This document shows, piece after piece, positions 1-64,000 of a stretch of DNA of 64,000 nt; positions within the stretch are counted from its first letter, which is position 1, and the number at the start of each line of letters is the position of its first letter. The notes beneath the pieces were generated by a model. The model was not told the DNA's origin. It did no database searches and saw only the letters and a program-made list of their open reading frames with translations. Source of the DNA: Chamaesiphon minutus PCC 6605 (GTDB lineage: Bacteria > Cyanobacteriota > Cyanobacteriia > Cyanobacteriales > Chamaesiphonaceae); contig NC_019697.1 in the NCBI RefSeq assembly GCF_000317145.1, forward strand, positions 4,166,886 to 4,230,885. Direction: 5' to 3'. Made by a program: the position numbers and the translations under genes.

Positions 1-126
1 GAGATTAGATAAGAACGTTTAGAATCTTTGGGTGTGAGATTTTTAAGGTTTAATGATGTTGATGTGAAGCTGAATATGGAAATGGTGGTAGAGTCGATCG
101 AGCTTTGGATCGACGATAAAAGATAA
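1..126 (+). pseudogene. DUF559 (endonuclease-like) C-terminal remnant with an in-frame stop
   Basis: Frame 1 from the window edge reads EIR, a TAA stop at 10-12, then ERLESLGVRFLRF, VKLNMEMVV and ELWIDDKR before a TAA at 124-126. The ERLESLGVRFLRF stretch and the short helical tail match the C-terminus of DUF559 proteins (Vsr/restriction-fold), in which EIR is normally followed by an acidic residue where the stop now sits. The upstream part lies outside the window, so an alternative is a frameshift or a separate short ORF. The family assignment is from memory of the motif and is moderate. Confidence 0.5.
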
Positions 127-190
127 TTTCAATGCAATTCAAAAGATTTAATTTTAAGATTGTTTAATCCAATCTATAAAACTAACGGTA

Positions 191-2273
191 TTATGAGAAA
201 GGTAAACACACTACCCGAAGACCATTATAGTGAAGTTTAGCTGCGTGCGTATACCAATCACGAAATGCGCTGTTACAGCGATCAGATTTATCCAAAAATG
301 AACCGCCGCGCAATACATAGAAAAAAGTTTTATTATTTTCAATCCATGCACTTCCATTCATTGGTGCTCTCATATAATTCTCATGCCATGTATCTAAGCA
401 CCATTCACAAACATTTCCGTGCATATCATACAAGCCAAATGCATTAGGGGGAAAGCTACCAACGTCAGTCGTTTCTTTATGAAATTCACTGTAGTTTACT
501 AAATCACTGGTAATTGTCTCTCCAAAGTAAAAAGAGGTAGTAGTTCCAGCTCTACAAGCATACTCCCACTGGCTCTCAGTAGGAAGAGTATATTCTCGCC
601 CTATATGTCGAGATAATTTCTCACAGAATTTAAAAGCATCATCCCAGCTAATGTTTTCGACAGGACGATTTTTACCTTTAAAGCGAGATGGATTTGTGCC
701 CATAATCGCTTGATACTGCTGCTGGGTGATGGTGTATTTACCCATGTAGAAAGGTGAGAGATTGACTTGGTGGATGGGTTTTTCCTTATTATTTTTATTA
801 GAACCCATCATGAAGCTTCCAGCGGGAATATAAACCATTTCTAATTTTACGCCGTTTTCTAAATCTTGCACAAATTGCTGTGCTTTGCCCTTTCGCCTCT
901 GCACTTCTGGGACATCAATCATCTCATCTATTTCATGTTCTACCCATCGCTTAAATACAACGCCCTCTTTTAGAGATATTTTCTTTTTAACAGTCTTCTT
1001 AATAGTCACAATTTGTGCTGTTTCAAACTCAAAAAATTCTAGATTAGGATCGTGATTTATAGATAAATCTAGATTCTCTAGTTTCGATGCTGAAGAAGGT
1101 GGCAGAGTAGATATAGTATTTCGTGCAAAACCAGTCAAATCAGTTAGTACATCGATCGCTGACTGATATCGTTGAGGTAAAACATTAGCAATCATCTTGT
1201 CTAATACCTTACCCAGCTTTTCATCCACCGGATTATTAACCAAATAATCTCGCCATACCCAAGCATCTTCATTCATATCAAACAAATCGAAAGGTGAAAC
1301 TTGAGTCAGCAGATAGATACAAGTCACCCCCAAACTATAAATATCGCTAGCAAATACTGGTTTACGTCTAGCTTGCTCCGGTGCTGCAAATTCCGCACTA
1401 CCAATCGCCGTTCCGGTTTTAGCCAACATCGATTGAGTCGCTTGCTTCGCCGCACCAAAATCGACCAATACCAAACCACCATCACTGCGCCGCCGAATGA
1501 TATTCGCTGGCTTGATATCGCGATGAATAACTGGTGGTCATTCGTGACAAGTTAAGGCGCGATCGCAATTGTCAAGCACGTTTGGCGATCCTTCGATCGA
1601 CCGTTACATCAGATATTCAGAGATCGAATACATTAGCACTATCAATCGAGTTTTTTGATATATAGTGAGACCGAACCAACAGCCACGCTATATATGGGTG
1701 TTGACATTCGATCGAAAACCTTAACTTGTCACAGATGACTGGTGGTGACTGATGGTGTAAGAAATCTAAAACTGGTAATAACGACTCCAGTAACTCGCGG
1801 ATCTTGACTTGGTTAAAAGTGCCAGCAGTGGCTAATTCCTGCTCCAAATCTTGCCCATCGATAAACTGTTGCACCAGATAGGGCTGACCCTCGATATCAA
1901 AGTAGGCAAGGAGTTCGGGAATCTGCTCGTGTTTGCCCAATGCTTCTAAATGTTGTGCCTCCTCGTAGAACAGCTTGAGGGCAATCTGTCTGGTTTCAGG
2001 ATGATTGTTGCTAAACGCAAACTGTTTGATGACACACAACGGCTTACGGGGTTGGTCTTCATCTACTGCTTTGAAGGTTTTACCAAACCCACCTTGTCCT
2101 AATAGCTTCAGCGCGCGATAGCGATCCTTGAGCAGGATCTTTGCCCCACAGGACATACAGAAATTGGTGGTGGGGCTATTCTTATCTGGAGCGGGACAGG
2201 TAGGGTTGATGCAATAGCTCATATCTAGGGCGGCTGAGGAGGGAATATTCATGCTTACAATTAGTATTCCCAT
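191..2273 (-). pseudogene. Ser/Thr protein kinase with C-terminal SUMF1 (FGE-sulfatase) domain, split by a MITE
   Basis: Two leftward ORFs (2273-1617 and 1474-191) are the halves of one gene. The first half has a zinc-ribbon-like N-terminus (CINPTCPAPDK, FCMSCGAK), the glycine loop LGQGGFGKTF and the N-lobe lysine VIKQF, and runs to HHQSPPV. The second half resumes with IHRDIKPAN (readable at 1475-1529 without its own start) and VDFGAAK, the DFG motif. A linker follows, then a SUMF1 domain from about MVYIPAGSFMMGS through LPTESQWEYACRAGT, DMHGNVCEW and LRGGSF. Removing the 199-bp element at 1539-1737 and one 9-bp repeat rejoins SPPV to IHRD exactly. The insert brings stops and a frameshift (208 bp added), so the first product lacks the HRD and DFG catalytic motifs and the second lacks the N-lobe. 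Kinase-SUMF1 fusions are common in cyanobacteria. No active kinase can be made unless the element is excised; the C-terminal fragment could only be translated from an internal start. Confidence 0.88.
1539..1737. mobile_element. 199-bp MITE inside the kinase gene
   Basis: The ends are 19-bp inverted repeats, CATTCGTGACAAGTTAAGG at 1539-1557 and CCTTAACTTGTCACAGATG at 1719-1737, differing only at two positions near the outer tip. The element is flanked by a perfect 9-bp direct repeat ACTGGTGGT (1530-1538 and 1738-1746), i.e. a target-site duplication. It contains no credible ORF, so it must be moved by a transposase elsewhere. Removing the element plus one repeat restores the kinase frame, which is independent proof of insertion. 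Confidence 0.9.
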
Positions 2274-2292
2274 CTCCCACCCACAAGTTAAA

Positions 2293-2569
2293 AAATCCCC
2301 TCCTCGGAGGGGTGCCCAACGGGCGGGGTGGGTAGATCTTCGCTACTCACTCACTAATTATCGATCGCGGTTACACTAAATCCATAGTTTGATTCTACTT
2401 GAAATGTCAGAATTAGCAGACTCGATCGAGAATTGCGATCGATCTCAGCCGTTAGAATTAGATGAATCGATCGAAAGTATGCCATCTAATCCCAAGCATT
2501 CGGAGAGAGAGGGTGCAAGCGGAGATCTACCCACCCCGCCCTTCGGGCACCCCTCCGAGGAGGGGATTT
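2293..2569. repeat. Inverted pair of 47-bp REP-like repeats upstream of the kinase gene
   Basis: Arms at 2293-2339 and 2523-2569 are reverse complements with two mismatches. Each contains a smaller palindrome (CCCCTCCTCGGAGGGG). The 183 bp between the arms is AT-richer with several CGATCG words. An ORF reading through the right arm (2389-2625) is low complexity and I do not regard it as a gene. The structure resembles a bacterial interspersed mosaic element or a short MITE. This fills the gap between the kinase and the methylase remnant. Confidence 0.7.
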
Positions 2570-2641
2570 ACCTGCGGAAGTTGAGGGATAATATGACTAC
2601 TCCACTAAACAGCACTTTTCGGTGAGATTCAACTAAAGACT

Positions 2642-3045
2642 ATGGGAAAATCGATCGCGAAGCGCGCCGCTAGGCGGTCGCATTTGGCTGGTATGGCGGA
2701 AAATATAGCCACCTCGACTGGCTTTTACCCCTACTACCACCAACACAACATTTTTGCGACGTATTTGGTGGCTCCGCTGCTGTCATCATCAATCGCCCTC
2801 CATCTCCCGTTGAAACTTATAACGATATCCACAGCGAAGTCGTGAATTTTTTTCGCGTCCTCCGCGACCAAAAAGAGCCTCTGATTGAAGCCATCGGTTT
2901 AACACCTTTCTCTCGTGAAGAACTAGCATTAGCCAGCCTTCGCCAGACAGAAGGAATCACCGAACTAGAACGCGCTCGGCGTTTTTTCGTCTGTGCTAGA
3001 CAAGTGCGAAAAGCCTGTATGAGAAAACAGGTGGAGTTGAAATAG
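2642..3045 (+). pseudogene. DNA adenine methylase (D12/Dam class) N-terminal remnant
   Basis: The frame from 2682 reads FGWYGGKYSHLDWLLPLLP, then CDVFGGSAAVI, the SAM-binding motif I of Dam-type N6-adenine methylases, then ETYNDIHSEVVNFFRVLRDQ and ARRFFVCARQVR before a stop at 3043-3045. The ATG at 2642 is in a different frame. If 23 bp at 2659-2681 are removed, ATG GGA AAA TCG ATC GCA TTT GGC gives MGKSIAFGWYGGKY, a normal Dam start. The inserted DNA is a small palindromic repeat. The gene is also truncated: the DPPY catalytic motif and the C-terminal half are missing after about residue 125. It therefore has two independent lesions and is dead. Confidence 0.82.
2659..2681. repeat. 23-bp palindromic repeat inserted in the methylase start
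   Basis: The insert has the composition GAAGCGCGCCGCTAGGCGGT plus CGC and folds back on itself. Deleting it fuses codon GC|A and restores the methylase frame from ATG 2642. It resembles the small dispersed repeats of 20-30 bp known in filamentous cyanobacteria, which carry GAAGCG and AGGCGG motifs. Confidence 0.7.
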
Positions 3046-3337
3046 CCGTGCTAGATTGCATCAGCTTTTTGCGTCATTTTCTACATTTATTTCATCGTTC
3101 TCGGACAAAGTACGTCGAGGAATACCAGCAGCTTGTTTTAAGTGAACCAGATAGTGCCGTGAGTCAACCCCTAAAAGAGTTATAGCTTTCATTGAGAAGT
3201 GCAGCCGAAAGCGGCTTAGGGAATGGCGAATAGTAGCTTCTGTCATACTGCCGCTGTTGATGTTTTGGGCAGCAACTATAACCATTGTGACAGAATAAGA
3301 ACAGTAGATTTTGCCATACCCGATCGGGATAACGTTC

Positions 3338-4963
3338 ATGCTCCGCCTCTCCGAAGTCAAACTGCCACTGGAACACACCGAAGCAGATATCCAGTCCGCC
3401 ATCCTCAAAAAACTCTCGATCGCGTCTAAAGATCTCATCCGCTATACGATCTTCAAGCGGAGCTACGATGCGCGCAAAAAGGGAGCAATTTCCTTTGTTT
3501 ATATCATCGACATCGAGACGACCAGAGAGCAACAACTCCTCCAAAAGTTCAAGAAAGACGTGCATGTTGTACCGACACCCGATACTAGCTATCGTTATGT
3601 TACTCATGCCCGATCTGGATTAGCACAACGCCCGATCGTGATTGGCTGCGGGCCATGTGGGATGTTTGCAGGGTTATTACTCGCCCAGATGGGATTTCGC
3701 CCCATCATTTTGGAACGGGGAAAGGCGGTACACGATCGATCTGTGGATACGTTCGGGTTTTGGAGCAAGGCAAAATTCAATCCCGAATCGAATGCTCAAT
3801 TTGGCGAAGGTGGTGCGGGGACATTTTCTGATGGTAAGCTTTATAGTCGGATCAAAGATGCCAACCATCACGGGCGTAAGGTATTGGCAGAGCTAGTTAA
3901 TGCTGGTGCGGCGTCGGAAATTCTCTATGTCAATAAGCCGCACATTGGCACCTATCGACTGGTAAAAATCGTCGAAAATATCCGCAATTCCATTGAATCC
4001 CTCGGTGGCGAAATCCGCTTTCAGAGTCGGGTAGAGCAGCTTAATATCGAAAACGGACAAGTCTGCGGTGTCACCCTGGCTAGTGGCGAATATATTCCCA
4101 GCAACCATGTGATTCTTGCTGTCGGACATAGTGCCCGCGATACCTTTGAGATGCTCCACCATGCGGGAGTATATATCGAACCCAAGCCATTTTCGATCGG
4201 GTTTCGGATCGAACATCCCCAATCAATTATCGATAAGTGTAGACTCGGATCTCAAGCCGGACATCCGATGCTCGGTGCGGCTGATTATAGTCTGGTTCAT
4301 CATTGTGCCAACGGTCGATCGGTTTATAGTTTTTGCATGTGTCCAGGTGGGCAAGTCGTGGCGGCAACATCTGAAGTGGGGCGAGTTGTCACCAATGGGA
4401 TGAGCCAGTACGAACGCAGTGGTAAGAATGCCAATAGTGGTATCGTCGTCGGGATTACGCCAGAGGATTATCCAGGTAGTTCGATCGCTGGAATTGAGTT
4501 TCAGCGACGGTTAGAAGAACGAGCATTCGAGTTAGGTGGCGGCACCTACGAGGCTCCTGGACAACTCGTAGGCGACTTTTTGGTTGGGAAAGCCTCGACA
4601 CAATTAGGGACTGTCAGACCGTCATATAAGCCTGGTATCCACCTCTGCGATTTGGGTTCGAGTTTACCGGATTACGCGATCGAGGCAATTCGCGAAGCGA
4701 TTCCGGCTTTCGATAAGCAACTTAATGGTTTTGCCATGCACGATGCCGTATTAACGGGAGTCGAAACTCGCACTTCATCGCCGATCTGTATTAAACGTGG
4801 CAATGATTATCAGAGCCTAAACACGAAAGGACTTTACCCCGCAGGCGAAGGAGCTGGCTACGCTGGGGGTATCCTTTCGGCTGGGGTCGATGGAATTAAA
4901 GTAGCCGAGGCTGTAGCTTTAAGCATCCAGTCACAATTGGAGATCGCCACTACCAATTGCTAG
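3338..4963 (+). CDS. NAD(P)/FAD-dependent oxidoreductase, BaiN/HI0933-type
   Basis: Protein of 541 residues. It begins with a roughly 85-residue domain of its own (MLRLSEVKLPL, then AILKKLSI, IRYTIFKRSYDARKK), followed by a Rossmann FAD-binding region with PIVIGCGPCGMFAGLLLAQMG at about 98-118 and ILERGKAV. QFGEGGAGTFSDGKL and a C-terminal TKGLYPAGEGAGYAGGI (second FAD contact) complete the fold. These are marks of the conserved uncharacterised FAD-dependent dehydrogenase family found in most cyanobacteria. The substrate is unknown. The start MLRLSEV at 3338 is preferred over the upstream ATG at 3311, because family members begin at this point. The 3' end overlaps the convergent hemoglobin gene by 4 bp. 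About 290 bp before it hold no recognisable gene. Confidence 0.85.
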   Translation: MLRLSEVKLPLEHTEADIQSAILKKLSIASKDLIRYTIFKRSYDARKKGAISFVYIIDIETTREQQLLQKFKKDVHVVPTPDTSYRYVTHARSGLAQRPIVIGCGPCGMFAGLLLAQMGFRPIILERGKAVHDRSVDTFGFWSKAKFNPESNAQFGEGGAGTFSDGKLYSRIKDANHHGRKVLAELVNAGAASEILYVNKPHIGTYRLVKIVENIRNSIESLGGEIRFQSRVEQLNIENGQVCGVTLASGEYIPSNHVILAVGHSARDTFEMLHHAGVYIEPKPFSIGFRIEHPQSIIDKCRLGSQAGHPMLGAADYSLVHHCANGRSVYSFCMCPGGQVVAATSEVGRVVTNGMSQYERSGKNANSGIVVGITPEDYPGSSIAGIEFQRRLEERAFELGGGTYEAPGQLVGDFLVGKASTQLGTVRPSYKPGIHLCDLGSSLPDYAIEAIREAIPAFDKQLNGFAMHDAVLTGVETRTSSPICIKRGNDYQSLNTKGLYPAGEGAGYAGGILSAGVDGIKVAEAVALSIQSQLEIATTNC

Positions 4964-5361
4964 CTAGCTGTTGGCAAAACAATATCTGGTTTAGTACTTT
5001 CGATAATGGCAATAAATTCCGCCCGTTCGGGTTGTGGAACATTGAATTTATCGAAAGTAGCATCGAGATCTTCCATAAAAGCCGCCCATTCCTCCCTGGT
5101 AATCTTGAGATGAGCGTGAGCATCATACATCGATCGACCGCTATACTGTTGGGGGCCGCCAATCGCCCAGCAAGACATTTCCGTAACCAGATATTTGAAT
5201 CCAGCAGGTGACACGCGATGGTGTGCCTCATCGACCAGGGGATTGGAATTGAGCCGAGGATCGACCATAATTCGATCGATAAAATCATCGACAACAGTCG
5301 CGATTGAGTATACGCCTCCCAGACGTTCGTATAGAGATTTTGCTGGCATTTGCTCTGACAT
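4960..5361 (-). CDS. Group 1 truncated hemoglobin
   Basis: 133-residue 2/2 globin. SLYERLGGVYSIATVVDDF is the family's helix A-B, and the proximal heme ligand is His82 in SMYDAHAHLKI. The glycine motif before helix F (AIGGPQ) is present. At the B10 position, usually Tyr in GlbN-type proteins (DDFY), the sequence has Ile (DDFID), so the classic Tyr-based distal hydrogen bond to bound O2 is absent. The subgroup with this sequence is common in cyanobacteria and may bind or detoxify O2/NO. It is transcribed leftward and converges with the FAD oxidoreductase, overlapping it at the stops. Confidence in fold is high, in role low. Confidence 0.88.
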   Translation of the reverse strand: MSEQMPAKSLYERLGGVYSIATVVDDFIDRIMVDPRLNSNPLVDEAHHRVSPAGFKYLVTEMSCWAIGGPQQYSGRSMYDAHAHLKITREEWAAFMEDLDATFDKFNVPQPERAEFIAIIESTKPDIVLPTAS

Positions 5362-5774
5362 ATTTACTCCTGTCGGTTTAAAATTTTGTCTATTTTAAAC
5401 CCCGATCGACAACTTTACTGTCAAAATCGATAATAAGTTAAAAGACATAATTATCACAGTTAGCTCTAAGTTAGCAGCAAGCCGATGAAATTCGATTCTC
5501 TTCTAAAGACGCTACGCAAACGATCTTTTTTAGGTTACGTGCGGCAATGGTTAAATAAGTGAACGATCGCGGTGATAATTGCCATGGCGACACTCGCGAT
5601 CGTTTTAACTGTCAATTCGATCGATTACCTGATAATGCTCAATCCAAGCTAACACCAACTGTTACGACTACCCCAAGTTCACCCGAGCGTAGGCTAATTA
5701 ATAATGGCCTATAATTGCTTTAACAAAAATGAATCTATCGAAAAATCTCCGATAAGTGGTTCGCTAATAAATAA
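5362..5774. other. Intergenic region with a possible broken small membrane-protein ORF
   Basis: This 413-bp gap between divergent genes should hold promoters for both. At 5485-5652 one frame reads MKFDSLLKTLRKRSFLGYVRQWLNK, a TGA stop at 5560-5562, then a hydrophobic tail AIVLTVNSIDYLIMLNPS to a TAA. It looks like a 55-residue single-span membrane protein interrupted by one stop, but no homologue is recognised and chance cannot be excluded. Nothing else stands out. Confidence 0.3.
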
Positions 5775-7682
5775 ATGCTAAACTCGATTCCCAATTCTGT
5801 AATGGAGACACTTTGCAATCGAACCTCCAACTCCACTCCACCCTATTACTACACGGGCTATTGTCCCTATAGTGGCAAATTATTAAAATTACCACGTACT
5901 CAGGAAGTAGAACAGATCGCCCGTATTTTAATGTTAGAAATGGCACGAGAAGAAGATATATATGCCCGCGAAGGTAAGATGTTTGGGGTATTATTAGTCG
6001 AAAAAAACACAGGCGAATATTACTCGATTAAGGCTTTTTCGGGATTACTTAATGGCGAGGCTGTTATCGATGGATGGGTACCGCCAATTCCTGGGCGCGA
6101 TCGAGTGGCGATCGAAGAAGCTGATACGCTAAAAGATCTAGCAAGAATGAAGCAAGAATTAATCGACTTAGATCGATTCTCCACAGGAGAGGCTTCTGCG
6201 CAGGCAGACGCTTTCCTTCGGAACGCTTCGCGAACGCGAACGCGAACACCAACGACAGCAAGAGAGCGGTATAAATTATTAGCAGCCGAATTTGCAGATA
6301 AATTAGAGAAACTAGCGATCGAACATCGTCAACGCAAGGCATTTCGCCAACAACAGCGAGAACGATTTGCAGCTACTCTTCATGACATCGAACTAATAAC
6401 AGCTCTCGATCGACTCGCGGCAGAAAGCCGCCAGGACGGACGCGAACGCCGTCAACTCAAACAAGAGCGCGACGCAGTTTTACAGCCGTTACAGGATGTT
6501 TTAGACCAAACTGACGATCGAATTCGCGAACTCAAACAACAGCGCAAAATTCGATCGCGTCAACTTCAGATACAGATGCACGATGCCTATCGGCTGATGA
6601 ATTTTTTGGGCACATCTAGCTCGTTGCGCGAATTAATGCCTGCGGGGATACCAACGGGAACGGGCGATTGTTGTGCGCCGAAGTTGCTGCATTATGCGGC
6701 GAGTCAGGGTTTAAAGCCGATGGCGATGGCGGAGTTTTGGTGGGGGGATGGGGTGGATGAGTGGATGAGTGGATGGGTAGATGGGGAGATGAGGGGACGA
6801 GGGGACGGGGGGACGGGGAGAAAAATTCAGGGGGAGTTTTATGGGGCTTGTGCGGAGCGGTGTCAACCGTTGATGGGGTTCATGTTGGCGGGGTTGTCCT
6901 CGCAGATGTCTCATGCTCGATCTGGTTTGCAAAACACCTCAATCTCCCCCTCACCCTACCTCCGGCTCCCCTCTCCCAATTCTGGGAGAGGGTTTGGGGG
7001 TGAGGGCGACAAGATTTCGATGGCACAAGCAGTCTGGATGACGCCAACTTTGCCTAATCTCTCGTTACCGATTATTTACGAGGATGAATATCTAATTGCG
7101 ATCGATAAGCCTGCGGGACTATTATCCGTACCTGGGCGGACGATCGAACTACAGGATAGCGTGTTGACTCGGTTGCGAGCATTATATCCCGAAATTTATA
7201 CCGTCCATCGACTCGATCGAGATACGTCGGGCACATTATTATTGGCACGGGATAAAGTTACTTATCGACATCTGAGTCAGCAGTTTGAGGCTAGACAAGT
7301 ACGCAAGATTTATGAGGCGATTTTAGGTGGGCAGATCGAGTTAGACAAAGGCTCGATCGATTTACCATTATGGGGCGATCCACTCGATCGACCGAGACAG
7401 AAAGTAGACTTTAAGTTGGGGAAACCTAGTTTAACTAAGTTTCAGGTATTGGGGCAAATCGATGGCTACACGCGAGTTGAGTTTTTTCCTGTTACGGGAC
7501 GGACGCATCAATTACGCGTCCATGCAGCCGATGCTCGAGGTTTGAGTGTGTGTATTTTAGGCGACAGGCTTTATGGTTGTCAGGCGAATGTAAAACGATT
7601 GTACCTGCACGCACGAGAACTTAGTTTTACACATCCATCCACATTAGAAAGAATCTCGGTCCAAACTCCATGCACGTTTTGA
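5775..7682 (+). CDS. RluA-family RNA pseudouridine synthase with long N-terminal extension
   Basis: 635 residues. The C-terminal third (from about residue 435) is a pseudouridine synthase: LPIIYEDEYLIAIDKPAGLLSVP, then the catalytic motif TVHRLDRDTSGTLLLAR (Asp in HRLDRDTSG) and VTGRTHQLRVHA. Members make pseudouridine in rRNA or tRNA. The N-terminal half is a charged, probably coiled-coil region (about 165-275, LKQERDAVLQPLQDVLDQTD) followed by a conserved GTGDCCAPKLLHYA segment. This double architecture is usual for the cyanobacterial/gammaproteobacterial long RluA proteins. Three insertions look repeat-derived: residues of about 138-160 (ASAQADAFLRNASRTRTRTP), about 319-345 (a GATGGG-type low-complexity run) and about 392-416 (around a CTCTCCCAATTCTGGGAGAG palindrome). 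All keep the frame and fall in linkers, so the enzyme is probably active. Confidence 0.85.
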   Translation: MLNSIPNSVMETLCNRTSNSTPPYYYTGYCPYSGKLLKLPRTQEVEQIARILMLEMAREEDIYAREGKMFGVLLVEKNTGEYYSIKAFSGLLNGEAVIDGWVPPIPGRDRVAIEEADTLKDLARMKQELIDLDRFSTGEASAQADAFLRNASRTRTRTPTTARERYKLLAAEFADKLEKLAIEHRQRKAFRQQQRERFAATLHDIELITALDRLAAESRQDGRERRQLKQERDAVLQPLQDVLDQTDDRIRELKQQRKIRSRQLQIQMHDAYRLMNFLGTSSSLRELMPAGIPTGTGDCCAPKLLHYAASQGLKPMAMAEFWWGDGVDEWMSGWVDGEMRGRGDGGTGRKIQGEFYGACAERCQPLMGFMLAGLSSQMSHARSGLQNTSISPSPYLRLPSPNSGRGFGGEGDKISMAQAVWMTPTLPNLSLPIIYEDEYLIAIDKPAGLLSVPGRTIELQDSVLTRLRALYPEIYTVHRLDRDTSGTLLLARDKVTYRHLSQQFEARQVRKIYEAILGGQIELDKGSIDLPLWGDPLDRPRQKVDFKLGKPSLTKFQVLGQIDGYTRVEFFPVTGRTHQLRVHAADARGLSVCILGDRLYGCQANVKRLYLHARELSFTHPSTLERISVQTPCTF

Positions 7683-7832
7683 ATGCAGAATCTAATTGAC
7701 TATCCGTGCAATCAACATTGATGAAGGACGGGCATGAAGCACCGCCCCTACAGGTTAACGTTACTCACCAATATCTTTAGGGGTACCCCTTGTGCGTACC
7801 CTCACCATGCCGAAAATAGCACTCTCTCAGAT

Positions 7833-8342
7833 CTAGATATCTTCTTTATCTGCTTGCGCCTTCGCTAACTTCCGCTTGAGCGCAACACCAGATCCCACGC
7901 CGAAGATCGTCCCTAATACTGTAAACGGTTCGGGCACCGCAGTAGTACTAGCAGCACTAACATTGATATTGTCAAACTGATGGAAAGGGAGAGCTTGAAC
8001 CCAGCCAACAGCAACTAAATTAGTGAAGCTGCTGTTAAAGTTGAATGTTGTCAGACCTGAGGCATTGATGACAAAATCTTGAGACACAATAGTCGTATCG
8101 GCTCTCGTCCCAGTGAAGGTTACAGATGTTGAGGAACTAGCATTTGTGTCGTTAGGATTGATAAGTCTTGCCAAATCGATCGACGATAGTGTGAATGCGC
8201 CACCACCAGCTATTGTTTCATTGTGATTCGGGGTTTCAAGCGTCAAAAGGGACAAAACTGAGGCGTGTTGCAAAAACATCGGGTTCGATCGCATGGCAAT
8301 TTGAATCCGAGTTTTACATTGCACACAAAATATTATACCCAA
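7833..8342 (-). pseudogene. PEP-CTERM sorting-domain protein, N-terminus lost
   Basis: The C-terminus has a canonical exosortase-target tail: VPEP, a hydrophobic span (FTVLGTIFGVGSGVAL) and a basic end (KRKLAK). The preceding 95 residues are a Ser/Thr/Asn-rich beta-type domain (GGGAFTLSSIDLARLI, SVTFTGTRADTTIVS, FHQFDNINV) typical of exported cyanobacterial PEP-CTERM proteins. No signal peptide is present. The first 30 or so residues are instead in the frame of a frameshifted Uma2 gene lying directly upstream (see 8290-8593), so the true N-terminus has been deleted at the junction. Probably not exported, hence not functional. Confidence 0.6.
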
Positions 8343-8593
8343 AATGTTATGCCCAAATTCGGTGCGAGCGTGCCAATTCCAAACGCTGGCAAATAAATTA
8401 CCATTCTTTTGCCAGTCTCACCAACAGTTAGAGCCATCGCGATCGATTCATTATTTTGAGTCAATTCAAGGCTAAGATCGGAATTATTAGCGCAGAGGAT
8501 ATCAAATTGCGAGCGAGTGACGACAAGTGTTGTACTACTGACATCTCGCAATACCGATCGGGTATTTGTAACTAAGTTATTAGCAATCGTCAT
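8290..8593 (-). pseudogene. Uma2 (DUF820) family N-terminal remnant, frameshifted
   Basis: Leftward ORF from 8593 reads TTLVVTRSQFDILCANNSDL, SLELTQNN and VGETGKR, the start of a Uma2-family restriction-endonuclease-like protein. After GETGKR the frame drifts; in the next frame the expected continuation NGNLFASVWNWHARTEFGHN appears, showing a one-base frameshift near 8400. The homology ends soon after, and the reading frame passes into the PEP-CTERM remnant. Full-length Uma2 proteins are about 190-220 residues, so some two-thirds is missing. Confidence 0.62.
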
Positions 8594-8695
8594 AAAATCT
8601 CCAAACGTTTGCGGTGATTAAATTAGATCGTTTTCACCCGATCGCCTAATTCTGTTAGAGTAAGATCTGAGAAATTCAAGTGTTGTAAACCTAGC

Positions 8696-9685
8696 ATGGC
8701 AGAAACTCTATTTTTTAATGCCCTCCGTGCCGCGATCGATGAAGAAATGGCGCGGGATTCAGCGGTGATGGTGATGGGTGAAGATGTGGGCCATTATGGC
8801 GGTTCCTACAAAGTCACCAAAGATCTCTATAAAAAATATGGAGACTTGCGCGTTCTCGACACCCCGATCGCCGAAAATAGTTTTACGGGGATGGCTGTAG
8901 GTGCGGCCATGACCGGATTGCGACCAATTATTGAAGGGATGAATATGGGGTTTCTGCTCCTAGCCTTCAACCAGATTTCTAATAACGCAGGGATGTTACG
9001 TTATACCTCTGGGGGTAATTTTACGATTCCGTTAGTCATTCGCGGCCCTGGTGGCGTCGGCAGACAATTGGGTGCGGAGCATTCCCAACGTTTGGAAGCT
9101 TATTTCCAAGCAGTTCCTGGTTTGAAGATCGTCGCTTGTTCCACGCCGCACAATGCCAAAGGCTTGCTCAAATCGGCAATCAGAGACGAGAACCCCGTCT
9201 TATTCTTCGAGCATGTCTTGCTCTACAACCTCAAAGAAGACTTGCCCGATGAAGAATATTTACTCCCGCTAGACAAAGCCGAAATCGTGCGTCCTGGTAA
9301 AGATGTGACCGTACTGACTTACTCGCGGATGCGTCACCACTGCACCCAGGCAATGAAAACCTTGACAGATAAAGGTTCGGCTTGCGATCCAGAAATTATC
9401 GATCTAATTTCGCTCAAACCGTTAGATCTGGAGACAATTGGGGCATCTATTAAGAAGACGCATAAAGTAATTATCGTCGAAGAATGTATGCGGACGGGTG
9501 GCATCGGCGCAGAACTCGTTGCTTCCATCAACGACAACTTCTTTGACGAATTGGACGCACCCGTCCTGCGGATGTCGTCACAGGATATTCCGACTCCTTA
9601 TAATGGAAAGTTAGAATACCTCACAATTATTCAACCACCCCAGATCGCTGAAGCGATCGAAAAAATGGTTGCAGGCAAACTCTAA
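8696..9685 (+). CDS. pdhB: Pyruvate dehydrogenase E1 component, beta subunit
   Basis: 329 residues, the normal size for cyanobacterial Pdh[19 protein letters not shown] begins the pyrimidine-binding domain; [19 protein letters not shown] carries the conserved Glu that activates thiamine diphosphate; [18 protein letters not shown] and the C-terminal transketolase domain ([31 protein letters not shown]) follow. With the alpha subunit (not in this window) it decarboxylates pyruvate and feeds acetyl-CoA to fatty-acid synthesis and the TCA branch. The gene stands apart from other pdh genes, as is usual in cyanobacteria, and is followed by 286 bp before secD. Confidence 0.95.
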
Positions 9686-9900
9686 CTATGTTTCGTAGAT
9701 ATGGGCATGGGGAAAAACAGCGATTTGGCAATTTCCAGATCCTCGATCTCCCCTAACCCATAATGTCATTCTGGAGATTATTTAAACTAACTAAACTTTT
9801 TAATCAATACTTAGGTCTGACTCGATCGCTATAAAAACTTACAATCTTTGAGTAGTAAAAGTAATTTATTTTAAACAGTAGTATTGCTTGAAAGTATCAT

Positions 9901-9917
9901 GGTGGGAAGTGCCCACC
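9901..9917. repeat. REP palindrome of the GGTGGGCANTGCCCACC family
   Basis: GGTGGGAAGTGCCCACC lies in the 286-bp pdhB-secD gap. Similar palindromes are at 14317-14333, 15803-15819 and 42543-42559. Downstream of it, to 9970, are short CTATTCACTATCCA-type repeats that run up to the secD start. Confidence 0.7.
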
Positions 9918-9971
9918 TTACCATTAATAGTAATAACTATTCACTATTCACTATCCACTATTCACTAAATC

Positions 9972-11378
9972 ATGCAAAAACAGCGAGTTATTTTAGGCTT
10001 AATTTTAGTCTTAGTTATCGCTGCGATTACTTTGCTAGTCAACAAGCCGATGCGCTTGGGACTCGATCTGCAAGGCGGTTCGCAACTAACTATTCAAGTC
10101 AAACCAACTAAAGAGCGTCCGACGATCTCTGAAAATGATATCAATGCCGTTCAACGGGTGATTGAAAATCGGATCAATGGTTTGGGCGTATCGGAAGCTC
10201 TGATCCAATCGGCTGGTAACAACCAGATTTTGGTACAGTTACCTGGCGTCAACGATCCGCAACAGGCAGAACGAGTCCTCGGCGGTACCGCGCAACTCGA
10301 ATTTCGAGAACAGAAAGCTGGCACCGAAACCCAATTGGGCGTCGAACTAACCGTACTCAAAGACGCCAAAGACAAGCAAGCAGCCTTTAAAAAGTCTAAA
10401 TCCACGGACAAAGCCGCGATCTCCGAAAATCAAGCGACGATCGAAAAAGCTCAAGCTGAGATTAGCAAATTATTCAATCCTGCCGCAATCACAGGTAAAC
10501 AACTCACAGGCGCAAATCCATCGCCTGTAGGTGCTGGCTCGTGGGAAGTCGCGATCGAATTTGATAGTACTGGTGGCGATGCTTTTGCCAAGCTAACTAA
10601 AAACTTAGCCGGAACGGGTCGAGCGATCGGTGTTTTCTTAGATAATGACCCCATTAGTACCCCAACTGTCGGCCCGCAATTTGCCGCTACCGGGATTACT
10701 GGCGGTAAGGCTGTAATTACAGGTAACTTTACTACCGAAGCTGCTAACGATTTGGCCGTTCAACTCAGAGGTGGTTCGCTCCCCGTTCCTGTCGAAATTG
10801 TCGAAAACCGCACGGTTGGTGCGACATTGGGACGAGATAGCATTCAAAGCAGTATTTATGCTGGCATCGGCGGACTGATTTTAGTCGCAATTTTCATGGG
10901 TGTCTACTACCGCTTACCTGGGATCGTTGCGGACATTGCTTTGGTCATTTACACCATCATTTCTTTGGCCGCTTTTAATATTCTAGATGTCACCTTGACG
11001 CTGCCAGGGATTGCAGGGTTTATTCTGAGTATCGGGATGGCGATAGATGCCAACGTGCTGATCTTCGAGCGTACTCGTGAAGAACTCCAGACTGGTAAAA
11101 CGCTCTACAAGTCGGTAGAAGCTGGCTTTCACCGCGCTTTCGATAGTATTTGGGACGGTCAAGTCACTACCCTGATTTCCTGCGGTGCGTTATTCTTCCT
11201 CGGTTCGGGATTGGTGAAAGGATATGCTGTGACGTTGGGGGTTGGGGTGGCAATCAGTCTATTTACGTCTGTCACCTGTACCCGTACATTTCTCCTGTTA
11301 TTAGTATTAGGTTTTCCCGTCCTCCGTCAAAAAACTCAGTTTTTTGCCCCTAATGTTCCTAAATTAGTGACTAAGTAA
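9972..11378 (+). CDS. secD: Protein translocase subunit SecD
   Basis: 468 residues, shorter than the 615-residue E. coli protein, as in other cyanobacteria. One N-terminal membrane span ([18 protein letters not shown]), the D1 motif [15 protein letters not shown], a periplasmic/lumenal P1 domain, then five membrane segments from about residue 285 ([20 protein letters not shown]) with [27 protein letters not shown], the signature D4 region. With SecF it uses the proton gradient to pull exported proteins across the membrane. secF follows 128 bp downstream. Start ATG at 9972 is preceded by CTATTCACTAAATC with no Shine-Dalgarno sequence. Confidence 0.96.
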
Positions 11379-11383
11379 GACAG

Positions 11384-11506
11384 TTGGGAGTAAACAGTTG
11401 GGAGTCGGGAGTAAACAGTTGGCAGTCAAAAGCAGCAACTCCCCTCTCCCAACTCCCCTCTCCCAACTCCCAACTCCCAACTCACCTCCCCCAACTCCCA
11501 ACTCCC
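11384..11506. repeat. TTGGGAGT / CCAACTCCC short tandem repeats between secD and secF
   Basis: The first part (11388-11425) repeats CAGTTGGGAGT; the second part (11438-11506) is a run of CCAACTCCC units ending directly on the secF ATG. The two halves are inverted relative to each other and could form a long imperfect hairpin in the secDF mRNA. Confidence 0.75.
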
Positions 11507-12466
11507 ATGAGAAAATTCAGTGTTACTAAACAACGTAAATGGTGGTGGCTGCTCTCCAGTGCCGTGATTTTGGCAGGGATCGTATCGATGATCTTATCAT
11601 CGACAAATCCAGAGATTAATTCACCCTTACGGAGAGGCTTAGATTTTACAGGCGGTTCAAAATTACAATACGAATTAGACTGTTCGATTGCCGATAATTG
11701 TAAACCGATCGATATTGCAACCGTTCGCGAAATCGTCAAAAATCAAGGAATTGTCGAGCCAATTATTCAAGTAGTAGGTAAAGATTCGACAGGTTTATCG
11801 ATCCGCACCAAAGATCTAAAAGTTGAGGCTAGAACCAAGCTAGAAGCGGCTTTAAGTGAAAAACTTGGTAAATTCGATCCTCAGAAAACCCAAAATGATA
11901 CGGTTGGCCCTACTCTCGGTCAAGAATTATTTCAAAATGGCTTGATTGCGATATTTTTATCGTTTGGTTTGATTTTAGCGTATCTAACCTTCCGCTTCAA
12001 ATTTGATTATGCTTTCTTTGCCTTTGTGGCTCTATTCCATGACGTATTTGTCACTACGGGAATTTTCTCAATTTTAGGTCTAGTTAATGGCGTCGAAGTT
12101 GATAGTCTGTTTGTCGTCGGTCTGTTGACAATTATCGGGTTTTCTGTTAACGACACGGTAGTTATTTACGATCGAATTCGTGAAGTGATTAGTATCAATC
12201 CCGACCAACCGATCGATAAAATCGTAGACGATGCCGTCAATCAAACCATGTCTCGATCGCTCAATACTACCTTTACGGTGCTCCTGACATTATTCTCGAT
12301 TTTCTTCTTTGGTGGCGATACCCTCAAGAACTTTGCGCTGTGCTTAATTATTGGATTCACCGCTGGAGCCTATTCCAGCATCTTTATTGCTAGTACTCTG
12401 TTTGCTTGGTGGCGCGAACGTCATCCAACCACACCCACAGCCTCAGCAATAAGTTCTGAATCTTAG
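11507..12466 (+). CDS. secF: Protein translocase subunit SecF
   Basis: 319 residues. N-terminal span ([19 protein letters not shown]), [17 protein letters not shown] (the FTGG motif of D1), a short periplasmic domain, then five spans with [24 protein letters not shown], the SecF counterpart of SecD's D4 motif. SecD partner immediately upstream and on the same strand. A longer reading from 11384 would translate the CCAACTCCC repeats as a Pro/Ser/Gln tail, so ATG 11507 ([13 protein letters not shown]) is chosen. There is no purine-rich ribosome-binding site; the start directly follows the repeat array. Confidence 0.95.
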
Positions 12467-12480
12467 CAGACAATTACTAT

Positions 12481-12903
12481 ATGTCTAGAGTCAATCCTTC
12501 AGAACATTCAACCTCGCCAGCAGATCTCGACAGTCAACTCGATCCAACTTTTAAAAACCAAATCGATCGTCTCTACAGTCTGACTGTATATGCCAGGTGG
12601 TTTGTCATCATCCTGTTGTGGTTGACTATCGGTGCTTATAGCTTGTGGGAATTACGTTATCCTATAAGTCTGATCCAAGAATATTTTACGTGGGCTGCGG
12701 TCAAGTATGGCCTAGCCTTTCAACCGATTCCAGCTTTTGGCTTGGCTGTGTGCGTGGGCATGACGACTGGTACTTTGGTTTGGCAAAGTCGCAATCTCAT
12801 TTGGGGTATACCCAAGAAAGATCGGCAACAATTAGCCAAGCAAGTCCGCCAGATTCGCCAGCAAGGTAGTTCTCATCCTTTATGGAAATGGGTAGTAAAA
12901 TAA
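12481..12903 (+). CDS. Conserved cyanobacterial two-span membrane protein
   Basis: 140 residues, not assigned to a named family. A hydrophilic N-terminus of about 40 residues rich in Ser/Asp/Pro is followed by two membrane segments, ARWFVIILLWLTIGAYSLW (about 38-56) and IPAFGLAVCVGMTTGTLVW (about 81-99), then a basic cytoplasmic tail (KKDRQQLAKQVRQIRQQG). It starts 14 bp after secF and is probably cotranscribed with secDF. The basic tail and position could suggest an accessory role at the membrane, but that is inference only. Confidence 0.7.
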   Translation: MSRVNPSEHSTSPADLDSQLDPTFKNQIDRLYSLTVYARWFVIILLWLTIGAYSLWELRYPISLIQEYFTWAAVKYGLAFQPIPAFGLAVCVGMTTGTLVWQSRNLIWGIPKKDRQQLAKQVRQIRQQGSSHPLWKWVVK

Positions 12904-12986
12904 ATTGATAATTGATGGTCGGTCGTGAATGGTTTCAATAATCGGCGTTGCTTAAAAAATAAATCATGGCTTAGCCACTAAACCTC

Positions 12987-14297
12987 ATGCAATCTCCAAC
13001 CTTAGACTCCCAGCATCCTCCAGAACCCAAGCTGATCGATGCTTGCGTGCATTGTGGCTTTTGTCTGTCTACGTGCCCTAGCTATCGCGTTTTGGGGACA
13101 GAAATGGATTCGCCCCGGGGACGAGTCTATTTGATGGATGCGCTCAACGAGGGTGAAATCGACCTCACCCCTGCGGTTGTCAGTCATTTCGATAGTTGCT
13201 TGGGTTGTTTGGCTTGTACCACCACCTGTCCGTCAGGAGTGCAGTATGACAAATTAATTGCCTCAATGCGTCCTCAAATCGAACGCAACCATCGACGTCC
13301 GCTCGTCGAACGGTTGTATCGACAGTTTATTTTTGGGCTATTTCCTTATCCCAATCGGCTGCGCCTGTTACTAATTCCGTTATTTATCTATCAGAAACTC
13401 GGCTTACAAAAACTCGTCCGCCAAACTGGCATCGTTGAAAAAGTTTCGCCCCATTTAGCGGGTATGGAGTCCAATCTCCCCGAACTATCCCTGAGTACAT
13501 TTCAAGATACCTTACCCGAACTCATTCCCGCCCAAGGCAAGCAGAGATATCGCGTGGGGATGATTCTAGGCTGCGTGCAGCGGCTATTTTTCGATCGCGT
13601 GAATCAGGCTACAGTGAGAGTGCTAACCACCAATGGTTGCGAAATTGTGGTTCCACCCATTCAAGGCTGTTGTGCCGCGCTCCCGCACCATCAAGGGCAA
13701 GAAGAACAAGCCAAAACCCTTGCCAGACAGATGATCGATACTTTTGCCAATACCAACGTCGATGCCATTATTATCAATGCTGCTGGCTGCGGACACACAT
13801 TAAAAGAATACGGCGAATTACTCCAAGACGATCCTGAATATGCCCAAAAAGCGATCGATTTTGCTGCCAAAGTTAAAGATGTCCAAGAATTTCTCGCTGA
13901 CATCAAGCTGACAACGCAACTGTCGCCGATTTCGACCGCACCACTTAAGCTAGTTTATCAAGATGCCTGCCACTTATTGCACGGGCAAAAAATTAGCGTC
14001 CAACCGCGCCAATTGCTCAAACAAATTCCCAACGTTACCCTTACCGAACCATTAGATGCGGCTTTATGCTGCGGTAGTGCTGGCGTTTATAATATGCTCC
14101 AGCCAGAGACAGCCAACGAACTCGGCTCTCAAAAAGTGCGTAACTTAGTCAATACCGGAGCGACGATTATCGCCTCGGCAAATCCCGGCTGTACGCTCCA
14201 AATTGCCAAACATTTAGAACTTCAAGGTCATCAGACTAAAATTCTACACCCGATCGAGCTGTTGGATTTATCGATTAGAGGTATTCAAGTTAGTTAG
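12987..14297 (+). CDS. glcF: Glycolate oxidase iron-sulfur subunit
   Basis: 436 residues. Two 4Fe-4S ferredoxin motifs near the N-terminus: CVHCGFCLSTCPSY (about 20-33) and CLGCLACTTTCPSG (about 71-84). Two CCG domains follow, with CVQRLFFDRVN, GCCAALPHHQG, YQDACHLLHGQ and CCGSAGVYN, which bind a further non-cubane cluster in this family. GlcF passes electrons from the GlcD/GlcE glycolate dehydrogenase and so takes part in photorespiratory glycolate recycling. GlcD/E are not nearby. An 83-bp gap separates it from the preceding gene. A REP palindrome lies downstream at 14317-14333. Confidence 0.92.
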   Translation: MQSPTLDSQHPPEPKLIDACVHCGFCLSTCPSYRVLGTEMDSPRGRVYLMDALNEGEIDLTPAVVSHFDSCLGCLACTTTCPSGVQYDKLIASMRPQIERNHRRPLVERLYRQFIFGLFPYPNRLRLLLIPLFIYQKLGLQKLVRQTGIVEKVSPHLAGMESNLPELSLSTFQDTLPELIPAQGKQRYRVGMILGCVQRLFFDRVNQATVRVLTTNGCEIVVPPIQGCCAALPHHQGQEEQAKTLARQMIDTFANTNVDAIIINAAGCGHTLKEYGELLQDDPEYAQKAIDFAAKVKDVQEFLADIKLTTQLSPISTAPLKLVYQDACHLLHGQKISVQPRQLLKQIPNVTLTEPLDAALCCGSAGVYNMLQPETANELGSQKVRNLVNTGATIIASANPGCTLQIAKHLELQGHQTKILHPIELLDLSIRGIQVS

Positions 14298-14316
14298 AAC
14301 GTTCTGAAACCTAGAT

Positions 14317-14333
14317 GGTGGGCAGTGCCCACC
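14317..14333. repeat. REP palindrome GGTGGGCAGTGCCCACC
   Basis: Perfect 17-bp palindrome between glcF and the insertion sequence. A second, diverged copy (15803-15819) sits just beyond the other end of the insertion sequence. Confidence 0.75.
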
Positions 14334-14367
14334 CTACTTTTGATTTTGCTTTAGTCTGAAATCTAAA

Positions 14368-15794
14368 TCAGCAATTCCAAATTCAAAAATCTAGGAAGAG
14401 TTGGCGACCAGAGTGGAAGCCGAGCCGTAAAGCATGAAATCAATCAAAGAAGGCCAACTCTCAAAGAGTAAATATTTGGTAAGACTGAGGATATCTTGAA
14501 AAAAGCCTTTACGAGTAACACGCTTGAGACGAATCTGTCCATATGCAAGATCTGTTAAATGCAAAACAGTGTGAAAAAGGAATGCCAACAGGTTCAGCGT
14601 CAATAAACAAGCAGCTAAATGCTGCTGACCATGCCCAAAGTTATGCTCCAGATGATATCCCTTTGTTTTGAGCACATTATGATTTTCATTTTCGGTCTTC
14701 CAACGACATCGACCAGCCGCAGCAACCAGAGGTACGCTCTGTTCGTTTAATTCATGGCGGGTAATAAATGAATTTTCATATAATATTTCTCCATCTGATT
14801 GGCGGGTATGGATTAGTTTACACCAATTGACCTTCATTGCTGGCTGGGAGTCCCTTAGAGGAATTCCATTCACATATTGATAGCTATATAATTCGCTTGA
14901 ATTGCTGTTCCACTGTTTCACTTCTAGCTTTTTCACCTCGCCAATACCATCCAAGTATTTCAACCAATCATAAACAGCAGTATGAGACGTTTCTAAACAG
15001 GTAAAGATAAAGTTCATTCCCGACGCTATCACCTGTTCACACATTGGTTGGTGACTGTAGAGGCCATCTCCGAGTAGAGTGATTGCTTGTCCTTGGAATT
15101 CTGGGGCATGAGTTTTGAGCCATCGTTTAGCTGCTGCCACTTCGCAGTCCTGCTTCTGGTGACCATCTTGAGGTGTGATGAATTCTGGAGCTAAGGAAAT
15201 TACTTGAGATTGCCCAGGCGCAACTATTACAGGCAAAATGGCACTGTGGAAGTAAGTTACTGTGCCATTTTTGTGGGTACGGCTCGAACAGCATTTACAG
15301 TTGAGTTTGTGCGAGTCAAAATACTGAGTTCCATCCAGCGCAACTAGTAATCCACCGAGATATTCAAACGGTTTCAAGTGACCTTCTCGTCTTAAAGACT
15401 GATAGACGTGATTGAATACTCCAAATAGTGCTGTGGCTGAAATTTCATCCAGGATATTCCGAATTTGCGGCACTGTTGGGATTTTAATCATGCCAAACAG
15501 TGTCTGAGCATTGCTTTTGCCCTGATTGCTATTCATGTGCCGCTGATGTTCTAAAAAGGATTCGCTTTGCATGAAAAACATCGAAAATGCTCCCAACACA
15601 GCATCTCTGATGGTGTATTTAGTGCCATTGCTGGCAAGGCGCGGATCTTTCATCTGAAGAATTGCTCGGTTCAGATAGACTATCAATACCCCAAAACTCA
15701 GCTTCATTGGCTCCATTCTGCTTCTCTTTTTGAAGTCTCTCTATTCTCCTGCTCACCCTACCAAGTTGTCAAAATCTGAATTTGGAATTGCTGA
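14368..15794 (-). mobile_element. Insertion sequence, 1427 bp, complete with 7-bp target duplication
   Basis: Terminal inverted repeats TCAGCAATTCCAAATTC (14368-14384) and GAATTTGGAATTGCTGA (15778-15794) match perfectly over 17 bp. The flanks carry the direct repeat ATCTAAA (14361-14367 and 15795-15801). One transposase gene fills the element. Intact ends, an intact ORF and an unmutated target duplication point to a recent, possibly still mobile copy. Removing it and one repeat leaves ...CTGAAATCTAAATGGTGGACATT..., a plain intergenic region with a REP palindrome 8 bp away. Confidence 0.9.
14391..15716 (-). CDS. DDE transposase
   Basis: 441 residues filling the element at 14368-15794. The DDE triad is visible in an RNase-H fold of IS4-superfamily type: Asp in LLVALDGTQYFDS, Asp in AITLLGDGLYSHQ, and Glu in RCRWKTENENHNVLK, followed by the long helix. 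A Cys-rich insert KLNCKCCSSRTHKNG lies between the first two acidic residues. The overall organisation is like transposases filed as ISNCY or IS4-like; I cannot assign the family with certainty. The last codons lie 7 bp from the left inverted repeat. Confidence 0.9.
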   Translation of the reverse strand: MEPMKLSFGVLIVYLNRAILQMKDPRLASNGTKYTIRDAVLGAFSMFFMQSESFLEHQRHMNSNQGKSNAQTLFGMIKIPTVPQIRNILDEISATALFGVFNHVYQSLRREGHLKPFEYLGGLLVALDGTQYFDSHKLNCKCCSSRTHKNGTVTYFHSAILPVIVAPGQSQVISLAPEFITPQDGHQKQDCEVAAAKRWLKTHAPEFQGQAITLLGDGLYSHQPMCEQVIASGMNFIFTCLETSHTAVYDWLKYLDGIGEVKKLEVKQWNSNSSELYSYQYVNGIPLRDSQPAMKVNWCKLIHTRQSDGEILYENSFITRHELNEQSVPLVAAAGRCRWKTENENHNVLKTKGYHLEHNFGHGQQHLAACLLTLNLLAFLFHTVLHLTDLAYGQIRLKRVTRKGFFQDILSLTKYLLFESWPSLIDFMLYGSASTLVANSS

Positions 15795-15802
15795 ATCTAA
15801 AT

Positions 15803-15893
15803 GGTGGACATTGCCCACCCCACTACTTGAGATATAATCTGTGGTCTAAAGTGGGTTTTACTAGTCCGCGTAGGCGGACTTTGCATCACTAGC
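15803..15893. repeat. REP palindrome and TAGTCCGCGTAGGCGGACT hairpin repeat
   Basis: 15803-15819 is a diverged REP palindrome (GGTGGACATTGCCCACC). 15862-15893 is a 32-bp unit with the hairpin AGTCCGCGTAGGCGGACT followed by TTGCATCACTAGC; an identical 32-mer is present at 51499-51530. It lies just past the 3' end of the leftward glycosyltransferase gene and may act as its transcription end. Confidence 0.75.
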
Positions 15894-15912
15894 AACGATT
15901 TCAGTTGTGCTG

Positions 15913-17343
15913 CTAAATCCAATTAAAAATCCAAAAGTCCCACAGCCGCCAACTCAAAGCCGAAGTTTCGATCGGTAATCCTAAATAAATCGGCAACCAA
16001 AAGATAAAACTAGCCACAATACTAAAAATTGTGGTAATGCCAACTCCTCGCCAAATTTGGGAATTACTGCGCAACCACACATCGACAAACCAAGCTAAAC
16101 CCATCACTGCAAATACGATCGCACCCATGTAGTGATAAATATATAAGCAGCGCGTAACTCTTACCCAAGGTAATAAGTTAGCTACATAGTTAATTAAAAC
16201 AAATAAGGGTACACTCAAATAATTAAGATTGATTTCTCGAATCGGTGCCAATACCGCCCGCTCGATCTTGAGTCTATTAACAATTAACCAAGGACTTTTA
16301 ACAATTACCCAGAGCGAACCGAAAATTGCTAGTAATGCGAACCACCATAATAGTGGATTGCCCATCGCATGGACATCATAGTAAAAATTTGGTTTGTACT
16401 GTTTGAAATAATAAGCCAACGGACGCATTAATAACGGCCAAGTATACCAATTCGCACAATAAGGATGGACGCCAGTTCCATTTTTAATTTGTTCGTGATA
16501 ATTGAGAATTGCCCACTGCACGCCGATGAAATTAGGTTCGGGATTTTGAATAAGATGGGGAATCCATAATAAACTATAGGTAGCCAGCGGCACGATCGCT
16601 AAATAGAACGCGATTTCAATTAATTTAATCTTCGCCAATCGATCGATTAATGAATTCGAGATTGCAACATCTTGTCGATCGAATTTAATTAGTTTCCAAA
16701 TTATGGCGATCGCGAGTAGTAGATAGATGCCGAGTAAAAACCACAAGCCATTCCATTTACAAGCAACTGATGCTCCAAAAGAGATGCCAGCACCGAGCAT
16801 CAATAAGATATGACTAGTTCCCACTTTATTGCTAGCCATTAATAATAATAATTGACCTAATAACCCAAAGAAAACTAGATAAATATTATTTAATGCATAG
16901 CGAGAATCAACTAAAAATAGTCCGTCTAAACTAATAAATAAGGTTGCTAAAAAAACAAAGCTAAGTCTCTGGTTTAATTGATAAGCTAATCCAGCAACTA
17001 CAGGTGGAATTAAGGAACCAAATAGGGCATTCATCCACCGATAGCTGAATGTCGAATGTAGCGAACCAGTAAGCATGTTGGTAGTATCTTGTCCGATCGG
17101 TAAGCGATCGCCGATCCAAATTCCGATGGCAATTAAATATTGACTTAGTGGTGGATGTGAGTTGAAAAACTTAGTGTTAGTGAGATAATTATTGGCAAAT
17201 TTAGCATAATAAACTTCATCGAATACAAGGACATTAAATCTCCCCAATCCCCAAAACCGCAGACCGATCGATACTATAAATACACCAACAATTCCAATAA
17301 TTGCGTATTTTTTATACTGTTCTGTATCTAATTTCGATAGCAT
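15913..17343 (-). CDS. Family-39 phospholipid carrier-dependent glycosyltransferase (PMT-like)
   Basis: 476 residues with about ten membrane segments. After the first span the sequence has LVFDEVYYAKFANNYL and FFNSHPPLSQYLIAIGIW; the DE pair in the first extracytoplasmic loop and the HPPL motif are hallmarks of protein O-mannosyltransferase (GT39) enzymes. The family takes sugars from polyprenyl phosphate and adds them to exported proteins or lipid A. The loop ending YCANWYTWPLLMRPLAYYF also matches PMT proteins. In cyanobacteria the acceptor is not established. It is transcribed leftward, monocistronic by appearance, with the duplicated repeat zone upstream. Confidence 0.85.
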   Translation of the reverse strand: MLSKLDTEQYKKYAIIGIVGVFIVSIGLRFWGLGRFNVLVFDEVYYAKFANNYLTNTKFFNSHPPLSQYLIAIGIWIGDRLPIGQDTTNMLTGSLHSTFSYRWMNALFGSLIPPVVAGLAYQLNQRLSFVFLATLFISLDGLFLVDSRYALNNIYLVFFGLLGQLLLLMASNKVGTSHILLMLGAGISFGASVACKWNGLWFLLGIYLLLAIAIIWKLIKFDRQDVAISNSLIDRLAKIKLIEIAFYLAIVPLATYSLLWIPHLIQNPEPNFIGVQWAILNYHEQIKNGTGVHPYCANWYTWPLLMRPLAYYFKQYKPNFYYDVHAMGNPLLWWFALLAIFGSLWVIVKSPWLIVNRLKIERAVLAPIREINLNYLSVPLFVLINYVANLLPWVRVTRCLYIYHYMGAIVFAVMGLAWFVDVWLRSNSQIWRGVGITTIFSIVASFIFWLPIYLGLPIETSALSWRLWDFWIFNWI

Positions 17344-17385
17344 GTAAATTGCTTGCTAATAAGCTGTACGCAGTGCTAATTTAAA

Positions 17386-17700
17386 AATTGAGCTAGACCT
17401 CTATCTTGACAATTGGTATACTCATTCGCTCCGCTCGACAGCTAAATCGCTTGGCGATGAGATGTTGAAGGTAATGATTGAAATATCGATCTATACTTCC
17501 GTCTTGACAATTACTATACTCATAATCTTGTTACTTGACTACCAATCGGAACTACCGATCTAAATGCGAACGATCGAGGTAAATGAGCTGTTGGCGGTGT
17601 TGTTTGAAATATCGATCTATACTTCCGTCTTGACGATCGCTATACTCATCGCTCTTGTTATTTAACTACTAACCGCATCTATCGATTTAAAGGCAAATGG
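17386..17700. repeat. Partial tandem duplication of the 3' end of the DUF3153 gene
   Basis: The segment from about 17606, which includes the last codons of the DUF3153 gene, is repeated at 17480-17576 with period 126 bp. Both copies share GAAATATCGATCTATACTTC, CGTCTTGAC, TATACTCAT, CTTGTTA and a diverged copy of the C-terminal codons. A third, weaker copy of the TCTTGACAATT...TATACTCAT core starts at 17404. The extra copies contain no ORF. TTGACA and TATACT are present in each copy but are only 5 bp apart and are not a promoter. Confidence 0.75.
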
Positions 17701-18465
17701 CCAAGGTAGTTGACGATATTTGAAATAATATCCAGCTAAACTAATCAGACTAATAATCAAACCACCGATCGCTAGCGGGTTGGGCAACCAAAATATGGCT
17801 TCGATCCGATCGATCTGTCCGGGTTTAAGTTGCCAAATTGTCTGGTTGTGGAGCTTTTTAACACTGGTAATGTTACTCGTTAGCTCGCCACTTTTTACGC
17901 CCCAAGGACTTTGAATGCTAAAGTTAAGCTCGACTGAATTATCTGCTGCTACCGATACTTTGGGATCTGTTGACGCGATCGATAGGGAACGCAAGTCGAT
18001 ATCGTAGATGAGATGATTTCTGACGGCAAGTAATAAGTTAATGCGATCGATTGTCATGTGCGATTTCAAATTTGTCTGCGATTGAGTGTCGCTAGCTGAG
18101 GGATTGAAGTATCGATCGATCTTGGCAATTAATTCTTGGGAATTATTAAATGGAATGATTACTTTTAGTTCGCGATCGTTGAGATGTTCGATTCGACCTT
18201 GTGCTTGGATCGTTCGTCGCTCGATGCTATCGACCCATTTTTTAACTGCATCCTGACTAAAGCTATGTAAGCGATCTCCAAGTTGAATGCGTTCGACAAT
18301 TTCGCCATCGTTAAGACTAGAAAAATTGATACTAGTATCGTATTTGACACAGCCAGATAACACGATCGCCAGCAGCAAATATCCGATCGCCAAATGGCGA
18401 CCGACCGGACTGAGTAACCGATTGGCAAGTTTGGCTACTTTATCTTTATCAATTTGAATTTTCAT
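17662..18465 (-). CDS. DUF3153 membrane lipoprotein
   Basis: 267 residues. The N-terminal hydrophobic segment ends in LAIVLSGC, a lipobox with Cys at about 39, so the protein is probably lipid-anchored. KYDTSINFSSLNDGEIVERI opens a DUF3153 domain that reaches IQSPWGVKSGELTSN. A C-terminal membrane span (LAIGGLIISLISLAGYYF) and a short basic tail end the protein. The family is almost confined to cyanobacteria and has no known function. ATG at 18465 is preceded by a good GAGGAAAA ribosome-binding site. Its 3' end has been copied downstream (see 17386-17700). Confidence 0.8.
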   Translation of the reverse strand: MKIQIDKDKVAKLANRLLSPVGRHLAIGYLLLAIVLSGCVKYDTSINFSSLNDGEIVERIQLGDRLHSFSQDAVKKWVDSIERRTIQAQGRIEHLNDRELKVIIPFNNSQELIAKIDRYFNPSASDTQSQTNLKSHMTIDRINLLLAVRNHLIYDIDLRSLSIASTDPKVSVAADNSVELNFSIQSPWGVKSGELTSNITSVKKLHNQTIWQLKPGQIDRIEAIFWLPNPLAIGGLIISLISLAGYYFKYRQLPWPFAFKSIDAVSS

Positions 18466-19095
18466 GTCATTTTCCTCGATCGAGATCGATCTTATCAGAA
18501 TTTTCCACTAAATATCCTGCACCCGTTTTTGCGCCAACCGATCGTCAGAATAGCTATTGTAACACTAGTGAAATCTATCTTCTGACTGAGGTGATTTTGC
18601 CTGTCGTTCTCTAGCATTTAGACGACGTTCTTTATATGCGCGATCGCATGTCACAAGGTGTATTTATGGTGCCAGCCCCAGCGGGACGTGGGATCGCAGG
18701 CAATCTCATCGACTTGGGTAACTACCCACTCGAATTTTTGACCAGATGTCGAGATTATGGCGAGATCGTCGCTTGAACTCAGAATTCGATAGCTGCTCTA
18801 AGTCTGTGCATCCCATCTGTGCCTTTGGTGTTTATTCTTCTTCTGAATTTATAGTCATTCCCAATAAGTTTGAGACTGCCTGATTGGCTCTAACCCTTGT
18901 AAAGTTGGAATGACTATACCTCAACTGGCACTCTGCTCTTCCGCTACTGTCACACTCTGTTCCTATTCATGCAGGAGATCTAGTGTGTATGGGAAACCCG
19001 CGCACACTGCATCCAGACCAGACAAATGTGAGCCAGGGCTGGCGGCGATGGCGGGATGACGGCTAAAGGGTTGCTCGCGGGCGAACGATCGCGTC
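18466..19095. other. 630-bp intergenic region with a cytochrome P450 scrap
   Basis: Apart from the P450 remnant at 18666-18776 I see no gene. The left part holds the promoter of the DUF3153 gene. Near 18979-19000 the text GTGTGTATGGGAAACCCGCG resembles a segment of the nested MITE at 28.3 kb (GTGTGGGCGGGTTTCCCGCC). The right end is the 3' region of the leftward pyruvate kinase gene. Confidence 0.5.
18666..18776 (+). pseudogene. Cytochrome P450 N-terminal remnant
   Basis: A 36-residue frame reads MVPAPAGRGIAGNLIDLGNY, then PLEFLTRCRDYGEIVA and a TGA. This matches the proline-rich hinge and helix A of P450s (PPGPRG, then IGNLIDLGNYPLEFLTRCRDYGDIV), which continue for another 400 residues. Only the first tenth remains, so it is a dead fragment. 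Confidence 0.6.
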
Positions 19096-20850
19096 TTAAT
19101 TAAAACTAATCGCGCCAGAATAAATCGACCCACGTTGAACGTCGAGTGTTACTACTTTGCCGCCGTGAATGCTGCTGGTGGCATCTTTGACACCCACGAT
19201 CGTGGGAATGTCCAATCGCAATCCTAAGACTGCGGCATGGCAGGTTAAACCCTCATCTTCGACCACGATCGCGCTGGCTTTGCGGATAGCATCTAGATAC
19301 TCGGCATTGGTAGTCTTGGCAATCAAGATATCACCTTTATTGAAGTGAGCTACATCTCTAGGCGATCGGGCGATGTGGGCGACGCCAGTAACCAAACCAT
19401 GTCCGATGCCGATCCCTTGTCCCAAAATCGCTGTGACGACCTCGACTTTGACTAAATCTGTCGAACCAGCGACGCCTTGAGTACCGGAGGTAATAACGAC
19501 CAAATCGCCTTCGTGGATCAGATTGCTCGTCCGTGCCATGTTGATGGCGGCTTGAAAATTGTCATTTACGTTGGCTAAATCGAGCAGGAGCATGGGTTGA
19601 ACTCCCCAAACGAGCTGAAGTCTGCGAGCGACATCTACATGGGGTGTGACGGCCAGAATTGGCTTAGATGGACGAAATTTGGAAACGCTACGAGCGGTGG
19701 CTCCAGTTTTGGTAAAGGGGATGATGGCGGCGGCTCCGAGTTGTTCGGCAATATTGCCTACGGCTTCGCTGATGGCATTGGGAATCGATCGCTTATTATC
19801 TTCCCAGCGTTTGGAGAGTTTTTCTTTCTCGGTTTCGAGGGCAATTCTCGCCATCGTTTGCACGGCTTCGATCGGATAAATGCCGACAGCGGTTTCGTTA
19901 GAGAGCATCACCGCATCGGTACCGTCTAAAATCGCATTGGCGACGTCCGAAATCTCGGCGCGAGTACCGCGTGGATTGGTAACCATACTATCGAGCATTT
20001 GGGTCGCCGTAATAATCGGAATCCCCAATCGGTTAGCAGTGGCAATCAGTTGTTTTTGGATTCTGGGGACTTGTTCGGCAGGTAGTTCTACGCCTAAGTC
20101 GCCCCGTGCTACCATCACGCCATCGCACAGCGAAAGGATCGCTTCCATTTGCTCGATCGCTTCGTGCTTCTCGATTTTGGCAATGACGGGGACTTCTTTG
20201 CCTGCATTGGCAATTAATTCTTTAATTTCATGGATATCGGCAGGATTGCGAACGAAGCTGAGGGCTACCCAGTCTACGCCTTGATCGAGTCCGAACATCA
20301 GATCCTGACGGTCTTTATCGGTTAAAGCTTTGATCGACAGGTAAACGCCGGGAAAATTGACGCCCTTATTATTAGATAAAGTGCCGCCCACGACTACTTC
20401 ACAGTGCAGTTCGCTGGTATCTCGATCGACAGCGGTAACTACCATTTCGACCTTACCATCATCGAGCAAAATCGTCGATCCGACGGGTACTTCTTCGGCA
20501 AGTGTATCGTAAGTTACCGAACTAATTGTCTGGGTACCAAGGATAATTTTGCTGGTAAGCGTGAACGGATCCCCATTTTTTAGGACGATCGAACCATCGG
20601 CAAATTTGCCCAATCTAATTTTTGGCCCCTGTAAATCTTGTAAGATCCCAACGGGCTGATTGAGTTCAAAAGATATTTGCCTGATTAGGCGAATATTGGC
20701 TAGATGGTCGTCGTGAGTACCATGAGAAAAATTGAGTCGCAGAGTCGTGGCTCCCGCTTGAATCAATTGTTTCAGGACTTCAGGGCGACTAGTTGCGGGG
20801 CCGATGGTAGCAACAATCTTAGTTCGGCGGAGGGAATCTCGCAATTGCAT
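19096..20850 (-). CDS. pyk: Pyruvate kinase, long cyanobacterial form
   Basis: 584 residues from the chosen start (MQLRDSLRRTKIVATIGPAT). The TIM barrel carries LRLNFSHGTHDDH, LQDLQGPKIRLG, VAKIEKHEAI-type VIAKIEKHEAIEQ and the signature with MVARGDLGVELP. TATQMLDSM and GTDAVMLSNETAVG complete the active site. After the allosteric domain an extra C-terminal segment of about 100 residues (ARSPRDVAHFNKGDILIAK, EGLTCHAAVLGLRLDIPTIVG) is a PEP-utilising mobile domain, typical of cyanobacterial Pyk. It makes pyruvate and ATP from phosphoenolpyruvate in glycolysis. A longer frame to 20946 exists but starts before the conserved MQLRDSLRRT. Confidence 0.94.
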   Translation of the reverse strand: MQLRDSLRRTKIVATIGPATSRPEVLKQLIQAGATTLRLNFSHGTHDDHLANIRLIRQISFELNQPVGILQDLQGPKIRLGKFADGSIVLKNGDPFTLTSKIILGTQTISSVTYDTLAEEVPVGSTILLDDGKVEMVVTAVDRDTSELHCEVVVGGTLSNNKGVNFPGVYLSIKALTDKDRQDLMFGLDQGVDWVALSFVRNPADIHEIKELIANAGKEVPVIAKIEKHEAIEQMEAILSLCDGVMVARGDLGVELPAEQVPRIQKQLIATANRLGIPIITATQMLDSMVTNPRGTRAEISDVANAILDGTDAVMLSNETAVGIYPIEAVQTMARIALETEKEKLSKRWEDNKRSIPNAISEAVGNIAEQLGAAAIIPFTKTGATARSVSKFRPSKPILAVTPHVDVARRLQLVWGVQPMLLLDLANVNDNFQAAINMARTSNLIHEGDLVVITSGTQGVAGSTDLVKVEVVTAILGQGIGIGHGLVTGVAHIARSPRDVAHFNKGDILIAKTTNAEYLDAIRKASAIVVEDEGLTCHAAVLGLRLDIPTIVGVKDATSSIHGGKVVTLDVQRGSIYSGAISFN

Positions 20851-21282
20851 GAAGTTACAGTCAAAGGATCGAAGGATCGTAATACTAGGGCGATCGGTTG
20901 GGCAGAGATCGGCTCTGAGATCGGATGCCAACGTTGAGGATGGCAACTGACCTCAATTGTGGATTTAGATCTAACTTCGATCGGCCATAGATAACAGTGG
21001 ATGGTACCACACAACTGTTGCCAGTTTCCGGCGATCTGACTATAAGTTAAGTAATATTTCACGATCGGACAAATGATATAAGTGTATATACGTTGGTTCC
21101 GATAAGATTTTTGGGATAAATAAGTAAATAAACAGCACGCCTTTTTCAAAACCCCGATCTAGGACGGTAATGCTGTTCTAGTCGGCACCTCAACGCGTCT
21201 AATCCGTTTTCGTCGCGCTCGGCATCCTGGCTGGAACAAACCATAAATATTCACTCTCAACTGTCAACCGATCTAACAACCC
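20851..21282. other. Divergent promoter region between pyk and the hybrid kinase
   Basis: 432 bp between divergently transcribed genes. No gene, repeat or clear structured RNA is seen; promoters for both neighbours must lie here, but I cannot place them with confidence. Confidence 0.4.
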
Positions 21283-23373
21283 ATGACAATCGGACAAACA
21301 CCTCATTCCCCACCACTGATTCTGATTGTCGATGATGACGATTTAGTGCGATCGTTGCTATGTGAGAAAGTCCGCAAAGATGGCTATCAGGTGAGGACGG
21401 CTCAAAATGGCGAAGAAGCACTCGTTATCTATCAAGAAATCCAGCCAGACTTAGTGCTGATGGATGGAGTGATGCCAGAGATGGACGGATTTGAGTGTTG
21501 CGAGCAGCTTCAGAAGTTACCAGGAGGAGAACTGACCCCAGTATTGATGATTACGGGATTGGATGATAAAGCTTCACTCGATCGAGCTTATGCTGTTGGT
21601 GCTGCTGACTATATTACCAAGCCGATCCACTGGGCGGTTCTGCGCCAAAGAGTCAAGCGGGTACTACATCAATCTCATTTGCATCGACAACTAGAAGCAT
21701 CTAATTTAGCCCTGCGTCAAAAATCTGAAGAACTCCAGCATCAAAACGATCTCCTCGAACAGTCCAAGAAAGTAGCTGAATCGGCAAATAAAGCCAAAAG
21801 TGCTTTTTTAGCTGCCATGAGTCATGAAATCCGCACGCCGATGAATGGAGTGATTGGGATGACGGGGTTGCTGCTCGATACCGAACTTACCTCTCAACAA
21901 CATGAATTTGTGAGTACGATTCGCCACAGTGGCGATGCATTACTAACGCTGATTAACGATATTCTCGACTTTTCTAAAATTGAGTCGGGCAAATTAGAGT
22001 TAGATTATCAACCATTCAATATTCGCGATTGCATTGAAGAAACTCTCGATTTGCTCGCCCCCAAAGCTGCTGAAAAAAACCTCGAGCTGGCATACCTAAT
22101 CTATAAGAATACGCCCAATTATTTATATGGCGATGTCACCCGCATTCGGCAAATTTTAGTCAATCTTGTCGGTAATGGCTTAAAGTTTACTAATTCTGGT
22201 GAAGTCATCGTCGGTGTGACCGCGCGAAAGATCGCAGCCGAAGATGCCGATGCTGTTGTTACTGCTGATGATACTTACGAAGTCCGATTTGTAGTCAAAG
22301 ATACGGGAATTGGCATTCCTCAAGACAAGATCGATCGCTTATTTAAAGCCTTTAGTCAAGTTGACTCTTCTACTACCCGCAACTATGGCGGCACGGGTTT
22401 AGGACTGATTATCAGTAAAAGATTGACAGAATTAATGCATGGCAGAATGTGGGTTGAGAGTAATAGTGATGGTGGGTCTAATTTCTTTTTTACGATTATC
22501 GCCAAAGCCTCACCAGCGACAACCTCATCTACTTGGAAAGAACAATCTCAGCCTGCACAATTACAAGGTAAACGGCTATTAATTGTCGAAGATAATGCGA
22601 CCCATCGCAAAATATTAGCTCTCCAAGCTCAATCTTGGGGAATGCACGCGCACGCCACCGAATCGGGAGCAGAAGCTCTAAAATTACTCAATTTACGCGG
22701 ACATTTCGATCTGGCAATTTTAGACATGCAGATGCCAGAAATGGATGGATTGACCCTCGCTCAAAAAATTCGCGAGTTTCCAGAATATCAGCAGCTACCA
22801 TTGGTCATGCTCAGTTCGCTCAATATCAATCGATCGGAAATCGAAGCCGCTAATGTCAGTTTCGCAGCTACTTTAAATAAACCGATCGGACATTTTCAAC
22901 TCCAAGATGTTTTAGCCCACATCTTAGGTGAAAGTGAAAATAAATCGATCGTCAAACCGAAAGCTTCCAATTACGATCGCTATCAAGCTACATTCCCCCT
23001 GCGAATTTTGCTAGCCGAAGACAATCTCGTCAATCAAAAAGTGGCCATGCACATGTTAAAGCGGATCGGTTATCAAGCCGATATTGCCATGAATGGTGTC
23101 GAAGTTCTCGAATTATTACGCGATCGAGCTTATGATGTGGTATTGATGGATTTACAAATGCCTAAAATGGATGGTATGGAGGCTACCCGCCGGATTTTAA
23201 CCGAATTCCCCGAACATCGTTGTCCGACAATTATTGCCATGACAGCGAGCGCGCTCGAGGGCGATAAGCAAGAATGTCTTGCTGCTGGAATGCATGATTA
23301 TGTCACTAAGCCTGTCAAACTCGAACAATTGGCTCAAGCACTCAATCAGTGTCAGCCGTTATTGTTAGTTTAG
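21283..23373 (+). CDS. Hybrid sensor histidine kinase, REC-HisKA-HATPase-REC-REC
   Basis: 696 residues without membrane segments or a sensory domain. An N-terminal receiver ([11 protein letters not shown], phospho-acceptor Asp61 in [12 protein letters not shown], Lys in YITKPI) leads through a coiled coil (about 133-175) to the H-box [16 protein letters not shown] with His181. The ATPase has [18 protein letters not shown] and YGGTGLGL. Two more receivers follow: [12 protein letters not shown] with [10 protein letters not shown], and [12 protein letters not shown] with [11 protein letters not shown] and YVTKPVK. All phosphorylation sites are present. The input is probably a partner protein or the N-terminal receiver itself. 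It is followed by a 10-bp tandem repeat (GTGGATAGTG, 23374-23405). Confidence 0.92.
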
Positions 23374-23407
23374 TGGATAGTGGATAGTGGATAGTGGATA
23401 GTGGATA
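23374..23407. repeat. TAGTGGATAG tandem repeat after the hybrid kinase
   Basis: About three and a half tandem copies of GTGGATAGTG directly after the kinase stop. The same word occurs inverted (CACTATCCAC) in the gaps at 9935-9965 and 33240-33295. Confidence 0.8.
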
Positions 23408-23461
23408 TCGATTGATTTTGGCTAGTATTTTTTTGTTTTAATTGAAATTTGGTTGGCGATC

Positions 23462-23908
23462 GTGTCTTTTGAATATTCGTATGTAATTCAGTTTCGAGAT
23501 ACCGATGCGGCAGGTGTTGTTTACTTTGTTAATCTTGTTTCGATTTGTCACGTTGCGTATGAAGCTTCGCTAATTGAGTCGGGGATCGAGCTAAAAACAT
23601 TTGTCAATAATTCTGAATTTGCCGTACCGATCGCTCATGTATCGGCTGATTTTTTTAGACCTTTATATTGTGGCGATCGAGTAAAGATCGACCTCAGACC
23701 ATGTGCGATCGATAGTTGCAAATTTGAGATAAAATATCAGATATTATCTACAGATTTGCCAGCAATAGTTGGCGGAGCATCTCCAGAAGAGAATCGCGAG
23801 TTAGTGTTGGCTACTGCGACAACTAAACATGTAGTCATCGATCCGCAAACTAGAAGACGTCGCGAATTTGCAGCAGAGATCGTTCGGTGGCTGGCACGGT
23901 GGAGTTAA
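23462..23908 (+). CDS. Hot-dog fold acyl-CoA thioesterase (DHNA-CoA thioesterase-like)
   Basis: About 148 residues. SYVIQFRDTDAAGVVYFVNL is the 4-hydroxybenzoyl-CoA thioesterase motif with the catalytic Asp in FRDTDAAG; ISICHVAYEASLIESGIEL-type helix and VPIAHVSADFFRPLYCGD follow. In cyanobacteria close homologues (Synechocystis Slr0204 group) hydrolyse 1,4-dihydroxy-2-naphthoyl-CoA in phylloquinone synthesis, so that role is likely by family. There is no ATG; GTG at 23462 (SFEYSYVIQFRDTD) is more likely than TTG at 23453. No other phylloquinone genes are near. Confidence 0.8.
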   Translation: MSFEYSYVIQFRDTDAAGVVYFVNLVSICHVAYEASLIESGIELKTFVNNSEFAVPIAHVSADFFRPLYCGDRVKIDLRPCAIDSCKFEIKYQILSTDLPAIVGGASPEENRELVLATATTKHVVIDPQTRRRREFAAEIVRWLARWS

Positions 23909-24026
23909 GCTCGGATTGGCGTCAAGCAGCTCTAGACATGGATAGTCTCATCCTTGAGGCTTCCGGAATTTACTCGATCGAGGTGTAGATATCCATATTC
24001 AATCTAAAGGCATCTTCTCACCTCAA

Positions 24027-24392
24027 ATGTTAAATATTAATAAATTTATCTTCTATTTTATTTTATTCCCACTAGCTGAGGTTATCGCTTTTGCTACGGT
24101 GGCAGGAGCTGAAACTTTAAGAACTAAAAACTTTGAAATCAAGATTACCAGACAGTGTGCCGAAGGTAACGTCATTTGCAATCGTGTCACCTATATCGGC
24201 AAAGATCTAAAAACGGGTAAATCGATTCGATTGACTGGAAAAACGGTAAATAATCCTAAAAGCTATACTTTTTTAGGTTATGAGTTTAGCAACGGTAAAT
24301 ATCGTTATTTTGTAAACACTAGTAACGTATTGCAAGTTTACAAAGGGAGACAACTAATTCTTAAGGAACAAGGTGTCTCGATCGAAAAATAA
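24027..24392 (+). CDS. Small exported protein of unknown function
   Basis: 121 residues. The N-terminus (MLNINKFIFYFILFPLAEVI then AFATVAGAE) is a signal peptide with likely cleavage after AGA. The mature part of about 90 residues is beta-rich (TKNFEIKITRQCAEGNVICN, SIRLTGKTVNNPKSYTFLGY, GKYRYFVNTSNVLQVYKG) and has two cysteines that could form a disulfide. The pattern of KSYTFLGYEFSNGKYRYFV resembles small secreted proteins found in many proteobacteria and cyanobacteria, but no family is named. Its stop is 4 bp from the convergent phosphatase gene stop. Confidence 0.65.
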   Translation: MLNINKFIFYFILFPLAEVIAFATVAGAETLRTKNFEIKITRQCAEGNVICNRVTYIGKDLKTGKSIRLTGKTVNNPKSYTFLGYEFSNGKYRYFVNTSNVLQVYKGRQLILKEQGVSIEK

Positions 24393-24396
24393 ACAC

Positions 24397-24942
24397 TTAG
24401 TTGGAGCTATTAGTAAAGTTGCGACAATTGTCTAGTAATAAATATAACTCTGTCAAAACTCGCCAGGGATTGCGTCCTTTAAAGGGTGCGGCAATTACAG
24501 CTTCATAAGGATTTTTGCCAGTTTTTAAGACCGACTCGATCGCACGTTGACGAGCGAATCCACGTCCCGCTACCAGCCAAGCCGCAAGAATATGTCCGGT
24601 ACGTCCAACTCCGCCAGAGCAATGAACGACAACTCGCGCTTGGTGTCGATCGGCAGCAGTTAAAAATGGTAAAATTCGATCGACAAGCACTTCTAATTCT
24701 ACCAAACAAAAATCATCGATTGGTGCCCAACAAAGTGCGTCATTTCCCCAAGACTGTCGATAAACATCGAGTAAGTTTGCATACCGATTTAGATGAGATT
24801 CTGGCAGTAAGCAACATATTTTTTGAACACCTTGGATTTGCATAAACTCGATCCACTCAATTACCTGCCGATCGGTATATCCAGGTCGAGCTGCACCAAA
24901 AACAATTCGTTCCGCTGCTGAAGCAGCCGTAAAATTATACAT
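24397..24942 (-). CDS. Dual-specificity/tyrosine protein phosphatase
   Basis: About 181 residues from the chosen start MYNFTAASAAERIVFG. The active-site P-loop is VVHCSGGVGRTG (Cys-x5-Arg), with the general-acid loop WAPIDDF upstream. PGYTDRQVIEWIEFMQIQGV resembles cyanobacterial dual-specificity phosphatase proteins. An ATG at 24981 would add 13 residues but would overlap the divergent hydrolase start at 24976, so 24942 is favoured. A second phosphatase of the same fold lies at 43979-44449. The substrate is unknown. Confidence 0.82.
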   Translation of the reverse strand: MYNFTAASAAERIVFGAARPGYTDRQVIEWIEFMQIQGVQKICCLLPESHLNRYANLLDVYRQSWGNDALCWAPIDDFCLVELEVLVDRILPFLTAADRHQARVVVHCSGGVGRTGHILAAWLVAGRGFARQRAIESVLKTGKNPYEAVIAAPFKGRNPWRVLTELYLLLDNCRNFTNSSN

Positions 24943-24975
24943 GCTATTTCCCAATCGAAAGCTGAATTCTAATTT

Positions 24976-25920
24976 ATGCAACTATTGAAGAGGGCAGAGT
25001 TCGGCAGAAAATATCGAAAGTATTTATATCGATCGATCCTCAGTTTATTTATCATTTTCAATATTCTGGCTTATCTGGGTGCTTATGCCATGACACATTT
25101 TGTCTCTCCAGGACAATTTGGGTGGGGACAGCCAAAACCGAATAGTTCCAGCATACCTACCGATCTCGGACTCAAATATATTACCCAACGCATTCCGATC
25201 GGTCAAACTGAATGGTTAGAAACTTGGTTTATTCCTGCCAGATCCCCTACCTCTAAAGGTACTGTTATCCTGTTCCCCGGTAATGGCGGTAGTAAAGCCA
25301 AACAACTGCTCCGACCAGCGCGAGTATTCCACACATTAGGCTACAATACCTTACTAGTCGATTTCCGAGGAGTCGGCGGTTCTAGCGGGAATACCACCAC
25401 ATTAGGGATGCGAGAAGCTGAAGATGTCGCTGCGAGTTTCCGCCATACCCAAACATTGCAACCCCAACAGCCGATCGTATTATATGGCGTCTCGATGGGC
25501 ACATCAGCCATCCTCAAAGCCGTCGCCGAGCGGAAGGTAAATCCCCATGCAATTATCCTCGAACTGCCCTTTGCTCGGCTGGTAGATGCCCTTGGCAGTA
25601 GATTAAACGAGACATCCATTCCAACATTTCCAATGGCACAATTGACTCTAGCTTGGGGCAGCATTCAACACGGCTATAATGGTTTTGTGCATAATCCAGA
25701 AGATTATGCCAGTCAGGTAAAATGCCCGACGCTGATTTTACATGGCAAGCTCGATAAGTGGACAACAGCAGCTCAAATCGATCGAATCGAGCGGAATTTA
25801 CAAGGTATCAAACAGTTAAGTATTTTCCCCAATGCAGGTCACGATTTATTAGTCACAGTCGATCGCGATCGGTGGATGCAACAGATCGAACAGTTTCTCG
25901 AACAAGTTAAAATCCGATAA
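24976..25920 (+). CDS. Alpha/beta hydrolase with N-terminal membrane anchor
   Basis: 314 residues. One N-terminal span (LSLFIIFNILAYLGAYAM) is followed by a hydrolase domain: VILFPGNGGSKAKQLLRPAR (oxyanion region), LVDFRGVGGSSGN, the nucleophile elbow YGVSMGTSA with Ser, LHGKLDKWT with the acid Asp, and FPNAGHDLLV with the catalytic His. This is the BEM46/YfhR-like group of membrane-anchored serine hydrolases. Their substrate is not known. Divergent from the phosphatase gene, the two starts being about 33 bp apart. Confidence 0.82.
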   Translation: MQLLKRAEFGRKYRKYLYRSILSLFIIFNILAYLGAYAMTHFVSPGQFGWGQPKPNSSSIPTDLGLKYITQRIPIGQTEWLETWFIPARSPTSKGTVILFPGNGGSKAKQLLRPARVFHTLGYNTLLVDFRGVGGSSGNTTTLGMREAEDVAASFRHTQTLQPQQPIVLYGVSMGTSAILKAVAERKVNPHAIILELPFARLVDALGSRLNETSIPTFPMAQLTLAWGSIQHGYNGFVHNPEDYASQVKCPTLILHGKLDKWTTAAQIDRIERNLQGIKQLSIFPNAGHDLLVTVDRDRWMQQIEQFLEQVKIR

Positions 25921-26124
25921 TTTAGGTTTCTACTGGAGCGATGATTTCAATAGTCGATCGTTTCTCGATCGAATGCTACATGCCAAAGGATGGTGCTGCC
26001 GCGATCGAGTATGTCTCGCTCGCTCGATTCTCTGTCAATCGGCAGAATATAATAGAGATTAGACCAGATCGCACCTATAGCTTCAGGGCGGAAAGTTCAA
26101 ATTCAGGCTCCTCCCCCATTAATT

Positions 26125-28032
26125 ATGAATCCCGACGTTAAATTCCAAGATGCCTTTGATGTTGTCGTTGTCGGTGCCGGACATGCAGGCTGTGAAGCCG
26201 CACTAGCCACCGCACGCTTGGGCTGTCGCACCCTTTTACTCACCCTCAATTTGGATAAAATTGGCTGGCAACCCTGCAACCCAGCCGTCGGCGGCCCTGC
26301 CAAGTCCCAGCTCACCCACGAAATCGACGCCCTGGGCGGTGAAATTGGCAAAATGGCCGATCGTACCTATTTACAGAAACGGGTCTTGAATGACTCGAAA
26401 GGCCCTGCTGTGTGGGCATTACGCGCGCAGACCGATAAGCGCGAATATGCGGCGGTGATGAAGAGTATCGTCGAAAATCAAGCCAATCTCACCATTCGGG
26501 AAGGGATGGTAACGGATCTGATTTTGGATGGGAATAATCGCGTTATTGGCGTTGAGACTTACTTTGGCGTGGCGTTTGAGTGCCAAGCGGTCATCTTGAC
26601 TACTGGGACATTTCTCGGCGGGACGATTTGGGTGGGCAATAAATCGATGTCTGCTGGACGTGCGGGAGAATTTGCCGCAACGGGATTGACAGAAACCTTG
26701 CACCGTCTGGGCTTTGAAACTGGAAGGCTGAAAACTGGTACGCCTGCGCGGGTGGATAAACGATCGGTAGACTATTCTAAAATGGAACCACAACCGGGCG
26801 ACAATCGCGTGCGCTGGTTTAGTTTCGACCCGGATGTGTGGGTAGAGAAAGAACAAATTCCCTGTCATCTGACGCGGACGACCCCCCAAACCCATCGCCT
26901 GATTCGCGAAAATCTCCATCTATCGCCTGTATACGGCGGTTGGGTAGATGCTAAGGGGCCGAGATATTGTCCGAGTATCGAGGATAAGATCGTCCGCTTT
27001 GCTGATAAGGAAAGCCATCAGATTTTTATCGAACCAGAAGGACGCGAGATTCCCGAACTCTACATTCAGGGATTTTCGACTGGCTTACCCGAACAGCTCC
27101 AAGTCCAAATGTTGCGGACGCTGCCAGGAATGGAAGAATGCGTGATGTTGCGTCCGGCTTATGCAGTTGAGTATGACTATCTACCAGCGACGCAATGTTA
27201 TCCCACCCTGATGACCAAGAAAATCGAGGGACTATTTTGTGCGGGGCAGGTAAATGGCACTACTGGCTATGAAGAAGCCGCCGGACAAGGATTTGTCGCG
27301 GGGGTAAATGCGGCGCGATTTGTCAAACATCAGGAAATGATTGTCTTCCCGCGCGAACAAAGTTATTTGGGCACTTTAATCGACGATTTGTGTACCAAAG
27401 ATTTGCGCGAACCATATCGAATGTTGACCAGTCGATCGGAATATCGGCTATTATTGCGATCGGATAATGCCGACCAGCGATTGACGCCGTTAGGTCGAGA
27501 AATTGGCTTAATTGACGACAGACGGTGGAAATTATTTACTAGCAAGCAAGCACAAATTATCGCTGAGAAGGAACGTCTGGAGAAAACTAGAATTAAAGAA
27601 CTCGAACCTACGGGGCAGGCGATTACTGCTGCGACTGGAGAAATTATTAAGGGTTCGATAACTCTGGCCGAACTATTGCGCCGTCCGGGATTGCATTACC
27701 CGCATTTAATTAAGTTTGAATTGGGTAATAATAACCTGAATATTGCCGAACAAGAAGGGGCAGAAATTGAGATTAAATATGCTGGCTACTTGAGTCGTCA
27801 ACAACATCAAATCGACCAAGTAAGTAAGCAATCTAATCGCAAATTACCGATCGATATCGATTATCACTCGATCGAAACTCTATCCAAAGAATCGCGCGAG
27901 AAGTTAGCACAAGTGCAACCCGCTACTATCGGACAAGCCACCCGCATCGGTGGTGTCAATCCCGCCGATATTAATGCTTTGTTGATTTGGCTGGAAGTCC
28001 GCAACAGAAATACGATCCCCCAGGTTGTCTAA
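26125..28032 (+). CDS. mnmG: tRNA uridine-5-carboxymethylaminomethyl synthesis enzyme MnmG (GidA)
   Basis: 635 residues. FAD-binding motif [17 protein letters not shown] at the N-terminus, [35 protein letters not shown] and GLKTGTP-type [19 protein letters not shown] are diagnostic; the C-terminal tail has [14 protein letters not shown]. With MnmE it installs the cmnm5 group on U34 of certain tRNAs using FAD, glycine and methylenetetrahydrofolate. No partner gene nearby. The gene appears monocistronic. Confidence 0.97.
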
Positions 28033-28121
28033 ATTAATAGATCGTTGGGTTGTTAGGATCGGGATTTAAACTCCTGTGCTTTGTCGAAAATTAGAACCTA
28101 ACAGATCCCCGATTTCTCTAA

Positions 28122-28667
28122 GAGGATGTCTGAAAACTCAATTTTGTTAAGCTCAAACCCTAGAGAATCCCCCCTAGCCTTAAAAAGGGGGGGAACGGAT
28201 TTTCAAGTCCCCCTTTTTAAGCTACCGTGTATACACAAGTCTGATTGACTTCGTTTCTAGATCTAAATCCCCCAAACCCCCTTAAAAAGGGGGCTAAGAT
28301 CCGGTCAAAGTCCCCCTGCTTGGTACGCTTCCATGGTCGGGAGCGGTGCAGTGTGGGCGGGTTTCCCGCCCATACAACTGCACCAAGAGAAACCCGACCG
28401 GAGCGAATCCGCTTTTCAATGGGGATTTAGCGGCTCCCGTAACTCCTTTGGAGTGGCTGCGCCAACGTCGGGTTCCCCGACGGATTAGGGAGACAAGACA
28501 GGGGGATTTCTAGGGTTTTCGCTTCCCTCCAGACTTGTGTATACACGGTAGCTTTTTAAGGGGGATTTAGCGGCGCATCGAACGGGAGGTTCCCTCCCGT
28601 TTGTGTGCGACAAGACAGGGGGATTTACCCAGCGTAAACGAAGCAATTAGACTTTTCAGACATCCTC
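28122..28667. mobile_element. Outer MITE-like element, 546 bp, carrying a second element inside
   Basis: Ends GAGGATGTCTGAAAA (28122-28136) and TTTTCAGACATCCTC (28653-28667) are perfect inverted repeats, and TAA flanks both sides (28119-28121 and 28668-28670), consistent with a 3-bp target duplication. The body is built from CCCCCTTTTTAAGG-type segments and has no credible ORF. It occupies most of the 716-bp gap between mnmG and a Uma2 gene. The rest of the gap has nothing recognisable beyond a possible Uma2 promoter near 28700-28740. Confidence 0.75.
28221..28552. mobile_element. Inner MITE, 332 bp, nested in the outer element
   Basis: Perfect 23-bp inverted ends: the left begins GCTACCGTGTATACACAAGT followed by CTG (28221-28243), the right is its reverse complement (28530-28552). 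The flanks carry the direct repeat TTTTTAA (28214-28220 and 28553-28559). Inside, a long hairpin (GGTGCAGTGTGGGCGGG against CCCGCCCATACAACTGCACC) occupies about 28342-28384. No transposase ORF. The element has jumped into the TTTTTAA of the outer one. Confidence 0.8.
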
Positions 28668-28748
28668 TAAGAAGTCGAGAATCTGGGGATCTAGTCAACG
28701 TAGTGATAACATGTCCATAATCGATCGCATCATCAGAGGTTATACCCT

Positions 28749-29417
28749 ATGAATACTTCCGTTATCGTCGATCCTTCAGCTAAAATTAGCTCGTGGCGTC
28801 ATGCCACTTGGAATGAATATTTAGAGCGTGTCGAAAACCTGAGCGAAAACGAACGTGTTTTCTTTAACTTAGATACAATTTGGATCGATATGGGTAATGA
28901 AGGTATTAACCACTCGCGCTTTAACGAACTATTCTCGCTGCTGTTGTTTGTCTGGTTCTCTAGGCAAAGTGATGTAAAATTCGATCTGCTGGGTGGTTGT
29001 GTAATAGAAAAACCTCAGACTCAAAGTGCTGCACCCGATAAGGTATTATATGTAGGTGGTAATTCGCCAAAATGGAAATCGGGTGAACCGCGCCGCGTGA
29101 ATTTGGATCTATGGCGGGTACCAGATTTAGTAGCGGAGATTGCCGATACTACTTTGGCGATCGATTTAGATGAAAAGAAACAATTATATTTGGCTTTAGG
29201 GATTCCTGAATACTGGGTAATCGATGTTAAAGGCAAGCAAGTTTTGGCATTTAGATTAGTCGATCGCAAGTACGAACAATGTCCCGAATCATTAGTATTA
29301 ACCGGACTCCCAATTGAGTTACTAGAACAAACTTTAGAGCGGATGGATAATGAAAATGGTAATGCAGCTTTATGGTTTGCAGCTCAAATTCAAAATCTGC
29401 CAATCGAGACAAAATAG
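28749..29417 (+). CDS. Uma2 (DUF820) family protein
   Basis: 222 residues. The core reads PDLVAEIADTTLAIDLDEKKQLYLALGIPEYWVIDVKGKQVLAFRL, the PD-(D/E)XK-like core of Uma2 proteins (VxEI, then Lys in DEKKQLYLALGIPEYWVIDV). These occur in many copies in cyanobacterial genomes and have an endonuclease fold, but their function is unknown. A broken relative lies at 8290-8593. ATG at 28749 is preceded by AGAGGTTATACCCT, a fair ribosome-binding site. Positioned immediately after a nested MITE. Confidence 0.85.
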   Translation: MNTSVIVDPSAKISSWRHATWNEYLERVENLSENERVFFNLDTIWIDMGNEGINHSRFNELFSLLLFVWFSRQSDVKFDLLGGCVIEKPQTQSAAPDKVLYVGGNSPKWKSGEPRRVNLDLWRVPDLVAEIADTTLAIDLDEKKQLYLALGIPEYWVIDVKGKQVLAFRLVDRKYEQCPESLVLTGLPIELLEQTLERMDNENGNAALWFAAQIQNLPIETK

Positions 29418-29455
29418 GGTAATCGATCGATTGTCCCTACTCTAACTTATTCAAA

Positions 29456-30451
29456 TTATAAATTGTCTGTCGATCGAATAATATTCATCCCCGCATCTGC
29501 AAACCTTTGGTATGCAGCTTCAGCGACATCTGTATAATCGATGATGCCAGGAATGACGACTGGAGAAGTGCAATCTGCTAATAAATATACTTTCCGTGCT
29601 AATTGTGGATCGATGGCGTTAATTTCTGTCAGTATATCGCTGACCGTCCACGCTACACAATGACTCTGTGCTTGTCCGGCAATAATTAACTTATCTGCTG
29701 CTAATAAATGTCGAATCAAACTATCGTCTTTAGTAGCAATTGTTTCGCCGAGTTGGTTTGTAAAAACTTCTGGAGCCAATGCTGAGTAATTTTCCGTCAA
29801 AGTGCGATTGCCTTTGATCGAGAACATCGCCTGACTATTTCTAGCAATCCCATGAAAAAAGATTGCCTCTTCTACAGCGGGTACCAGTGCGTGTCCGATC
29901 CCGCCTAACATGGCATGATACGGCCAAATTAGCAGCGGATATTTGCCCCCATCGCTTAACTGCTGCACGTAATGTAATGCGTATGCTTGGAGTTTTACGG
30001 CATCGTCACCAAATTTAGGATTGACTTGCCATTTACCCGCGCTGACATCTTCTGGCGTAATTGTCGTTACTGCTGGCGTAGGATGTTCGCCGTTCTTATC
30101 GAGCCAAAAACTCGGATGAAAAATCTGATGGAGATGATGGGTATCCATCGTAGCAATAATTTGGTCGATTTTACCTAAATTGCGATAGATAAACTCACAC
30201 AATCGCACGTTATCCTCGATTGCGCCCCGACCGCTTCTACCCCCGACAAATAATTCAAATTCGGGCAAGCAAAAGGTATTCTGGACATCGATCGCCAACA
30301 GCTTGACATTGTTAGAGCCTTGATAAGTTGGGGTGAGTTGATGCTTTTGCGCCCAGGCTGTAGCCTCGATCGAGCGTTGCTGATACGGTACGCGCCAGAC
30401 TTCCCCGACGCTAGCTGGCTGGAAGTGTGATGGCATCGGCAATCGTGTCAT
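29456..30451 (-). CDS. Isochorismatase-family cysteine hydrolase
   Basis: 331 residues. KLLAIDVQNTFCLPEFELFV supplies the catalytic Asp, and IAGQAQSHCVAWTVSDIL the nucleophilic Cys in the usual family position. HPTPAVTTITPEDVSAGKW and LLIWPYHAMLGGIGHALVPA fill the middle. The family includes nicotinamidase and isochorismatase. It is longer than nicotinamidases (about 200 residues) because of an N-terminal extension of about 45 residues and inserts. The true substrate is unknown. Confidence 0.75.
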   Translation of the reverse strand: MTRLPMPSHFQPASVGEVWRVPYQQRSIEATAWAQKHQLTPTYQGSNNVKLLAIDVQNTFCLPEFELFVGGRSGRGAIEDNVRLCEFIYRNLGKIDQIIATMDTHHLHQIFHPSFWLDKNGEHPTPAVTTITPEDVSAGKWQVNPKFGDDAVKLQAYALHYVQQLSDGGKYPLLIWPYHAMLGGIGHALVPAVEEAIFFHGIARNSQAMFSIKGNRTLTENYSALAPEVFTNQLGETIATKDDSLIRHLLAADKLIIAGQAQSHCVAWTVSDILTEINAIDPQLARKVYLLADCTSPVVIPGIIDYTDVAEAAYQRFADAGMNIIRSTDNL

Positions 30452-30587
30452 ATATAGTAATTATATTTCTAACTTTAAATACAATTATAGTAATTATTAC
30501 CATATATAGCAACCGATCGGGATTTGAGGATTAAAGGATTGACAGGATGAGACGATGGGTATTATCCACCCATCACCCATTACCCAT

Positions 30588-31850
30588 CTACCCTCTAGCC
30601 CCTATCCTTAGTGCCAAACCAGTATCTGGATCGAACAGGTGAATTTTCTCTGTAGTTGGCGACAGCCAGACTTCTTCCCCAATTGTGACTATTTTATCGG
30701 GTGCGACCCTAACTTGAACTATGAGATCGACGCGATCGAGATCGAGAATCTGTACAGAAATATAAGTATCATTACCTAATGCTTCGACTGTTTCGATCGT
30801 CCCGCGAAAATTTTTGGTTGCGGGTAAACCCAAGGTAAAATGTTCGGGACGAATACCCATTAATAAAGGTTTGCCCACATAACCGTCGAGGATAGTTTCC
30901 CATTCTGCCGATAAGGTCATTCTAAATTGTTTATTGCCGATCGATAGTGGTAATTTTGCTTGTACGGGAATTAAATTCATCGGTGGCGAACCAATAAATT
31001 GAGCGACAAAAATATTCGCAGGATGATTGTATATTTCTAGTGGAGTCGCAACTTGTTGAATTTGTCCCTGATTCATTACGGCAATACGATCGCCCATAGT
31101 CATTGCTTCAGTTTGGTCATGAGTGACATAGATCGTCGTCGTACCTAATTGGCGTTGCAATTTAACGATTTGAGTGCGAGTTTCTGCTCGTAATTTGGCA
31201 TCGAGATTAGATAATGGTTCATCCATTAAAAAGACTTTGGCATCGCGAGCGATCGCTCTTCCTAGTGCTACCCGCTGTTTTTGTCCGCCAGAAAGTTGTT
31301 TGGGAAAACGATCGAGCAAGCCCTCAATTTTGAGCATTTGGGCAACTTGTTTTACTTTTTTGGCAATAATTTTTTCCCGTCCTGAAATGTAACGCAAACC
31401 ACGGGGAAATCCTCTAGTAATTTCGACTAAAAAGTTTTCGGCTTGTGGAGAAATCCGCCGCTCTTTTTTGGTGATAGTTGAGGAGCTAAAAGATTGACTC
31501 CGCCGTAGCCCAAAGGCAATATTGTCATACACCCGCATGTGTGGATAAAGCGCGTAACTCTGGAACACCATTGCGATATCTCGTTCCTTCGGCGGCAAAT
31601 CATTTACTAGTGTTTCCCCGATCTGGATATTCCCAGCAGTAAGTGTCTCTAAGCCAGCAATTAGCCGCAACAGAGTACTTTTACCGCAGCCAGATGCACC
31701 AACTAACACCATGAATTCGCCATCGTTCACAGTCAAATTTATCCGCCGCAGAACGCTTTCTGGAACTGTAAGCTCTGGCGTTCCGGCTTTACCCCCTTTG
31801 GTGCCAGCAGGATAAATCTTATGGATATTTTCAAGAATAACTTGTGCCAC
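30588..31850 (-). CDS. MalK/UgpC-type ABC transporter ATP-binding protein
   Basis: 420 residues. Walker A GASGCGKST, Q-loop MVFQSYALYPHM, signature LSGGQKQRVALGRAIARD, Walker B VFLMDEPLSNLDAKLR and His switch THDQTEA, then a C-terminal TOBE/OB region (GIRPEHF). This is the CUT1/UgpC class, which energises uptake of sugars or glycerol-3-phosphate. An insert of about 45 residues (SSSTITKKERRISPQAENFL then RGLRYISGREKI) lies between the Q-loop and the signature; it is uncommon in MalK but seen in some cyanobacterial UgpC-like proteins. No permease or binding-protein gene is adjacent, so it may serve several transporters. Confidence 0.88.
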   Translation of the reverse strand: MAQVILENIHKIYPAGTKGGKAGTPELTVPESVLRRINLTVNDGEFMVLVGASGCGKSTLLRLIAGLETLTAGNIQIGETLVNDLPPKERDIAMVFQSYALYPHMRVYDNIAFGLRRSQSFSSSTITKKERRISPQAENFLVEITRGFPRGLRYISGREKIIAKKVKQVAQMLKIEGLLDRFPKQLSGGQKQRVALGRAIARDAKVFLMDEPLSNLDAKLRAETRTQIVKLQRQLGTTTIYVTHDQTEAMTMGDRIAVMNQGQIQQVATPLEIYNHPANIFVAQFIGSPPMNLIPVQAKLPLSIGNKQFRMTLSAEWETILDGYVGKPLLMGIRPEHFTLGLPATKNFRGTIETVEALGNDTYISVQILDLDRVDLIVQVRVAPDKIVTIGEEVWLSPTTEKIHLFDPDTGLALRIGARG

Positions 31851-32221
31851 GGTAGATTGCTGTCAATTACGCGAGAGTCTTTATCTTCCCACACTATTGA
31901 AGATATCGCAGCCGTGGACTTTGACTGATGAGCGGGGTCTTCTCATCACAAGCTAGTCAACAGTTAGGAGTTATTTGTGAGGTTAGGGAGTAGGGAGTAG
32001 AGGGATCGGGAAATAATGCCAGCATTTACACTCCTACCCTCTACCAACCACCAGCAACTTCTGCCACAAGAGGGGGGTAGCACATCGGTTATCTCTACAT
32101 CAGTCAACATTTCTCCCTCCCGATCCCCCGCGTTAAACTTAAAGATATTCGGTAAGTAAAGACTTTCAACTGTCAAAGTCGTTACATTAAAAGAATAAAT
32201 AAGCTTTTTTTACAGGTAGTT
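31851..32221. other. 371-bp divergent intergenic region
   Basis: This holds promoters for the leftward ABC ATPase and the rightward DUF1517 gene. At about 31982-32005 and 32030-32045 there are GTAGGGAGTAGAGGG and complementary CCTACCCTCTACC runs, a loose inverted repeat. A reverse ORF (31964-32176) reads through these and is not credible. No other feature is seen. Confidence 0.4.
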
Positions 32222-33178
32222 ATGATTGACAAACTGCGCGCTCTCCTTAAACCTATGGTGAAGACCCTTGTAGCAGTCGGACTAGTCCTAACTCTCGTGT
32301 TTGCTCAGACTGGCGATGCTTTCGCCGCACGGAGTGGTGGACGCATTGGCGGTGGTTCTTTCCGCTCTCCCAGCCGAGGATATAGTTCTCCTGGGAATAG
32401 TTATCCCAGCCGTGGTGGTGGTGGTTATTACCCAGGTGGTGGTTTCTCGCCGTTCTTCTTTCTCCCGTTCATTGGCGGTGGCGGTGGTAGCCTCTTATCG
32501 CTATTCGTGATGATTGCCATTGGTGGATTCTTAGTCAATACTTTCCGTCGGGTAGCTGGTGGCGATAACTTTGAAGGTGATGTTTACAATCCCCAAGTTT
32601 CGATCGCACAAATTCAAGTCGGTTTACTGGCAGAAGCACGCAATGTCCAGTCTAAGCTAGACCAATTGGCAGAGACTGTCAATGCGGATACGGCCAGCGG
32701 CAGAATGTACCTTCTGCAAGAAACCAGCCTCGAGCTGCTCCGTCACCCTGAATACTGGACTTATGGTAAGACTGGCGTTCAACAAGCTAAACTCGATCGA
32801 GCAGAAGCCGTCTTCAATCAATTGTCCCTCAACGAACGCGGTAAGTTTACAACAGAAACCCTCAGCAATGTAAACAATCAGCTCCGTCAGGCTCAAACCA
32901 ATGCGACACTCAATTCTACTGGTGAATTAGTCACAGTCGAGCAAGAGCAAGAACGCTCTGAGTACATTATCGTCACGCTATTAGTAGCTGCTACTCGTCC
33001 GCTCCAACTGCCTAAAATTAACGGGCAAGACGATTTGCGTCAAGCTCTCCAAACTCTTGGTAGTCTCGATGGCAGTGCCTTAGTCGCTGTCGAAGCCATC
33101 TGGACGCCCCAAGCCAATGGCGATGCGCTCACTACTGATGATATCCTCGCTCACTATCCCGATCTCAAACTAGTTTAA
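32222..33178 (+). CDS. DUF1517 membrane protein
   Basis: 318 residues. A signal-like span (LVAVGLVLTLVFAQTGDAFA) ends in AFA, then a Gly/Ser/Tyr-rich segment (SGGRIGGGSFRSPSRGYSSP, GGGGYYPGGGFSPFFF), a second span (SLLSLFVMIAIGGFLVNTF) and a soluble domain of about 200 residues containing YNPQVSIAQIQVGLLAEARN and EYIIVTLLVAATRPLQLP. This is the DUF1517 architecture, conserved in cyanobacteria and chloroplasts, function unknown. A strong terminator follows at 33199-33223. Confidence 0.87.
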   Translation: MIDKLRALLKPMVKTLVAVGLVLTLVFAQTGDAFAARSGGRIGGGSFRSPSRGYSSPGNSYPSRGGGGYYPGGGFSPFFFLPFIGGGGGSLLSLFVMIAIGGFLVNTFRRVAGGDNFEGDVYNPQVSIAQIQVGLLAEARNVQSKLDQLAETVNADTASGRMYLLQETSLELLRHPEYWTYGKTGVQQAKLDRAEAVFNQLSLNERGKFTTETLSNVNNQLRQAQTNATLNSTGELVTVEQEQERSEYIIVTLLVAATRPLQLPKINGQDDLRQALQTLGSLDGSALVAVEAIWTPQANGDALTTDDILAHYPDLKLV

Positions 33179-33198
33179 TCGTTTTGTAGCTCGAACAG

Positions 33199-33223
33199 CC
33201 TCCCCAAGTGGGGAGGTTTTTTT
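33199..33223 (+). terminator. Rho-independent terminator of the DUF1517 gene
   Basis: CCTCCCCAAGTGGGGAGG forms a perfect 8-bp stem with a 2-nt loop, followed by seven T residues, 20 bp after the stop codon. Confidence 0.93.
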
Positions 33224-33314
33224 GTGAGTTGATAGTGAATAATGGATAGTTGCTAATTCACTATCCACTATCCACAATTCACTATCCACTACGCTCTAAT
33301 CTAAGCTGAAGATA

Positions 33315-34586
33315 TTAACTCCTCAGTTCGACTGGTAACTTTACCGCAAACTCCGTCCAGCCTCCGGTACTAGCAAGCTGAATTTCACCATGTAATTGAG
33401 CGACTAACTTTTGAACTAAAGATAGTCCCAATCCACTACCACCTTGCTGCGATCGATCGCTACCCGGTATCCGATAAAATTGTTCAAAGATGTGTGGTAA
33501 ATGTTGTGCGGATATTTCTGCCTGGTTTTTAAAAACGATCGCCATCCAGTCTGCCTGTGGATTGGCTTCGATCTCGACTAAGATCTGACCGTCTAAATCG
33601 GTATATTTACAAGCATTATTTAATAGCTCGATCGCAATTTTGGTCAGACAAGATCGATTTGTCATAATTGTTGGCAGCCATTGCGCCGGAGCAACAGTCA
33701 ATTTTTGCCGATGTTTGTGAGCGCGATGGATGAAAGGTTCGATCGTCGTTGGCAACCAAGTAGCAATATCTACTACTTCGAGTTCGACTTTATCGCTCGA
33801 TAGCTCTAATCTTTGTAGTTCTAAAGTCTTGTCGATCAAGTCTACTTCTCGATCGCATTCTTGCTCCAAGATTGCTAGATATTTTTCGGCACTGTGTCCC
33901 ACCAATATTTCAGCCACGATCGGATCGTTATTAAGACTAGTCTTTAGCATTCGCATGGCCATTTTAATATTCATCAACGGCGCACGTAAATCATGAGCAA
34001 TATTATTGATAAAATCATCTTTCTGCTGGCACCGCGATTCTAGTGTAGAAATCTTTTCGATTAACTCAGCTAGATCTGCTAATGGAGAGGAAGTAATGGG
34101 GATCGAGCTAGTTGTCATACTGACTTCTACTAACATATTTATCGCTGTTAATAGTTGTTGTCCCAATGCTTGTACCCAAGACAAATCTTGAGCAGTCCAG
34201 ATACTATTGAGATTGCCTAACAAACAAATTCTGCCCCATAATTCACTAGTTGGTGGCAATTGTTGGGAATAAATATCTTCCGTACATCTAGCCTGTACGA
34301 GTAATGGAATAAATACATATCGATCGCAAATATTGATATTCATTACCGTAGTCATAGCGGTAAATTCAACAATCTCTCGATCGTGCAATCGTCGATCGAT
34401 TTCTGCGGCTTTTTCTGGTTCCAGTCTCAATGTTAATTGACCGAGATCTGGCAACTGGGCGATCGTCAACCATTGATGTAGCTGGGGTTGATATTGTTGG
34501 ATCGATACCCCATTTAAAACTAAAATTTCCTGAATTTGAGCAGCCGTAAGTTGACAGAGATAAGTTGAGTCGGTATGACTGAGCAT
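33315..34586 (-). CDS. Sensor histidine kinase with N-terminal sensory domain
   Basis: 423 residues, no membrane spans. The first 150 residues (LQLTAAQIQEILVLNG-type start; FIPLLVQARCTEDIYSQQLP; SWVQALGQQLLTAINML) look like a GAF/DICT-type input domain. The H-box is INNIAHDLRAPLMNIKMAM with His198, followed by LEQECDREVDLIDKTLEL. The ATPase domain has ELLNNACKYTD, HIFEQFYRIPGSD and GGSGLGLSLVQKL. Kinase core motifs are complete except that the G1 DxGxG box is replaced by KNQAEISAQ, so ATP turnover may be altered. It resembles the kinase at 54301-55020 in the ECDR linker motif. No adjacent response regulator. Confidence 0.83.
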   Translation of the reverse strand: MLSHTDSTYLCQLTAAQIQEILVLNGVSIQQYQPQLHQWLTIAQLPDLGQLTLRLEPEKAAEIDRRLHDREIVEFTAMTTVMNINICDRYVFIPLLVQARCTEDIYSQQLPPTSELWGRICLLGNLNSIWTAQDLSWVQALGQQLLTAINMLVEVSMTTSSIPITSSPLADLAELIEKISTLESRCQQKDDFINNIAHDLRAPLMNIKMAMRMLKTSLNNDPIVAEILVGHSAEKYLAILEQECDREVDLIDKTLELQRLELSSDKVELEVVDIATWLPTTIEPFIHRAHKHRQKLTVAPAQWLPTIMTNRSCLTKIAIELLNNACKYTDLDGQILVEIEANPQADWMAIVFKNQAEISAQHLPHIFEQFYRIPGSDRSQQGGSGLGLSLVQKLVAQLHGEIQLASTGGWTEFAVKLPVELRS

Positions 34587-34697
34587 GAATGGTTATCGGG
34601 GTTCCGTTGTCAAGTAGAGATCGGTGCGAGCGATCCGGCGATCCTGTCAATTGATAAAATTTGTTACAATATTAAAATAAAGTATGCGAAAAAGTAT

Positions 34698-35387
34698 ATG
34701 AGCGAGCAAAGTCCGGCAGAAACAGCATTACTGACACAACAGTTGGAGAGTCCAGATCTCCGAGACCGGATGGTGGCTTTGGCATCTTTGCGACACGTTC
34801 CTGCTGATGTGGCATTACCGTTAATTAAAAAAGTACTCAACGATGAAAGCTTACAACTGCGATCGATGGCAGTGTTTGCTTTAGGCGTCAAAGTCACACC
34901 AGAATCTTACCCGATTTTGATTGACATCCTTGCTAACGATCCAGATTATGGCATTCGCGCCGATGCCGCAGGTGCTCTCGGATACTTAGAAGATGTCCGC
35001 GCCTTTGAAGCACTTGTCAGGGCGTTTTATGAGGATACTGACTGGTTAGTGCGTTTTAGTGCGGCTGTATCGTTGGGCAATCTCAAAGATCCGCGTGCTT
35101 TCGACTTGCTCATGCGGGCATTGGATTCCCCAGAAATATTACTCCAACAAGCGGCCATTGCGGCATTAGGCGAGATTAAAGCTGTTTCGGCGGTCGATCG
35201 GTTAGTATTGTTTATTGACTCCGAAAACTGGATGGTACGCCAACGCTTGGCAGAAGCATTAGGACAATTACCCACCCCCAAAAGTATTTCTGCACTTAAA
35301 TATCTTACCAAAGACAGCCACCCTCACGTATCGGCAGCAGCAATTATCTGTCTGCAACGCTTAGAAGATAAAGAGGATCCCAAGTAG
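34698..35387 (+). CDS. HEAT-repeat protein, NblB-like
   Basis: 229 residues made of about six HEAT/PBS-lyase repeats, for example LRSMAVFALGVKVTPESYPI, DYGIRADAAGALGYLEDVRA, DWLVRFSAAVSLGNLKDPRA, EILLQQAAIAALGEIKAVSA and NWMVRQRLAEALGQLPTPKS. Proteins of this size and pattern in cyanobacteria are annotated NblB-like, related to phycobilisome degradation or bilin-lyase folds. ATG at 34698 (SEQSPAETALL) is chosen over a far upstream start at 34575 that overlaps the divergent kinase. Followed by a strong terminator, and 150 bp further by a bilin lyase gene, in keeping with a phycobilisome role. Confidence 0.78.
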   Translation: MSEQSPAETALLTQQLESPDLRDRMVALASLRHVPADVALPLIKKVLNDESLQLRSMAVFALGVKVTPESYPILIDILANDPDYGIRADAAGALGYLEDVRAFEALVRAFYEDTDWLVRFSAAVSLGNLKDPRAFDLLMRALDSPEILLQQAAIAALGEIKAVSAVDRLVLFIDSENWMVRQRLAEALGQLPTPKSISALKYLTKDSHPHVSAAAIICLQRLEDKEDPK

Positions 35388-35410
35388 AGGAGTTATACTA
35401 AGTTACTGGT

Positions 35411-35446
35411 AAAGCTCGATTTTACAAAATCGAGCTTTGTCTTTTT
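35411..35446 (+). terminator. Rho-independent terminator after the HEAT-repeat gene
   Basis: AAAGCTCGATTTT and AAAATCGAGCTTT pair perfectly around a 2-nt AC loop, followed by GTCTTTTT. Confidence 0.9.
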
Positions 35447-35539
35447 AAAGTGGAGGTAAATTAAGCTTTAATTTGGCCGTTGGTACAACTAACTACTACC
35501 CATCCACCCATCTACCCATCTATCCCCTATCCCCTCATC

Positions 35540-36091
35540 ATGGATGTCCGCGAATTTTTTGAGTTGAGTGCTGGCAAATGGTTTTCGCAAAAAACCAGTC
35601 AACACCTAACTTTGAAACAGTCAGAACACGGTAAGTCCGATCTGATTATTGAAATTTTACCCACCGATAATCCACAAGCAGTTCAATTGTGCCAGCAAAT
35701 AGGTATCGATCCTGGCTCGATTTGGGGTGGGATTAAATATACTTGGAAAGGTACGATTAGTTGGGACCCTCAGCCTCAAACTGCCGCTAATCAAAACGGT
35801 GAATCGATCGCGATCGCAGTAGCCGATTCGCCAGCAGCGAAGACTGGTAAGCTCTTTTACGCACCTAAATTATCATCTGCTGGTGCGGCTGCGTCAACGC
35901 CTCGATCGGTAAAATACACCCTCGGCGAAGATGAAGCACTCACTTTAGTGACACAGCAAGAAAATATCTCGATCGAAGAACGAGTTTGGTTTGAAAGCAA
36001 CAATGTCAGACTGCGAACCACAATTGTCACTCAACCCAGCGGCGACTCCCTTGCGTCCTTCTATTCAGAAATTCGGATGGGAGGAGGTTAG
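35540..36091 (+). CDS. cpcS: Phycobiliprotein lyase, CpcS/CpcU family
   Basis: 183 residues. DVREFFELSAGKWFSQKTSQ, GKSDLIIEIL, IWGGIKYTWKGTISWD and ERVWFESNNVRLRTTIV are conserved in the CpcS/CpcU chromophore lyases, which adopt a lipocalin-like barrel and attach phycocyanobilin to Cys84 of phycobiliprotein subunits. Family knowledge cannot separate CpcS from CpcU here. The C-terminal ASFYSEIRMGG also matches. The upstream frame to 35480 only translates CATCCACC repeats, so ATG 35540 is the start; it follows CCCTATCCCCTCATC with no Shine-Dalgarno. Near the NblB-like gene. Confidence 0.87.
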   Translation: MDVREFFELSAGKWFSQKTSQHLTLKQSEHGKSDLIIEILPTDNPQAVQLCQQIGIDPGSIWGGIKYTWKGTISWDPQPQTAANQNGESIAIAVADSPAAKTGKLFYAPKLSSAGAAASTPRSVKYTLGEDEALTLVTQQENISIEERVWFESNNVRLRTTIVTQPSGDSLASFYSEIRMGGG

Positions 36092-36279
36092 GGGATAGTG
36101 GGGAGTTGGGAGTTGGTAGAGCAAGCTTTCTAACCCACTACCCATTCATCCACTCGTCCACCCATCCACCTATCCACTCCTCTGCCAAAATAACCGATCC
36201 CCGAAATTTCCCTGTTGCCAAAATTGTTGCAGAATGTAAAAATGCGGTTGGTCTATTATCAGGTAAATTTTAAAAATAC

Positions 36280-37341
36280 GTGCAATCTAATTTAATCGAG
36301 CCGATCGTTCCAGACTCATCTGCATTCGAGCGAGAAAGGCTCCCTTTCACCATCCAAGATGTTCGAGCGGCGATCCCCAAGCATTGTTTTGAGCCTTCTA
36401 CCTGGAAATCTTTATCTTATTTTTTCCGCGATGTCGTTATCGTAGCTGGACTGTACGCCATTGCTGCCAAGTTAGATTCTTGGTTCTTCTATCCCATCTT
36501 CTGGTTCATGCAAGCGACGATGTTTTGGGCATTATTCGTCATCGGACATGACTGCGGTCATGGTTCGTTTTCTCGCTACAAGTGGCTCAACAACTTAGTC
36601 GGACACATATCTCATTCTTTTATTTTAGTGCCTTATCACGGTTGGCGGATCAGCCACCGGACGCATCACAAAAATACCGGAAACATCGAAACTGACGAAA
36701 GTTGGTATCCCGTGACGGAAGGCAAATACGACGAAATGCAGTGGTGGGAAAAATTCCTGCGTTTCGATCTAACTTTATTACTCGCTTATCCTTTATATCT
36801 ATTCCGTCGTTCTCCCGAACGTCCCGGTGGTTCGCACTTCCACCCTGCTAGTCCCCTCTTTCGCGAATCCGAAAAGTGGGATGTGATTACTAGCACGATC
36901 TGGTGTGCGGTGATGGTAGCTTTAGTTGCTGCGGGTACATTTACCTGGGGTTGGCTATGGCTGGTGAAGTTCTACTTAGTTCCTTATCTGGGTTTTGTGG
37001 TTTGGTTGGATTTAGTTACTTTCCTGCATCACACTGACGATGAAATCCCTTGGTACCGTGGCAAAGATTGGTATTTCCTCAAAGGTGCAATTTCGACGAT
37101 CGATGTCGATTATGGCCTGATTAACAATATTCACCATGATATCGGCACTCACGTCGCTCACCACATCTTCTTAACAATCCCTCACTACCACCTCCTAGAG
37201 GCAACAGAGGCGATTAAACCCGTATTAGGTGAGTACTATCGTAAATCCAATCGCTCCATCTGGGCAGCCTTCTGGGATGCTAAGGAGAATTGTCATTACG
37301 TCTCAAATACTGGCTCGAATATTTATTATCGATCGAAGTAG
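36280..37341 (+). CDS. desB: Omega-3 (delta-15) fatty-acid desaturase, DesB type
   Basis: 353 residues. Three histidine boxes bind the di-iron centre: HDCGHGSF (about 90), HRTHHKNTG (about 126) and NIHHDIGTHVAHH (about 285). Several spans (VVIVAGLYAIAAKL, FWFMQATMFWALFVI, WLWLVKFYLVPYLGF) follow the family topology. The HDCGHGSFS first box and IHHDIGTHVAHH third box are those of DesB, which introduces the omega-3 double bond in membrane lipids and is usually induced by cold. The start is GTG at 36280 (QSNLIEPIV). It reads on the same strand as the bilin lyase with CATCCACC repeats between. Confidence 0.92.
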   Translation: MQSNLIEPIVPDSSAFERERLPFTIQDVRAAIPKHCFEPSTWKSLSYFFRDVVIVAGLYAIAAKLDSWFFYPIFWFMQATMFWALFVIGHDCGHGSFSRYKWLNNLVGHISHSFILVPYHGWRISHRTHHKNTGNIETDESWYPVTEGKYDEMQWWEKFLRFDLTLLLAYPLYLFRRSPERPGGSHFHPASPLFRESEKWDVITSTIWCAVMVALVAAGTFTWGWLWLVKFYLVPYLGFVVWLDLVTFLHHTDDEIPWYRGKDWYFLKGAISTIDVDYGLINNIHHDIGTHVAHHIFLTIPHYHLLEATEAIKPVLGEYYRKSNRSIWAAFWDAKENCHYVSNTGSNIYYRSK

Positions 37342-37344
37342 AGG

Positions 37345-37440
37345 TTAGGCTTTAGGCTCTAGACTTTAGGCTTTAGTTAGAGGGTAGAGAGTCGAGGTTA
37401 GAGGGTAGGCAAGAAGGTTTTAGGCTTTAGGTTATAAAAC
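37345..37440. repeat. TTTAGGC heptamer array upstream of the peroxiredoxin gene
   Basis: Copies of TTTAGGC and degenerate forms (TTAGGCTTTAGGCTCTAGAC, CTTTAGGCTTTAG, TTTTAGGCTTTAGG) occupy 37345-37435. Beyond them, 37441-37497 is a CT-rich run (CCATCCACCCATCCACCC) that ends on the next start codon. The same heptamer fills the gaps at 53.2, 54.2, 55.1 and 60.3 kb. Confidence 0.8.
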
Positions 37441-37497
37441 TGTGTTCCACTCTCCCCCTCTCTCCCTCCCATCCACCCATCCACCCATCCACTCTCC

Positions 37498-38055
37498 ATG
37501 TCTCGACGTTACTTTTTAACTAACTTATTAGCAGTTTGTGTCAGTGCAATCTTGTTGTGGGGAAATCTCGTACCTGCGGCACAGGCGATGGGAGGTAAAT
37601 TACCAACAATAAATCAACCCGCACCAACATTTACATTGCCAACCAATACTGGCGCAGGCAAAGTCGCCTTGAGTGACTATGCTGGCAAGTGGCTAGTTTT
37701 ATATTTTTACCCGAAAGATTTCACATCCGGTTGTACGTTAGAAGCGCGGAAATTTCAACAAGATTTGCCAAAATATCAGCAACATCAAACAGAAATTGTG
37801 GGCGTAAGTGCTGATTCGATCGATTCTCATGCCGAATTTTGCGATTCGGAAGGGTTAAAGTTTCCGCTTCTAGCCGATACCGACGGCCAAGTTAGCAAAG
37901 CCTACGGTTCGTGGATGGGCATTTATTCGATGCGGCACAGTTTTATTATCGATCCTCAAGGAATCTTGCGTGCGACTTTTACAGACGTCAATCCGATCGC
38001 GCATAGTCGGGAAGTATTAACCGAACTCGATCGACTTCAAGCCGCCAAAACATAA
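37498..38055 (+). CDS. Exported PrxQ/BCP-type peroxiredoxin
   Basis: 185 residues. The N-terminal MSRRYFLTNLLAVCVSAILL followed by VPAAQAMG is a signal peptide with a likely cut after AQA. The mature domain has FTLPTNTGAGKVALSDYAGKW, then YFYPKDFTSGCTLEARKFQQD with the peroxidatic Cys at about 79, DTDGQVSKAYGSWMG and MRHSFIIDPQGILR. The usual resolving Cys five residues after the first (GCTxEAC) is Arg here; another Cys lies in AEFCDSEG. It reduces peroxides in the periplasm or thylakoid lumen. No Shine-Dalgarno; ATG directly abuts a CCATCCAC array. Confidence 0.86.
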   Translation: MSRRYFLTNLLAVCVSAILLWGNLVPAAQAMGGKLPTINQPAPTFTLPTNTGAGKVALSDYAGKWLVLYFYPKDFTSGCTLEARKFQQDLPKYQQHQTEIVGVSADSIDSHAEFCDSEGLKFPLLADTDGQVSKAYGSWMGIYSMRHSFIIDPQGILRATFTDVNPIAHSREVLTELDRLQAAKT

Positions 38056-38546
38056 GTTTTTAATTGCCAATTCACTCTAACCAAAATTGTCAATCGACCG
38101 TAAAACTGGATTGGGTTTAGACAGAACAATCTTTATTTTCTTTCCCCACTCCCCGCTTTCCGAACTAACAACACACTGCATATTGCTAGCAAGTGCTGTA
38201 AAGAGTTATGTTCGCCGTAGCACTAAGAACTCATCTGCGACAAATAGCCGAAGTTGCTGCCAAAACCCGACCTAAATTCAGCCTTACGTCTGGAACGCTG
38301 TGGGAAGCAGCCAAATGCCCCTAGCAGATCGATCGCCTGACAGGTTACGATCGAATGCAGCAAAATATATATAAAATTTTATTAGTATCTGGCGATAAAT
38401 AAGCCCGTACATAGCTTTAGCATGTGCGGGTCTAAAGCTGTAGCCAAGCTACAGTCAATCTATAACTAATATTCACAATCTTTAGATAGATCGATAGCAG
38501 ATTTCCTGAGATACTTTAATACTAACTGGCAAGGAGCGTAATTTTT
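38056..38546. other. 491-bp intergenic region
   Basis: No supported gene. A 37-codon frame (38215-38323) and a longer rightward frame (38087-38275) have no recognisable content. At about 38402-38431, GCCCGTACATAGCTTTAGCATGTGCGGGT forms a short hairpin of the REP kind. The promoter of the amidase gene should lie in the last 100 bp; AAGGAGCG before the ATG at 38547 is a good ribosome-binding site. Confidence 0.45.
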
Positions 38547-39884
38547 ATGGGAAGGATTTTTATCTGTGCGATTTATGGTGGCTATGAAGGAGCGGCTAAC
38601 GATCCAGAAACAAGTGGAACCGCGCCTAATGAAGCCAGAGAAATGGTCTTTCTCCGCGATTTAATCGTCCCAGAATTGCGCAATCGCAACTTTGAAGTCG
38701 TCGCCGTACCTGATTTCGAGCGTCCTGCACTGAGTATTGACTGGATCGATAGACGTGCCAAACCTGGTGATATTGCCTTAGGCATTCATGCCGATGCTTA
38801 CGCTCATTCTCAAACCACCGGAGTGAGTACTTTTTATATTGCTAAAAACGGCGAACGTAAAAATCACGCCCAGATGCTATTGCTTGCTTTCTCCAGTCGC
38901 GTTCCCGATTTACCCAGTCGCGGTGCCAAACCCGATACAGTAACGGGTACGGGTAGTTTGGCTTTTTGTCGGCGATTGTCGATTCCATCGCTGTTGATGG
39001 AAATTGGCTTTAAAATCGATACTGAAGACCGCGAACGAACCAAAGCGTACCGCCGGGAAATCGCACTGGGAATTTCTGATGGCTTGGTTACCTGGAGTCG
39101 CGACGTGCAAATGCAAGCTACCAGCAACGATCGCACCGTACCCGTCCATCTTAAGGTTAATAACGAACCCTATCCCGAATGGGGGATCTCGATCGATGGT
39201 AACGTGTTTATCCCGATCGATCTAGCCGATAGATTGGGTGTCAATCTCGCGCTCAATCCGCAGATGCGCCGGATTCGCTATCGCGGCATCGTCTATCTTA
39301 AAGCGATCGAATTGCGAGATCTAAATATCTCGATCGTTTCCGAAATTGGGCGCACTTACAATATCCGTTCCCAACATTCTTTTAATGCTGATGAATTCGA
39401 TCGAATTATGCGTGCGGGTCACACTACCGCGACTCATCTGAACGATTTCATCGCCGCGAATAATCCAGAAGCTCTAGTTGAGTTTCCCAAGCTTGCCGAA
39501 ACATATGTCGAAGAAGCCAAAGCCGAAGGGGTAAATTACGATCTAGCCTTCGCGCAAATGTGCTTAGAAACCCGCTTTCTGACCTTTGGCGGTGCGATAT
39601 TGCCAGAATTTAATAATTTTGCCAGTTTGGGTGACAGGCAGGCTGAATGGGCAAAATTCACCAATTTACGATTGGGTGTCCGCGCTCATATTCAACAACT
39701 CAAAGCTTATGCCAGCAATGATTTATTAGTGCAAGAATGTGTCGCACCTAGATTTGAATTAGTCAAACGAGGAGTTGCCCCGACGATGCGACAGTTAAAC
39801 GGTCGTTGGTCGGCAGACGGGCAATATACAATTAAAATCGCCGCCATCCTCCGACGATTGTATGAAACCGCTGGGATTTTTTAG
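38547..39884 (+). CDS. N-acetylmuramoyl-L-alanine amidase / glucosaminidase-like protein (TftA-like)
   Basis: 445 residues without an obvious signal peptide. The N-terminal half resembles zinc amidase Amidase_3: MGRIFICAIYGGYEGAANDP, TEAREM-like APNEAREMVFLRDLIVPELR, GDIALGIHADAYAHS and IPSLLMEIGFKID. At about 200-260 there is a copper-amine-oxidase-like segment (LKVNNEPYPEWGISIDGNVF). The C-terminal 150 residues are a glucosaminidase-like domain (FPKLAETYVEEAKAEGVNYD, AFAQMCLETRFLTFGG, RLGVRAHIQQLKAYA). This matches the cyanobacterial protein known as TftA, needed for tapered hormogonium ends, so a cell-wall remodelling role is likely. In the first metal site GHGG is YGG here (AIYGGYEG), so the canonical His may be lost. 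Confidence 0.8.
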   Translation: MGRIFICAIYGGYEGAANDPETSGTAPNEAREMVFLRDLIVPELRNRNFEVVAVPDFERPALSIDWIDRRAKPGDIALGIHADAYAHSQTTGVSTFYIAKNGERKNHAQMLLLAFSSRVPDLPSRGAKPDTVTGTGSLAFCRRLSIPSLLMEIGFKIDTEDRERTKAYRREIALGISDGLVTWSRDVQMQATSNDRTVPVHLKVNNEPYPEWGISIDGNVFIPIDLADRLGVNLALNPQMRRIRYRGIVYLKAIELRDLNISIVSEIGRTYNIRSQHSFNADEFDRIMRAGHTTATHLNDFIAANNPEALVEFPKLAETYVEEAKAEGVNYDLAFAQMCLETRFLTFGGAILPEFNNFASLGDRQAEWAKFTNLRLGVRAHIQQLKAYASNDLLVQECVAPRFELVKRGVAPTMRQLNGRWSADGQYTIKIAAILRRLYETAGIF

Positions 39885-40451
39885 ATTTAAACAATTGCTA
39901 ATTAACTTAATTTGCTAGTTACTTGTGTGTAGAGGGTAGAGGGTCGGGGTAAAAATACTCGCCTTTTTCCCGATCTTGACTCTCGACTCTCTAGTCCTTA
40001 ATTTCCCCAATAACTTATAACTAGCAACTGAGGTTGAATAGCTAAGATTGCCAACGCTCGGTAGGCAAACAGTAATCGATTGAGGTTGGGTAAATACTAC
40101 TTCACTGGGACGATCCAACCGGGATTTTTTAGCTGTAGAATTGAAGTAAGCGAGTGCGGTATCGAGCTGCTGGCAACGAACAGCGGTACATCTGTTTGCC
40201 GTAGTCTGGTTGTCACAACCGTTTAACCATCGGCACGGTTAAAACCTCGATCGAACCTGTCCTTGTCACCCCAATCGCGCTTAAATTATCGATATTACTA
40301 GATACATGCAACAAACTTAACAATAGTGCGTCATTGATGACTAGCTAAACTTTTAAGATGTGTTTACTCCGGCGTCATCCGAGCGACTAAAAGTTCGGCA
40401 CCGAGGCCAGTTAGCTGAGACTGCTACAAGAATTGTATAGGCGTGATTTGT
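39885..40451. other. 567-bp intergenic region upstream of the HtrA gene
   Basis: Near 39927-39995 there is GTAGAGGGTAGAGGGTCGGG and the complementary TCTCGACTCTCTAGTC, a loose inverted repeat. No gene is supported; a reverse frame (40118-39915) runs through repeats. The last 150 bp before 40452 should contain the HtrA promoter but no clear boxes are seen. Confidence 0.4.
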
Positions 40452-41756
40452 ATGTCAGAAAACCAAGAAAAATTACCCATTCAAGATCGTTCTCCAGACC
40501 AAGCTCCACTTGACAATCGGATCGCGCCAGCTAAAAGTACTGCTGTCAATAGATTGCGTCAAGGTAGTAAATATGTCTCGTTATTGTTGTTAAGTACCGT
40601 TGCTAGTTGTTCGTTCGGCTACCTAGCTGCGAAAGAACAATTACCCACGAGCATCGAATCACCAGCAGTAGCTAACTCACCTGTAGCCAGTAGCGGCAGC
40701 ATCTTAGCTACGGCAAACAATAGTTTTATCACTCAGGTTGTCGATAAAGCAGGCCCTGCTGTAGTCAGAATCAATGCTTCGACTACCGTTAATACGCGTT
40801 CGGCAACAGATGGTAGCGACGATCCCCTATTCCGGCGATTTTTTGGTAATGGCTCCACTTCGCCAAATCGATCGACCGAGCGAGAAATCAGACAAGGCAC
40901 GGGTTCGGGCTTTGTAATCGACAATAATGGGCGCATTATTACTAACGCACACGTTGTCTCTGGCGCATCGAGAGTAACCGTCACTCTCAGAGACGGACGC
41001 ACGATCCCTGGCAGAGTCAGAGGACTCGATCTAGTCACCGATGTGGCAGTAATCGAAGTTGACCAAAAGAATCTGCCGAGTATCCCATTAGGTAACTCCG
41101 ATCTTATTAAATCGGGCGAATGGGCGATCGCGATCGGTAATCCCCTTGGCTTGGATAATACTGTTACGGCAGGAATTATCAGCGGTACCGGGCGGACTAG
41201 TGCCGAAATTGGCGCGCGAGACAAGCGAGTCAACTATATTCAAACTGATGCGGCGATCAACCCTGGTAACTCTGGTGGACCGTTGCTCAATGCCGCAGGG
41301 CAAGTCATTGGCGTAAATACTGCCATCCTGCGCGGTACCCAAGGCTTGGGATTTGCGATCCCCATCAATACTGCCCAACGGATTGCCAGCCAACTGATTG
41401 CCAATGGCAAAGTCGAACATCCCTTCTTGGGCATCCAGATGATCGATCTGAATGCTCAGCTCAAAGAAGACATTAATAGCGATCCCAATGCCAATATCAA
41501 GCTCGATGTCGAGCAAGGATCGTTAATCGCACGAGTCGTTCGCAACTCGCCCGCAGCATCAGCCGGAATCCGATCTGGGGACGTCATTCAAAGTGTCAAT
41601 GGCAAACCCGTCCAAAATTCTAATCAGGTGCAACAAGCGATCGAAAAGACGAAGATCGGTAGTAGCTTCCCCGTTCAAGTGCGTCGGAACGGACAGACTA
41701 TTACACTAAATGTTACCCCTGTCGCCGCACCGCCAATTACCTCAGCACAAGAATAA
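40452..41756 (+). CDS. HtrA/Deg-type trypsin-like serine protease with one PDZ domain
   Basis: 434 residues. After a membrane anchor (VSLLLLSTVASCSFGYLAA, about 42-60) comes the protease domain with the catalytic triad: His167 (RIITNAHVV), Asp197 (LVTDVAVIEV) and Ser274 (INPGNSGGPLLN). A PDZ domain (GSLIARVVRNSPAASAGIRS, GDVIQSVNGKPVQNSNQVQQ) ends the protein. This is the HhoA/HhoB/HtrA group of cyanobacterial Deg proteases that degrade damaged periplasmic or lumenal proteins. Which of the three paralogues cannot be said. Followed by a hairpin terminator at 41791-41817. Confidence 0.92.
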   Translation: MSENQEKLPIQDRSPDQAPLDNRIAPAKSTAVNRLRQGSKYVSLLLLSTVASCSFGYLAAKEQLPTSIESPAVANSPVASSGSILATANNSFITQVVDKAGPAVVRINASTTVNTRSATDGSDDPLFRRFFGNGSTSPNRSTEREIRQGTGSGFVIDNNGRIITNAHVVSGASRVTVTLRDGRTIPGRVRGLDLVTDVAVIEVDQKNLPSIPLGNSDLIKSGEWAIAIGNPLGLDNTVTAGIISGTGRTSAEIGARDKRVNYIQTDAAINPGNSGGPLLNAAGQVIGVNTAILRGTQGLGFAIPINTAQRIASQLIANGKVEHPFLGIQMIDLNAQLKEDINSDPNANIKLDVEQGSLIARVVRNSPAASAGIRSGDVIQSVNGKPVQNSNQVQQAIEKTKIGSSFPVQVRRNGQTITLNVTPVAAPPITSAQE

Positions 41757-41790
41757 CCTCATTGCTAGAAATCTATATTTTTAGAAGCAG

Positions 41791-41817
41791 CGCACTTCAA
41801 GGTTAACTTGGAGTGCG
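41791..41817 (+). terminator. Hairpin after the HtrA gene
   Basis: CGCACTTCAAG and CTTGGAGTGCG pair with one G-T wobble around GTTAA, 34 bp after the stop. The T tract after it is weak (TCTTGCTGC). Confidence 0.65.
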
Positions 41818-41883
41818 TCTTGCTGCTAGAAGAGGGTAAACATTAGGCTTGCGCTTTCAATAAAGTCTACAATCTAAAATCAA

Positions 41884-42321
41884 TTGACAATATACTTTTA
41901 TAGCGATCGAGAGCAGCCATATGGTTGCTTTTCAAACTTTTCCAGACATGGCTTTGTCATGGACAAATTGTGGTGGACTACCACAGAACACTACTTCCAG
42001 GCCCAAAAATTTATCGGTACGCCCTACCTCGAACAAATTCGATCGGTTAATACGCCTAAAGATGCTGCCATCATCGGCAGAAAACGGAGTTTGCCCCTGC
42101 GCAGTGATTGGGAACAAGTTAAAGATGAAATTATGTACAGGGCGGTATTGTGTAAATTTCAAATTCACTTAGACATTCGCGAAATTCTACTCGCAACTGG
42201 CGACGAACCGATTGTTGAAAATGCCCCCAATGACTACTATTGGGGCTGCGGCAAAGACGGCACGGGTAAAAATCAACTCGGCTTGACTTTAATGCGAGTC
42301 AGAGCGATGTTAAGTATCTAG
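41884..42321 (+). CDS. NADAR family protein (YbiA-like)
   Basis: 145 residues. FYSDREQPYGCFSNFSRHGF, WWTTTEHYFQAQKFIGTPY, EQIRSVNTPKDAAIIGRKRS and a C-terminal YYWGCGKDGTGKNQLGLTLM are the NADAR (NAD- and ADP-ribose-associated) domain. YbiA-type members hydrolyse N-glycosidic bonds in damaged riboflavin intermediates or ADP-ribosylated molecules. The start is TTG at 41884, since no ATG precedes the conserved IYFYSDRE. Glu in the TEHYFQAQKF motif is the likely catalytic residue. Confidence 0.85.
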   Translation: MTIYFYSDREQPYGCFSNFSRHGFVMDKLWWTTTEHYFQAQKFIGTPYLEQIRSVNTPKDAAIIGRKRSLPLRSDWEQVKDEIMYRAVLCKFQIHLDIREILLATGDEPIVENAPNDYYWGCGKDGTGKNQLGLTLMRVRAMLSI

Positions 42322-42782
42322 TAGTCTACGGCGTAAATAAGGTTACTATTTTGCGGGGAGCGGCGGCTCGCGTATCTGCTAAGGCAGAGGCTATGCCTAC
42401 GGCAGGCTCCGCCAACGCCAACGTCGGCATAGCCGACGGTTTAGCGAGACGAGACAAGACAAGACAGGGAGCGGGGAAAGAAATGGTTGGTTAATTGCTG
42501 CCGCATAGTACTAGGCATAATTAAATCTAAGATATCGCGGAGGGTGGGCACTGCCCACCAGCTAGATTTCAGACAGTATCTATCTAATAAATAATTGCAT
42601 TTGCCCACTTACTAATCGCTCGTCGCTCGTCGCTCTTAGAGCGGGTAACTCCCAACAAATAAGTTTCAGAAATTATCTATTTAATAAGTATGTTTACCTG
42701 CCTACTCAATCGATCGGCGATCGCCGATAATTGATACTTAATAAGTGAAAGCCTAAAATCTAAAATCTAACCCCCTAGTTTA
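42322..42782. repeat. 461-bp gap with composite palindromic repeats
   Basis: 42352-42475 is a patchwork of small palindromes (GAGGCTATGCCTACGGCAGG, GGCTCCGCCAACGCCAACG, CGTCGGCATAGCCGACGG, then GAGACGAGACAAGACAAGAC), the common composite small dispersed repeats of cyanobacteria. 42543-42559 is a REP palindrome GGTGGGCACTGCCCACC. 42615-42645 repeats GCTCGTC three times. The two 15-bp words TTATCTATTTAATAAGTA and TATCTATCTAATAAATAA (42575-42690) are also related. No gene is supported. Confidence 0.75.
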
Positions 42783-43241
42783 ATGATTAAATCTTGGCTG
42801 GTAATTGGCGTCGTTGCGATCTTAGTAGCATTCGGGCTGGGACGATTGAATACACCCGAAGGTTATCGCTGGTTCAATCGCCAGCGTCGCCCGCACTGGC
42901 TGACATTTGAGGGCTTAATTCCCGTAATTTGGACGGTAATTCTGATTTGTGGCGTTTGGTCGGCATACAATGCTTGGGAAGCCGCCGCCAGCCCACCGTG
43001 GGGACTGATGGCACTATATCTGCTCCTAGAGGTGGCAATTATGCTCTACACGCCCTCAATGTTTTGGTTTAAGAATCTTAGAGCGGGCACGATCGTGGGT
43101 GCCGCAGGTTGGGTGCTAGGGGTCATTCTGGCCATACTAGTCTACCCCGTCTCTACGATGGCTACCGTTCTCTTAATTCCCTACTTGCTCTGGAGTCCGA
43201 TCGGTACTTATGTTACCTGGGTAATGGAAGGGTTAAACTGA
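42783..43241 (+). CDS. TspO/MBR-family membrane protein
   Basis: 152 residues with five predicted spans, beginning WLVIGVVAILVAFGLG. RWFNRQRRPHWLTFEGLIPVIWTVILICGVWSAY aligns with the TspO loop W-x5-P-W-x4-PVWT; aromatic LYLLLEVAIMLYTPSMFWFK and PYLLWSPIGTYVTWVM also fit. TspO binds tetrapyrroles such as heme and bilins and porphyrins in bacteria. The sequence is a divergent member (PP replaced by LTFEGLIP), so ligand choice is uncertain. It is followed 102 bp on by a DUF4079 gene on the same strand. Confidence 0.72.
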   Translation: MIKSWLVIGVVAILVAFGLGRLNTPEGYRWFNRQRRPHWLTFEGLIPVIWTVILICGVWSAYNAWEAAASPPWGLMALYLLLEVAIMLYTPSMFWFKNLRAGTIVGAAGWVLGVILAILVYPVSTMATVLLIPYLLWSPIGTYVTWVMEGLN

Positions 43242-43343
43242 TTTGAGAGTTGAAACTTTGGCTCCGCTTTTCTATCCCGTACCCCCTATCCCCTAGTACA
43301 ATAGCGATCGAAACAAATCTACACATAGGAGAGGATAGAGATC

Positions 43344-43832
43344 GTGGGCGAACAGTTATCACAATTATTAGAACCGATCGCGAGTCAATTTCGCGCGCTC
43401 TCACTCCCAGAACCGCTCACCCACTGGGGGCATCCATTCTTTATGAGCATCGTTATGTTTGCAATGGGTGGGTATGGTGCCTACGCTGGCTGGAAAGGCA
43501 GAATATTAACAGCTAGCGAGCCGCAAGCCGCGATCGAAAGTAAGACCGAGCATCGGAAAATTATGCCAGTCATGTTCGCATTTATGGCGATCGGTGCGAC
43601 TGGCGGGGTCTTGTCTTTAGTCATTCAAAAACATGCCGTCATGTCCAGTCCTCACTTCTGGACGGCAACTGTGCTGTTAACTTTTCTGACAGTTAATGCC
43701 CTAATTGCTGGAACTGGATTCGGCGATAATAAGCCCGAATTTCGGAAGTTTCACGCGTATTTTGGCAGCACGATCCTAATACTCATGGTCGTTCATGCTT
43801 TGATGGGCTTGAAATTAGGCTTGTCGATTTAA
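43344..43832 (+). CDS. DUF4079 membrane protein
   Basis: 162 residues with about four spans. LPEPLTHWGHPFFMSIVMFAMGGYGAYAGW opens the DUF4079 domain, followed by HRKIMPVMFAFMAIGATGGV, SSPHFWTATVLLTFLTVNALIAG and HAYFGSTILILMVVHALMGLKLGLSI. Conserved His in THWGHP, KFHAYF and VVHALMG resemble b-type heme ligands of the cytochrome b561 fold, a relation seen also in the plant homologues; function is unknown. GTG at 43344 follows GGAGAGGATAG, a good ribosome-binding site. A strong terminator is downstream. Confidence 0.82.
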   Translation: MGEQLSQLLEPIASQFRALSLPEPLTHWGHPFFMSIVMFAMGGYGAYAGWKGRILTASEPQAAIESKTEHRKIMPVMFAFMAIGATGGVLSLVIQKHAVMSSPHFWTATVLLTFLTVNALIAGTGFGDNKPEFRKFHAYFGSTILILMVVHALMGLKLGLSI

Positions 43833-43851
43833 CTGGTTCATAACAAACAAA

Positions 43852-43899
43852 GGAGGTAGTGGCAATTGATGAATTGCCACTACCTCCGTTATTTTCGGC
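43852..43899 (+). terminator. Perfect 16-bp hairpin terminator after the DUF4079 gene
   Basis: GGAGGTAGTGGCAATT (43852-43867) and AATTGCCACTACCTCC (43872-43887) pair without mismatch around GATG, followed by GTTATTTTC. It could serve the rightward DUF4079 gene or, on the other strand, the convergent phosphatase gene. Confidence 0.85.
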
Positions 43900-43978
43900 T
43901 CCATCTGTTTAAATCTAGATGACTACAGTGCGATCGCTCGATTTAAAGTTGCAATTAAGATCGGTGTTTCGATCGGAT

Positions 43979-44449
43979 TTAAGAATTACTGTTTTCCGCA
44001 GCTAGAGAGTGCAAAAAGACTTTTTGAGCTAGTTCCAGCAACGCTTGTGAGTTCGCAGTTTCAATCGTTTGGATGGCATCTTCGTCAGAAGAACCATTCA
44101 AAATTAGATAAGCAGCGAGCATCGTGCCCGTTCGATGCAAGCCACCCGTGCAATGGACGGCAGTGCCCACACCTTGACGATGATATCGAGCGACAAAATC
44201 GATTAATTCTGCGACTTGCGATCGACTGGGCGAACTAGCAATCTGAATCGGCAGCCATAAGTAAGGAATATTTTCCCGATCGTACAACTCCAGGTTAGAT
44301 TTGTCGTGCATTACTGAGACGATCGCCCCAATTCCCGACGCTTGTAATTCCCGTAATTCGGCTGCTGTTGGCTTCCGAACACCTGCTAGTTTGCCAGGAA
44401 TTACCCACCATAAGTTCTTCACGATCGGCTCTGTTGATTGCTGCTCCAT
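43979..44449 (-). CDS. Dual-specificity/tyrosine protein phosphatase
   Basis: 156 residues. NLWWVIPGKLAGVRKPTAAE begins a DSP domain; the P-loop is AVHCTGGLHRTGTMLAAYLI with Cys and Arg of the CX5R motif, and YLWLPIQIASSPSRSQVAEL precedes it. The general-acid Asp usually in that loop (Y-x-P-I-x-D) is not obvious. Like the 24397-24942 protein it ends in a helical tail (QTIETANSQALLELAQKVFL). Substrate unknown. Upstream, a 32-bp small dispersed repeat (44509-44540) separates it from sphX. Confidence 0.8.
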   Translation of the reverse strand: MEQQSTEPIVKNLWWVIPGKLAGVRKPTAAELRELQASGIGAIVSVMHDKSNLELYDRENIPYLWLPIQIASSPSRSQVAELIDFVARYHRQGVGTAVHCTGGLHRTGTMLAAYLILNGSSDEDAIQTIETANSQALLELAQKVFLHSLAAENSNS

Positions 44450-44508
44450 TGGTTTTAACTGCTGTCTGATGACAGGATGAGCGATCGAATGAATGTCTAA
44501 AAACTTAA

Positions 44509-44540
44509 CTCGTTGGCGTAGCCTCTGTGCAAGAGAATCG
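44509..44540. repeat. CGTTGGCG(T/A)AGCCTCT small dispersed repeat
   Basis: CTCGTTGGCGTAGCCTCTGT then GCAAGAGAATCG is one member of a family that also occurs at 55963-55995 (inside murE), 59652-59700 (inside hisC, related) and 59996-60024 (upstream of hisC). Confidence 0.7.
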
Positions 44541-44567
44541 CCCTAGATCTCTAAATTAAGTTAATAA

Positions 44568-45626
44568 CTAATAAGCTGGTTTCTTGGGGAGTAAATCTGA
44601 AATTTTAGAGTCAATTCTGGCTTTGCCAGAAAATACCGTACCTGTTTTACCGCGATTGAAGTTAACATAATTAATATCTCTAACTGCATTCGGCAGAGGA
44701 ACATATCCTACAGAATCAGCCACTCTAGAGACTCGATTGATATATAGTGTTACAAATTTAGCTAGTAACTGTCTATTGGAACTAGAACGCAGATTGACAT
44801 AAATAAATAGCGGTCTAGAAAGTGGTCGATATTGGTTTTTCTCTACAGTTTGGGTTGATGGTAAGATTGCACCTTTACCGTTATCGACTGCTAATAGTTT
44901 TAACTTACTTTGGTTTTCTTGGTAGTAAGCATAACCAAAATAACCCAAAGCATTTGGATCTTTACTAATTCCTTCTACCAAGGCTTCGTCATCTTCACTA
45001 GGGGTATAGTCTTTGCGGCTAGATTTCGATTTCCCTACGATTGCTTCGGTAAAATAATCGAAAGTACCAGACTTGTCACCCGCGCCAAATAGCTTCAAAG
45101 GTCGATCGGGCCAAGAGGGACGCACTTGGTTCCAGCGCATAATTTTACCCTGCGCTGCAGGCTCCCAGAGCTTTTTCAGCTCGGCGACAGTAATATCTTT
45201 TGCCCAATCATTTTGGGGATTGATGGCGATCGTCAGTGCATCAAAAGCAATCGGAAACTCCATGTATCTCACCCCATTTTTCTTGCAAGTTTCCATCTCT
45301 GCTAGCAAAATTGGTCGAGAAGCATTACTAATATCTGTTTTACCATTACAGAATTTTTCAAACCCGCCTGTCGTACCAGAAACTTTAACTTCAACCTGCC
45401 CCTTATTGCTGGGATCTGCTTGAAACAGCTTGACGATCGCCTGAGTAATCGGATACACCGTACTCGAACCATCAATCCTAATTGCTGGTGTCGTGGTTTT
45501 TCCGGCATCTCCCGCAGTCCCTTGTGCCATTTGGTGTTGGGCTGATGTATTTGCTGTGGCGAGCGAACTGACTACCAGAACTATGGTGCCTAATACTACT
45601 AGAAATCTATTCACTGTTGCGTTCAT
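44568..45626 (-). CDS. sphX: SphX/PstS-like phosphate-binding protein of the arsenic cluster
   Basis: 352 residues from ATG 45626 (MNATVNRFLVVLG). Signal peptide (VVLGTIVLVVSSLATANTSA) is followed by a PstS-like periplasmic domain: IRIDGSSTVYPITQAIVKLF, KVSGTTGGFEKFCNGKTDIS, NASRPILLAEM and DKSGTFDYFTEAI carry the phosphate-ligating Ser/Thr/Asp residues. The longer form YINRVSRVADSVGYVPLP near the end and the extra C-terminus fit cyanobacterial SphX. It starts 54 bp after arsJ, on the same strand, so it is probably the last gene of the gapdh-arsJ-sphX operon. It may discriminate phosphate from arsenate, or feed arsenate to the cycle; this is inference from context. Confidence 0.85.
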   Translation of the reverse strand: MNATVNRFLVVLGTIVLVVSSLATANTSAQHQMAQGTAGDAGKTTTPAIRIDGSSTVYPITQAIVKLFQADPSNKGQVEVKVSGTTGGFEKFCNGKTDISNASRPILLAEMETCKKNGVRYMEFPIAFDALTIAINPQNDWAKDITVAELKKLWEPAAQGKIMRWNQVRPSWPDRPLKLFGAGDKSGTFDYFTEAIVGKSKSSRKDYTPSEDDEALVEGISKDPNALGYFGYAYYQENQSKLKLLAVDNGKGAILPSTQTVEKNQYRPLSRPLFIYVNLRSSSNRQLLAKFVTLYINRVSRVADSVGYVPLPNAVRDINYVNFNRGKTGTVFSGKARIDSKISDLLPKKPAY

Positions 45627-45680
45627 TATATTCGGTTCCTTGTCGATTCTCAAATATATATGTTTGTCATTTGTCAAAAA

Positions 45681-46943
45681 TCAATCACCGTCGCCAGCCT
45701 TCCAAGCGATCGCCTTACTGGGCTGCGGATCGGGTAACTTCAGCGTCACCAATGCTGCTGAAAGTACAAAGAATGCTGATGTCCACAGGCAACCCACCAG
45801 CCCATAAAACTGATAAACTAGCCCCGATAATACCGTCCCTGCTAACCGACCGCCAGAGTTTGCCATGTAGTAAAAGCCAACATTCAACGCCACCTTGTCA
45901 TCGTCGGTAAATGCTAATACCAAGTAGGAGTGAACAGCCGAGTTAAAGGCAAATACCACACCAAAAATACACAGTCCGCCAACAATGGCAAGATTCGGCG
46001 GGACATTTAATTGGAGCGCAATCGCGATCGCGACTGGCACTCCAACTAGCGTAAATGTCCAAAATTGAATCGTCTTCGAGCCAGGTGGCTGGCCCGATCC
46101 AAACCGTTTCAATAGGGCTGGTGCCGAAAATTGAATGATGCCGTAACCAATTACCCAACAAGCCAAGAAACCGCCTACTTGAGCGAAAGACCAGCCTAAC
46201 TGTCCCCGCAAAAAGACTGGCAAACCCACCACAAACCAGACATCTCTGGAGCCAAACAAAAAGAATCGGGCAGCCGAGAGAATATTGATTTCACGGCTCT
46301 TGGAGAAGAGTTGGCTAAATTTAACCTTTTTCTTGATTTTGCCTATCCCTTTGGGCAGCAATAGCCCAGAGAACATGATTACAGCAAGTCCACCTGCCAT
46401 AATCCACAAGGCATGAATAAAACCAACCGCAGTCAGTAAGGCACCACCAACAAAGAAACCAGCCCCCTTGAGCGCGTTCTTGGAACCCGTCAGCACTGCC
46501 ACCCATTTGAACAGCGATGACTGAGCATCTTGAGGTACTACCAACCGAATTGCGCTCTTCGAACTCATCTTAGTCAAGTCTTTAGCAATCCCCGAAAATG
46601 CTTGAGCAACCATCACATACGGGACGGCAATCCATAGCGACCAGCTTGGATTGAGGAAAGATAGAATGACCAGCGAAATTACCTGTAGTCCGATCCCTGT
46701 ATACAGCGTCACTTTCAGGCCAAACTGAGAGCCAATCCAACCGCCCAAAAAGTTGGTAACTACACCGAAGACTTCGTAGAACAGAAACAAAGAAGCTATT
46801 TGAATTGGGGTATAGCCAATGTTATAAAAGTAGAGCAGCACCAGCATTCGCAAGGCACCATCAGTAATGGTGAAGCCCCAGTAAGCTAATGTCACCAGCG
46901 CATAGTTCTTGAAATTGGCACTGGAAGCTGTAGTAGAATCCAT
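45681..46943 (-). CDS. arsJ: Organoarsenical efflux permease ArsJ (major facilitator superfamily)
   Basis: 420 residues with about 11-12 membrane spans. NFKNYALVTLAYWGFTITDG, ALRMLVLLYFYNIGYTPIQI and FLFYEVFGVVTNFLGGWIGS are distinctive of ArsJ. Family knowledge: it exports 1-arseno-3-phosphoglycerate made by the neighbouring glyceraldehyde-3-phosphate dehydrogenase, giving arsenate resistance. The gapdh gene lies 238 bp upstream on the same strand. That gap contains GTCGGTTGGGTAGCGG and a GCTTCGCTTCGCTTTACTCAACC segment, apparently a repeat insertion, so the two genes were probably closer once. SphX follows. Confidence 0.92.
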   Translation of the reverse strand: MDSTTASSANFKNYALVTLAYWGFTITDGALRMLVLLYFYNIGYTPIQIASLFLFYEVFGVVTNFLGGWIGSQFGLKVTLYTGIGLQVISLVILSFLNPSWSLWIAVPYVMVAQAFSGIAKDLTKMSSKSAIRLVVPQDAQSSLFKWVAVLTGSKNALKGAGFFVGGALLTAVGFIHALWIMAGGLAVIMFSGLLLPKGIGKIKKKVKFSQLFSKSREINILSAARFFLFGSRDVWFVVGLPVFLRGQLGWSFAQVGGFLACWVIGYGIIQFSAPALLKRFGSGQPPGSKTIQFWTFTLVGVPVAIAIALQLNVPPNLAIVGGLCIFGVVFAFNSAVHSYLVLAFTDDDKVALNVGFYYMANSGGRLAGTVLSGLVYQFYGLVGCLWTSAFFVLSAALVTLKLPDPQPSKAIAWKAGDGD

Positions 46944-47181
46944 GACTGCATAAGGAAGGAATAAGGGGATAATCTAATACTTAGGAATGAGAATTAAATA
47001 ACTTGCGTCGGTTGGGTAGCGGATGCGCCCCGGTCGGGAAACCTGACCATGGCAGCGATTTGCACGCGCACTTGTTTCTTGACGGTTAGGCAAATTAAGA
47101 TAGCGCACCAAGCAGAGTAGAGCCAAACCCACAGCTCTAGAGATGTTGGGCTTCGCTTCGCTTTACTCAACCTAAATGATT

Positions 47182-48195
47182 CTAATCCATACTCAGAGCC
47201 ACCTTCCGGGCGAGTTCGACCATCCGGTTGGCATAGCCCCACTCATTGTCATACCAAGCTAAGATTTTCACTTGAGTCTCATTGATTACCATCGTCGAGA
47301 GCGCATCGATAATCCCAGAGCGAGGGTCGTCTTTATAATCGATCGAGACTAAAGGGCGTTCCTCATAGCCTAAAATACCTTGGAGCGGTTCCTGTTCGGC
47401 AGCAGTTTTGAGTAGTTGATTGACTTCGGCGATAGTGGTCGATCGCATGACTTCAAATACACAATCTGTGAGCGAAGCGTTGAGTAAAGGCACACGCACC
47501 GCTAGACCATTGAGTTTGCCATTCAGTTCGGGATAAATTAAGCCGATCGCGGTTGCCGATCCGGTAGAGGTGGGAATCAAGGATAAACTGGTAGCTCTAG
47601 CCCGACGCAAATCTTTATGGGGCGCATCGACGATCGTTTGTGTATTGGTATTGTCATGGATAGTAGTAATTACTCCATGCTTAATCCCCAAACCTTCATG
47701 AATTACCTTGACGACTGGAGCCAAGCAATTAGTAGTACAAGAAGCGGCTGTTAGCAGATGATGTTTATCCGGCTCGTAAAGCCCATCATTGACTCCCATG
47801 ACGATATTCAGGGCTTCTTGCTTCACCGGAGCAGCTACAATTACCTTCCGGACACCACCCTTAAAATAAGGATCGAGAGTTGCGGGAGTTCTAAATTTAC
47901 CAGAGCATTCTAGTACTAGATCGACACCCAAATCTTGCCAAGGAACATCTCCAGGTTGAGCATGTTCGCTAAAAGTTAGGGGTTTAGCGTCAATCAAGAC
48001 TTTCCCGTTCTCAGCCTCTACGTCTGGTGCCCAACGTCCGTGGACAGAATCAAACTTGAGTAAGTGCGCAGCAGCTTCAGCTCCACCTTTGACCTCATTA
48101 ATATGCACGAATTCTATTTCTGGCCACTCCCACGCTGCCCGCAAATCTAGCCGTCCAATCCGTCCAAATCCATTGATACCTACCCGTACTGTCAT
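47182..48195 (-). CDS. ArsJ-associated glyceraldehyde-3-phosphate dehydrogenase
   Basis: 337 residues. NAD-binding [18 protein letters not shown]; catalytic Cys153 in [18 protein letters not shown]; active-site His in [26 protein letters not shown] at the end. The N-terminus [19 protein letters not shown] is typical of the ars-linked group rather than the glycolytic Gap1/Gap2. In the ars pathway it uses arsenate instead of phosphate to make unstable 1-arseno-3-phosphoglycerate, which ArsJ exports. It is the first gene of the leftward operon and diverges from arsR across an operator-bearing region. Confidence 0.93.
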
Positions 48196-48243
48196 TTAGT
48201 TTTCCTCTCTCGAAATTCTAATTTTTAAATACTTATATTCATA

Positions 48244-48301
48244 TCAATATATATTGACAATCATCGATATAATATCAACTCACATCGATTTATGTCAATA
48301 T
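48244..48301 (-). promoter_or_regulatory. Promoter of gapdh-arsJ-sphX with two ArsR-type operators
   Basis: On the minus strand -35 TTGACA (48298-48293) and -10 TATTAT (48274-48269) are 18 bp apart. Operator G1 (48282-48301) is ACATCGA-N6-TCAATAT over the -35; G2 (48251-48270) is ATATTGA-N6-TCGATAT at and just after the -10. A further 14-bp palindrome TCAATATATATTGA (48244-48257) overlaps G2. The same dyad is found before the aquaporin-PstS gene, so an ArsR site is inferred. ArsR itself starts 8 bp to the right, so the same sites can control it. Confidence 0.75.
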
Positions 48302-48308
48302 AGAAATT

Positions 48309-48641
48309 ATGAAATCTTTAAAAACGCCGCCAATTTTTTGTTGTCCACCTTTGTTAGCAGGTCGTCTAACCGAAACAGAAGCAGCTAGTGCCGCAGTTTT
48401 GTTTCGAGTATTAGGCGAACCAGCACGGCTTCAGTTGTTGAGTTTAATTGCTGCCCAGCCAAGTGGAGAGGTGTGTGCTTGCGAATTGGTAGAATCCCTC
48501 GGACTGTCGCAGCCCACAGTCAGCCATCACCTCAAAGTCATGTATGAAGCAGGTTTATTACAAAAAGAGCGGCGCGGCACCTGGATCTACTATCGAATCG
48601 TCCAATCACAATTAGTATCCTTGCGATCGGTACTGACTTAG
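48309..48641 (+). CDS. arsR: ArsR-family arsenic-responsive repressor
   Basis: 110 residues. Winged helix-turn-helix with VCACELVESLGLSQPTVSHHLKVMYEAGLLQKERRGTWIYYRI. Cys56 and Cys58 (GEVCACEL) form the As(III)-sensing pair of type-1 ArsR, and Cys11-Cys12 (IFCCPP) at the N-terminus could add a third ligand. It derepresses on arsenite or trivalent organoarsenicals. It diverges from the gapdh operon and converges with the aquaporin-PstS gene (stops 21 bp apart). Confidence 0.93.
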   Translation: MKSLKTPPIFCCPPLLAGRLTETEAASAAVLFRVLGEPARLQLLSLIAAQPSGEVCACELVESLGLSQPTVSHHLKVMYEAGLLQKERRGTWIYYRIVQSQLVSLRSVLT

Positions 48642-48662
48642 AGATCTGGGAAATTTGGAAGT

Positions 48663-49208
48663 TTATTTAACTTTATTGAGTTCCGCTTTTGCTTTAGCTA
48701 CTAAAGCATCATCTAGGGGTGGATAGCCCAGATCGTTGGCTGAAGCCTTCCCTGTCGTCAATGCCCACTCAACCGCTGCTTTTAATGCTGTTGTCTTGGT
48801 GGTATCTTTAGGCTGTGGGTATACTGTCTCTAGAATTAAGGATTGCAACCAGTTTCCGTCGCGCGGCATCGTCGCGCCAAGATTGCCCACTGCGCCTAGA
48901 GAGAGTCGCAAGAGCAGAGAAGCCGCGATCGCGCCTAGTACTTGTGCCAAAACACAGGGCAACACTAAATTACGCCGAAAAAAACCACTGCGCCAAAAAG
49001 CTAAAGTCACTGCTGGATTGAAATGTGCGCCGCTAATATGACCAAGGCTATAGATTAACGCCGTTACCACCGCGCCAAACACAATGCTGATGCCCAGATG
49101 GGTAACGGCACCATTGCTGAGTTTATCGACCATCACGGCTCCCGTGCCAGCAAATATCAACACGAAGGTGCCAATGAATTCTGCTAACAATTCACGAGAG
49201 TGCTGCAT
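48663..49208 (-). CDS. Aquaporin N-terminal half fused to PstS C-terminus
   Basis: 181 residues from ATG 49208. Residues 1-127 are a MIP/aquaporin: SRELLAEFIGTFVLIFAGTG, HISGAHFNPAVTLAFWRSGF with the first NPA at 64-66, AQVLGAIAASLLLRLS and NLGATMPRDGNWLQSLILE. Aquaporins then continue with three more spans and a second NPA; here the sequence switches to VYPQPKDTTKTTALKAAVEW, ALTTGKASANDLGYPPLDDALVAK, the last 55 residues or so of PstS. Normal aquaporins are 230-250 residues and PstS about 330. The junction is in frame and the gene starts below two ArsR-type operators. In ars loci AqpS-type aquaporins expel arsenite; the half-pore here cannot form a normal channel. Likely origin: a deletion between adjacent aqpS and pstS genes. 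Confidence 0.85.
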   Translation of the reverse strand: MQHSRELLAEFIGTFVLIFAGTGAVMVDKLSNGAVTHLGISIVFGAVVTALIYSLGHISGAHFNPAVTLAFWRSGFFRRNLVLPCVLAQVLGAIAASLLLRLSLGAVGNLGATMPRDGNWLQSLILETVYPQPKDTTKTTALKAAVEWALTTGKASANDLGYPPLDDALVAKAKAELNKVK

Positions 49209-49212
49209 AGGT

Positions 49213-49279
49213 ATATCGACGTATATCGATATTGACGGACAACGGTATTTTATCAACCTATATCGATTTGTGTCAATAT
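49213..49279 (-). promoter_or_regulatory. Promoter of the aquaporin-PstS gene with two ArsR-type operators
   Basis: On the minus strand -35 TTGACA (49276-49271) and -10 TAAAAT (49252-49247) are 18 bp apart. Operator A1 (49260-49279, ATATCGA-N6-TCAATAT) covers the -35; A2 (49213-49232, a perfect ATATCGA-N6-TCGATAT) lies between the start site and the ATG at 49208. This copies the arrangement in front of gapdh, showing that the fused gene sits in the ArsR regulon. Confidence 0.75.
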
Positions 49280-49308
49280 AGATTTTATCAGAGGGGGTCG
49301 CTCGCCAT

Positions 49309-51438
49309 CTAAGTTTGCACAGTAAATTGGTCGGGGTGTATTCCCCAATTTATCCACACGATCGCATCTTGTGCGCTAGTCATTTGCGGGGGTACACGCA
49401 GAATATGAATACTGCCTGTAGAGGGACAAGTCATTTTAAGTAATAGCATTGGCTCCGATACAGTTTGGCGTAAAGTTCGATCGTAGAATCTTTCTATATC
49501 ACCAATCTTTAGTAATGTATATTCCCGCCATCGATCGATTTCGATTGCACCTAATTCCTGACAAATTTTCTCGTAACCTACCTGCTGAATCAGTACGCGC
49601 TTGATTTCCGCATTATTTTCCTCTAAGAGCCATTCAGGTTTCCAATCACTAACTTTTGTCCAGTAGCGACGGGGGAGAAAGACCCGTAACCAATGTACAG
49701 TTAGATTTGGTATAGTTTGGAGCACAGACAAGTCGGTTAGATCGGTTAATGGATTTTTTGTTAGATTAAGTGTCTTTAAGTTAGTAATATTTCCGATATT
49801 CTTCGGGATATCAGTTAGCAAATTATTTGTACAATCTAGACTATTTAAATTCACTAAATTTCCAATACTCTCCGGTAAACATCTAAGTCTGTTATTCCGA
49901 ATTTTCAGACTTTGTAGATTGGCTGCTAAATTTCCAATACTCTCAGGCAAGCATCTAAGTCTATTATTCCAAATCTTGAGCTTTTTCAAATTCGTGAGAT
50001 TACCCATACCTTCGGGTAGAAGCTTAATGTAATTTCTTTGCAAGTATAAATGAGATATACTTTGTAGATTGCTGATAGTTTCCGGCAAACAAGTTAATCT
50101 ATTTTTATACAGATCTAGCTTTTCAATATTATGTAGATTACCAATTGTATCTGGTAACTCACTAATTTGATTGCGCCCTAAATCTAGTATGGATAAACTT
50201 GTAAGATTGCCAATACTATCTGGTAATTTTTCAAGGTTGTTTTTCCACAAGTACAACTCTTTTAACTTTTTTAAATTGCCAATATCATCTGGCAATCTAT
50301 TAATGTTATTGCCATTAAGATTTAGTTTTCTCAGATTGACAAGATTGCCAAAGTTTTTAGTTAAGTCTACGATCTTATTATTGATTAATTGCAGACAACT
50401 TAATTTAGTTAATTTTCCAATATTCTCTGGTAATGAGGTCAAGCAATTGTTGCCTAAATGCAATTCATTTAACATTTTTAAATTACCAATACCATCAAAT
50501 AATATGTCGACTTTATTGTTCGATAGATTCAGATAGTTTAGATTTATTAGCTTGCCAATGCTCTCGCTTCTATTTCTTAATAACTTATTACTGTATAGGT
50601 TAAGATATGTTAGATTAACAAGATGTTCGATACTTATTGGTAAAATCGCAATGTTATTGCATTTTAAATTTAACCAAACTAAATTTTTCAATAGTCCGAT
50701 ACTTTCTGGTAAACTATTAAGTCGATTATGACTTAAATCTAAATGAGTTAATTTACTTAAGTTACCTATGCTTTCTGGTATCGTAACTATCGAACTAGAA
50801 TTTATATATAAATGGGTTAAATTACTCTGTGCTCCAAGTTGTTCGATCGTTTTAAAGATCGAACTCTGACCGCTCCCCCATAATTGGATATGAGTTAAGT
50901 TTTTTAAGCTGCCAATTGCAGTTGGGATTTGTTGAAGTTGACTGCACCAGGATAAATTCAGATGTTTTAGTCGATCTAAATTACCAATACTTTCTGGTAA
51001 AGTTGTGATGACACCAGCCGAGAGATTTAAATAGGTTAATTTACTTAGATTTCCGATACTATCTGGCAACTCAGCTAATTTGGTAGCATGACTTAGATTT
51101 AAATGAGTTAAATTAGATAGATCGCCAATACTGGTCGGTAATATTTCGATTAGATTCCAAGTAAGATCTAGCTCCTTTAGATTGGATAAATTACCAATAC
51201 TTTCTGGCAACCTAGCAATTTTAGTATTTCTTACATAAAGTCGAGTCAACTTAGATAGATTGCCAATACTCTCCGGCAAACTAGTAAGCGAAAACCATGT
51301 GATGTGTAGCTCGGTTAGATCTGTAAGATCGCCAATAGTGTCTGGTAAAAATGTGAGCTGATTAACACCTAGCCGTAAAATAGACCAGCGTTCACGCTTA
51401 GCGGTGGCAATGATATCTTCTAGTTCGGATAATTGCAT
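49309..51438 (-). CDS. Leucine-rich-repeat protein with C-terminal DUF6745-like domain
   Basis: 709 residues from ATG 51438 (MQLSELEDIIATAKRERWSI). About 24 LRRs of roughly 23 residues follow, each with a LPESIGNLSNL-type consensus. Residues of about 545-590 contain a near-exact tandem copy (NNRLRCLPESIGNL twice), pointing to recent repeat growth. A C-terminal domain of about 120 residues (RVLIQQVGYEKICQELGAIE, IDRWREYTLLKIGDIERFYD, LLLKMTCPSTGSIHILRVPP and DAIVWINWGIHPDQF) recurs at the end of other cyanobacterial LRR proteins and resembles DUF6745. No signal peptide or membrane span, so it is probably cytosolic, binding a partner protein. Base composition is lower in GC than in neighbours, because of Asn/Lys/Ile codons. 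The longer frame to 51492 is not needed. Confidence 0.8.
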   Translation of the reverse strand: MQLSELEDIIATAKRERWSILRLGVNQLTFLPDTIGDLTDLTELHITWFSLTSLPESIGNLSKLTRLYVRNTKIARLPESIGNLSNLKELDLTWNLIEILPTSIGDLSNLTHLNLSHATKLAELPDSIGNLSKLTYLNLSAGVITTLPESIGNLDRLKHLNLSWCSQLQQIPTAIGSLKNLTHIQLWGSGQSSIFKTIEQLGAQSNLTHLYINSSSIVTIPESIGNLSKLTHLDLSHNRLNSLPESIGLLKNLVWLNLKCNNIAILPISIEHLVNLTYLNLYSNKLLRNRSESIGKLINLNYLNLSNNKVDILFDGIGNLKMLNELHLGNNCLTSLPENIGKLTKLSCLQLINNKIVDLTKNFGNLVNLRKLNLNGNNINRLPDDIGNLKKLKELYLWKNNLEKLPDSIGNLTSLSILDLGRNQISELPDTIGNLHNIEKLDLYKNRLTCLPETISNLQSISHLYLQRNYIKLLPEGMGNLTNLKKLKIWNNRLRCLPESIGNLAANLQSLKIRNNRLRCLPESIGNLVNLNSLDCTNNLLTDIPKNIGNITNLKTLNLTKNPLTDLTDLSVLQTIPNLTVHWLRVFLPRRYWTKVSDWKPEWLLEENNAEIKRVLIQQVGYEKICQELGAIEIDRWREYTLLKIGDIERFYDRTLRQTVSEPMLLLKMTCPSTGSIHILRVPPQMTSAQDAIVWINWGIHPDQFTVQT

Positions 51439-51498
51439 AACGAATTTATGGAGCAGCGATCGATGATGAGCCAATATGGTTCGGTTAAGCAAAGATAT

Positions 51499-51595
51499 TA
51501 GTCCGCGTAGGCGGACTTTGCATCACTAGCGGTGGTTTGCGTCGCGCGCTCGTCGGGTCTCCCGACGGTTTAGCGCGAAAAGACACAACCGCTGA
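51499..51595. repeat. Composite hairpin repeat between the LRR gene and gatA
   Basis: 51499-51530 is a 32-mer identical to 15862-15893 (hairpin AGTCCGCGTAGGCGGACT plus TTGCATCACTAGC). It is continued by GGTGGTTTGCGTCGCGCGCT, then CGTCGGGTCTCCCGACGG, then TTTAGCGCGAAAAGACAC. Only the first 32 bp are shared with the other copy. The remainder of the 306-bp gap holds one more hairpin (51701-51721). Confidence 0.8.
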
Positions 51596-51700
51596 CTAAC
51601 TGCATACCTAGTTAGATTTATTTATCCCTGTTAGCCTCCTAGACTGCCTACACTAAGAGAATCTTCATAAAAGATTGACTCAGTGCAGGTACAAGAAACC

Positions 51701-51721
51701 CAGACATCATTCTGATGTCTG
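51701..51721 (-). terminator. Hairpin downstream of gatA
   Basis: CAGACATCA-TTC-TGATGTCTG is a perfect 9-bp stem 24 bp below the gatA stop; read on the minus strand it is followed by GGTTTCTTG, a weak T-rich tail. Confidence 0.55.
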
Positions 51722-51744
51722 AATTTGGTAATGTTGAAATGACT

Positions 51745-53193
51745 CTATAAACTAGGAGATCGCTTATACCATTCATTTGTCTGCTCGTAAACGTGAGCGA
51801 CTTGCAGCAAGAGATCCTCGCGTAATACATTACTGAGCAACTGCAAACCGATCGGCATTCCCTTATCGTCGAAACCACAGGGGATACTAATTCCAGGCAA
51901 TCCAGCGAGATTGACGGGGATAGTCATCAAGTCAGAGAGATACATGCTCAAGGGGTCGGCAGTTTTTTCGCCAGCTTTAAAAGCCGTCGTCGGGGCGGTA
52001 GGGGTAATTAAAATATCTACCTCACTAAAGGCTACTTCAAAGTCCTCTTTAATTAGCGTTCGTACCTTTTGAGCTTTGAGGTAGTAGGCATCGTAATAAC
52101 CAGCCGAAAGCGCGTAGGTACCCAGCATAATCCGTCGTTTGACTTCGGCACCAAATCCAGCAGCCCTAGTTTGTGTATACATGGACATCAGATTGTCAGC
52201 TTCGGCTCTAAATCCATATTTGACGCCATCATAGCGAGCTAGGTTTGCCGAGGCTTCGGAAGGAGCGATCACATAATAGGTGGGTAAACCGTAGCGGAAA
52301 CGCGGACAGGAAATTTCTCGAACTTCGGCACCCAAAGCGCGAAAATGCTCGATCGCTTGATGGACGGATTCGGCAACTTGCGGATCTAAACCTTCGCCAA
52401 AAGTTTCGGTAATGACGCCGATTTTAAGACCCTTTGGTAAGTCTGGGGTCAATAGTTGGGAATACTTGGGAATCTCAATCTTTAGGCTGGTGGAATCTTT
52501 AGGATCGTAACCCGCGATCGCTTCCAATAGTATGGCTGCATCTTCTACCGTCCGCGCAAATGGCCCAATTTGATCGAGCGAGGAGGCATAAGCCACCAGT
52601 CCGAATCTCGATACCAATCCATAGGTCGGTTTTAGACCCACCACGCCACAAAAAGCCGCAGGTTGACGAATCGAACCGCCAGTATCGGAACCGAGCGATA
52701 CAACGCATTCTGAACCCGATACAGCCGCAGCCGAACCACCTGAAGATCCGCCCGGTACGCGTTCTAGATCCCAAGGATTGGCGGTGACTTGGTAGGCAGA
52801 GTTTTCGGTAGAACTACCCATCGCAAATTCATCGAGGTTAGTTTTGCCCAAGGATACCGCGCCTAAATCTTGCAGCTTTTGGGTGACAGTAGACTCATAA
52901 GGCGGTATGAAGCCAGCGAGAATTTTGGAACCGCAGGTAGTCACGATGCCTTGGGTACACATGTTATCCTTGAGTGCGATCGGAATACCCGCTAGGAGGG
53001 GAATTTGTTCACCTGCGGCAATTTTGGCGTCTACCGATCGTGCCTGTGCCAGAGCTTGTGTCGGTGTGGTACATAAGAAACTCCGCAGTTTAGGTTCGAG
53101 TTGCTCGACTCGCGCGATCGCTTCGGTGGCGATTTCTACTGCCGATCGTTCTTTGGTAACAAGCTGGTGGTGCAACTCACGAATAGATGCCAT
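51745..53193 (-). CDS. gatA: Aspartyl/glutamyl-tRNA amidotransferase subunit A
   Basis: 482 residues. Amidase-signature triad: Lys75 ([11 protein letters not shown]), cis-Ser150 ([13 protein letters not shown]) and Ser174 ([16 protein letters not shown]). [20 protein letters not shown] and [20 protein letters not shown] complete the fold. GatA releases ammonia from glutamine for GatB, which converts Glu-tRNA(Gln) to Gln-tRNA(Gln). The tRNA-Glu gene at 60184 supplies its pathway. Flanked by TTTAGGC repeats on the upstream side. Confidence 0.95.
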
Positions 53194-53205
53194 GTGGATT
53201 AGGTG

Positions 53206-53317
53206 TTAGGAGTTAGGTGTTAGGCTTTAGGGCGTTAGAGAAGACGCAAGCGTTATTTAGACTAACATCTAAAGACTAACATTTATAGCCTAAAGCCTAA
53301 AGCCTAAAACCTAAAGC
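53206..53317. repeat. TTTAGGC / GCCTAAA array between gatA and the phosphoesterase
   Basis: Starts with TTAGGTGTTAGG-type degenerate units in one orientation, continues through a short GACGCAAGCG segment and ends in GCCTAAAGCCTAAAGCC-type units in the other orientation, so the two halves can pair as a hairpin. Confidence 0.85.
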
Positions 53318-54163
53318 CTAGCTTGCAACTAGACTAAATACCGAAATTTCTGGACGACAGTTAAATCGGGAATAGACTTTGATCGTGCCGATGCCGCGAT
53401 TGGTGTACTGAGTCATGTCGCCAACTTGATATCGTCCTATGGGATATTTACGAGCGAGATCTGGCACGTAGCCATCATAGAAGGGCAAGCGAATTTGTCC
53501 GCCGTGGGAGTGTCCCGATAGCTGGAGTCCAAATCGTCTAGTTGCAGCAACTTCATCGGCAAAATCTGGCTCGTGAGCGAGCATAATTGCCGCTCCAGTA
53601 GCGGGTAATTGCTTCAAGACTCGATCGAGATCGTCTTGTTTGAAGAAGACATCACCTACCCCAGCGATGTGTAATGTAGCTTGCTGGCGATGTATGGTAT
53701 GGATAGTATTTTCGAGCAAGGTAACCCCAGCTTTGGCGATCGCCTGACGAACTGGTTTCGCGTCGTTAAATACGTCATGATTGCCCAGTACCGACAGCGT
53801 AATATCGCGCGGGCGCAACTTGGTGAGCGTGTCTAATAAATCCACATGCTGTCTGGGCAAACGGCTGACGAGATCGCCTGTAATTACTACCAAATCTGGA
53901 TTTTGCTCGTTGACAAGCGTGACTACTTTTTCTAGCTGGGCGCGATCGATCCCATCGCCAGCATGGAGATCGCTGATTTGGACGATCCGATAACCATTAA
54001 AGGCACGATCTAATTGAGGTAACTCGATCTGAGTTTCGGTGATTTCCAGCCAATTGGGTTCGATTTTGTGGGCATAAACACTGACAGAAAATACCAGCAT
54101 ACAGCCCACCAACAGAACTTTAATGGCTCTAACTACTAGAAACTTAAATTTAAATTTAGGCAC
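53318..54163 (-). CDS. Membrane-anchored metallophosphoesterase (YaeI-like)
   Basis: 281 residues. N-terminal span (AIKVLLVGCMLVFSVSVYAH) is followed by a calcineurin-type domain: RIVQISDLHAGDGIDRA, VVITGDLVSRL, LGNHDVF, MLAHEPDF and LQLSGHSHGGQIRLP. All metal ligands are present (DLH, GD, GNHD, GHSHGGQ). YaeI-type proteins hydrolyse phosphodiesters at the membrane; the natural substrate is unknown. TTTAGGC arrays flank it on both sides, and the gene reads in the same direction as gatA and murE. Confidence 0.88.
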   Translation of the reverse strand: MPKFKFKFLVVRAIKVLLVGCMLVFSVSVYAHKIEPNWLEITETQIELPQLDRAFNGYRIVQISDLHAGDGIDRAQLEKVVTLVNEQNPDLVVITGDLVSRLPRQHVDLLDTLTKLRPRDITLSVLGNHDVFNDAKPVRQAIAKAGVTLLENTIHTIHRQQATLHIAGVGDVFFKQDDLDRVLKQLPATGAAIMLAHEPDFADEVAATRRFGLQLSGHSHGGQIRLPFYDGYVPDLARKYPIGRYQVGDMTQYTNRGIGTIKVYSRFNCRPEISVFSLVAS

Positions 54164-54173
54164 GAGGGAATGA

Positions 54174-54232
54174 GGTTTTAGGCTTTAGGTTTTAGGCTTT
54201 AGGCTTTAGGTTTTAGGTTTTAGGTTTTAGGT
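54174..54232. repeat. TTTAGGC array
   Basis: About eight direct copies of TTTTAGG/CTTTAGG units between the phosphoesterase and the histidine kinase. The next 68 bp up to the kinase stop end in a CCCATTACCCATTACCC run. Confidence 0.9.
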
Positions 54233-54300
54233 AGAGAGCTGGGTTCTGGAAGATGGGGGTAATTGTTCTTGATTCCCATTACCCATTACCCATTACCCGT

Positions 54301-55020
54301 CTAACCGCCAGTCGGTAATAGTACGCGAAACTTAGAGCCAACGCCGACTTGACTGATAACGGAGATCGAGCCGCCGCAGCGGAGGAGGATGTTTTGGACG
54401 ATCGTTAAGCCTAAACCCGCACCATTGTTATGCTCGTCTGGTAAATGGCGAACGCGGTAAAAGCGATCGAAAATTTTAGGAATTTCGGCTGGGGCGATGC
54501 CGATGCCAGTATCGCGAAATTCTAATTGCACGTACTCACCTTGCACGGAAGCTTGGACGAAAACTTGACCGCCATCGGCGGTATATTTGATGCCATTGTG
54601 CAATAAATCGATCGCAATTTGCCGTACCCATGTTTCCACACACAAAATTGGCGGTAGATTGCTGGGGATAGTATAGCCCAGCCTGACGCCTTTTTCGGCG
54701 GCTAAAGGTTGATAGGTACTAACGACTCCAGGCACGATCTGGGCGAGCTGAAGCGGCACGACTCCAGCTCGATCTGGCGATCGATCGAGTGCCAGCAGTC
54801 GGGTTGCCCCGTTAATTAATGAGTTTTGGCGATCGCACTCACCACGAATTAAGCCTAAATACCTCTGCCGTTGTGGTTGCTTGAGAACTGGCGATTCCAG
54901 CAGTTTGAGGGCTGTTTTGATATTGGTTAAGGGCGTACACAATTCTTGCATCAGATGGGCGATCAGCTCATCTTTCAAGTCACCTAAGCTGAGTTCTGGA
55001 GGGGGGGGGTTTTCCATCAA
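54301..55020 (-). CDS. Histidine kinase-like protein lacking the phospho-acceptor histidine
   Basis: 239 residues, cytosolic. LGDLKDELIAHLMQELCTPLTNIKTALKLL is an H-box region, but the invariant His of xHExxTPL is Gln25 (codon CAA): LMQELCTPL. ECDRQNSLINGATRLLALDR matches the dimerisation helix of the kinase at 33315-34586 (ECDREVDLI). The ATPase part is intact: NGIKYT (N box), DTGIGIAP (G1), FDRFYR (F) and GAGLGLTIVQ (G2). A nearby His22 could not take its place in register. It may act as a phosphatase, a sensor without kinase output, or a decoy, or have lost activity. Longest credible start is 55020; TTTAGGC arrays flank both ends. Confidence 0.8.
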   Translation of the reverse strand: MMENPPPPELSLGDLKDELIAHLMQELCTPLTNIKTALKLLESPVLKQPQRQRYLGLIRGECDRQNSLINGATRLLALDRSPDRAGVVPLQLAQIVPGVVSTYQPLAAEKGVRLGYTIPSNLPPILCVETWVRQIAIDLLHNGIKYTADGGQVFVQASVQGEYVQLEFRDTGIGIAPAEIPKIFDRFYRVRHLPDEHNNGAGLGLTIVQNILLRCGGSISVISQVGVGSKFRVLLPTGG

Positions 55021-55061
55021 CGGGGGACTGGGGGACGGGGGGACGGGGGGATGGGGAGAGG

Positions 55062-55245
55062 GGGAAACAGGCTTTAGGCTTTAGGCTTTAGGTCTTAGGT
55101 ATGAGGGAAGAGGCTTTAGGGATTAGGCAATGTCGATAGTGCATTAGATAGACGCAAGCGTCTCAAAACCTAGAGCCTAAAGCCTAAAGCCTAAAACCTA
55201 AAGCCTAAAACCTAAAGCCTAAAGCCTAAAGCCTAAAGCCTAAAT
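55062..55245. repeat. Long TTTAGGC / GCCTAAA inverted array between the kinase and murE
   Basis: 55066-55090 and following carry direct TTTAGGC units (GGCTTTAGGCTTTAGGCTTT), while 55172-55243 carry about ten GCCTAAA units in the other orientation (AGCCTAAAGCCTAAAACC). The central part (55110-55170) holds GACGCAAGCGTC, itself a palindrome. The ends can pair over tens of bp. Confidence 0.9.
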
Positions 55246-55246
55246 C

Positions 55247-56761
55247 TTACCCTCCAAACTTTTTACTCAAAGCCGCACGAGCTTGTTCGCGATCGTCAAA
55301 ATGGATTTTTTCGGTGCCGAGGATTTGGTAATCTTCGTGTCCTTTGCCTGCGATCAGGACACCATCGCCCGGTGCTGCCATGGCAATGGCTTGGGCAATG
55401 GCTTGAGCGCGATCGGCAATCACTTCGACGCCTGCGGTGCGATCGATGCCAGCGACGACATCTTGCAGAATTCGGGCGGGATCTTCTGTTCGAGGGTTAT
55501 CGGATGTTACCACTACGAGGTCGGCAAGGTCGGCGGCAATTTTGCCCATTTGCGGGCGTTTGGTGCGATCGCGATCGCCACCACAACCAAACACACAGAT
55601 TACTTTACCATGGATAAAGGGACGTGCTGCGGTGAGAAGGCTTTCCAAACTATCTGGGGTGTGGGCATAATCGACGATCGCGGTGATGTCTTGCTGGGGC
55701 GATATTTGGACGCGTTCCATCCGTCCGGGTACGCCCGGAAAATTCTCGATCGCGGCGACGATCGGTTCTAAGCTCATGCCGAGGTGTAAGGCAGTCCCCA
55801 CCGCAGCTAAGAGATTTTCGAGGTTGTAATCGCCGACTAGGGGCGAGCTGAAGTCAATTTCGCCTTGAGGTGTATGCAGTTTTCCGCTGACGCCCGTTTG
55901 ACTGTACGCGAGTTCGCTCGTCCACAGATCGGCAGTTGCATCGGTGGTACTGTAGCTCCAGACTCGTTGGCGAAGCCTCTCGGAACGAGAATCGGCTGAA
56001 ATTTGGCCAATTAATCGTTTGCCATATTCATCATCGAGATTGACGATCGCACGTCCAGTAAGATATTCGGGGCTAAATAACAAGGCTTTGGCTTGGAAAT
56101 AGTTCTCCATGTTCTGGTGATAATCCAAGTGATCCTGAGTCAGGTTGGTAAATACGCCCACCTCAAACGGACAGCCCATGACGCGCCCTTGATCCAACGC
56201 GTGAGAGCTGACTTCCATTAAGGCAACTTTAGAGCCTGCGGCGAGGGCTTGGGCTAATTGTTGTTGGAGATCGACGGCGAAGGGGGTGGTGTGGGTAGCT
56301 GTTTTTTGATAACCCTGCCAGCGGGTGTAGAGGGTGCCGAGCAGTGCGGTGGAAATGTTGGCTCGAGCGAGTAAATATTCAATGATATGGGTGGTGGTAG
56401 TTTTACCATTAGTACCCGTGACGCCGACCATTTTTAGGGTTTGGGCAGGATGGCGATAAAAGTTGCCAGCTAGAGCTGCACAGGCTGCTGTCATGTCTGC
56501 GGCGATCGCAATACAATTTTCTCCAGTTGGTGGGTGAACTGCTGCGGCTGCGGGTGAAATTACGGCTCCGATTGCTCCTGCGGCGATCGCGCCTTGCCAA
56601 AATTCACCGCCATCGACTCGCGTTCCGGGCATCCCGATGAATAAGTCTCCAGTGGTGCAAGCATGGGAGTTGGTTTTTAAGCCTGTTACTTCTAAATCTA
56701 AATTGGGATGGTCGCTGGAGAGGTTAATTTGGCTTTGAGACAGAAGTTCGCGTAGTTTCAT
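55247..56761 (-). CDS. murE: UDP-N-acetylmuramoyl-L-alanyl-D-glutamate--2,6-diaminopimelate ligase
   Basis: 504 residues. LKTNSHACTTGDLFIGMPGT opens domain 1; the ATP loop is GVTGTNGKTTTTHI; MEVSSHALDQGRV and NLTQDHLDYHQ lie in domain 2; CVFGCGGDRDRTKRPQMG and the meso-DAP signature TSDNPRTEDP in domain 3. Adds diaminopimelate to the peptidoglycan precursor. Residues of about 254-265 (SRSERLRQR region) are encoded by a small dispersed repeat (55963-55995) and add a short loop where homologues have none; the frame is kept, so activity is likely retained. The gene ends next to the TTTAGGC array. Confidence 0.93.
   Translation of the reverse strand: MKLRELLSQSQINLSSDHPNLDLEVTGLKTNSHACTTGDLFIGMPGTRVDGGEFWQGAIAAGAIGAVISPAAAAVHPPTGENCIAIAADMTAACAALAGNFYRHPAQTLKMVGVTGTNGKTTTTHIIEYLLARANISTALLGTLYTRWQGYQKTATHTTPFAVDLQQQLAQALAAGSKVALMEVSSHALDQGRVMGCPFEVGVFTNLTQDHLDYHQNMENYFQAKALLFSPEYLTGRAIVNLDDEYGKRLIGQISADSRSERLRQRVWSYSTTDATADLWTSELAYSQTGVSGKLHTPQGEIDFSSPLVGDYNLENLLAAVGTALHLGMSLEPIVAAIENFPGVPGRMERVQISPQQDITAIVDYAHTPDSLESLLTAARPFIHGKVICVFGCGGDRDRTKRPQMGKIAADLADLVVVTSDNPRTEDPARILQDVVAGIDRTAGVEVIADRAQAIAQAIAMAAPGDGVLIAGKGHEDYQILGTEKIHFDDREQARAALSKKFGG
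55963..55995. repeat. CGTTGGCGAAGCCTCT small dispersed repeat inside murE
   Basis: CTCGTTGGCGAAGCCTCTCG then GAACGAGAATCGG has a palindromic core (CTCGTT...AACGAG). It sits in the coding frame of murE and adds about 11 residues. Confidence 0.72.
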
Positions 56762-56808
56762 AGGGATGGTAAATGAATAGGCTCGAAGCAGAGTGTTGGA
56801 TTTAATTC

Positions 56809-57072
56809 TTACCCATTTTGCAAATATTGCTGTAAAATTTGCTGCACTTGGGGGACTCCAGCGCGAGGAGAAAACCTGGGGATGGTTCGCTCGGTGCCGT
56901 CAACTTGCAAACATAGTACTGGGATCTCGTATTGATATCGATCGAACCAGTCGGGGTTGGTGGTAATTTCGCGAATTTCGAGGTGAATCTCGGGTTCTAT
57001 AATTTGTTCGAGTTTTTCTTGCAAGCCTTCGCAGAGGTGGCAGCCGATTTTGCTGTACAAAATTAAGTGCAT
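56809..57072 (-). CDS. Glutaredoxin-family protein (thioredoxin-like, DUF836)
   Basis: 87 residues. MHLILYSKIGCHLCEGLQEK has the CxxC motif (Cys-His-Leu-Cys) of a glutaredoxin-like redox protein; LEIREITTNPDWFDRYQYEI and PVLCLQVDGTERTIPRFSPR complete the thioredoxin fold. DUF836 members are small cytosolic redox proteins of unknown partner. It reads leftward 47 bp upstream of murE, probably one transcript. It ends in LQQYLQNG. Confidence 0.85.
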   Translation of the reverse strand: MHLILYSKIGCHLCEGLQEKLEQIIEPEIHLEIREITTNPDWFDRYQYEIPVLCLQVDGTERTIPRFSPRAGVPQVQQILQQYLQNG

Positions 57073-57410
57073 GGGATTTGAGCGAAACGATCGAAGTTAT
57101 TTAGTACAATACAATAGCTGGTGGCGATCGATATCTAATTTTCTTTAGTGCTGTCAAAGGATAAGTATTTATTGGGTGCGAGTTTTTATGGTGCTCAGCG
57201 CACCCCGATCTGGGGAAGGCTCCCCCTTATTTCCTCTAGTCCTAGTAGTAGGGTTTAGCTGGTTGGCAAACAAACCGCCAGAAGTTGCCGATACTTTTAT
57301 CAATGGGTAATTTAACGTAAAAATTTTAACTAAGTTTGCAAACTATTGCCAAACTGAAATTAAAGTAGTAGCTTGAACTTGAATGCAGTAGCGATCGATA
57401 AGCTTAAAAA
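57073..57410. other. 338-bp gap between the glutaredoxin gene and the insertion sequence
   Basis: No gene. GGTGCGAGTTTTTATGGTGC-type sequence near 57176 and AAGGCTCCCCCTTATTTCC are seen but have no partner. The last 9 bp, GCTTAAAAA (57402-57410), are the target duplicated by the insertion sequence. Since that sequence continues at 58679 the original intergenic region before insertion was about 440 bp. Confidence 0.5.
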
Positions 57411-58678
57411 CTGTCGGGGCGACTTGTCGCCTATAACGCTGATAGGATAAGTCTCATAGCTCTCAAGCCTTGTTGATAATTAGGTAGTTTATGTGGGGAC
57501 AAAGACATTAATTCAACAACAACCTGCCAATTACTAGATGTTGAATCGACCCATGATTCACCCCAGAGTCCAATATAGAAAGTGCTATGTCTAGCATATT
57601 TTCGGTGATGTTCTGTTTTTCTGCCGAGATATTCTTGAACTTGCTTTGATTTGATATCTATCCCTTGGATGATACTCTTCAAGTATGCTAGTGATAGCAA
57701 AATCAATAATTTGCTCAATCGTTCGCCCGTTAAATTAGTCTTTTCTAAGTTATATCCTCCGCCCTTAAAGTCTCGAAACATCTCCTCAATTCCAAATCTT
57801 TTAGCATAGGTATCAACTGCTGCTTGTAGATCTGCCAAGCTGGTCAGAATATACCAAGGCTCTTTTGTGGTAATATTTCGATATTTACCTAGCCATTTAC
57901 CTGCTAGGTTAAATCCTTCAACTGGTGCAGTTTTTCTAATTGTTACTTCTTGATTAAAAAAGCTATTTCCTGGCTCTAATCCTAGCCTTTTCAGTTCAGT
58001 CCACAATTCCTCTTCAGTCTTGATACAAACATTCTTTTTCAGTCGTAAACAGAAATCTATTTTCTGCTCTCTAAGCCAGTTCGCAAGAGTAACACTACAA
58101 AATTCACGATCTCCCAGTACCAACAAGCTATAATCTGATAGGGCAGCGAATACTGGGGTTAATACTAATTGTTGGTTTTCCAATGTACTGTTCCCTTGTT
58201 TATCAAGCATTTGCCAATAAATAGGAATTGCTCTCTTTCGCCAAATCATACTGACCATCAAAATATTGTTTGATTGCCATTTGGTTCGATCTATTGCTAA
58301 ATATATAATATTATTCTGTTTGACATTGCCTTTAATCCAAGCAATCACTAGTGATAACCAAACATTATCTAAATCCCATTCATCATTTGATAAAAATCTC
58401 TGGACTTTTTTTCTTCTGCTTTCAAATTTAATTGGCATCGCTAGTTTTGTTGCGATGCTTTCTAGCGTGACTTCTTTAATAGATTGCACTACTTGAATCA
58501 ATAAAATTGTCAATAAGTAGTTACCGCGTGTGAATTTTTCTGACAAATGGGCATGATACAATTCTGGTAACATTTAATTGTTTTTTGGGTAAGAAGCTCT
58601 CTTACCCTATCTTTTTTGATACTATTTGTCTAGAGTTGTCTCTCTGCCGAGTTTTCAGGCGACCTGTCGCCCCGTCAG
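57411..58678 (-). mobile_element. Insertion sequence, 1268 bp, IS4-type, with 9-bp target duplication
   Basis: Imperfect inverted ends: CTGTCGGGGCGACTTGTCGC then CT (57411-57432) against AGGCGACCTGTCGCCCCGTC then AG (58657-58678). The flanks carry GCTTAAAAA at 57402-57410 and 58679-58687, a perfect 9-bp target duplication. A single transposase gene occupies it; its stop codon overlaps the left inverted repeat. A complete and probably recent copy. Confidence 0.9.
57431..58573 (-). CDS. IS4-family DDE transposase
   Basis: 380 residues. IIYLAIDRTKWQSNNILMVS carries the first Asp; SLLVLGDREFCSVTLANWLR the second; and YAKRFGIEEMFRDFKGGGYN is the Y-(2)R-(3)E-(6)K signature of IS4 enzymes with the Glu. 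The N-terminus FTRGNYLLTILLIQVVQSIK is typical. No frameshift is seen, so it should be active. The gene starts 83 bp inside the right inverted repeat. Confidence 0.92.
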   Translation of the reverse strand: MLPELYHAHLSEKFTRGNYLLTILLIQVVQSIKEVTLESIATKLAMPIKFESRRKKVQRFLSNDEWDLDNVWLSLVIAWIKGNVKQNNIIYLAIDRTKWQSNNILMVSMIWRKRAIPIYWQMLDKQGNSTLENQQLVLTPVFAALSDYSLLVLGDREFCSVTLANWLREQKIDFCLRLKKNVCIKTEEELWTELKRLGLEPGNSFFNQEVTIRKTAPVEGFNLAGKWLGKYRNITTKEPWYILTSLADLQAAVDTYAKRFGIEEMFRDFKGGGYNLEKTNLTGERLSKLLILLSLAYLKSIIQGIDIKSKQVQEYLGRKTEHHRKYARHSTFYIGLWGESWVDSTSSNWQVVVELMSLSPHKLPNYQQGLRAMRLILSAL

Positions 58679-58783
58679 GCTTAAAAATTATCGTGCAATT
58701 TTCAGCATTAAAGAATTTAAAATCTATTGTAGGTTCCCTCAGATCCATACCAAGCACTAGGATATTTCAACTATCTTGTCTTG

Positions 58784-59989
58784 CTAAAACGCTCGTAATA
58801 AGTCACCGATTCTAATAATAGTTCGATCGTTTTCTGCTGGAGAACCGATCGAAATTCGTAAGCCACCCCCAGTATGGCGGATCGATGTGCCTTGGATTTT
58901 TAACTGTGTAACTAGCTGTGCCATCGCTAGCTCGGGATTCTCGATTTCCAACATCCGCACATACAGAAAATTAGCATCGCTGCGCCACACTTTGAGCGCG
59001 TCAAACTTACTTAGTGCTACAAACAAGCGATCGCGTTCGTTCGTAAGTTCTGGCAGAACTGACAGCAGGGAAAGACGGTGTTGTAATACTAACTCGGCTG
59101 CGGCTAGAGACATACTCGGCAAATTGTAAGGCAACCTTACCTGCTCTAGAGTGGCAATTAGCTGAGGATGTCCGACTGCATAACCTACGCGATGCGCCGC
59201 CAGTCGAAATGCTTTAGAAAATGTCCGCAAGACAATCCAATTTGGATGCTCGGCTAATTCGGCAACCACAGTCTGTTGACTAAACTCAAAATAGGCTTCG
59301 TCGATGACTACCAAAATATCTGCTGGCAAACTCCGCATCCAGTCTAACTCTGTTGCACTCAGCGCATTACCCGTCGGCGAATTGGGATGCACCATAAATA
59401 CCACCCTAATTGGTGCCGCCTGTCGATCGCGAATTGCCGTTTGAGCCGCAGCCACATCGACTTCAAAGTCGGCATTTCGAGCGATACTCACGACAGGTAT
59501 TCCCAAAGTCTTGGCCAGAATGCCATACATGCTAAATGTCGGTGCGGCTACTAAAATGCTACCCTCACCACCAATGCAAGTTGCAATCAGAATCGATCGC
59601 AATAACTCATCCGAACCATTGCCCACACTAATTTGACTGGGAAGGAGCCGATGCTCGTTCCGTATCGCCAAAGGCGAGGCTGCGCCAACGTTCATTCCTG
59701 CCGATTCTACTACATACTCAGCGATCGCTGCCTTGAGCCGCTGATGTCCGCCATCGGGATAACGATTGCTTTCGATGGCTTCTACCCAATGCTGCGCCAA
59801 TTTTTGCTTTATCTCTAGCGGCAGATCGTAGGGATTCTCATTCGTGTCTACTCGGTCGATCGAGATCGCCACAGATTGCCCCTCAGTCCCGCCAGGATGG
59901 GGCGTGTATGCCTGCAAACTCGCAAGTTCGCTGCGAATGAAGGGTAAGGATGTAGCGACGCTAGGATTGGGTGAATGAGTAGTAGTCAT
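58784..59989 (-). CDS. hisC: Histidinol-phosphate aminotransferase
   Basis: About 401 residues from [45 protein letters not shown] (phosphate loop), [32 protein letters not shown] and [20 protein letters not shown] with the PLP-binding Lys in TFSKAF are class-I aminotransferase HisC features. It converts histidinol phosphate and imidazole-acetol phosphate in histidine synthesis. Residues of about 99-114 ([16 protein letters not shown]) are an insertion encoded by a palindromic repeat (59652-59700) placed just before the PLP phosphate loop. It keeps the frame, but sits close to the active site. Confidence 0.9.
59652..59700. repeat. Palindromic dispersed repeat inserted in hisC
   Basis: GCTCGTTCCGTATCGCCAAA then GGCGAGGCTGCGCCAACG is a small dispersed repeat related to those at 44509, 55963 and 59996 (GCTCGTTCC, GGCGAGGCT and CGCCAACG halves). 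It encodes the extra residues 99-114 of HisC. Confidence 0.65.
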
Positions 59990-59995
59990 GGTAAG

Positions 59996-60024
59996 CCTTG
60001 GCAAAGCCTCTGGAAACGAGCATC
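59996..60024. repeat. Dispersed repeat in the hisC leader
   Basis: CCTTGGCAAAGCCTCTGGAA then ACGAGCATC belongs to the GTTGGCGAAGCCTCT family and lies directly upstream of the hisC start. Confidence 0.6.
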
Positions 60025-60136
60025 AGATTTGAATTCCCATCATAGATCGATCTTCCCCTCGATCGGCTCGATCTCTAAATATATTCATGCAGATCGTAGT
60101 GGCGATCTCGATCGAGAAAATAATCTGGCTGAGGTA

Positions 60137-60165
60137 TTGACAGCTCCGAAAATATCTCGTATATT
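60137..60165 (+). promoter_or_regulatory. Sigma-70 type promoter of tRNA-Glu
   Basis: -35 TTGACA (60137-60142), a 17-bp spacer, -10 TATATT (60160-60165). Transcription would start about 10 bp before the mature tRNA end at 60184. Confidence 0.85.
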
Positions 60166-60183
60166 GATAAATGTCTGAAACAA

Positions 60184-60256
60184 GCCCCCATCGTCTAGAG
60201 GCCTAGGACACCTCCCTTTCACGGAGGCGACAGGGATTCGATTTCCCTTGGGGGTA
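60184..60256 (+). tRNA. tRNA-Glu (anticodon TTC)
   Basis: 73 nt cloverleaf: acceptor GCCCCCA pairs with TGGGGGT (first pair G-T), anticodon arm CCTCC-CTTTCAC-GGAGG gives TTC, T arm AGGGA-TTCGATT-TCCCT. CCA is not encoded. In cyanobacteria this tRNA also feeds 5-aminolevulinate synthesis for heme, bilins and chlorophyll by the C5 pathway, as well as misacylated Glu-tRNA(Gln) for GatA. Confidence 0.97.
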
Positions 60257-60269
60257 CTCAGAAATTTTC

Positions 60270-60306
60270 AAAAAGAGGTTAGACATTATTTGTCTGACCT
60301 CTTTTT
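60270..60306 (+). terminator. Rho-independent terminator of tRNA-Glu
   Basis: AAAAAGAGGTTAGACA pairs perfectly (16 bp) with TGTCTGACCTCTTTTT around TTATT, 13 bp after the tRNA. Confidence 0.92.
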
Positions 60307-60328
60307 GTGTGACTGGTAATTTAGGGGG

Positions 60329-60465
60329 TAGGCTTTAGGCTTTAGGTTTTAGGCGGGGAGCAGGGAGCGCAATTCCAATCCATTACCCATTACCCATTAC
60401 CTACCCATCCACCACTTCGACTTCGCTCAGTGCAAGCCATCTACCCACCCACCCTTTACCCTTTA
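60329..60465. repeat. TTTAGGC array and CCCATTA/CCCATCC array before rsmH
   Basis: 60329-60352 has TAGGCTTTAGGCTTTAGG units; 60380-60410 has CCATTACCCATTACCCATTA units followed by CCCATCCACC; 60441-60465 has CCACCCACCCTTTACCC and runs up to the rsmH ATG. Confidence 0.8.
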
Positions 60466-61365
60466 ATGGATTTTTTGCATATTCCAGTATTAAGCCAGGA
60501 GATCGTCGCTGGGTTGGAGGTAGTTGCAGGTGGTTATTATTTAGATGCCACAGTTGGTGGTGGCGGACATAGCGAACTGATTTTGCAGGCTGCGCCAGAT
60601 GTGCGGCTAGTCGCGATCGATCGAGATTTGCAAGCTCTAGATGCTGCTAAAAATAGACTGGCACCTTATGGAGAGCGCGTGACATTTTGGCATGGAAATT
60701 ATGCCGATTATCAGCCGTCGGGAGGACAATTTGATGGGATTATTGCCGATTTGGGTGTCAGTTCGGTGCAATTAGATCTCGCCGAACGCGGCTTTAGTTT
60801 TCGCAATGAAGCACCATTGGACATGCGGATGGATCGTTCTCAAGGGATGACCGCCGCAGATTTAGTCAATCAGACTTCGGAAGTCGAATTGGCACGGATT
60901 ATTTTCACCTATGGGGAAGAACGCCTCTCTCGGCAAATTGCGAGGGAGATTGTCGCCGGACGTCCATTTACGACGACAACCCAATTAGCTTATACGATCG
61001 GTGGTGCCGTACCGAAGTCTTACCGTTACGGGCGCATTCATCCAGCGACGCGGACATTTCAAGCTCTGCGGATTGTGGTCAATCAAGAGTTGAGTTCGCT
61101 CGAAAAGTTTCTGGCAGTGGCACCAACATGGCTCAAGCCTGAAGGTAAGATCGGGCTAATTAGTTTCCATAGTTTGGAGGATCGGATTGTCAAACACACT
61201 CTCCGCGAAAACGAACTGCTTAAGGTATTAACTAAAAAGCCGATAATCGCCAGCGATGCCGAAATAGCCAGCAATCCACGCGCTCGATCGGCTAAATTGA
61301 GATGGGCGGTGTTAGATTCACCGCTCCGATCGACCGAAACATCGATTTACCTTGACGAATATTGA
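60466..61365 (+). CDS. rsmH: 16S rRNA (cytosine1402-N4)-methyltransferase
   Basis: 299 residues from ATG 60466 ([17 protein letters not shown]). [16 protein letters not shown] is SAM motif [40 protein letters not shown] and [19 protein letters not shown] are diagnostic of RsmH. Methylates C1402 in the ribosomal P site. The upstream frame only translates repeats. No Shine-Dalgarno: the ATG abuts CCTTTACCCTTTA. Confidence 0.94.
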
Positions 61366-61612
61366 CTAATGTCCGCCATCGATCGTTTACCGTTAATGGG
61401 GATCGGTATAATTGCTCATAGGACACCCGATCGCATAGATATTTGGCTATCGGCAGCTAAACCTCGACGATCGGCTAATTAAAGCATAATGAATGTGGCA
61501 TCAGAGCACACTGCGATCGCTCCGAACCAAATATACTCATTCACGTCACGCTTGCCATCAATCGCCAAAGATTTAGTCTGTCCATCCTCGATCGTTAGAT
61601 TTAAGTACATAC

Positions 61613-63637
61613 ATGGAACCACTATACGATTATGCCTGGTTGATTCCAGTGTTTCCCCTGACTGGGGCGATGCTAGTCGGATTGGGATTGATTTCACTCA
61701 ACAAAGCTACCAACAAACTGCGAGATCTCAATGCAGTTCTAATTATTTCCTTACTTGGAGCGGCGATGGTGATGTCCTTCGCCCTGCTCATCAGTCAATT
61801 TCAAGGACATCCCGTTGTTACTCGATCTTTTGAATGGGCATCTGCGGGCACTTTTCATCTCAATATGGGTTACACGATCGACCATCTGACATCATTAATG
61901 TTGGTCATCGTCACCACCGTCGCCATCTTAGTGATGATCTATACCCACGGGTATATGTCGCACGATCCCGGCTACGTGAGGTTTTACGCCTATTTGAGCT
62001 TATTTAGTTCCTCAATGTTGGGCTTAGTCGTCAGTCCCAACCTCGTCCAAGTCTATATCTTCTGGGAATTGGTAGGGATGTGTTCCTATCTGCTGATTGG
62101 CTTTTGGTACGATCGTAAAGCCGCCGCCGATGCCTGTCAAAAAGCTTTCGTTACCAACCGCGTCGGTGACTTTGGCTTGCTCCTAGGGATGCTCGGACTC
62201 TACTGGGCGACTGGCAGCTTTGACTTCCAAATTATGGGCGACAGACTCCAAGAACTCGTCGAATCGGGTGCAATTGGGGGCGGATTGGCTGCCCTATTGG
62301 CGATCCTCGTCTTTATGGGGCCAGTTGCCAAATCCGCTCAATTCCCGCTCCACGTTTGGCTTCCAGATGCGATGGAAGGCCCCACGCCGATTTCCGCACT
62401 GATCCATGCTGCAACGATGGTAGCCGCTGGTGTCTATCTCATCGCCCGGATGTATCCCGTGTTCGAGAATATCCCCGCTGCGATGGATACTATCGCTTGG
62501 ACTGGCGCAGTTACAGCCTTTTTGGGTGCCTCGATCGCGATTACCCAAAACGATATCAAAAAAGGTCTCGCTTACTCCACCATGTCCCAACTGGGCTACA
62601 TGGTAATGGCCATGGGCGTCGGAGCTTATTCGGCTGGTTTATTCCACCTAATGACTCACGCTTACTTTAAAGCGATGATGTTCTTAGGTTCTGGTTCCGT
62701 CATTCACGGTATGGAAGATGTCGTCGGACATAACCCCGTTCTCGCTCAGGATATGCGCTTAATGGGCGGCTTACGGAAGCATATGCCCGTCACTGCTGGT
62801 ACCTTCTTTATCGGTACCCTGGCAATTTCAGGAATTCCTCCCTTTGCCGGATTCTGGTCGAAAGACGAAATTCTCGGTGCCACATATGCCTCAAATCCGC
62901 TCTTGTGGGCGGTTGGTTTCCTCACCGCAGGGGTGACCGCATTTTATATGTTCCGGATGTATTTCTCGACCTTTGAGGGCAGTTTCCGGGGCAACGATAC
63001 CAAGATTCAAAAGCAATTACTCGCAGCCGCACGTCCGAGTGGTAGTGACGCTCATAACGACCATCACGACGATGCCCACGCTCACAACCACGCCGCCAAG
63101 CCCCATGAGTCGCCGTGGAGCATGACTTTACCGCTACTGATCCTCGCGGTGCCATCCGCCTTAATCGGATTAGTCGGAACGCCATTCAATAACTACTTTG
63201 AAGCGTTTATTTCCGCACCCGGACATGCCGTGGAACACGCACATGAATTCGATCTCAATGAATTCTTAATTATGGCTGGTAGTTCTGTCGGCATCGGCCT
63301 AATCGGGATTACGTTAGCATCCTTGATGTATCTCAGTCGCAAAATCGATCCCAGCGCGATCGCTTCCAAAATTCCCGCGCTATACAATCTCTCCCTGAAT
63401 AAGTGGTACATCGATGATATCTACAATAGCGTCTTCGTCATCGGTTTGCGCCGAGTTGCCCGTCAGGTAATGGAAGTCGATTACCGCGTTGTCGATGGTG
63501 CGGTGAATCTCACTGGTTTAGCAACATTGCTCGGTGGTGAAGGTTTGAAATATCTCGAAACCGGGCGCGCTCAATTCTACGCCTTGATTGTCTTTGGGGC
63601 GGTATTGGGTTTAGCGATCGTGTTTGGAGTTGCCTAA
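61613..63637 (+). CDS. ndhF: NAD(P)H-quinone oxidoreductase subunit 5 (NdhF)
   Basis: 674 residues with about 16 membrane spans. VYIFWELVGMCSYLLIGFWY, ACQKAFVTNRVGDFGLLLGM and MEGPTPISALIHAATMVAAG (with Lys and Glu/His of the antiporter-like proton channel) are typical of NuoL/NdhF. SGIPPFAGFWSKDEILG is the C-terminal half of the channel core. A His-rich loop (NDHHDDAHAHNHAAKPHESP) at about 482-502 is unusual. By length and the SKDEILG form it is NdhF1 of the respiratory/cyclic NDH-1L complex rather than the CO2-uptake NdhF3/F4. It is commonly followed by ndhD1; that would lie beyond the window. Confidence 0.94.
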   Translation: MEPLYDYAWLIPVFPLTGAMLVGLGLISLNKATNKLRDLNAVLIISLLGAAMVMSFALLISQFQGHPVVTRSFEWASAGTFHLNMGYTIDHLTSLMLVIVTTVAILVMIYTHGYMSHDPGYVRFYAYLSLFSSSMLGLVVSPNLVQVYIFWELVGMCSYLLIGFWYDRKAAADACQKAFVTNRVGDFGLLLGMLGLYWATGSFDFQIMGDRLQELVESGAIGGGLAALLAILVFMGPVAKSAQFPLHVWLPDAMEGPTPISALIHAATMVAAGVYLIARMYPVFENIPAAMDTIAWTGAVTAFLGASIAITQNDIKKGLAYSTMSQLGYMVMAMGVGAYSAGLFHLMTHAYFKAMMFLGSGSVIHGMEDVVGHNPVLAQDMRLMGGLRKHMPVTAGTFFIGTLAISGIPPFAGFWSKDEILGATYASNPLLWAVGFLTAGVTAFYMFRMYFSTFEGSFRGNDTKIQKQLLAAARPSGSDAHNDHHDDAHAHNHAAKPHESPWSMTLPLLILAVPSALIGLVGTPFNNYFEAFISAPGHAVEHAHEFDLNEFLIMAGSSVGIGLIGITLASLMYLSRKIDPSAIASKIPALYNLSLNKWYIDDIYNSVFVIGLRRVARQVMEVDYRVVDGAVNLTGLATLLGGEGLKYLETGRAQFYALIVFGAVLGLAIVFGVA

Positions 63638-63659
63638 ATCTAAGCTAGTTAATTTAGGG

Positions 63660-63752
63660 ATGAGGATTTAATACTATACAGATCTATCCTACTAAGGGCA
63701 ATTCCTGAATTGTCCCTACACAAGGAAGAATTACACGTTATTAAATCCTCAT
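63660..63752. repeat. 93-bp inverted-repeat element after ndhF
   Basis: ATGAGGATTTAATA (63660-63673) and TATTAAATCCTCAT (63739-63752) are perfect 14-bp inverted ends. The centre has a second, imperfect palindrome, GGGCAATTCCTGAATTGTCCC. Could be a small MITE or a hairpin that stabilises the ndhF mRNA. Confidence 0.65.
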
Positions 63753-63780
63753 TCCTTACCAAGTTCTATTTATCCCCCCA

Positions 63781-63811
63781 CCCTCCTTATTATTAGGAGG
63801 GCTTTTATTTT
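63781..63811 (+). terminator. Rho-independent terminator of ndhF
   Basis: CCCTCCT-TATTATT-AGGAGGG (7-bp stem) followed by CTTTTATTTT. Confidence 0.85.
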
Positions 63812-64000
63812 GACGATCCGGCAATGACTGGACTAAGAGCTTGTAGCGATAGCCATAACTACGCTCCCGATCGCTTTATCTTTAATGCCAATTGGCTATT
63901 GATAAAGTGACATTTGTTGGATGACAAACCGTCTCTCTGAAGGGGTAGCACCGATATTTTTCATCATCTCCCGAATGTTATTTCTATTAACCTGAATGTA

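Follow-up and report, generated by a model that had tools for sequence, protein, structure and literature searches.

An in-frame aquaporin-PstS chimera in the ars locus of Chamaesiphon minutus PCC 6605, probably a scar of a change of arsenic pathway

Features of the ars locus

The window, i.e., the whole stretch of 64,000 nucleotides that was analysed, carries an ars locus in which the first half of an aquaporin gene is fused to the end of a pstS gene. The following features were assigned.

44568..45677, minus strand: PstS-like gene of the ars locus (TIGR02136); also found beside aqpS or arsC in loci L007 and L071
45681..46943, minus strand: arsJ, organoarsenical efflux permease (NF033734, over cut-off)
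47182..48195, minus strand: gapdh, ArsJ-associated glyceraldehyde-3-phosphate dehydrogenase (NF033735, over cut-off)
48196..48308, minus strand: arsR/gapdh intergenic region, a second promoter/operator copy with 78% identity over 60 bp to the chimera promoter by alignment
48309..48641, plus strand: arsR, convergent with the chimera, stops 21 bp apart (Pfam HTH_5, NCBIfam ArsR/SmtB metalloregulator)
48663..48821, minus strand: chimera tail, codons 130-181 and stop, C-terminus of a pst-operon-type PstS (TIGR00975, identity to Chamaesiphon PstS, DNA alignment)
48822..49208, minus strand: chimera head, codons 1-129, first half of an AqpS-like aquaporin with one NPA at 64-66 (Pfam MIP, identity to C. 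polymorphus, hydrophobicity)
49209..49284, minus strand: chimera promoter with ATCGAT-type palindromes, probable ArsR operators (promoter scan and alignment)

The genes of the window are arranged as amidase, leucine-rich-repeat gene, chimera, arsR on the opposite strand, gapdh, arsJ, PstS-like gene and phosphatase-like gene. In C. polymorphus, the arrangement is amidase, full-length aqpS, arsC, PstS-like gene, two phosphatase-like genes and arsH, and aqpS directly follows the amidase gene. The leucine-rich-repeat protein of the window (49309-51492, minus strand), located between the amidase gene and the chimera, has 727 aa and a C-terminal DUF6745 match. The phosphatase-like gene (43979-44449, minus strand) resembles dual-specificity phosphatases and adjoins the PstS-like gene, as both copies do in C. 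polymorphus.

A promoter-like site, TTGACA-18-TAAAAT, was found at 49276-49247 with 11 of 12 matches, and is weak alone, since the scan gave 5 sites against 2.3 ± 1.9 in shuffles. The chimera promoter and its palindromes aligned with promoters of three kinds: those of the aquaporin genes in three relatives (G001, G004, and G008), that of arsC in G003 and that of gapdh in the window. This likeness suggests that ArsR may control the chimera promoter. The preliminary description had regarded the promoter and both operators as intact; the promoter is indeed kept and aligns with those of relatives, whereas the palindromes are better called probable ArsR operators. The interval between amidase and arsR contains no aqpS in G003; there, the head gave no match, and the tail gave only chance-level matches elsewhere in the stretch. 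The spacer between arsR and amidase in G003 (L078:8290-8857), i.e., the site of aqpS in relatives, contains several ATCGATAT-type palindromes and no aqpS remnant detectable by blastn.

The gapdh and arsJ genes are adjacent (45681-48195), as is characteristic of the GAPDH/ArsJ pathway, and both score over the curated cut-offs. In contrast, the ArsC that defines the ArsC/AqpS pathway was not found in the host genome, either in a search at E 0.001 or in a separate ArsC search of the phylum. Among nine genomes of the genus, arsC was present in five and ArsJ in one, i.e., the host only. Close ArsJ proteins (82%) are encoded on plasmids of other cyanobacteria, i.e., Calothrix and Leptolyngbya, and transfer is therefore a possible source of ArsJ. 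A true ACR3 pump was considered as an arsenite exit and rejected, as two matches scored 104 and 100 bits against a family cut-off of 282.8. These ACR3-like matches (L128 and L129, G000:C1:1729140-1740063) are approximately 10 kb apart; one is near full length in a 402-aa frame, and the other covers 75 model positions in a 109-aa frame.

Anatomy of the chimera

The chimera consists of 181 codons (48663-49208, minus strand), with an ATG at 49208, a stop at 48663-48665 and no internal stops. Pfam MIP covers residues 3-129 only, corresponding to model positions 6-137 of 222. One NPA motif (residues 64-66) was found, and the three hydrophobic peaks all lie in the head, the tail being hydrophilic. 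A MIP/aquaporin channel has six spans and two NPA motifs; the chimera has only part of the model, one motif and three peaks. Its descent from AqpS is evident in 94% identity to residues 1-130 of the full-length C. polymorphus aquaporin, and its start codon is the same as that of AqpS in G001, G004, and G008.

In the tail, NCBIfam TIGR00975 (PstS) matched residues 129-179 at model positions 263-313 of 315 (21.3 bits, E 1.2e-4). The match falls under the curated cut-off of 205 bits, as expected for a 51-residue piece, and it leaves no room for the full two-lobed binding domain and signal peptide of PstS. Pfam gave no match to the tail alone. The PstS C-termini of nine Chamaesiphon genomes showed 58-69% identity to the tail (64% for the host's own pstS), and solved PstS C-termini also matched it, with a best E of 4.1e-4. 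Because both sets match, the likeness to PstS is not due to chance.

The DNA junction lies directly after codon 129 (GTA), beyond which aquaporin relatives continue into the fourth span. The pstS sequence is entered with TAC-CC, where Chamaesiphon pstS genes have TAT-CC. The preliminary description had recognized a 181-residue frame opening as an AqpS-like aquaporin with a single NPA and joined in frame to the PstS stop, and had proposed to compare the two parts separately. The open frame, the domain matches and the identities above, which lead the head to aquaporins and the tail to PstS, bear it out. It had placed the switch at about residue 127; the switch exists, but two residues later. The in-frame aquaporin-PstS chimera is thus real. 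By chance alone, one join in three would be in frame, and no special cause is needed.

The ACTT directly 3' of the PstS stop also follows the stop in six of nine Chamaesiphon pstS genes, a match too short to be proof that part of the pstS-pstC spacer remains. Structure prediction of the chimera gave no usable model (mean pLDDT 42.5, 7 sequences). If made, the product would have three of six spans, one of two NPA motifs and a soluble end expected on the periplasmic side; judging from these parts, it would not be a pore.

Assembly and uniqueness

An assembly artefact joining two loci would also produce such a frame. This possibility was judged from the assembled sequence. The junction lies inside a 6.28-Mb contig of a 6.76-Mb genome in 3 contigs, and neither the missing second half of AqpS nor arsC was found elsewhere in the genome, so that an assembly deletion is unlikely. 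In the second-half search, the one strong match (51%) was a different 269-aa aquaporin, and one further match was at E 0.14. The tail shows only 68% DNA identity to the genome's own pstS, and thus this gene was not misjoined. In all, an artefact is extremely improbable.

The fusion was found in one of 11 genomes of the family. No second case was present among the matches listed for 388 genomes of the order, a search that would reveal only the head of a fusion whose tail had changed greatly; the other AqpS-type matches listed ended at residue 130 or before.

Origin of the PstS tail

As far as family match and identity indicate, the tail stems from a Chamaesiphon-like PstS of the pst-operon family (TIGR00975). 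Outside Chamaesiphon, the best identity was 46% among 386 genomes of the phylum. The host's own pstS was rejected as the donor, since its DNA identity to the tail was 67.9% versus 73.1% for those of G007 and G008. In a FastTree tree of 156 bp, a stretch too short to fix the exact donor, the tail grouped with the pstS of G007 (support 0.914), and the host's own pstS grouped with that of C. polymorphus (0.993). The donor was perhaps a lost second pstS copy or a transferred piece. Phages and plasmids were rejected as sources: the tail had no match by tblastn in 50,697 phage records at E 1 and none in 72,556 plasmid records at 1e-5.

In the preliminary description, the simplest explanation of the chimera was a deletion across aqpS and pstS genes that had been neighbors in an ancestral ars locus. 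The evidence supports a fusion of deletion type that placed a PstS tail after an aqpS head, with the former aqpS promoter in front. That the two genes had been neighbors is unproven: the PstS-like gene found in the ars locus is of another family (TIGR02136) than the tail (TIGR00975) and was rejected as the donor. The suggested search for an aqpS-pstS gene order in relatives did not bring the genes together. Both the aqpS head and the pst-operon pstS were found in five Chamaesiphon genomes, on different contigs in four drafts and approximately 1 Mb apart in the host. The gene downstream of aqpS in these four drafts was arsC.

Selection on the head and tail

Between the heads of the host and C. 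polymorphus, dS was 0.43 and dN 0.030, i.e., a dN/dS of 0.07 over 127 codons, and the ratio ranged from 0.03 to 0.12 across ten head pairs. The two heads differ at 41 bases over 129 codons, 16 of which were assignable to a branch and 25 were not. The assigned changes were 3 silent and 3 replacing on the host's own branch and 6 and 4 on that of C. polymorphus; the unassigned were 24 silent and 1 replacing. By estimate, with half of dS placed on the host's own branch, neutral evolution of the head would have produced about 60 replacing changes along this entire branch. Only 3-4 were seen (95% upper bound about 10), and a neutral phase would therefore fill at most roughly a sixth of the own branch.

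Ratios of the tail to PstS were 0.09-0.27 in pairs where dS was computable, and those between PstS pairs were 0.03-0.34, many of them saturated. Of 29 columns invariant in eight Chamaesiphon PstS, the tail changes four, whereas each PstS left out in turn changes 0-3 of 29-32; C. polymorphus PstS and the first column were excluded from this test. The protein branch of the tail (0.35) is the longest of the small tree. These values indicate a mild acceleration rather than free drift. The gene is truncated and fused, as a pseudogene may be, but its frame is open and the head ratio is low. The low head dN/dS and the intact frame and promoter mean that the fusion is recent or that the head is still selected.

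Selection on the head would be expected if the chimera were a new working protein, induced by arsenite through the release of ArsR, with three membrane spans and a periplasmic tail derived from PstS. It might perhaps serve as a half-channel that dimerizes or, under arsenic stress, as a plug for the Pst transporter or for another aquaporin or channel. The open frame, the head ratio of 0.07, the mildly accelerated tail, and the retained promoter and probable operators all suit such a protein. However, a recent fusion accounts for the conservation equally well. The chimera lacks half of the pore and one NPA, its tail is without the PstS signal peptide and most of the fold, and the fusion is confined to one genome among those searched (11 of the family and the matches listed for 388 of the order). 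Moreover, broken AqpS recurs without a PstS tail in three other ArsJ genomes, as described below. A working protein is therefore considered very unlikely.

AqpS, ArsC, and ArsJ in cyanobacteria

In a phylum sample of 386 genomes per search, ArsJ (threshold 1e-60) was found in 92, AqpS (1e-50) in 26 and ArsC (1e-20) in 89. Without the host, the counts were 91, 25, and 89 of 385. All 25 AqpS carriers other than the host had ArsC, and none had ArsJ, compared with ArsJ in 91 of the 385 genomes (Fisher p 0.0009, uncorrected for kinship). The distance between aqpS and arsC was below 1 kb in 22 of the 25, the exceptions being G133, G299, and G362. AqpS was intact in 23; that of G395 is disrupted, and that of G133 has one internal stop. 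ArsJ and ArsC occurred together in 11 genomes of this sample, and therefore ArsJ alone does not displace ArsC.

In the order sample, 36 of the AqpS-bearing genomes entered the ArsJ search. ArsJ was absent from all 33 with an AqpS head in an open frame of at least 232 aa, which were scored as intact from the head and the length of the frame alone. The frameshifted AqpS of G398 was not accompanied by ArsJ, and the broken AqpS of G633 and G640 both were. Taking 23 phylum and 33 order genomes, ArsJ was present in 0 of 56 with intact AqpS versus 2 of 5 with broken AqpS (G133, G395, G398, G633, and G640), with a Fisher p of 0.005 that is uncorrected for kinship, many of the 56 belonging to one genus. 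The five were found regardless of ArsJ, although the ArsJ of G633, not that of G640, was known beforehand from the locus. The host and G306 did not enter the test, since the chimera had led to the one and ArsJ to the other.

ArsJ together with a trace of AqpS was found in four genomes, i.e., the host, G306, G633, and G640, and AqpS was broken in all four. In G633, the aqpS head lies before arsR and is alike to residue 74, with NPG instead of NPA and then a stop; arsJ and gapdh are approximately 4 kb away on the other strand. In G640 (L138), whose genome is 83% complete, a frameshifted aqpS lies beside arsR and ArsJ is on another contig. G306 (L119 and L141) has a decayed second half of aqpS by arsJ and arsH fragments by gapdh, and these remnants lie on both sides of gapdh-arsJ. 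The surroundings of gapdh-arsJ in G306 form a second graveyard of older ars genes; G306 was not among the matches of the phylum ArsC search. Among 20 ArsJ loci, a trace of aqpS was present in one (G306, E 0.5) and arsC in three, and AqpS wrecks are thus not the rule at ArsJ loci. In G395 (L139), the disrupted aqpS stands beside arsR, arsH and arsC look whole there, and no ArsJ was found.

Probable change of the arsenic pathway

The chimera is probably a young non-functional scar of a switch from the ArsC/AqpS to the GAPDH/ArsJ pathway, in frame by chance. Excerpts of published work describe the properties of both pathways. AqpS makes Sinorhizobium meliloti sensitive to outside arsenite and resistant to arsenite made inside by ArsC (PMC6205960), and as a channel it works downhill only (PMC9454679). 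GAPDH-ArsJ expels a phosphoglycerate derivative of arsenate (PMC6205960, PMC9454679). From these properties, a cell with ArsJ and without ArsC would gain little from AqpS and have a leak.

The switch may have taken place as follows. In the ancestral locus, as in C. polymorphus, ArsC would turn arsenate into arsenite, and AqpS would let the arsenite leak out downhill. In the host lineage, arsC would have been lost, with gapdh-arsJ now occupying its position downstream of an ars promoter copy and expelling arsenate as 1-arseno-3-phosphoglycerate. Without ArsC, AqpS would mainly admit outside arsenite, and its loss would cost nothing and may be favored. A rearrangement would then have interrupted aqpS behind codon 129 and attached the 52 terminal codons of a Chamaesiphon-type pstS, in frame by chance. 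Breakage of AqpS is expected once it is a leak of little gain, and the chimera would be such a break. The loss of arsC and the presence of gapdh-arsJ, i.e., the likely reason for the fusion, had been missed in the preliminary description. Intermediate steps of the switch and the pstS donor were not found.

Some observations count against the switch. The head dN/dS of 0.07, the intact frame and promoter, and the mild tail acceleration give no sign of decay. The coexistence of ArsJ and ArsC in 11 genomes is a further point. AqpS is also broken in G395, G133, and G398, which have no ArsJ. These cases speak for a neutral relic of a chance deletion, unlinked to any change of arsenic pathway, although G398 may be a sequencing error, as its arsC and PstS-like gene are frameshifted too. 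Against such a relic stands the association of ArsJ with broken rather than intact AqpS (2/5 versus 0/56, p 0.005 before any correction for kinship), and it is regarded as unlikely. The pathway switch is preferred.

Taken alone, the chimera is the wreck of a gene, and its value lies in the surrounding pattern of AqpS, ArsC, and ArsJ. Intact AqpS goes with ArsC and not with ArsJ, and this association is a more useful result than the chimera. It suggests a rule that cells retain a passive arsenite channel only as long as they produce arsenite themselves, and that a change to GAPDH-ArsJ makes the channel a liability. No statement of this rule was found in the excerpts of literature retrieved by keyword, which is no proof of its being unpublished.

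Comparison with known systems

The chimera resembles AqpS of the ars operons of S. meliloti and cyanobacterial relatives in the first 129 residues, start codon, promoter, and ars neighborhood. Unlike AqpS, it lacks the second half, in which spans 4-6 and the other NPA are located, and the host genome has no arsC. With pst-operon PstS (TIGR00975), it shares the last 52 codons and the stop, but roughly 85% of the protein, including the signal peptide and phosphate site, is missing, and no pst genes adjoin. The broken aqpS genes of G633, G640, and G306 are likewise aqpS remains in an ArsJ genome; however, they were ended by stops or frameshifts and carry no PstS tail.

Literature on aquaporin fusions and half-aquaporins found by keyword concerned eukaryotes or methods, judging by titles and abstract openings. 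The AqpS-ArsC fusion of Salinispora tropica, as given in an excerpt of PMC6205960, is also an ars-locus aquaporin fused to another protein. In that case, the partner is the arsenate reductase and the channel is said to work, whereas the chimera combines half a channel with the end of PstS.
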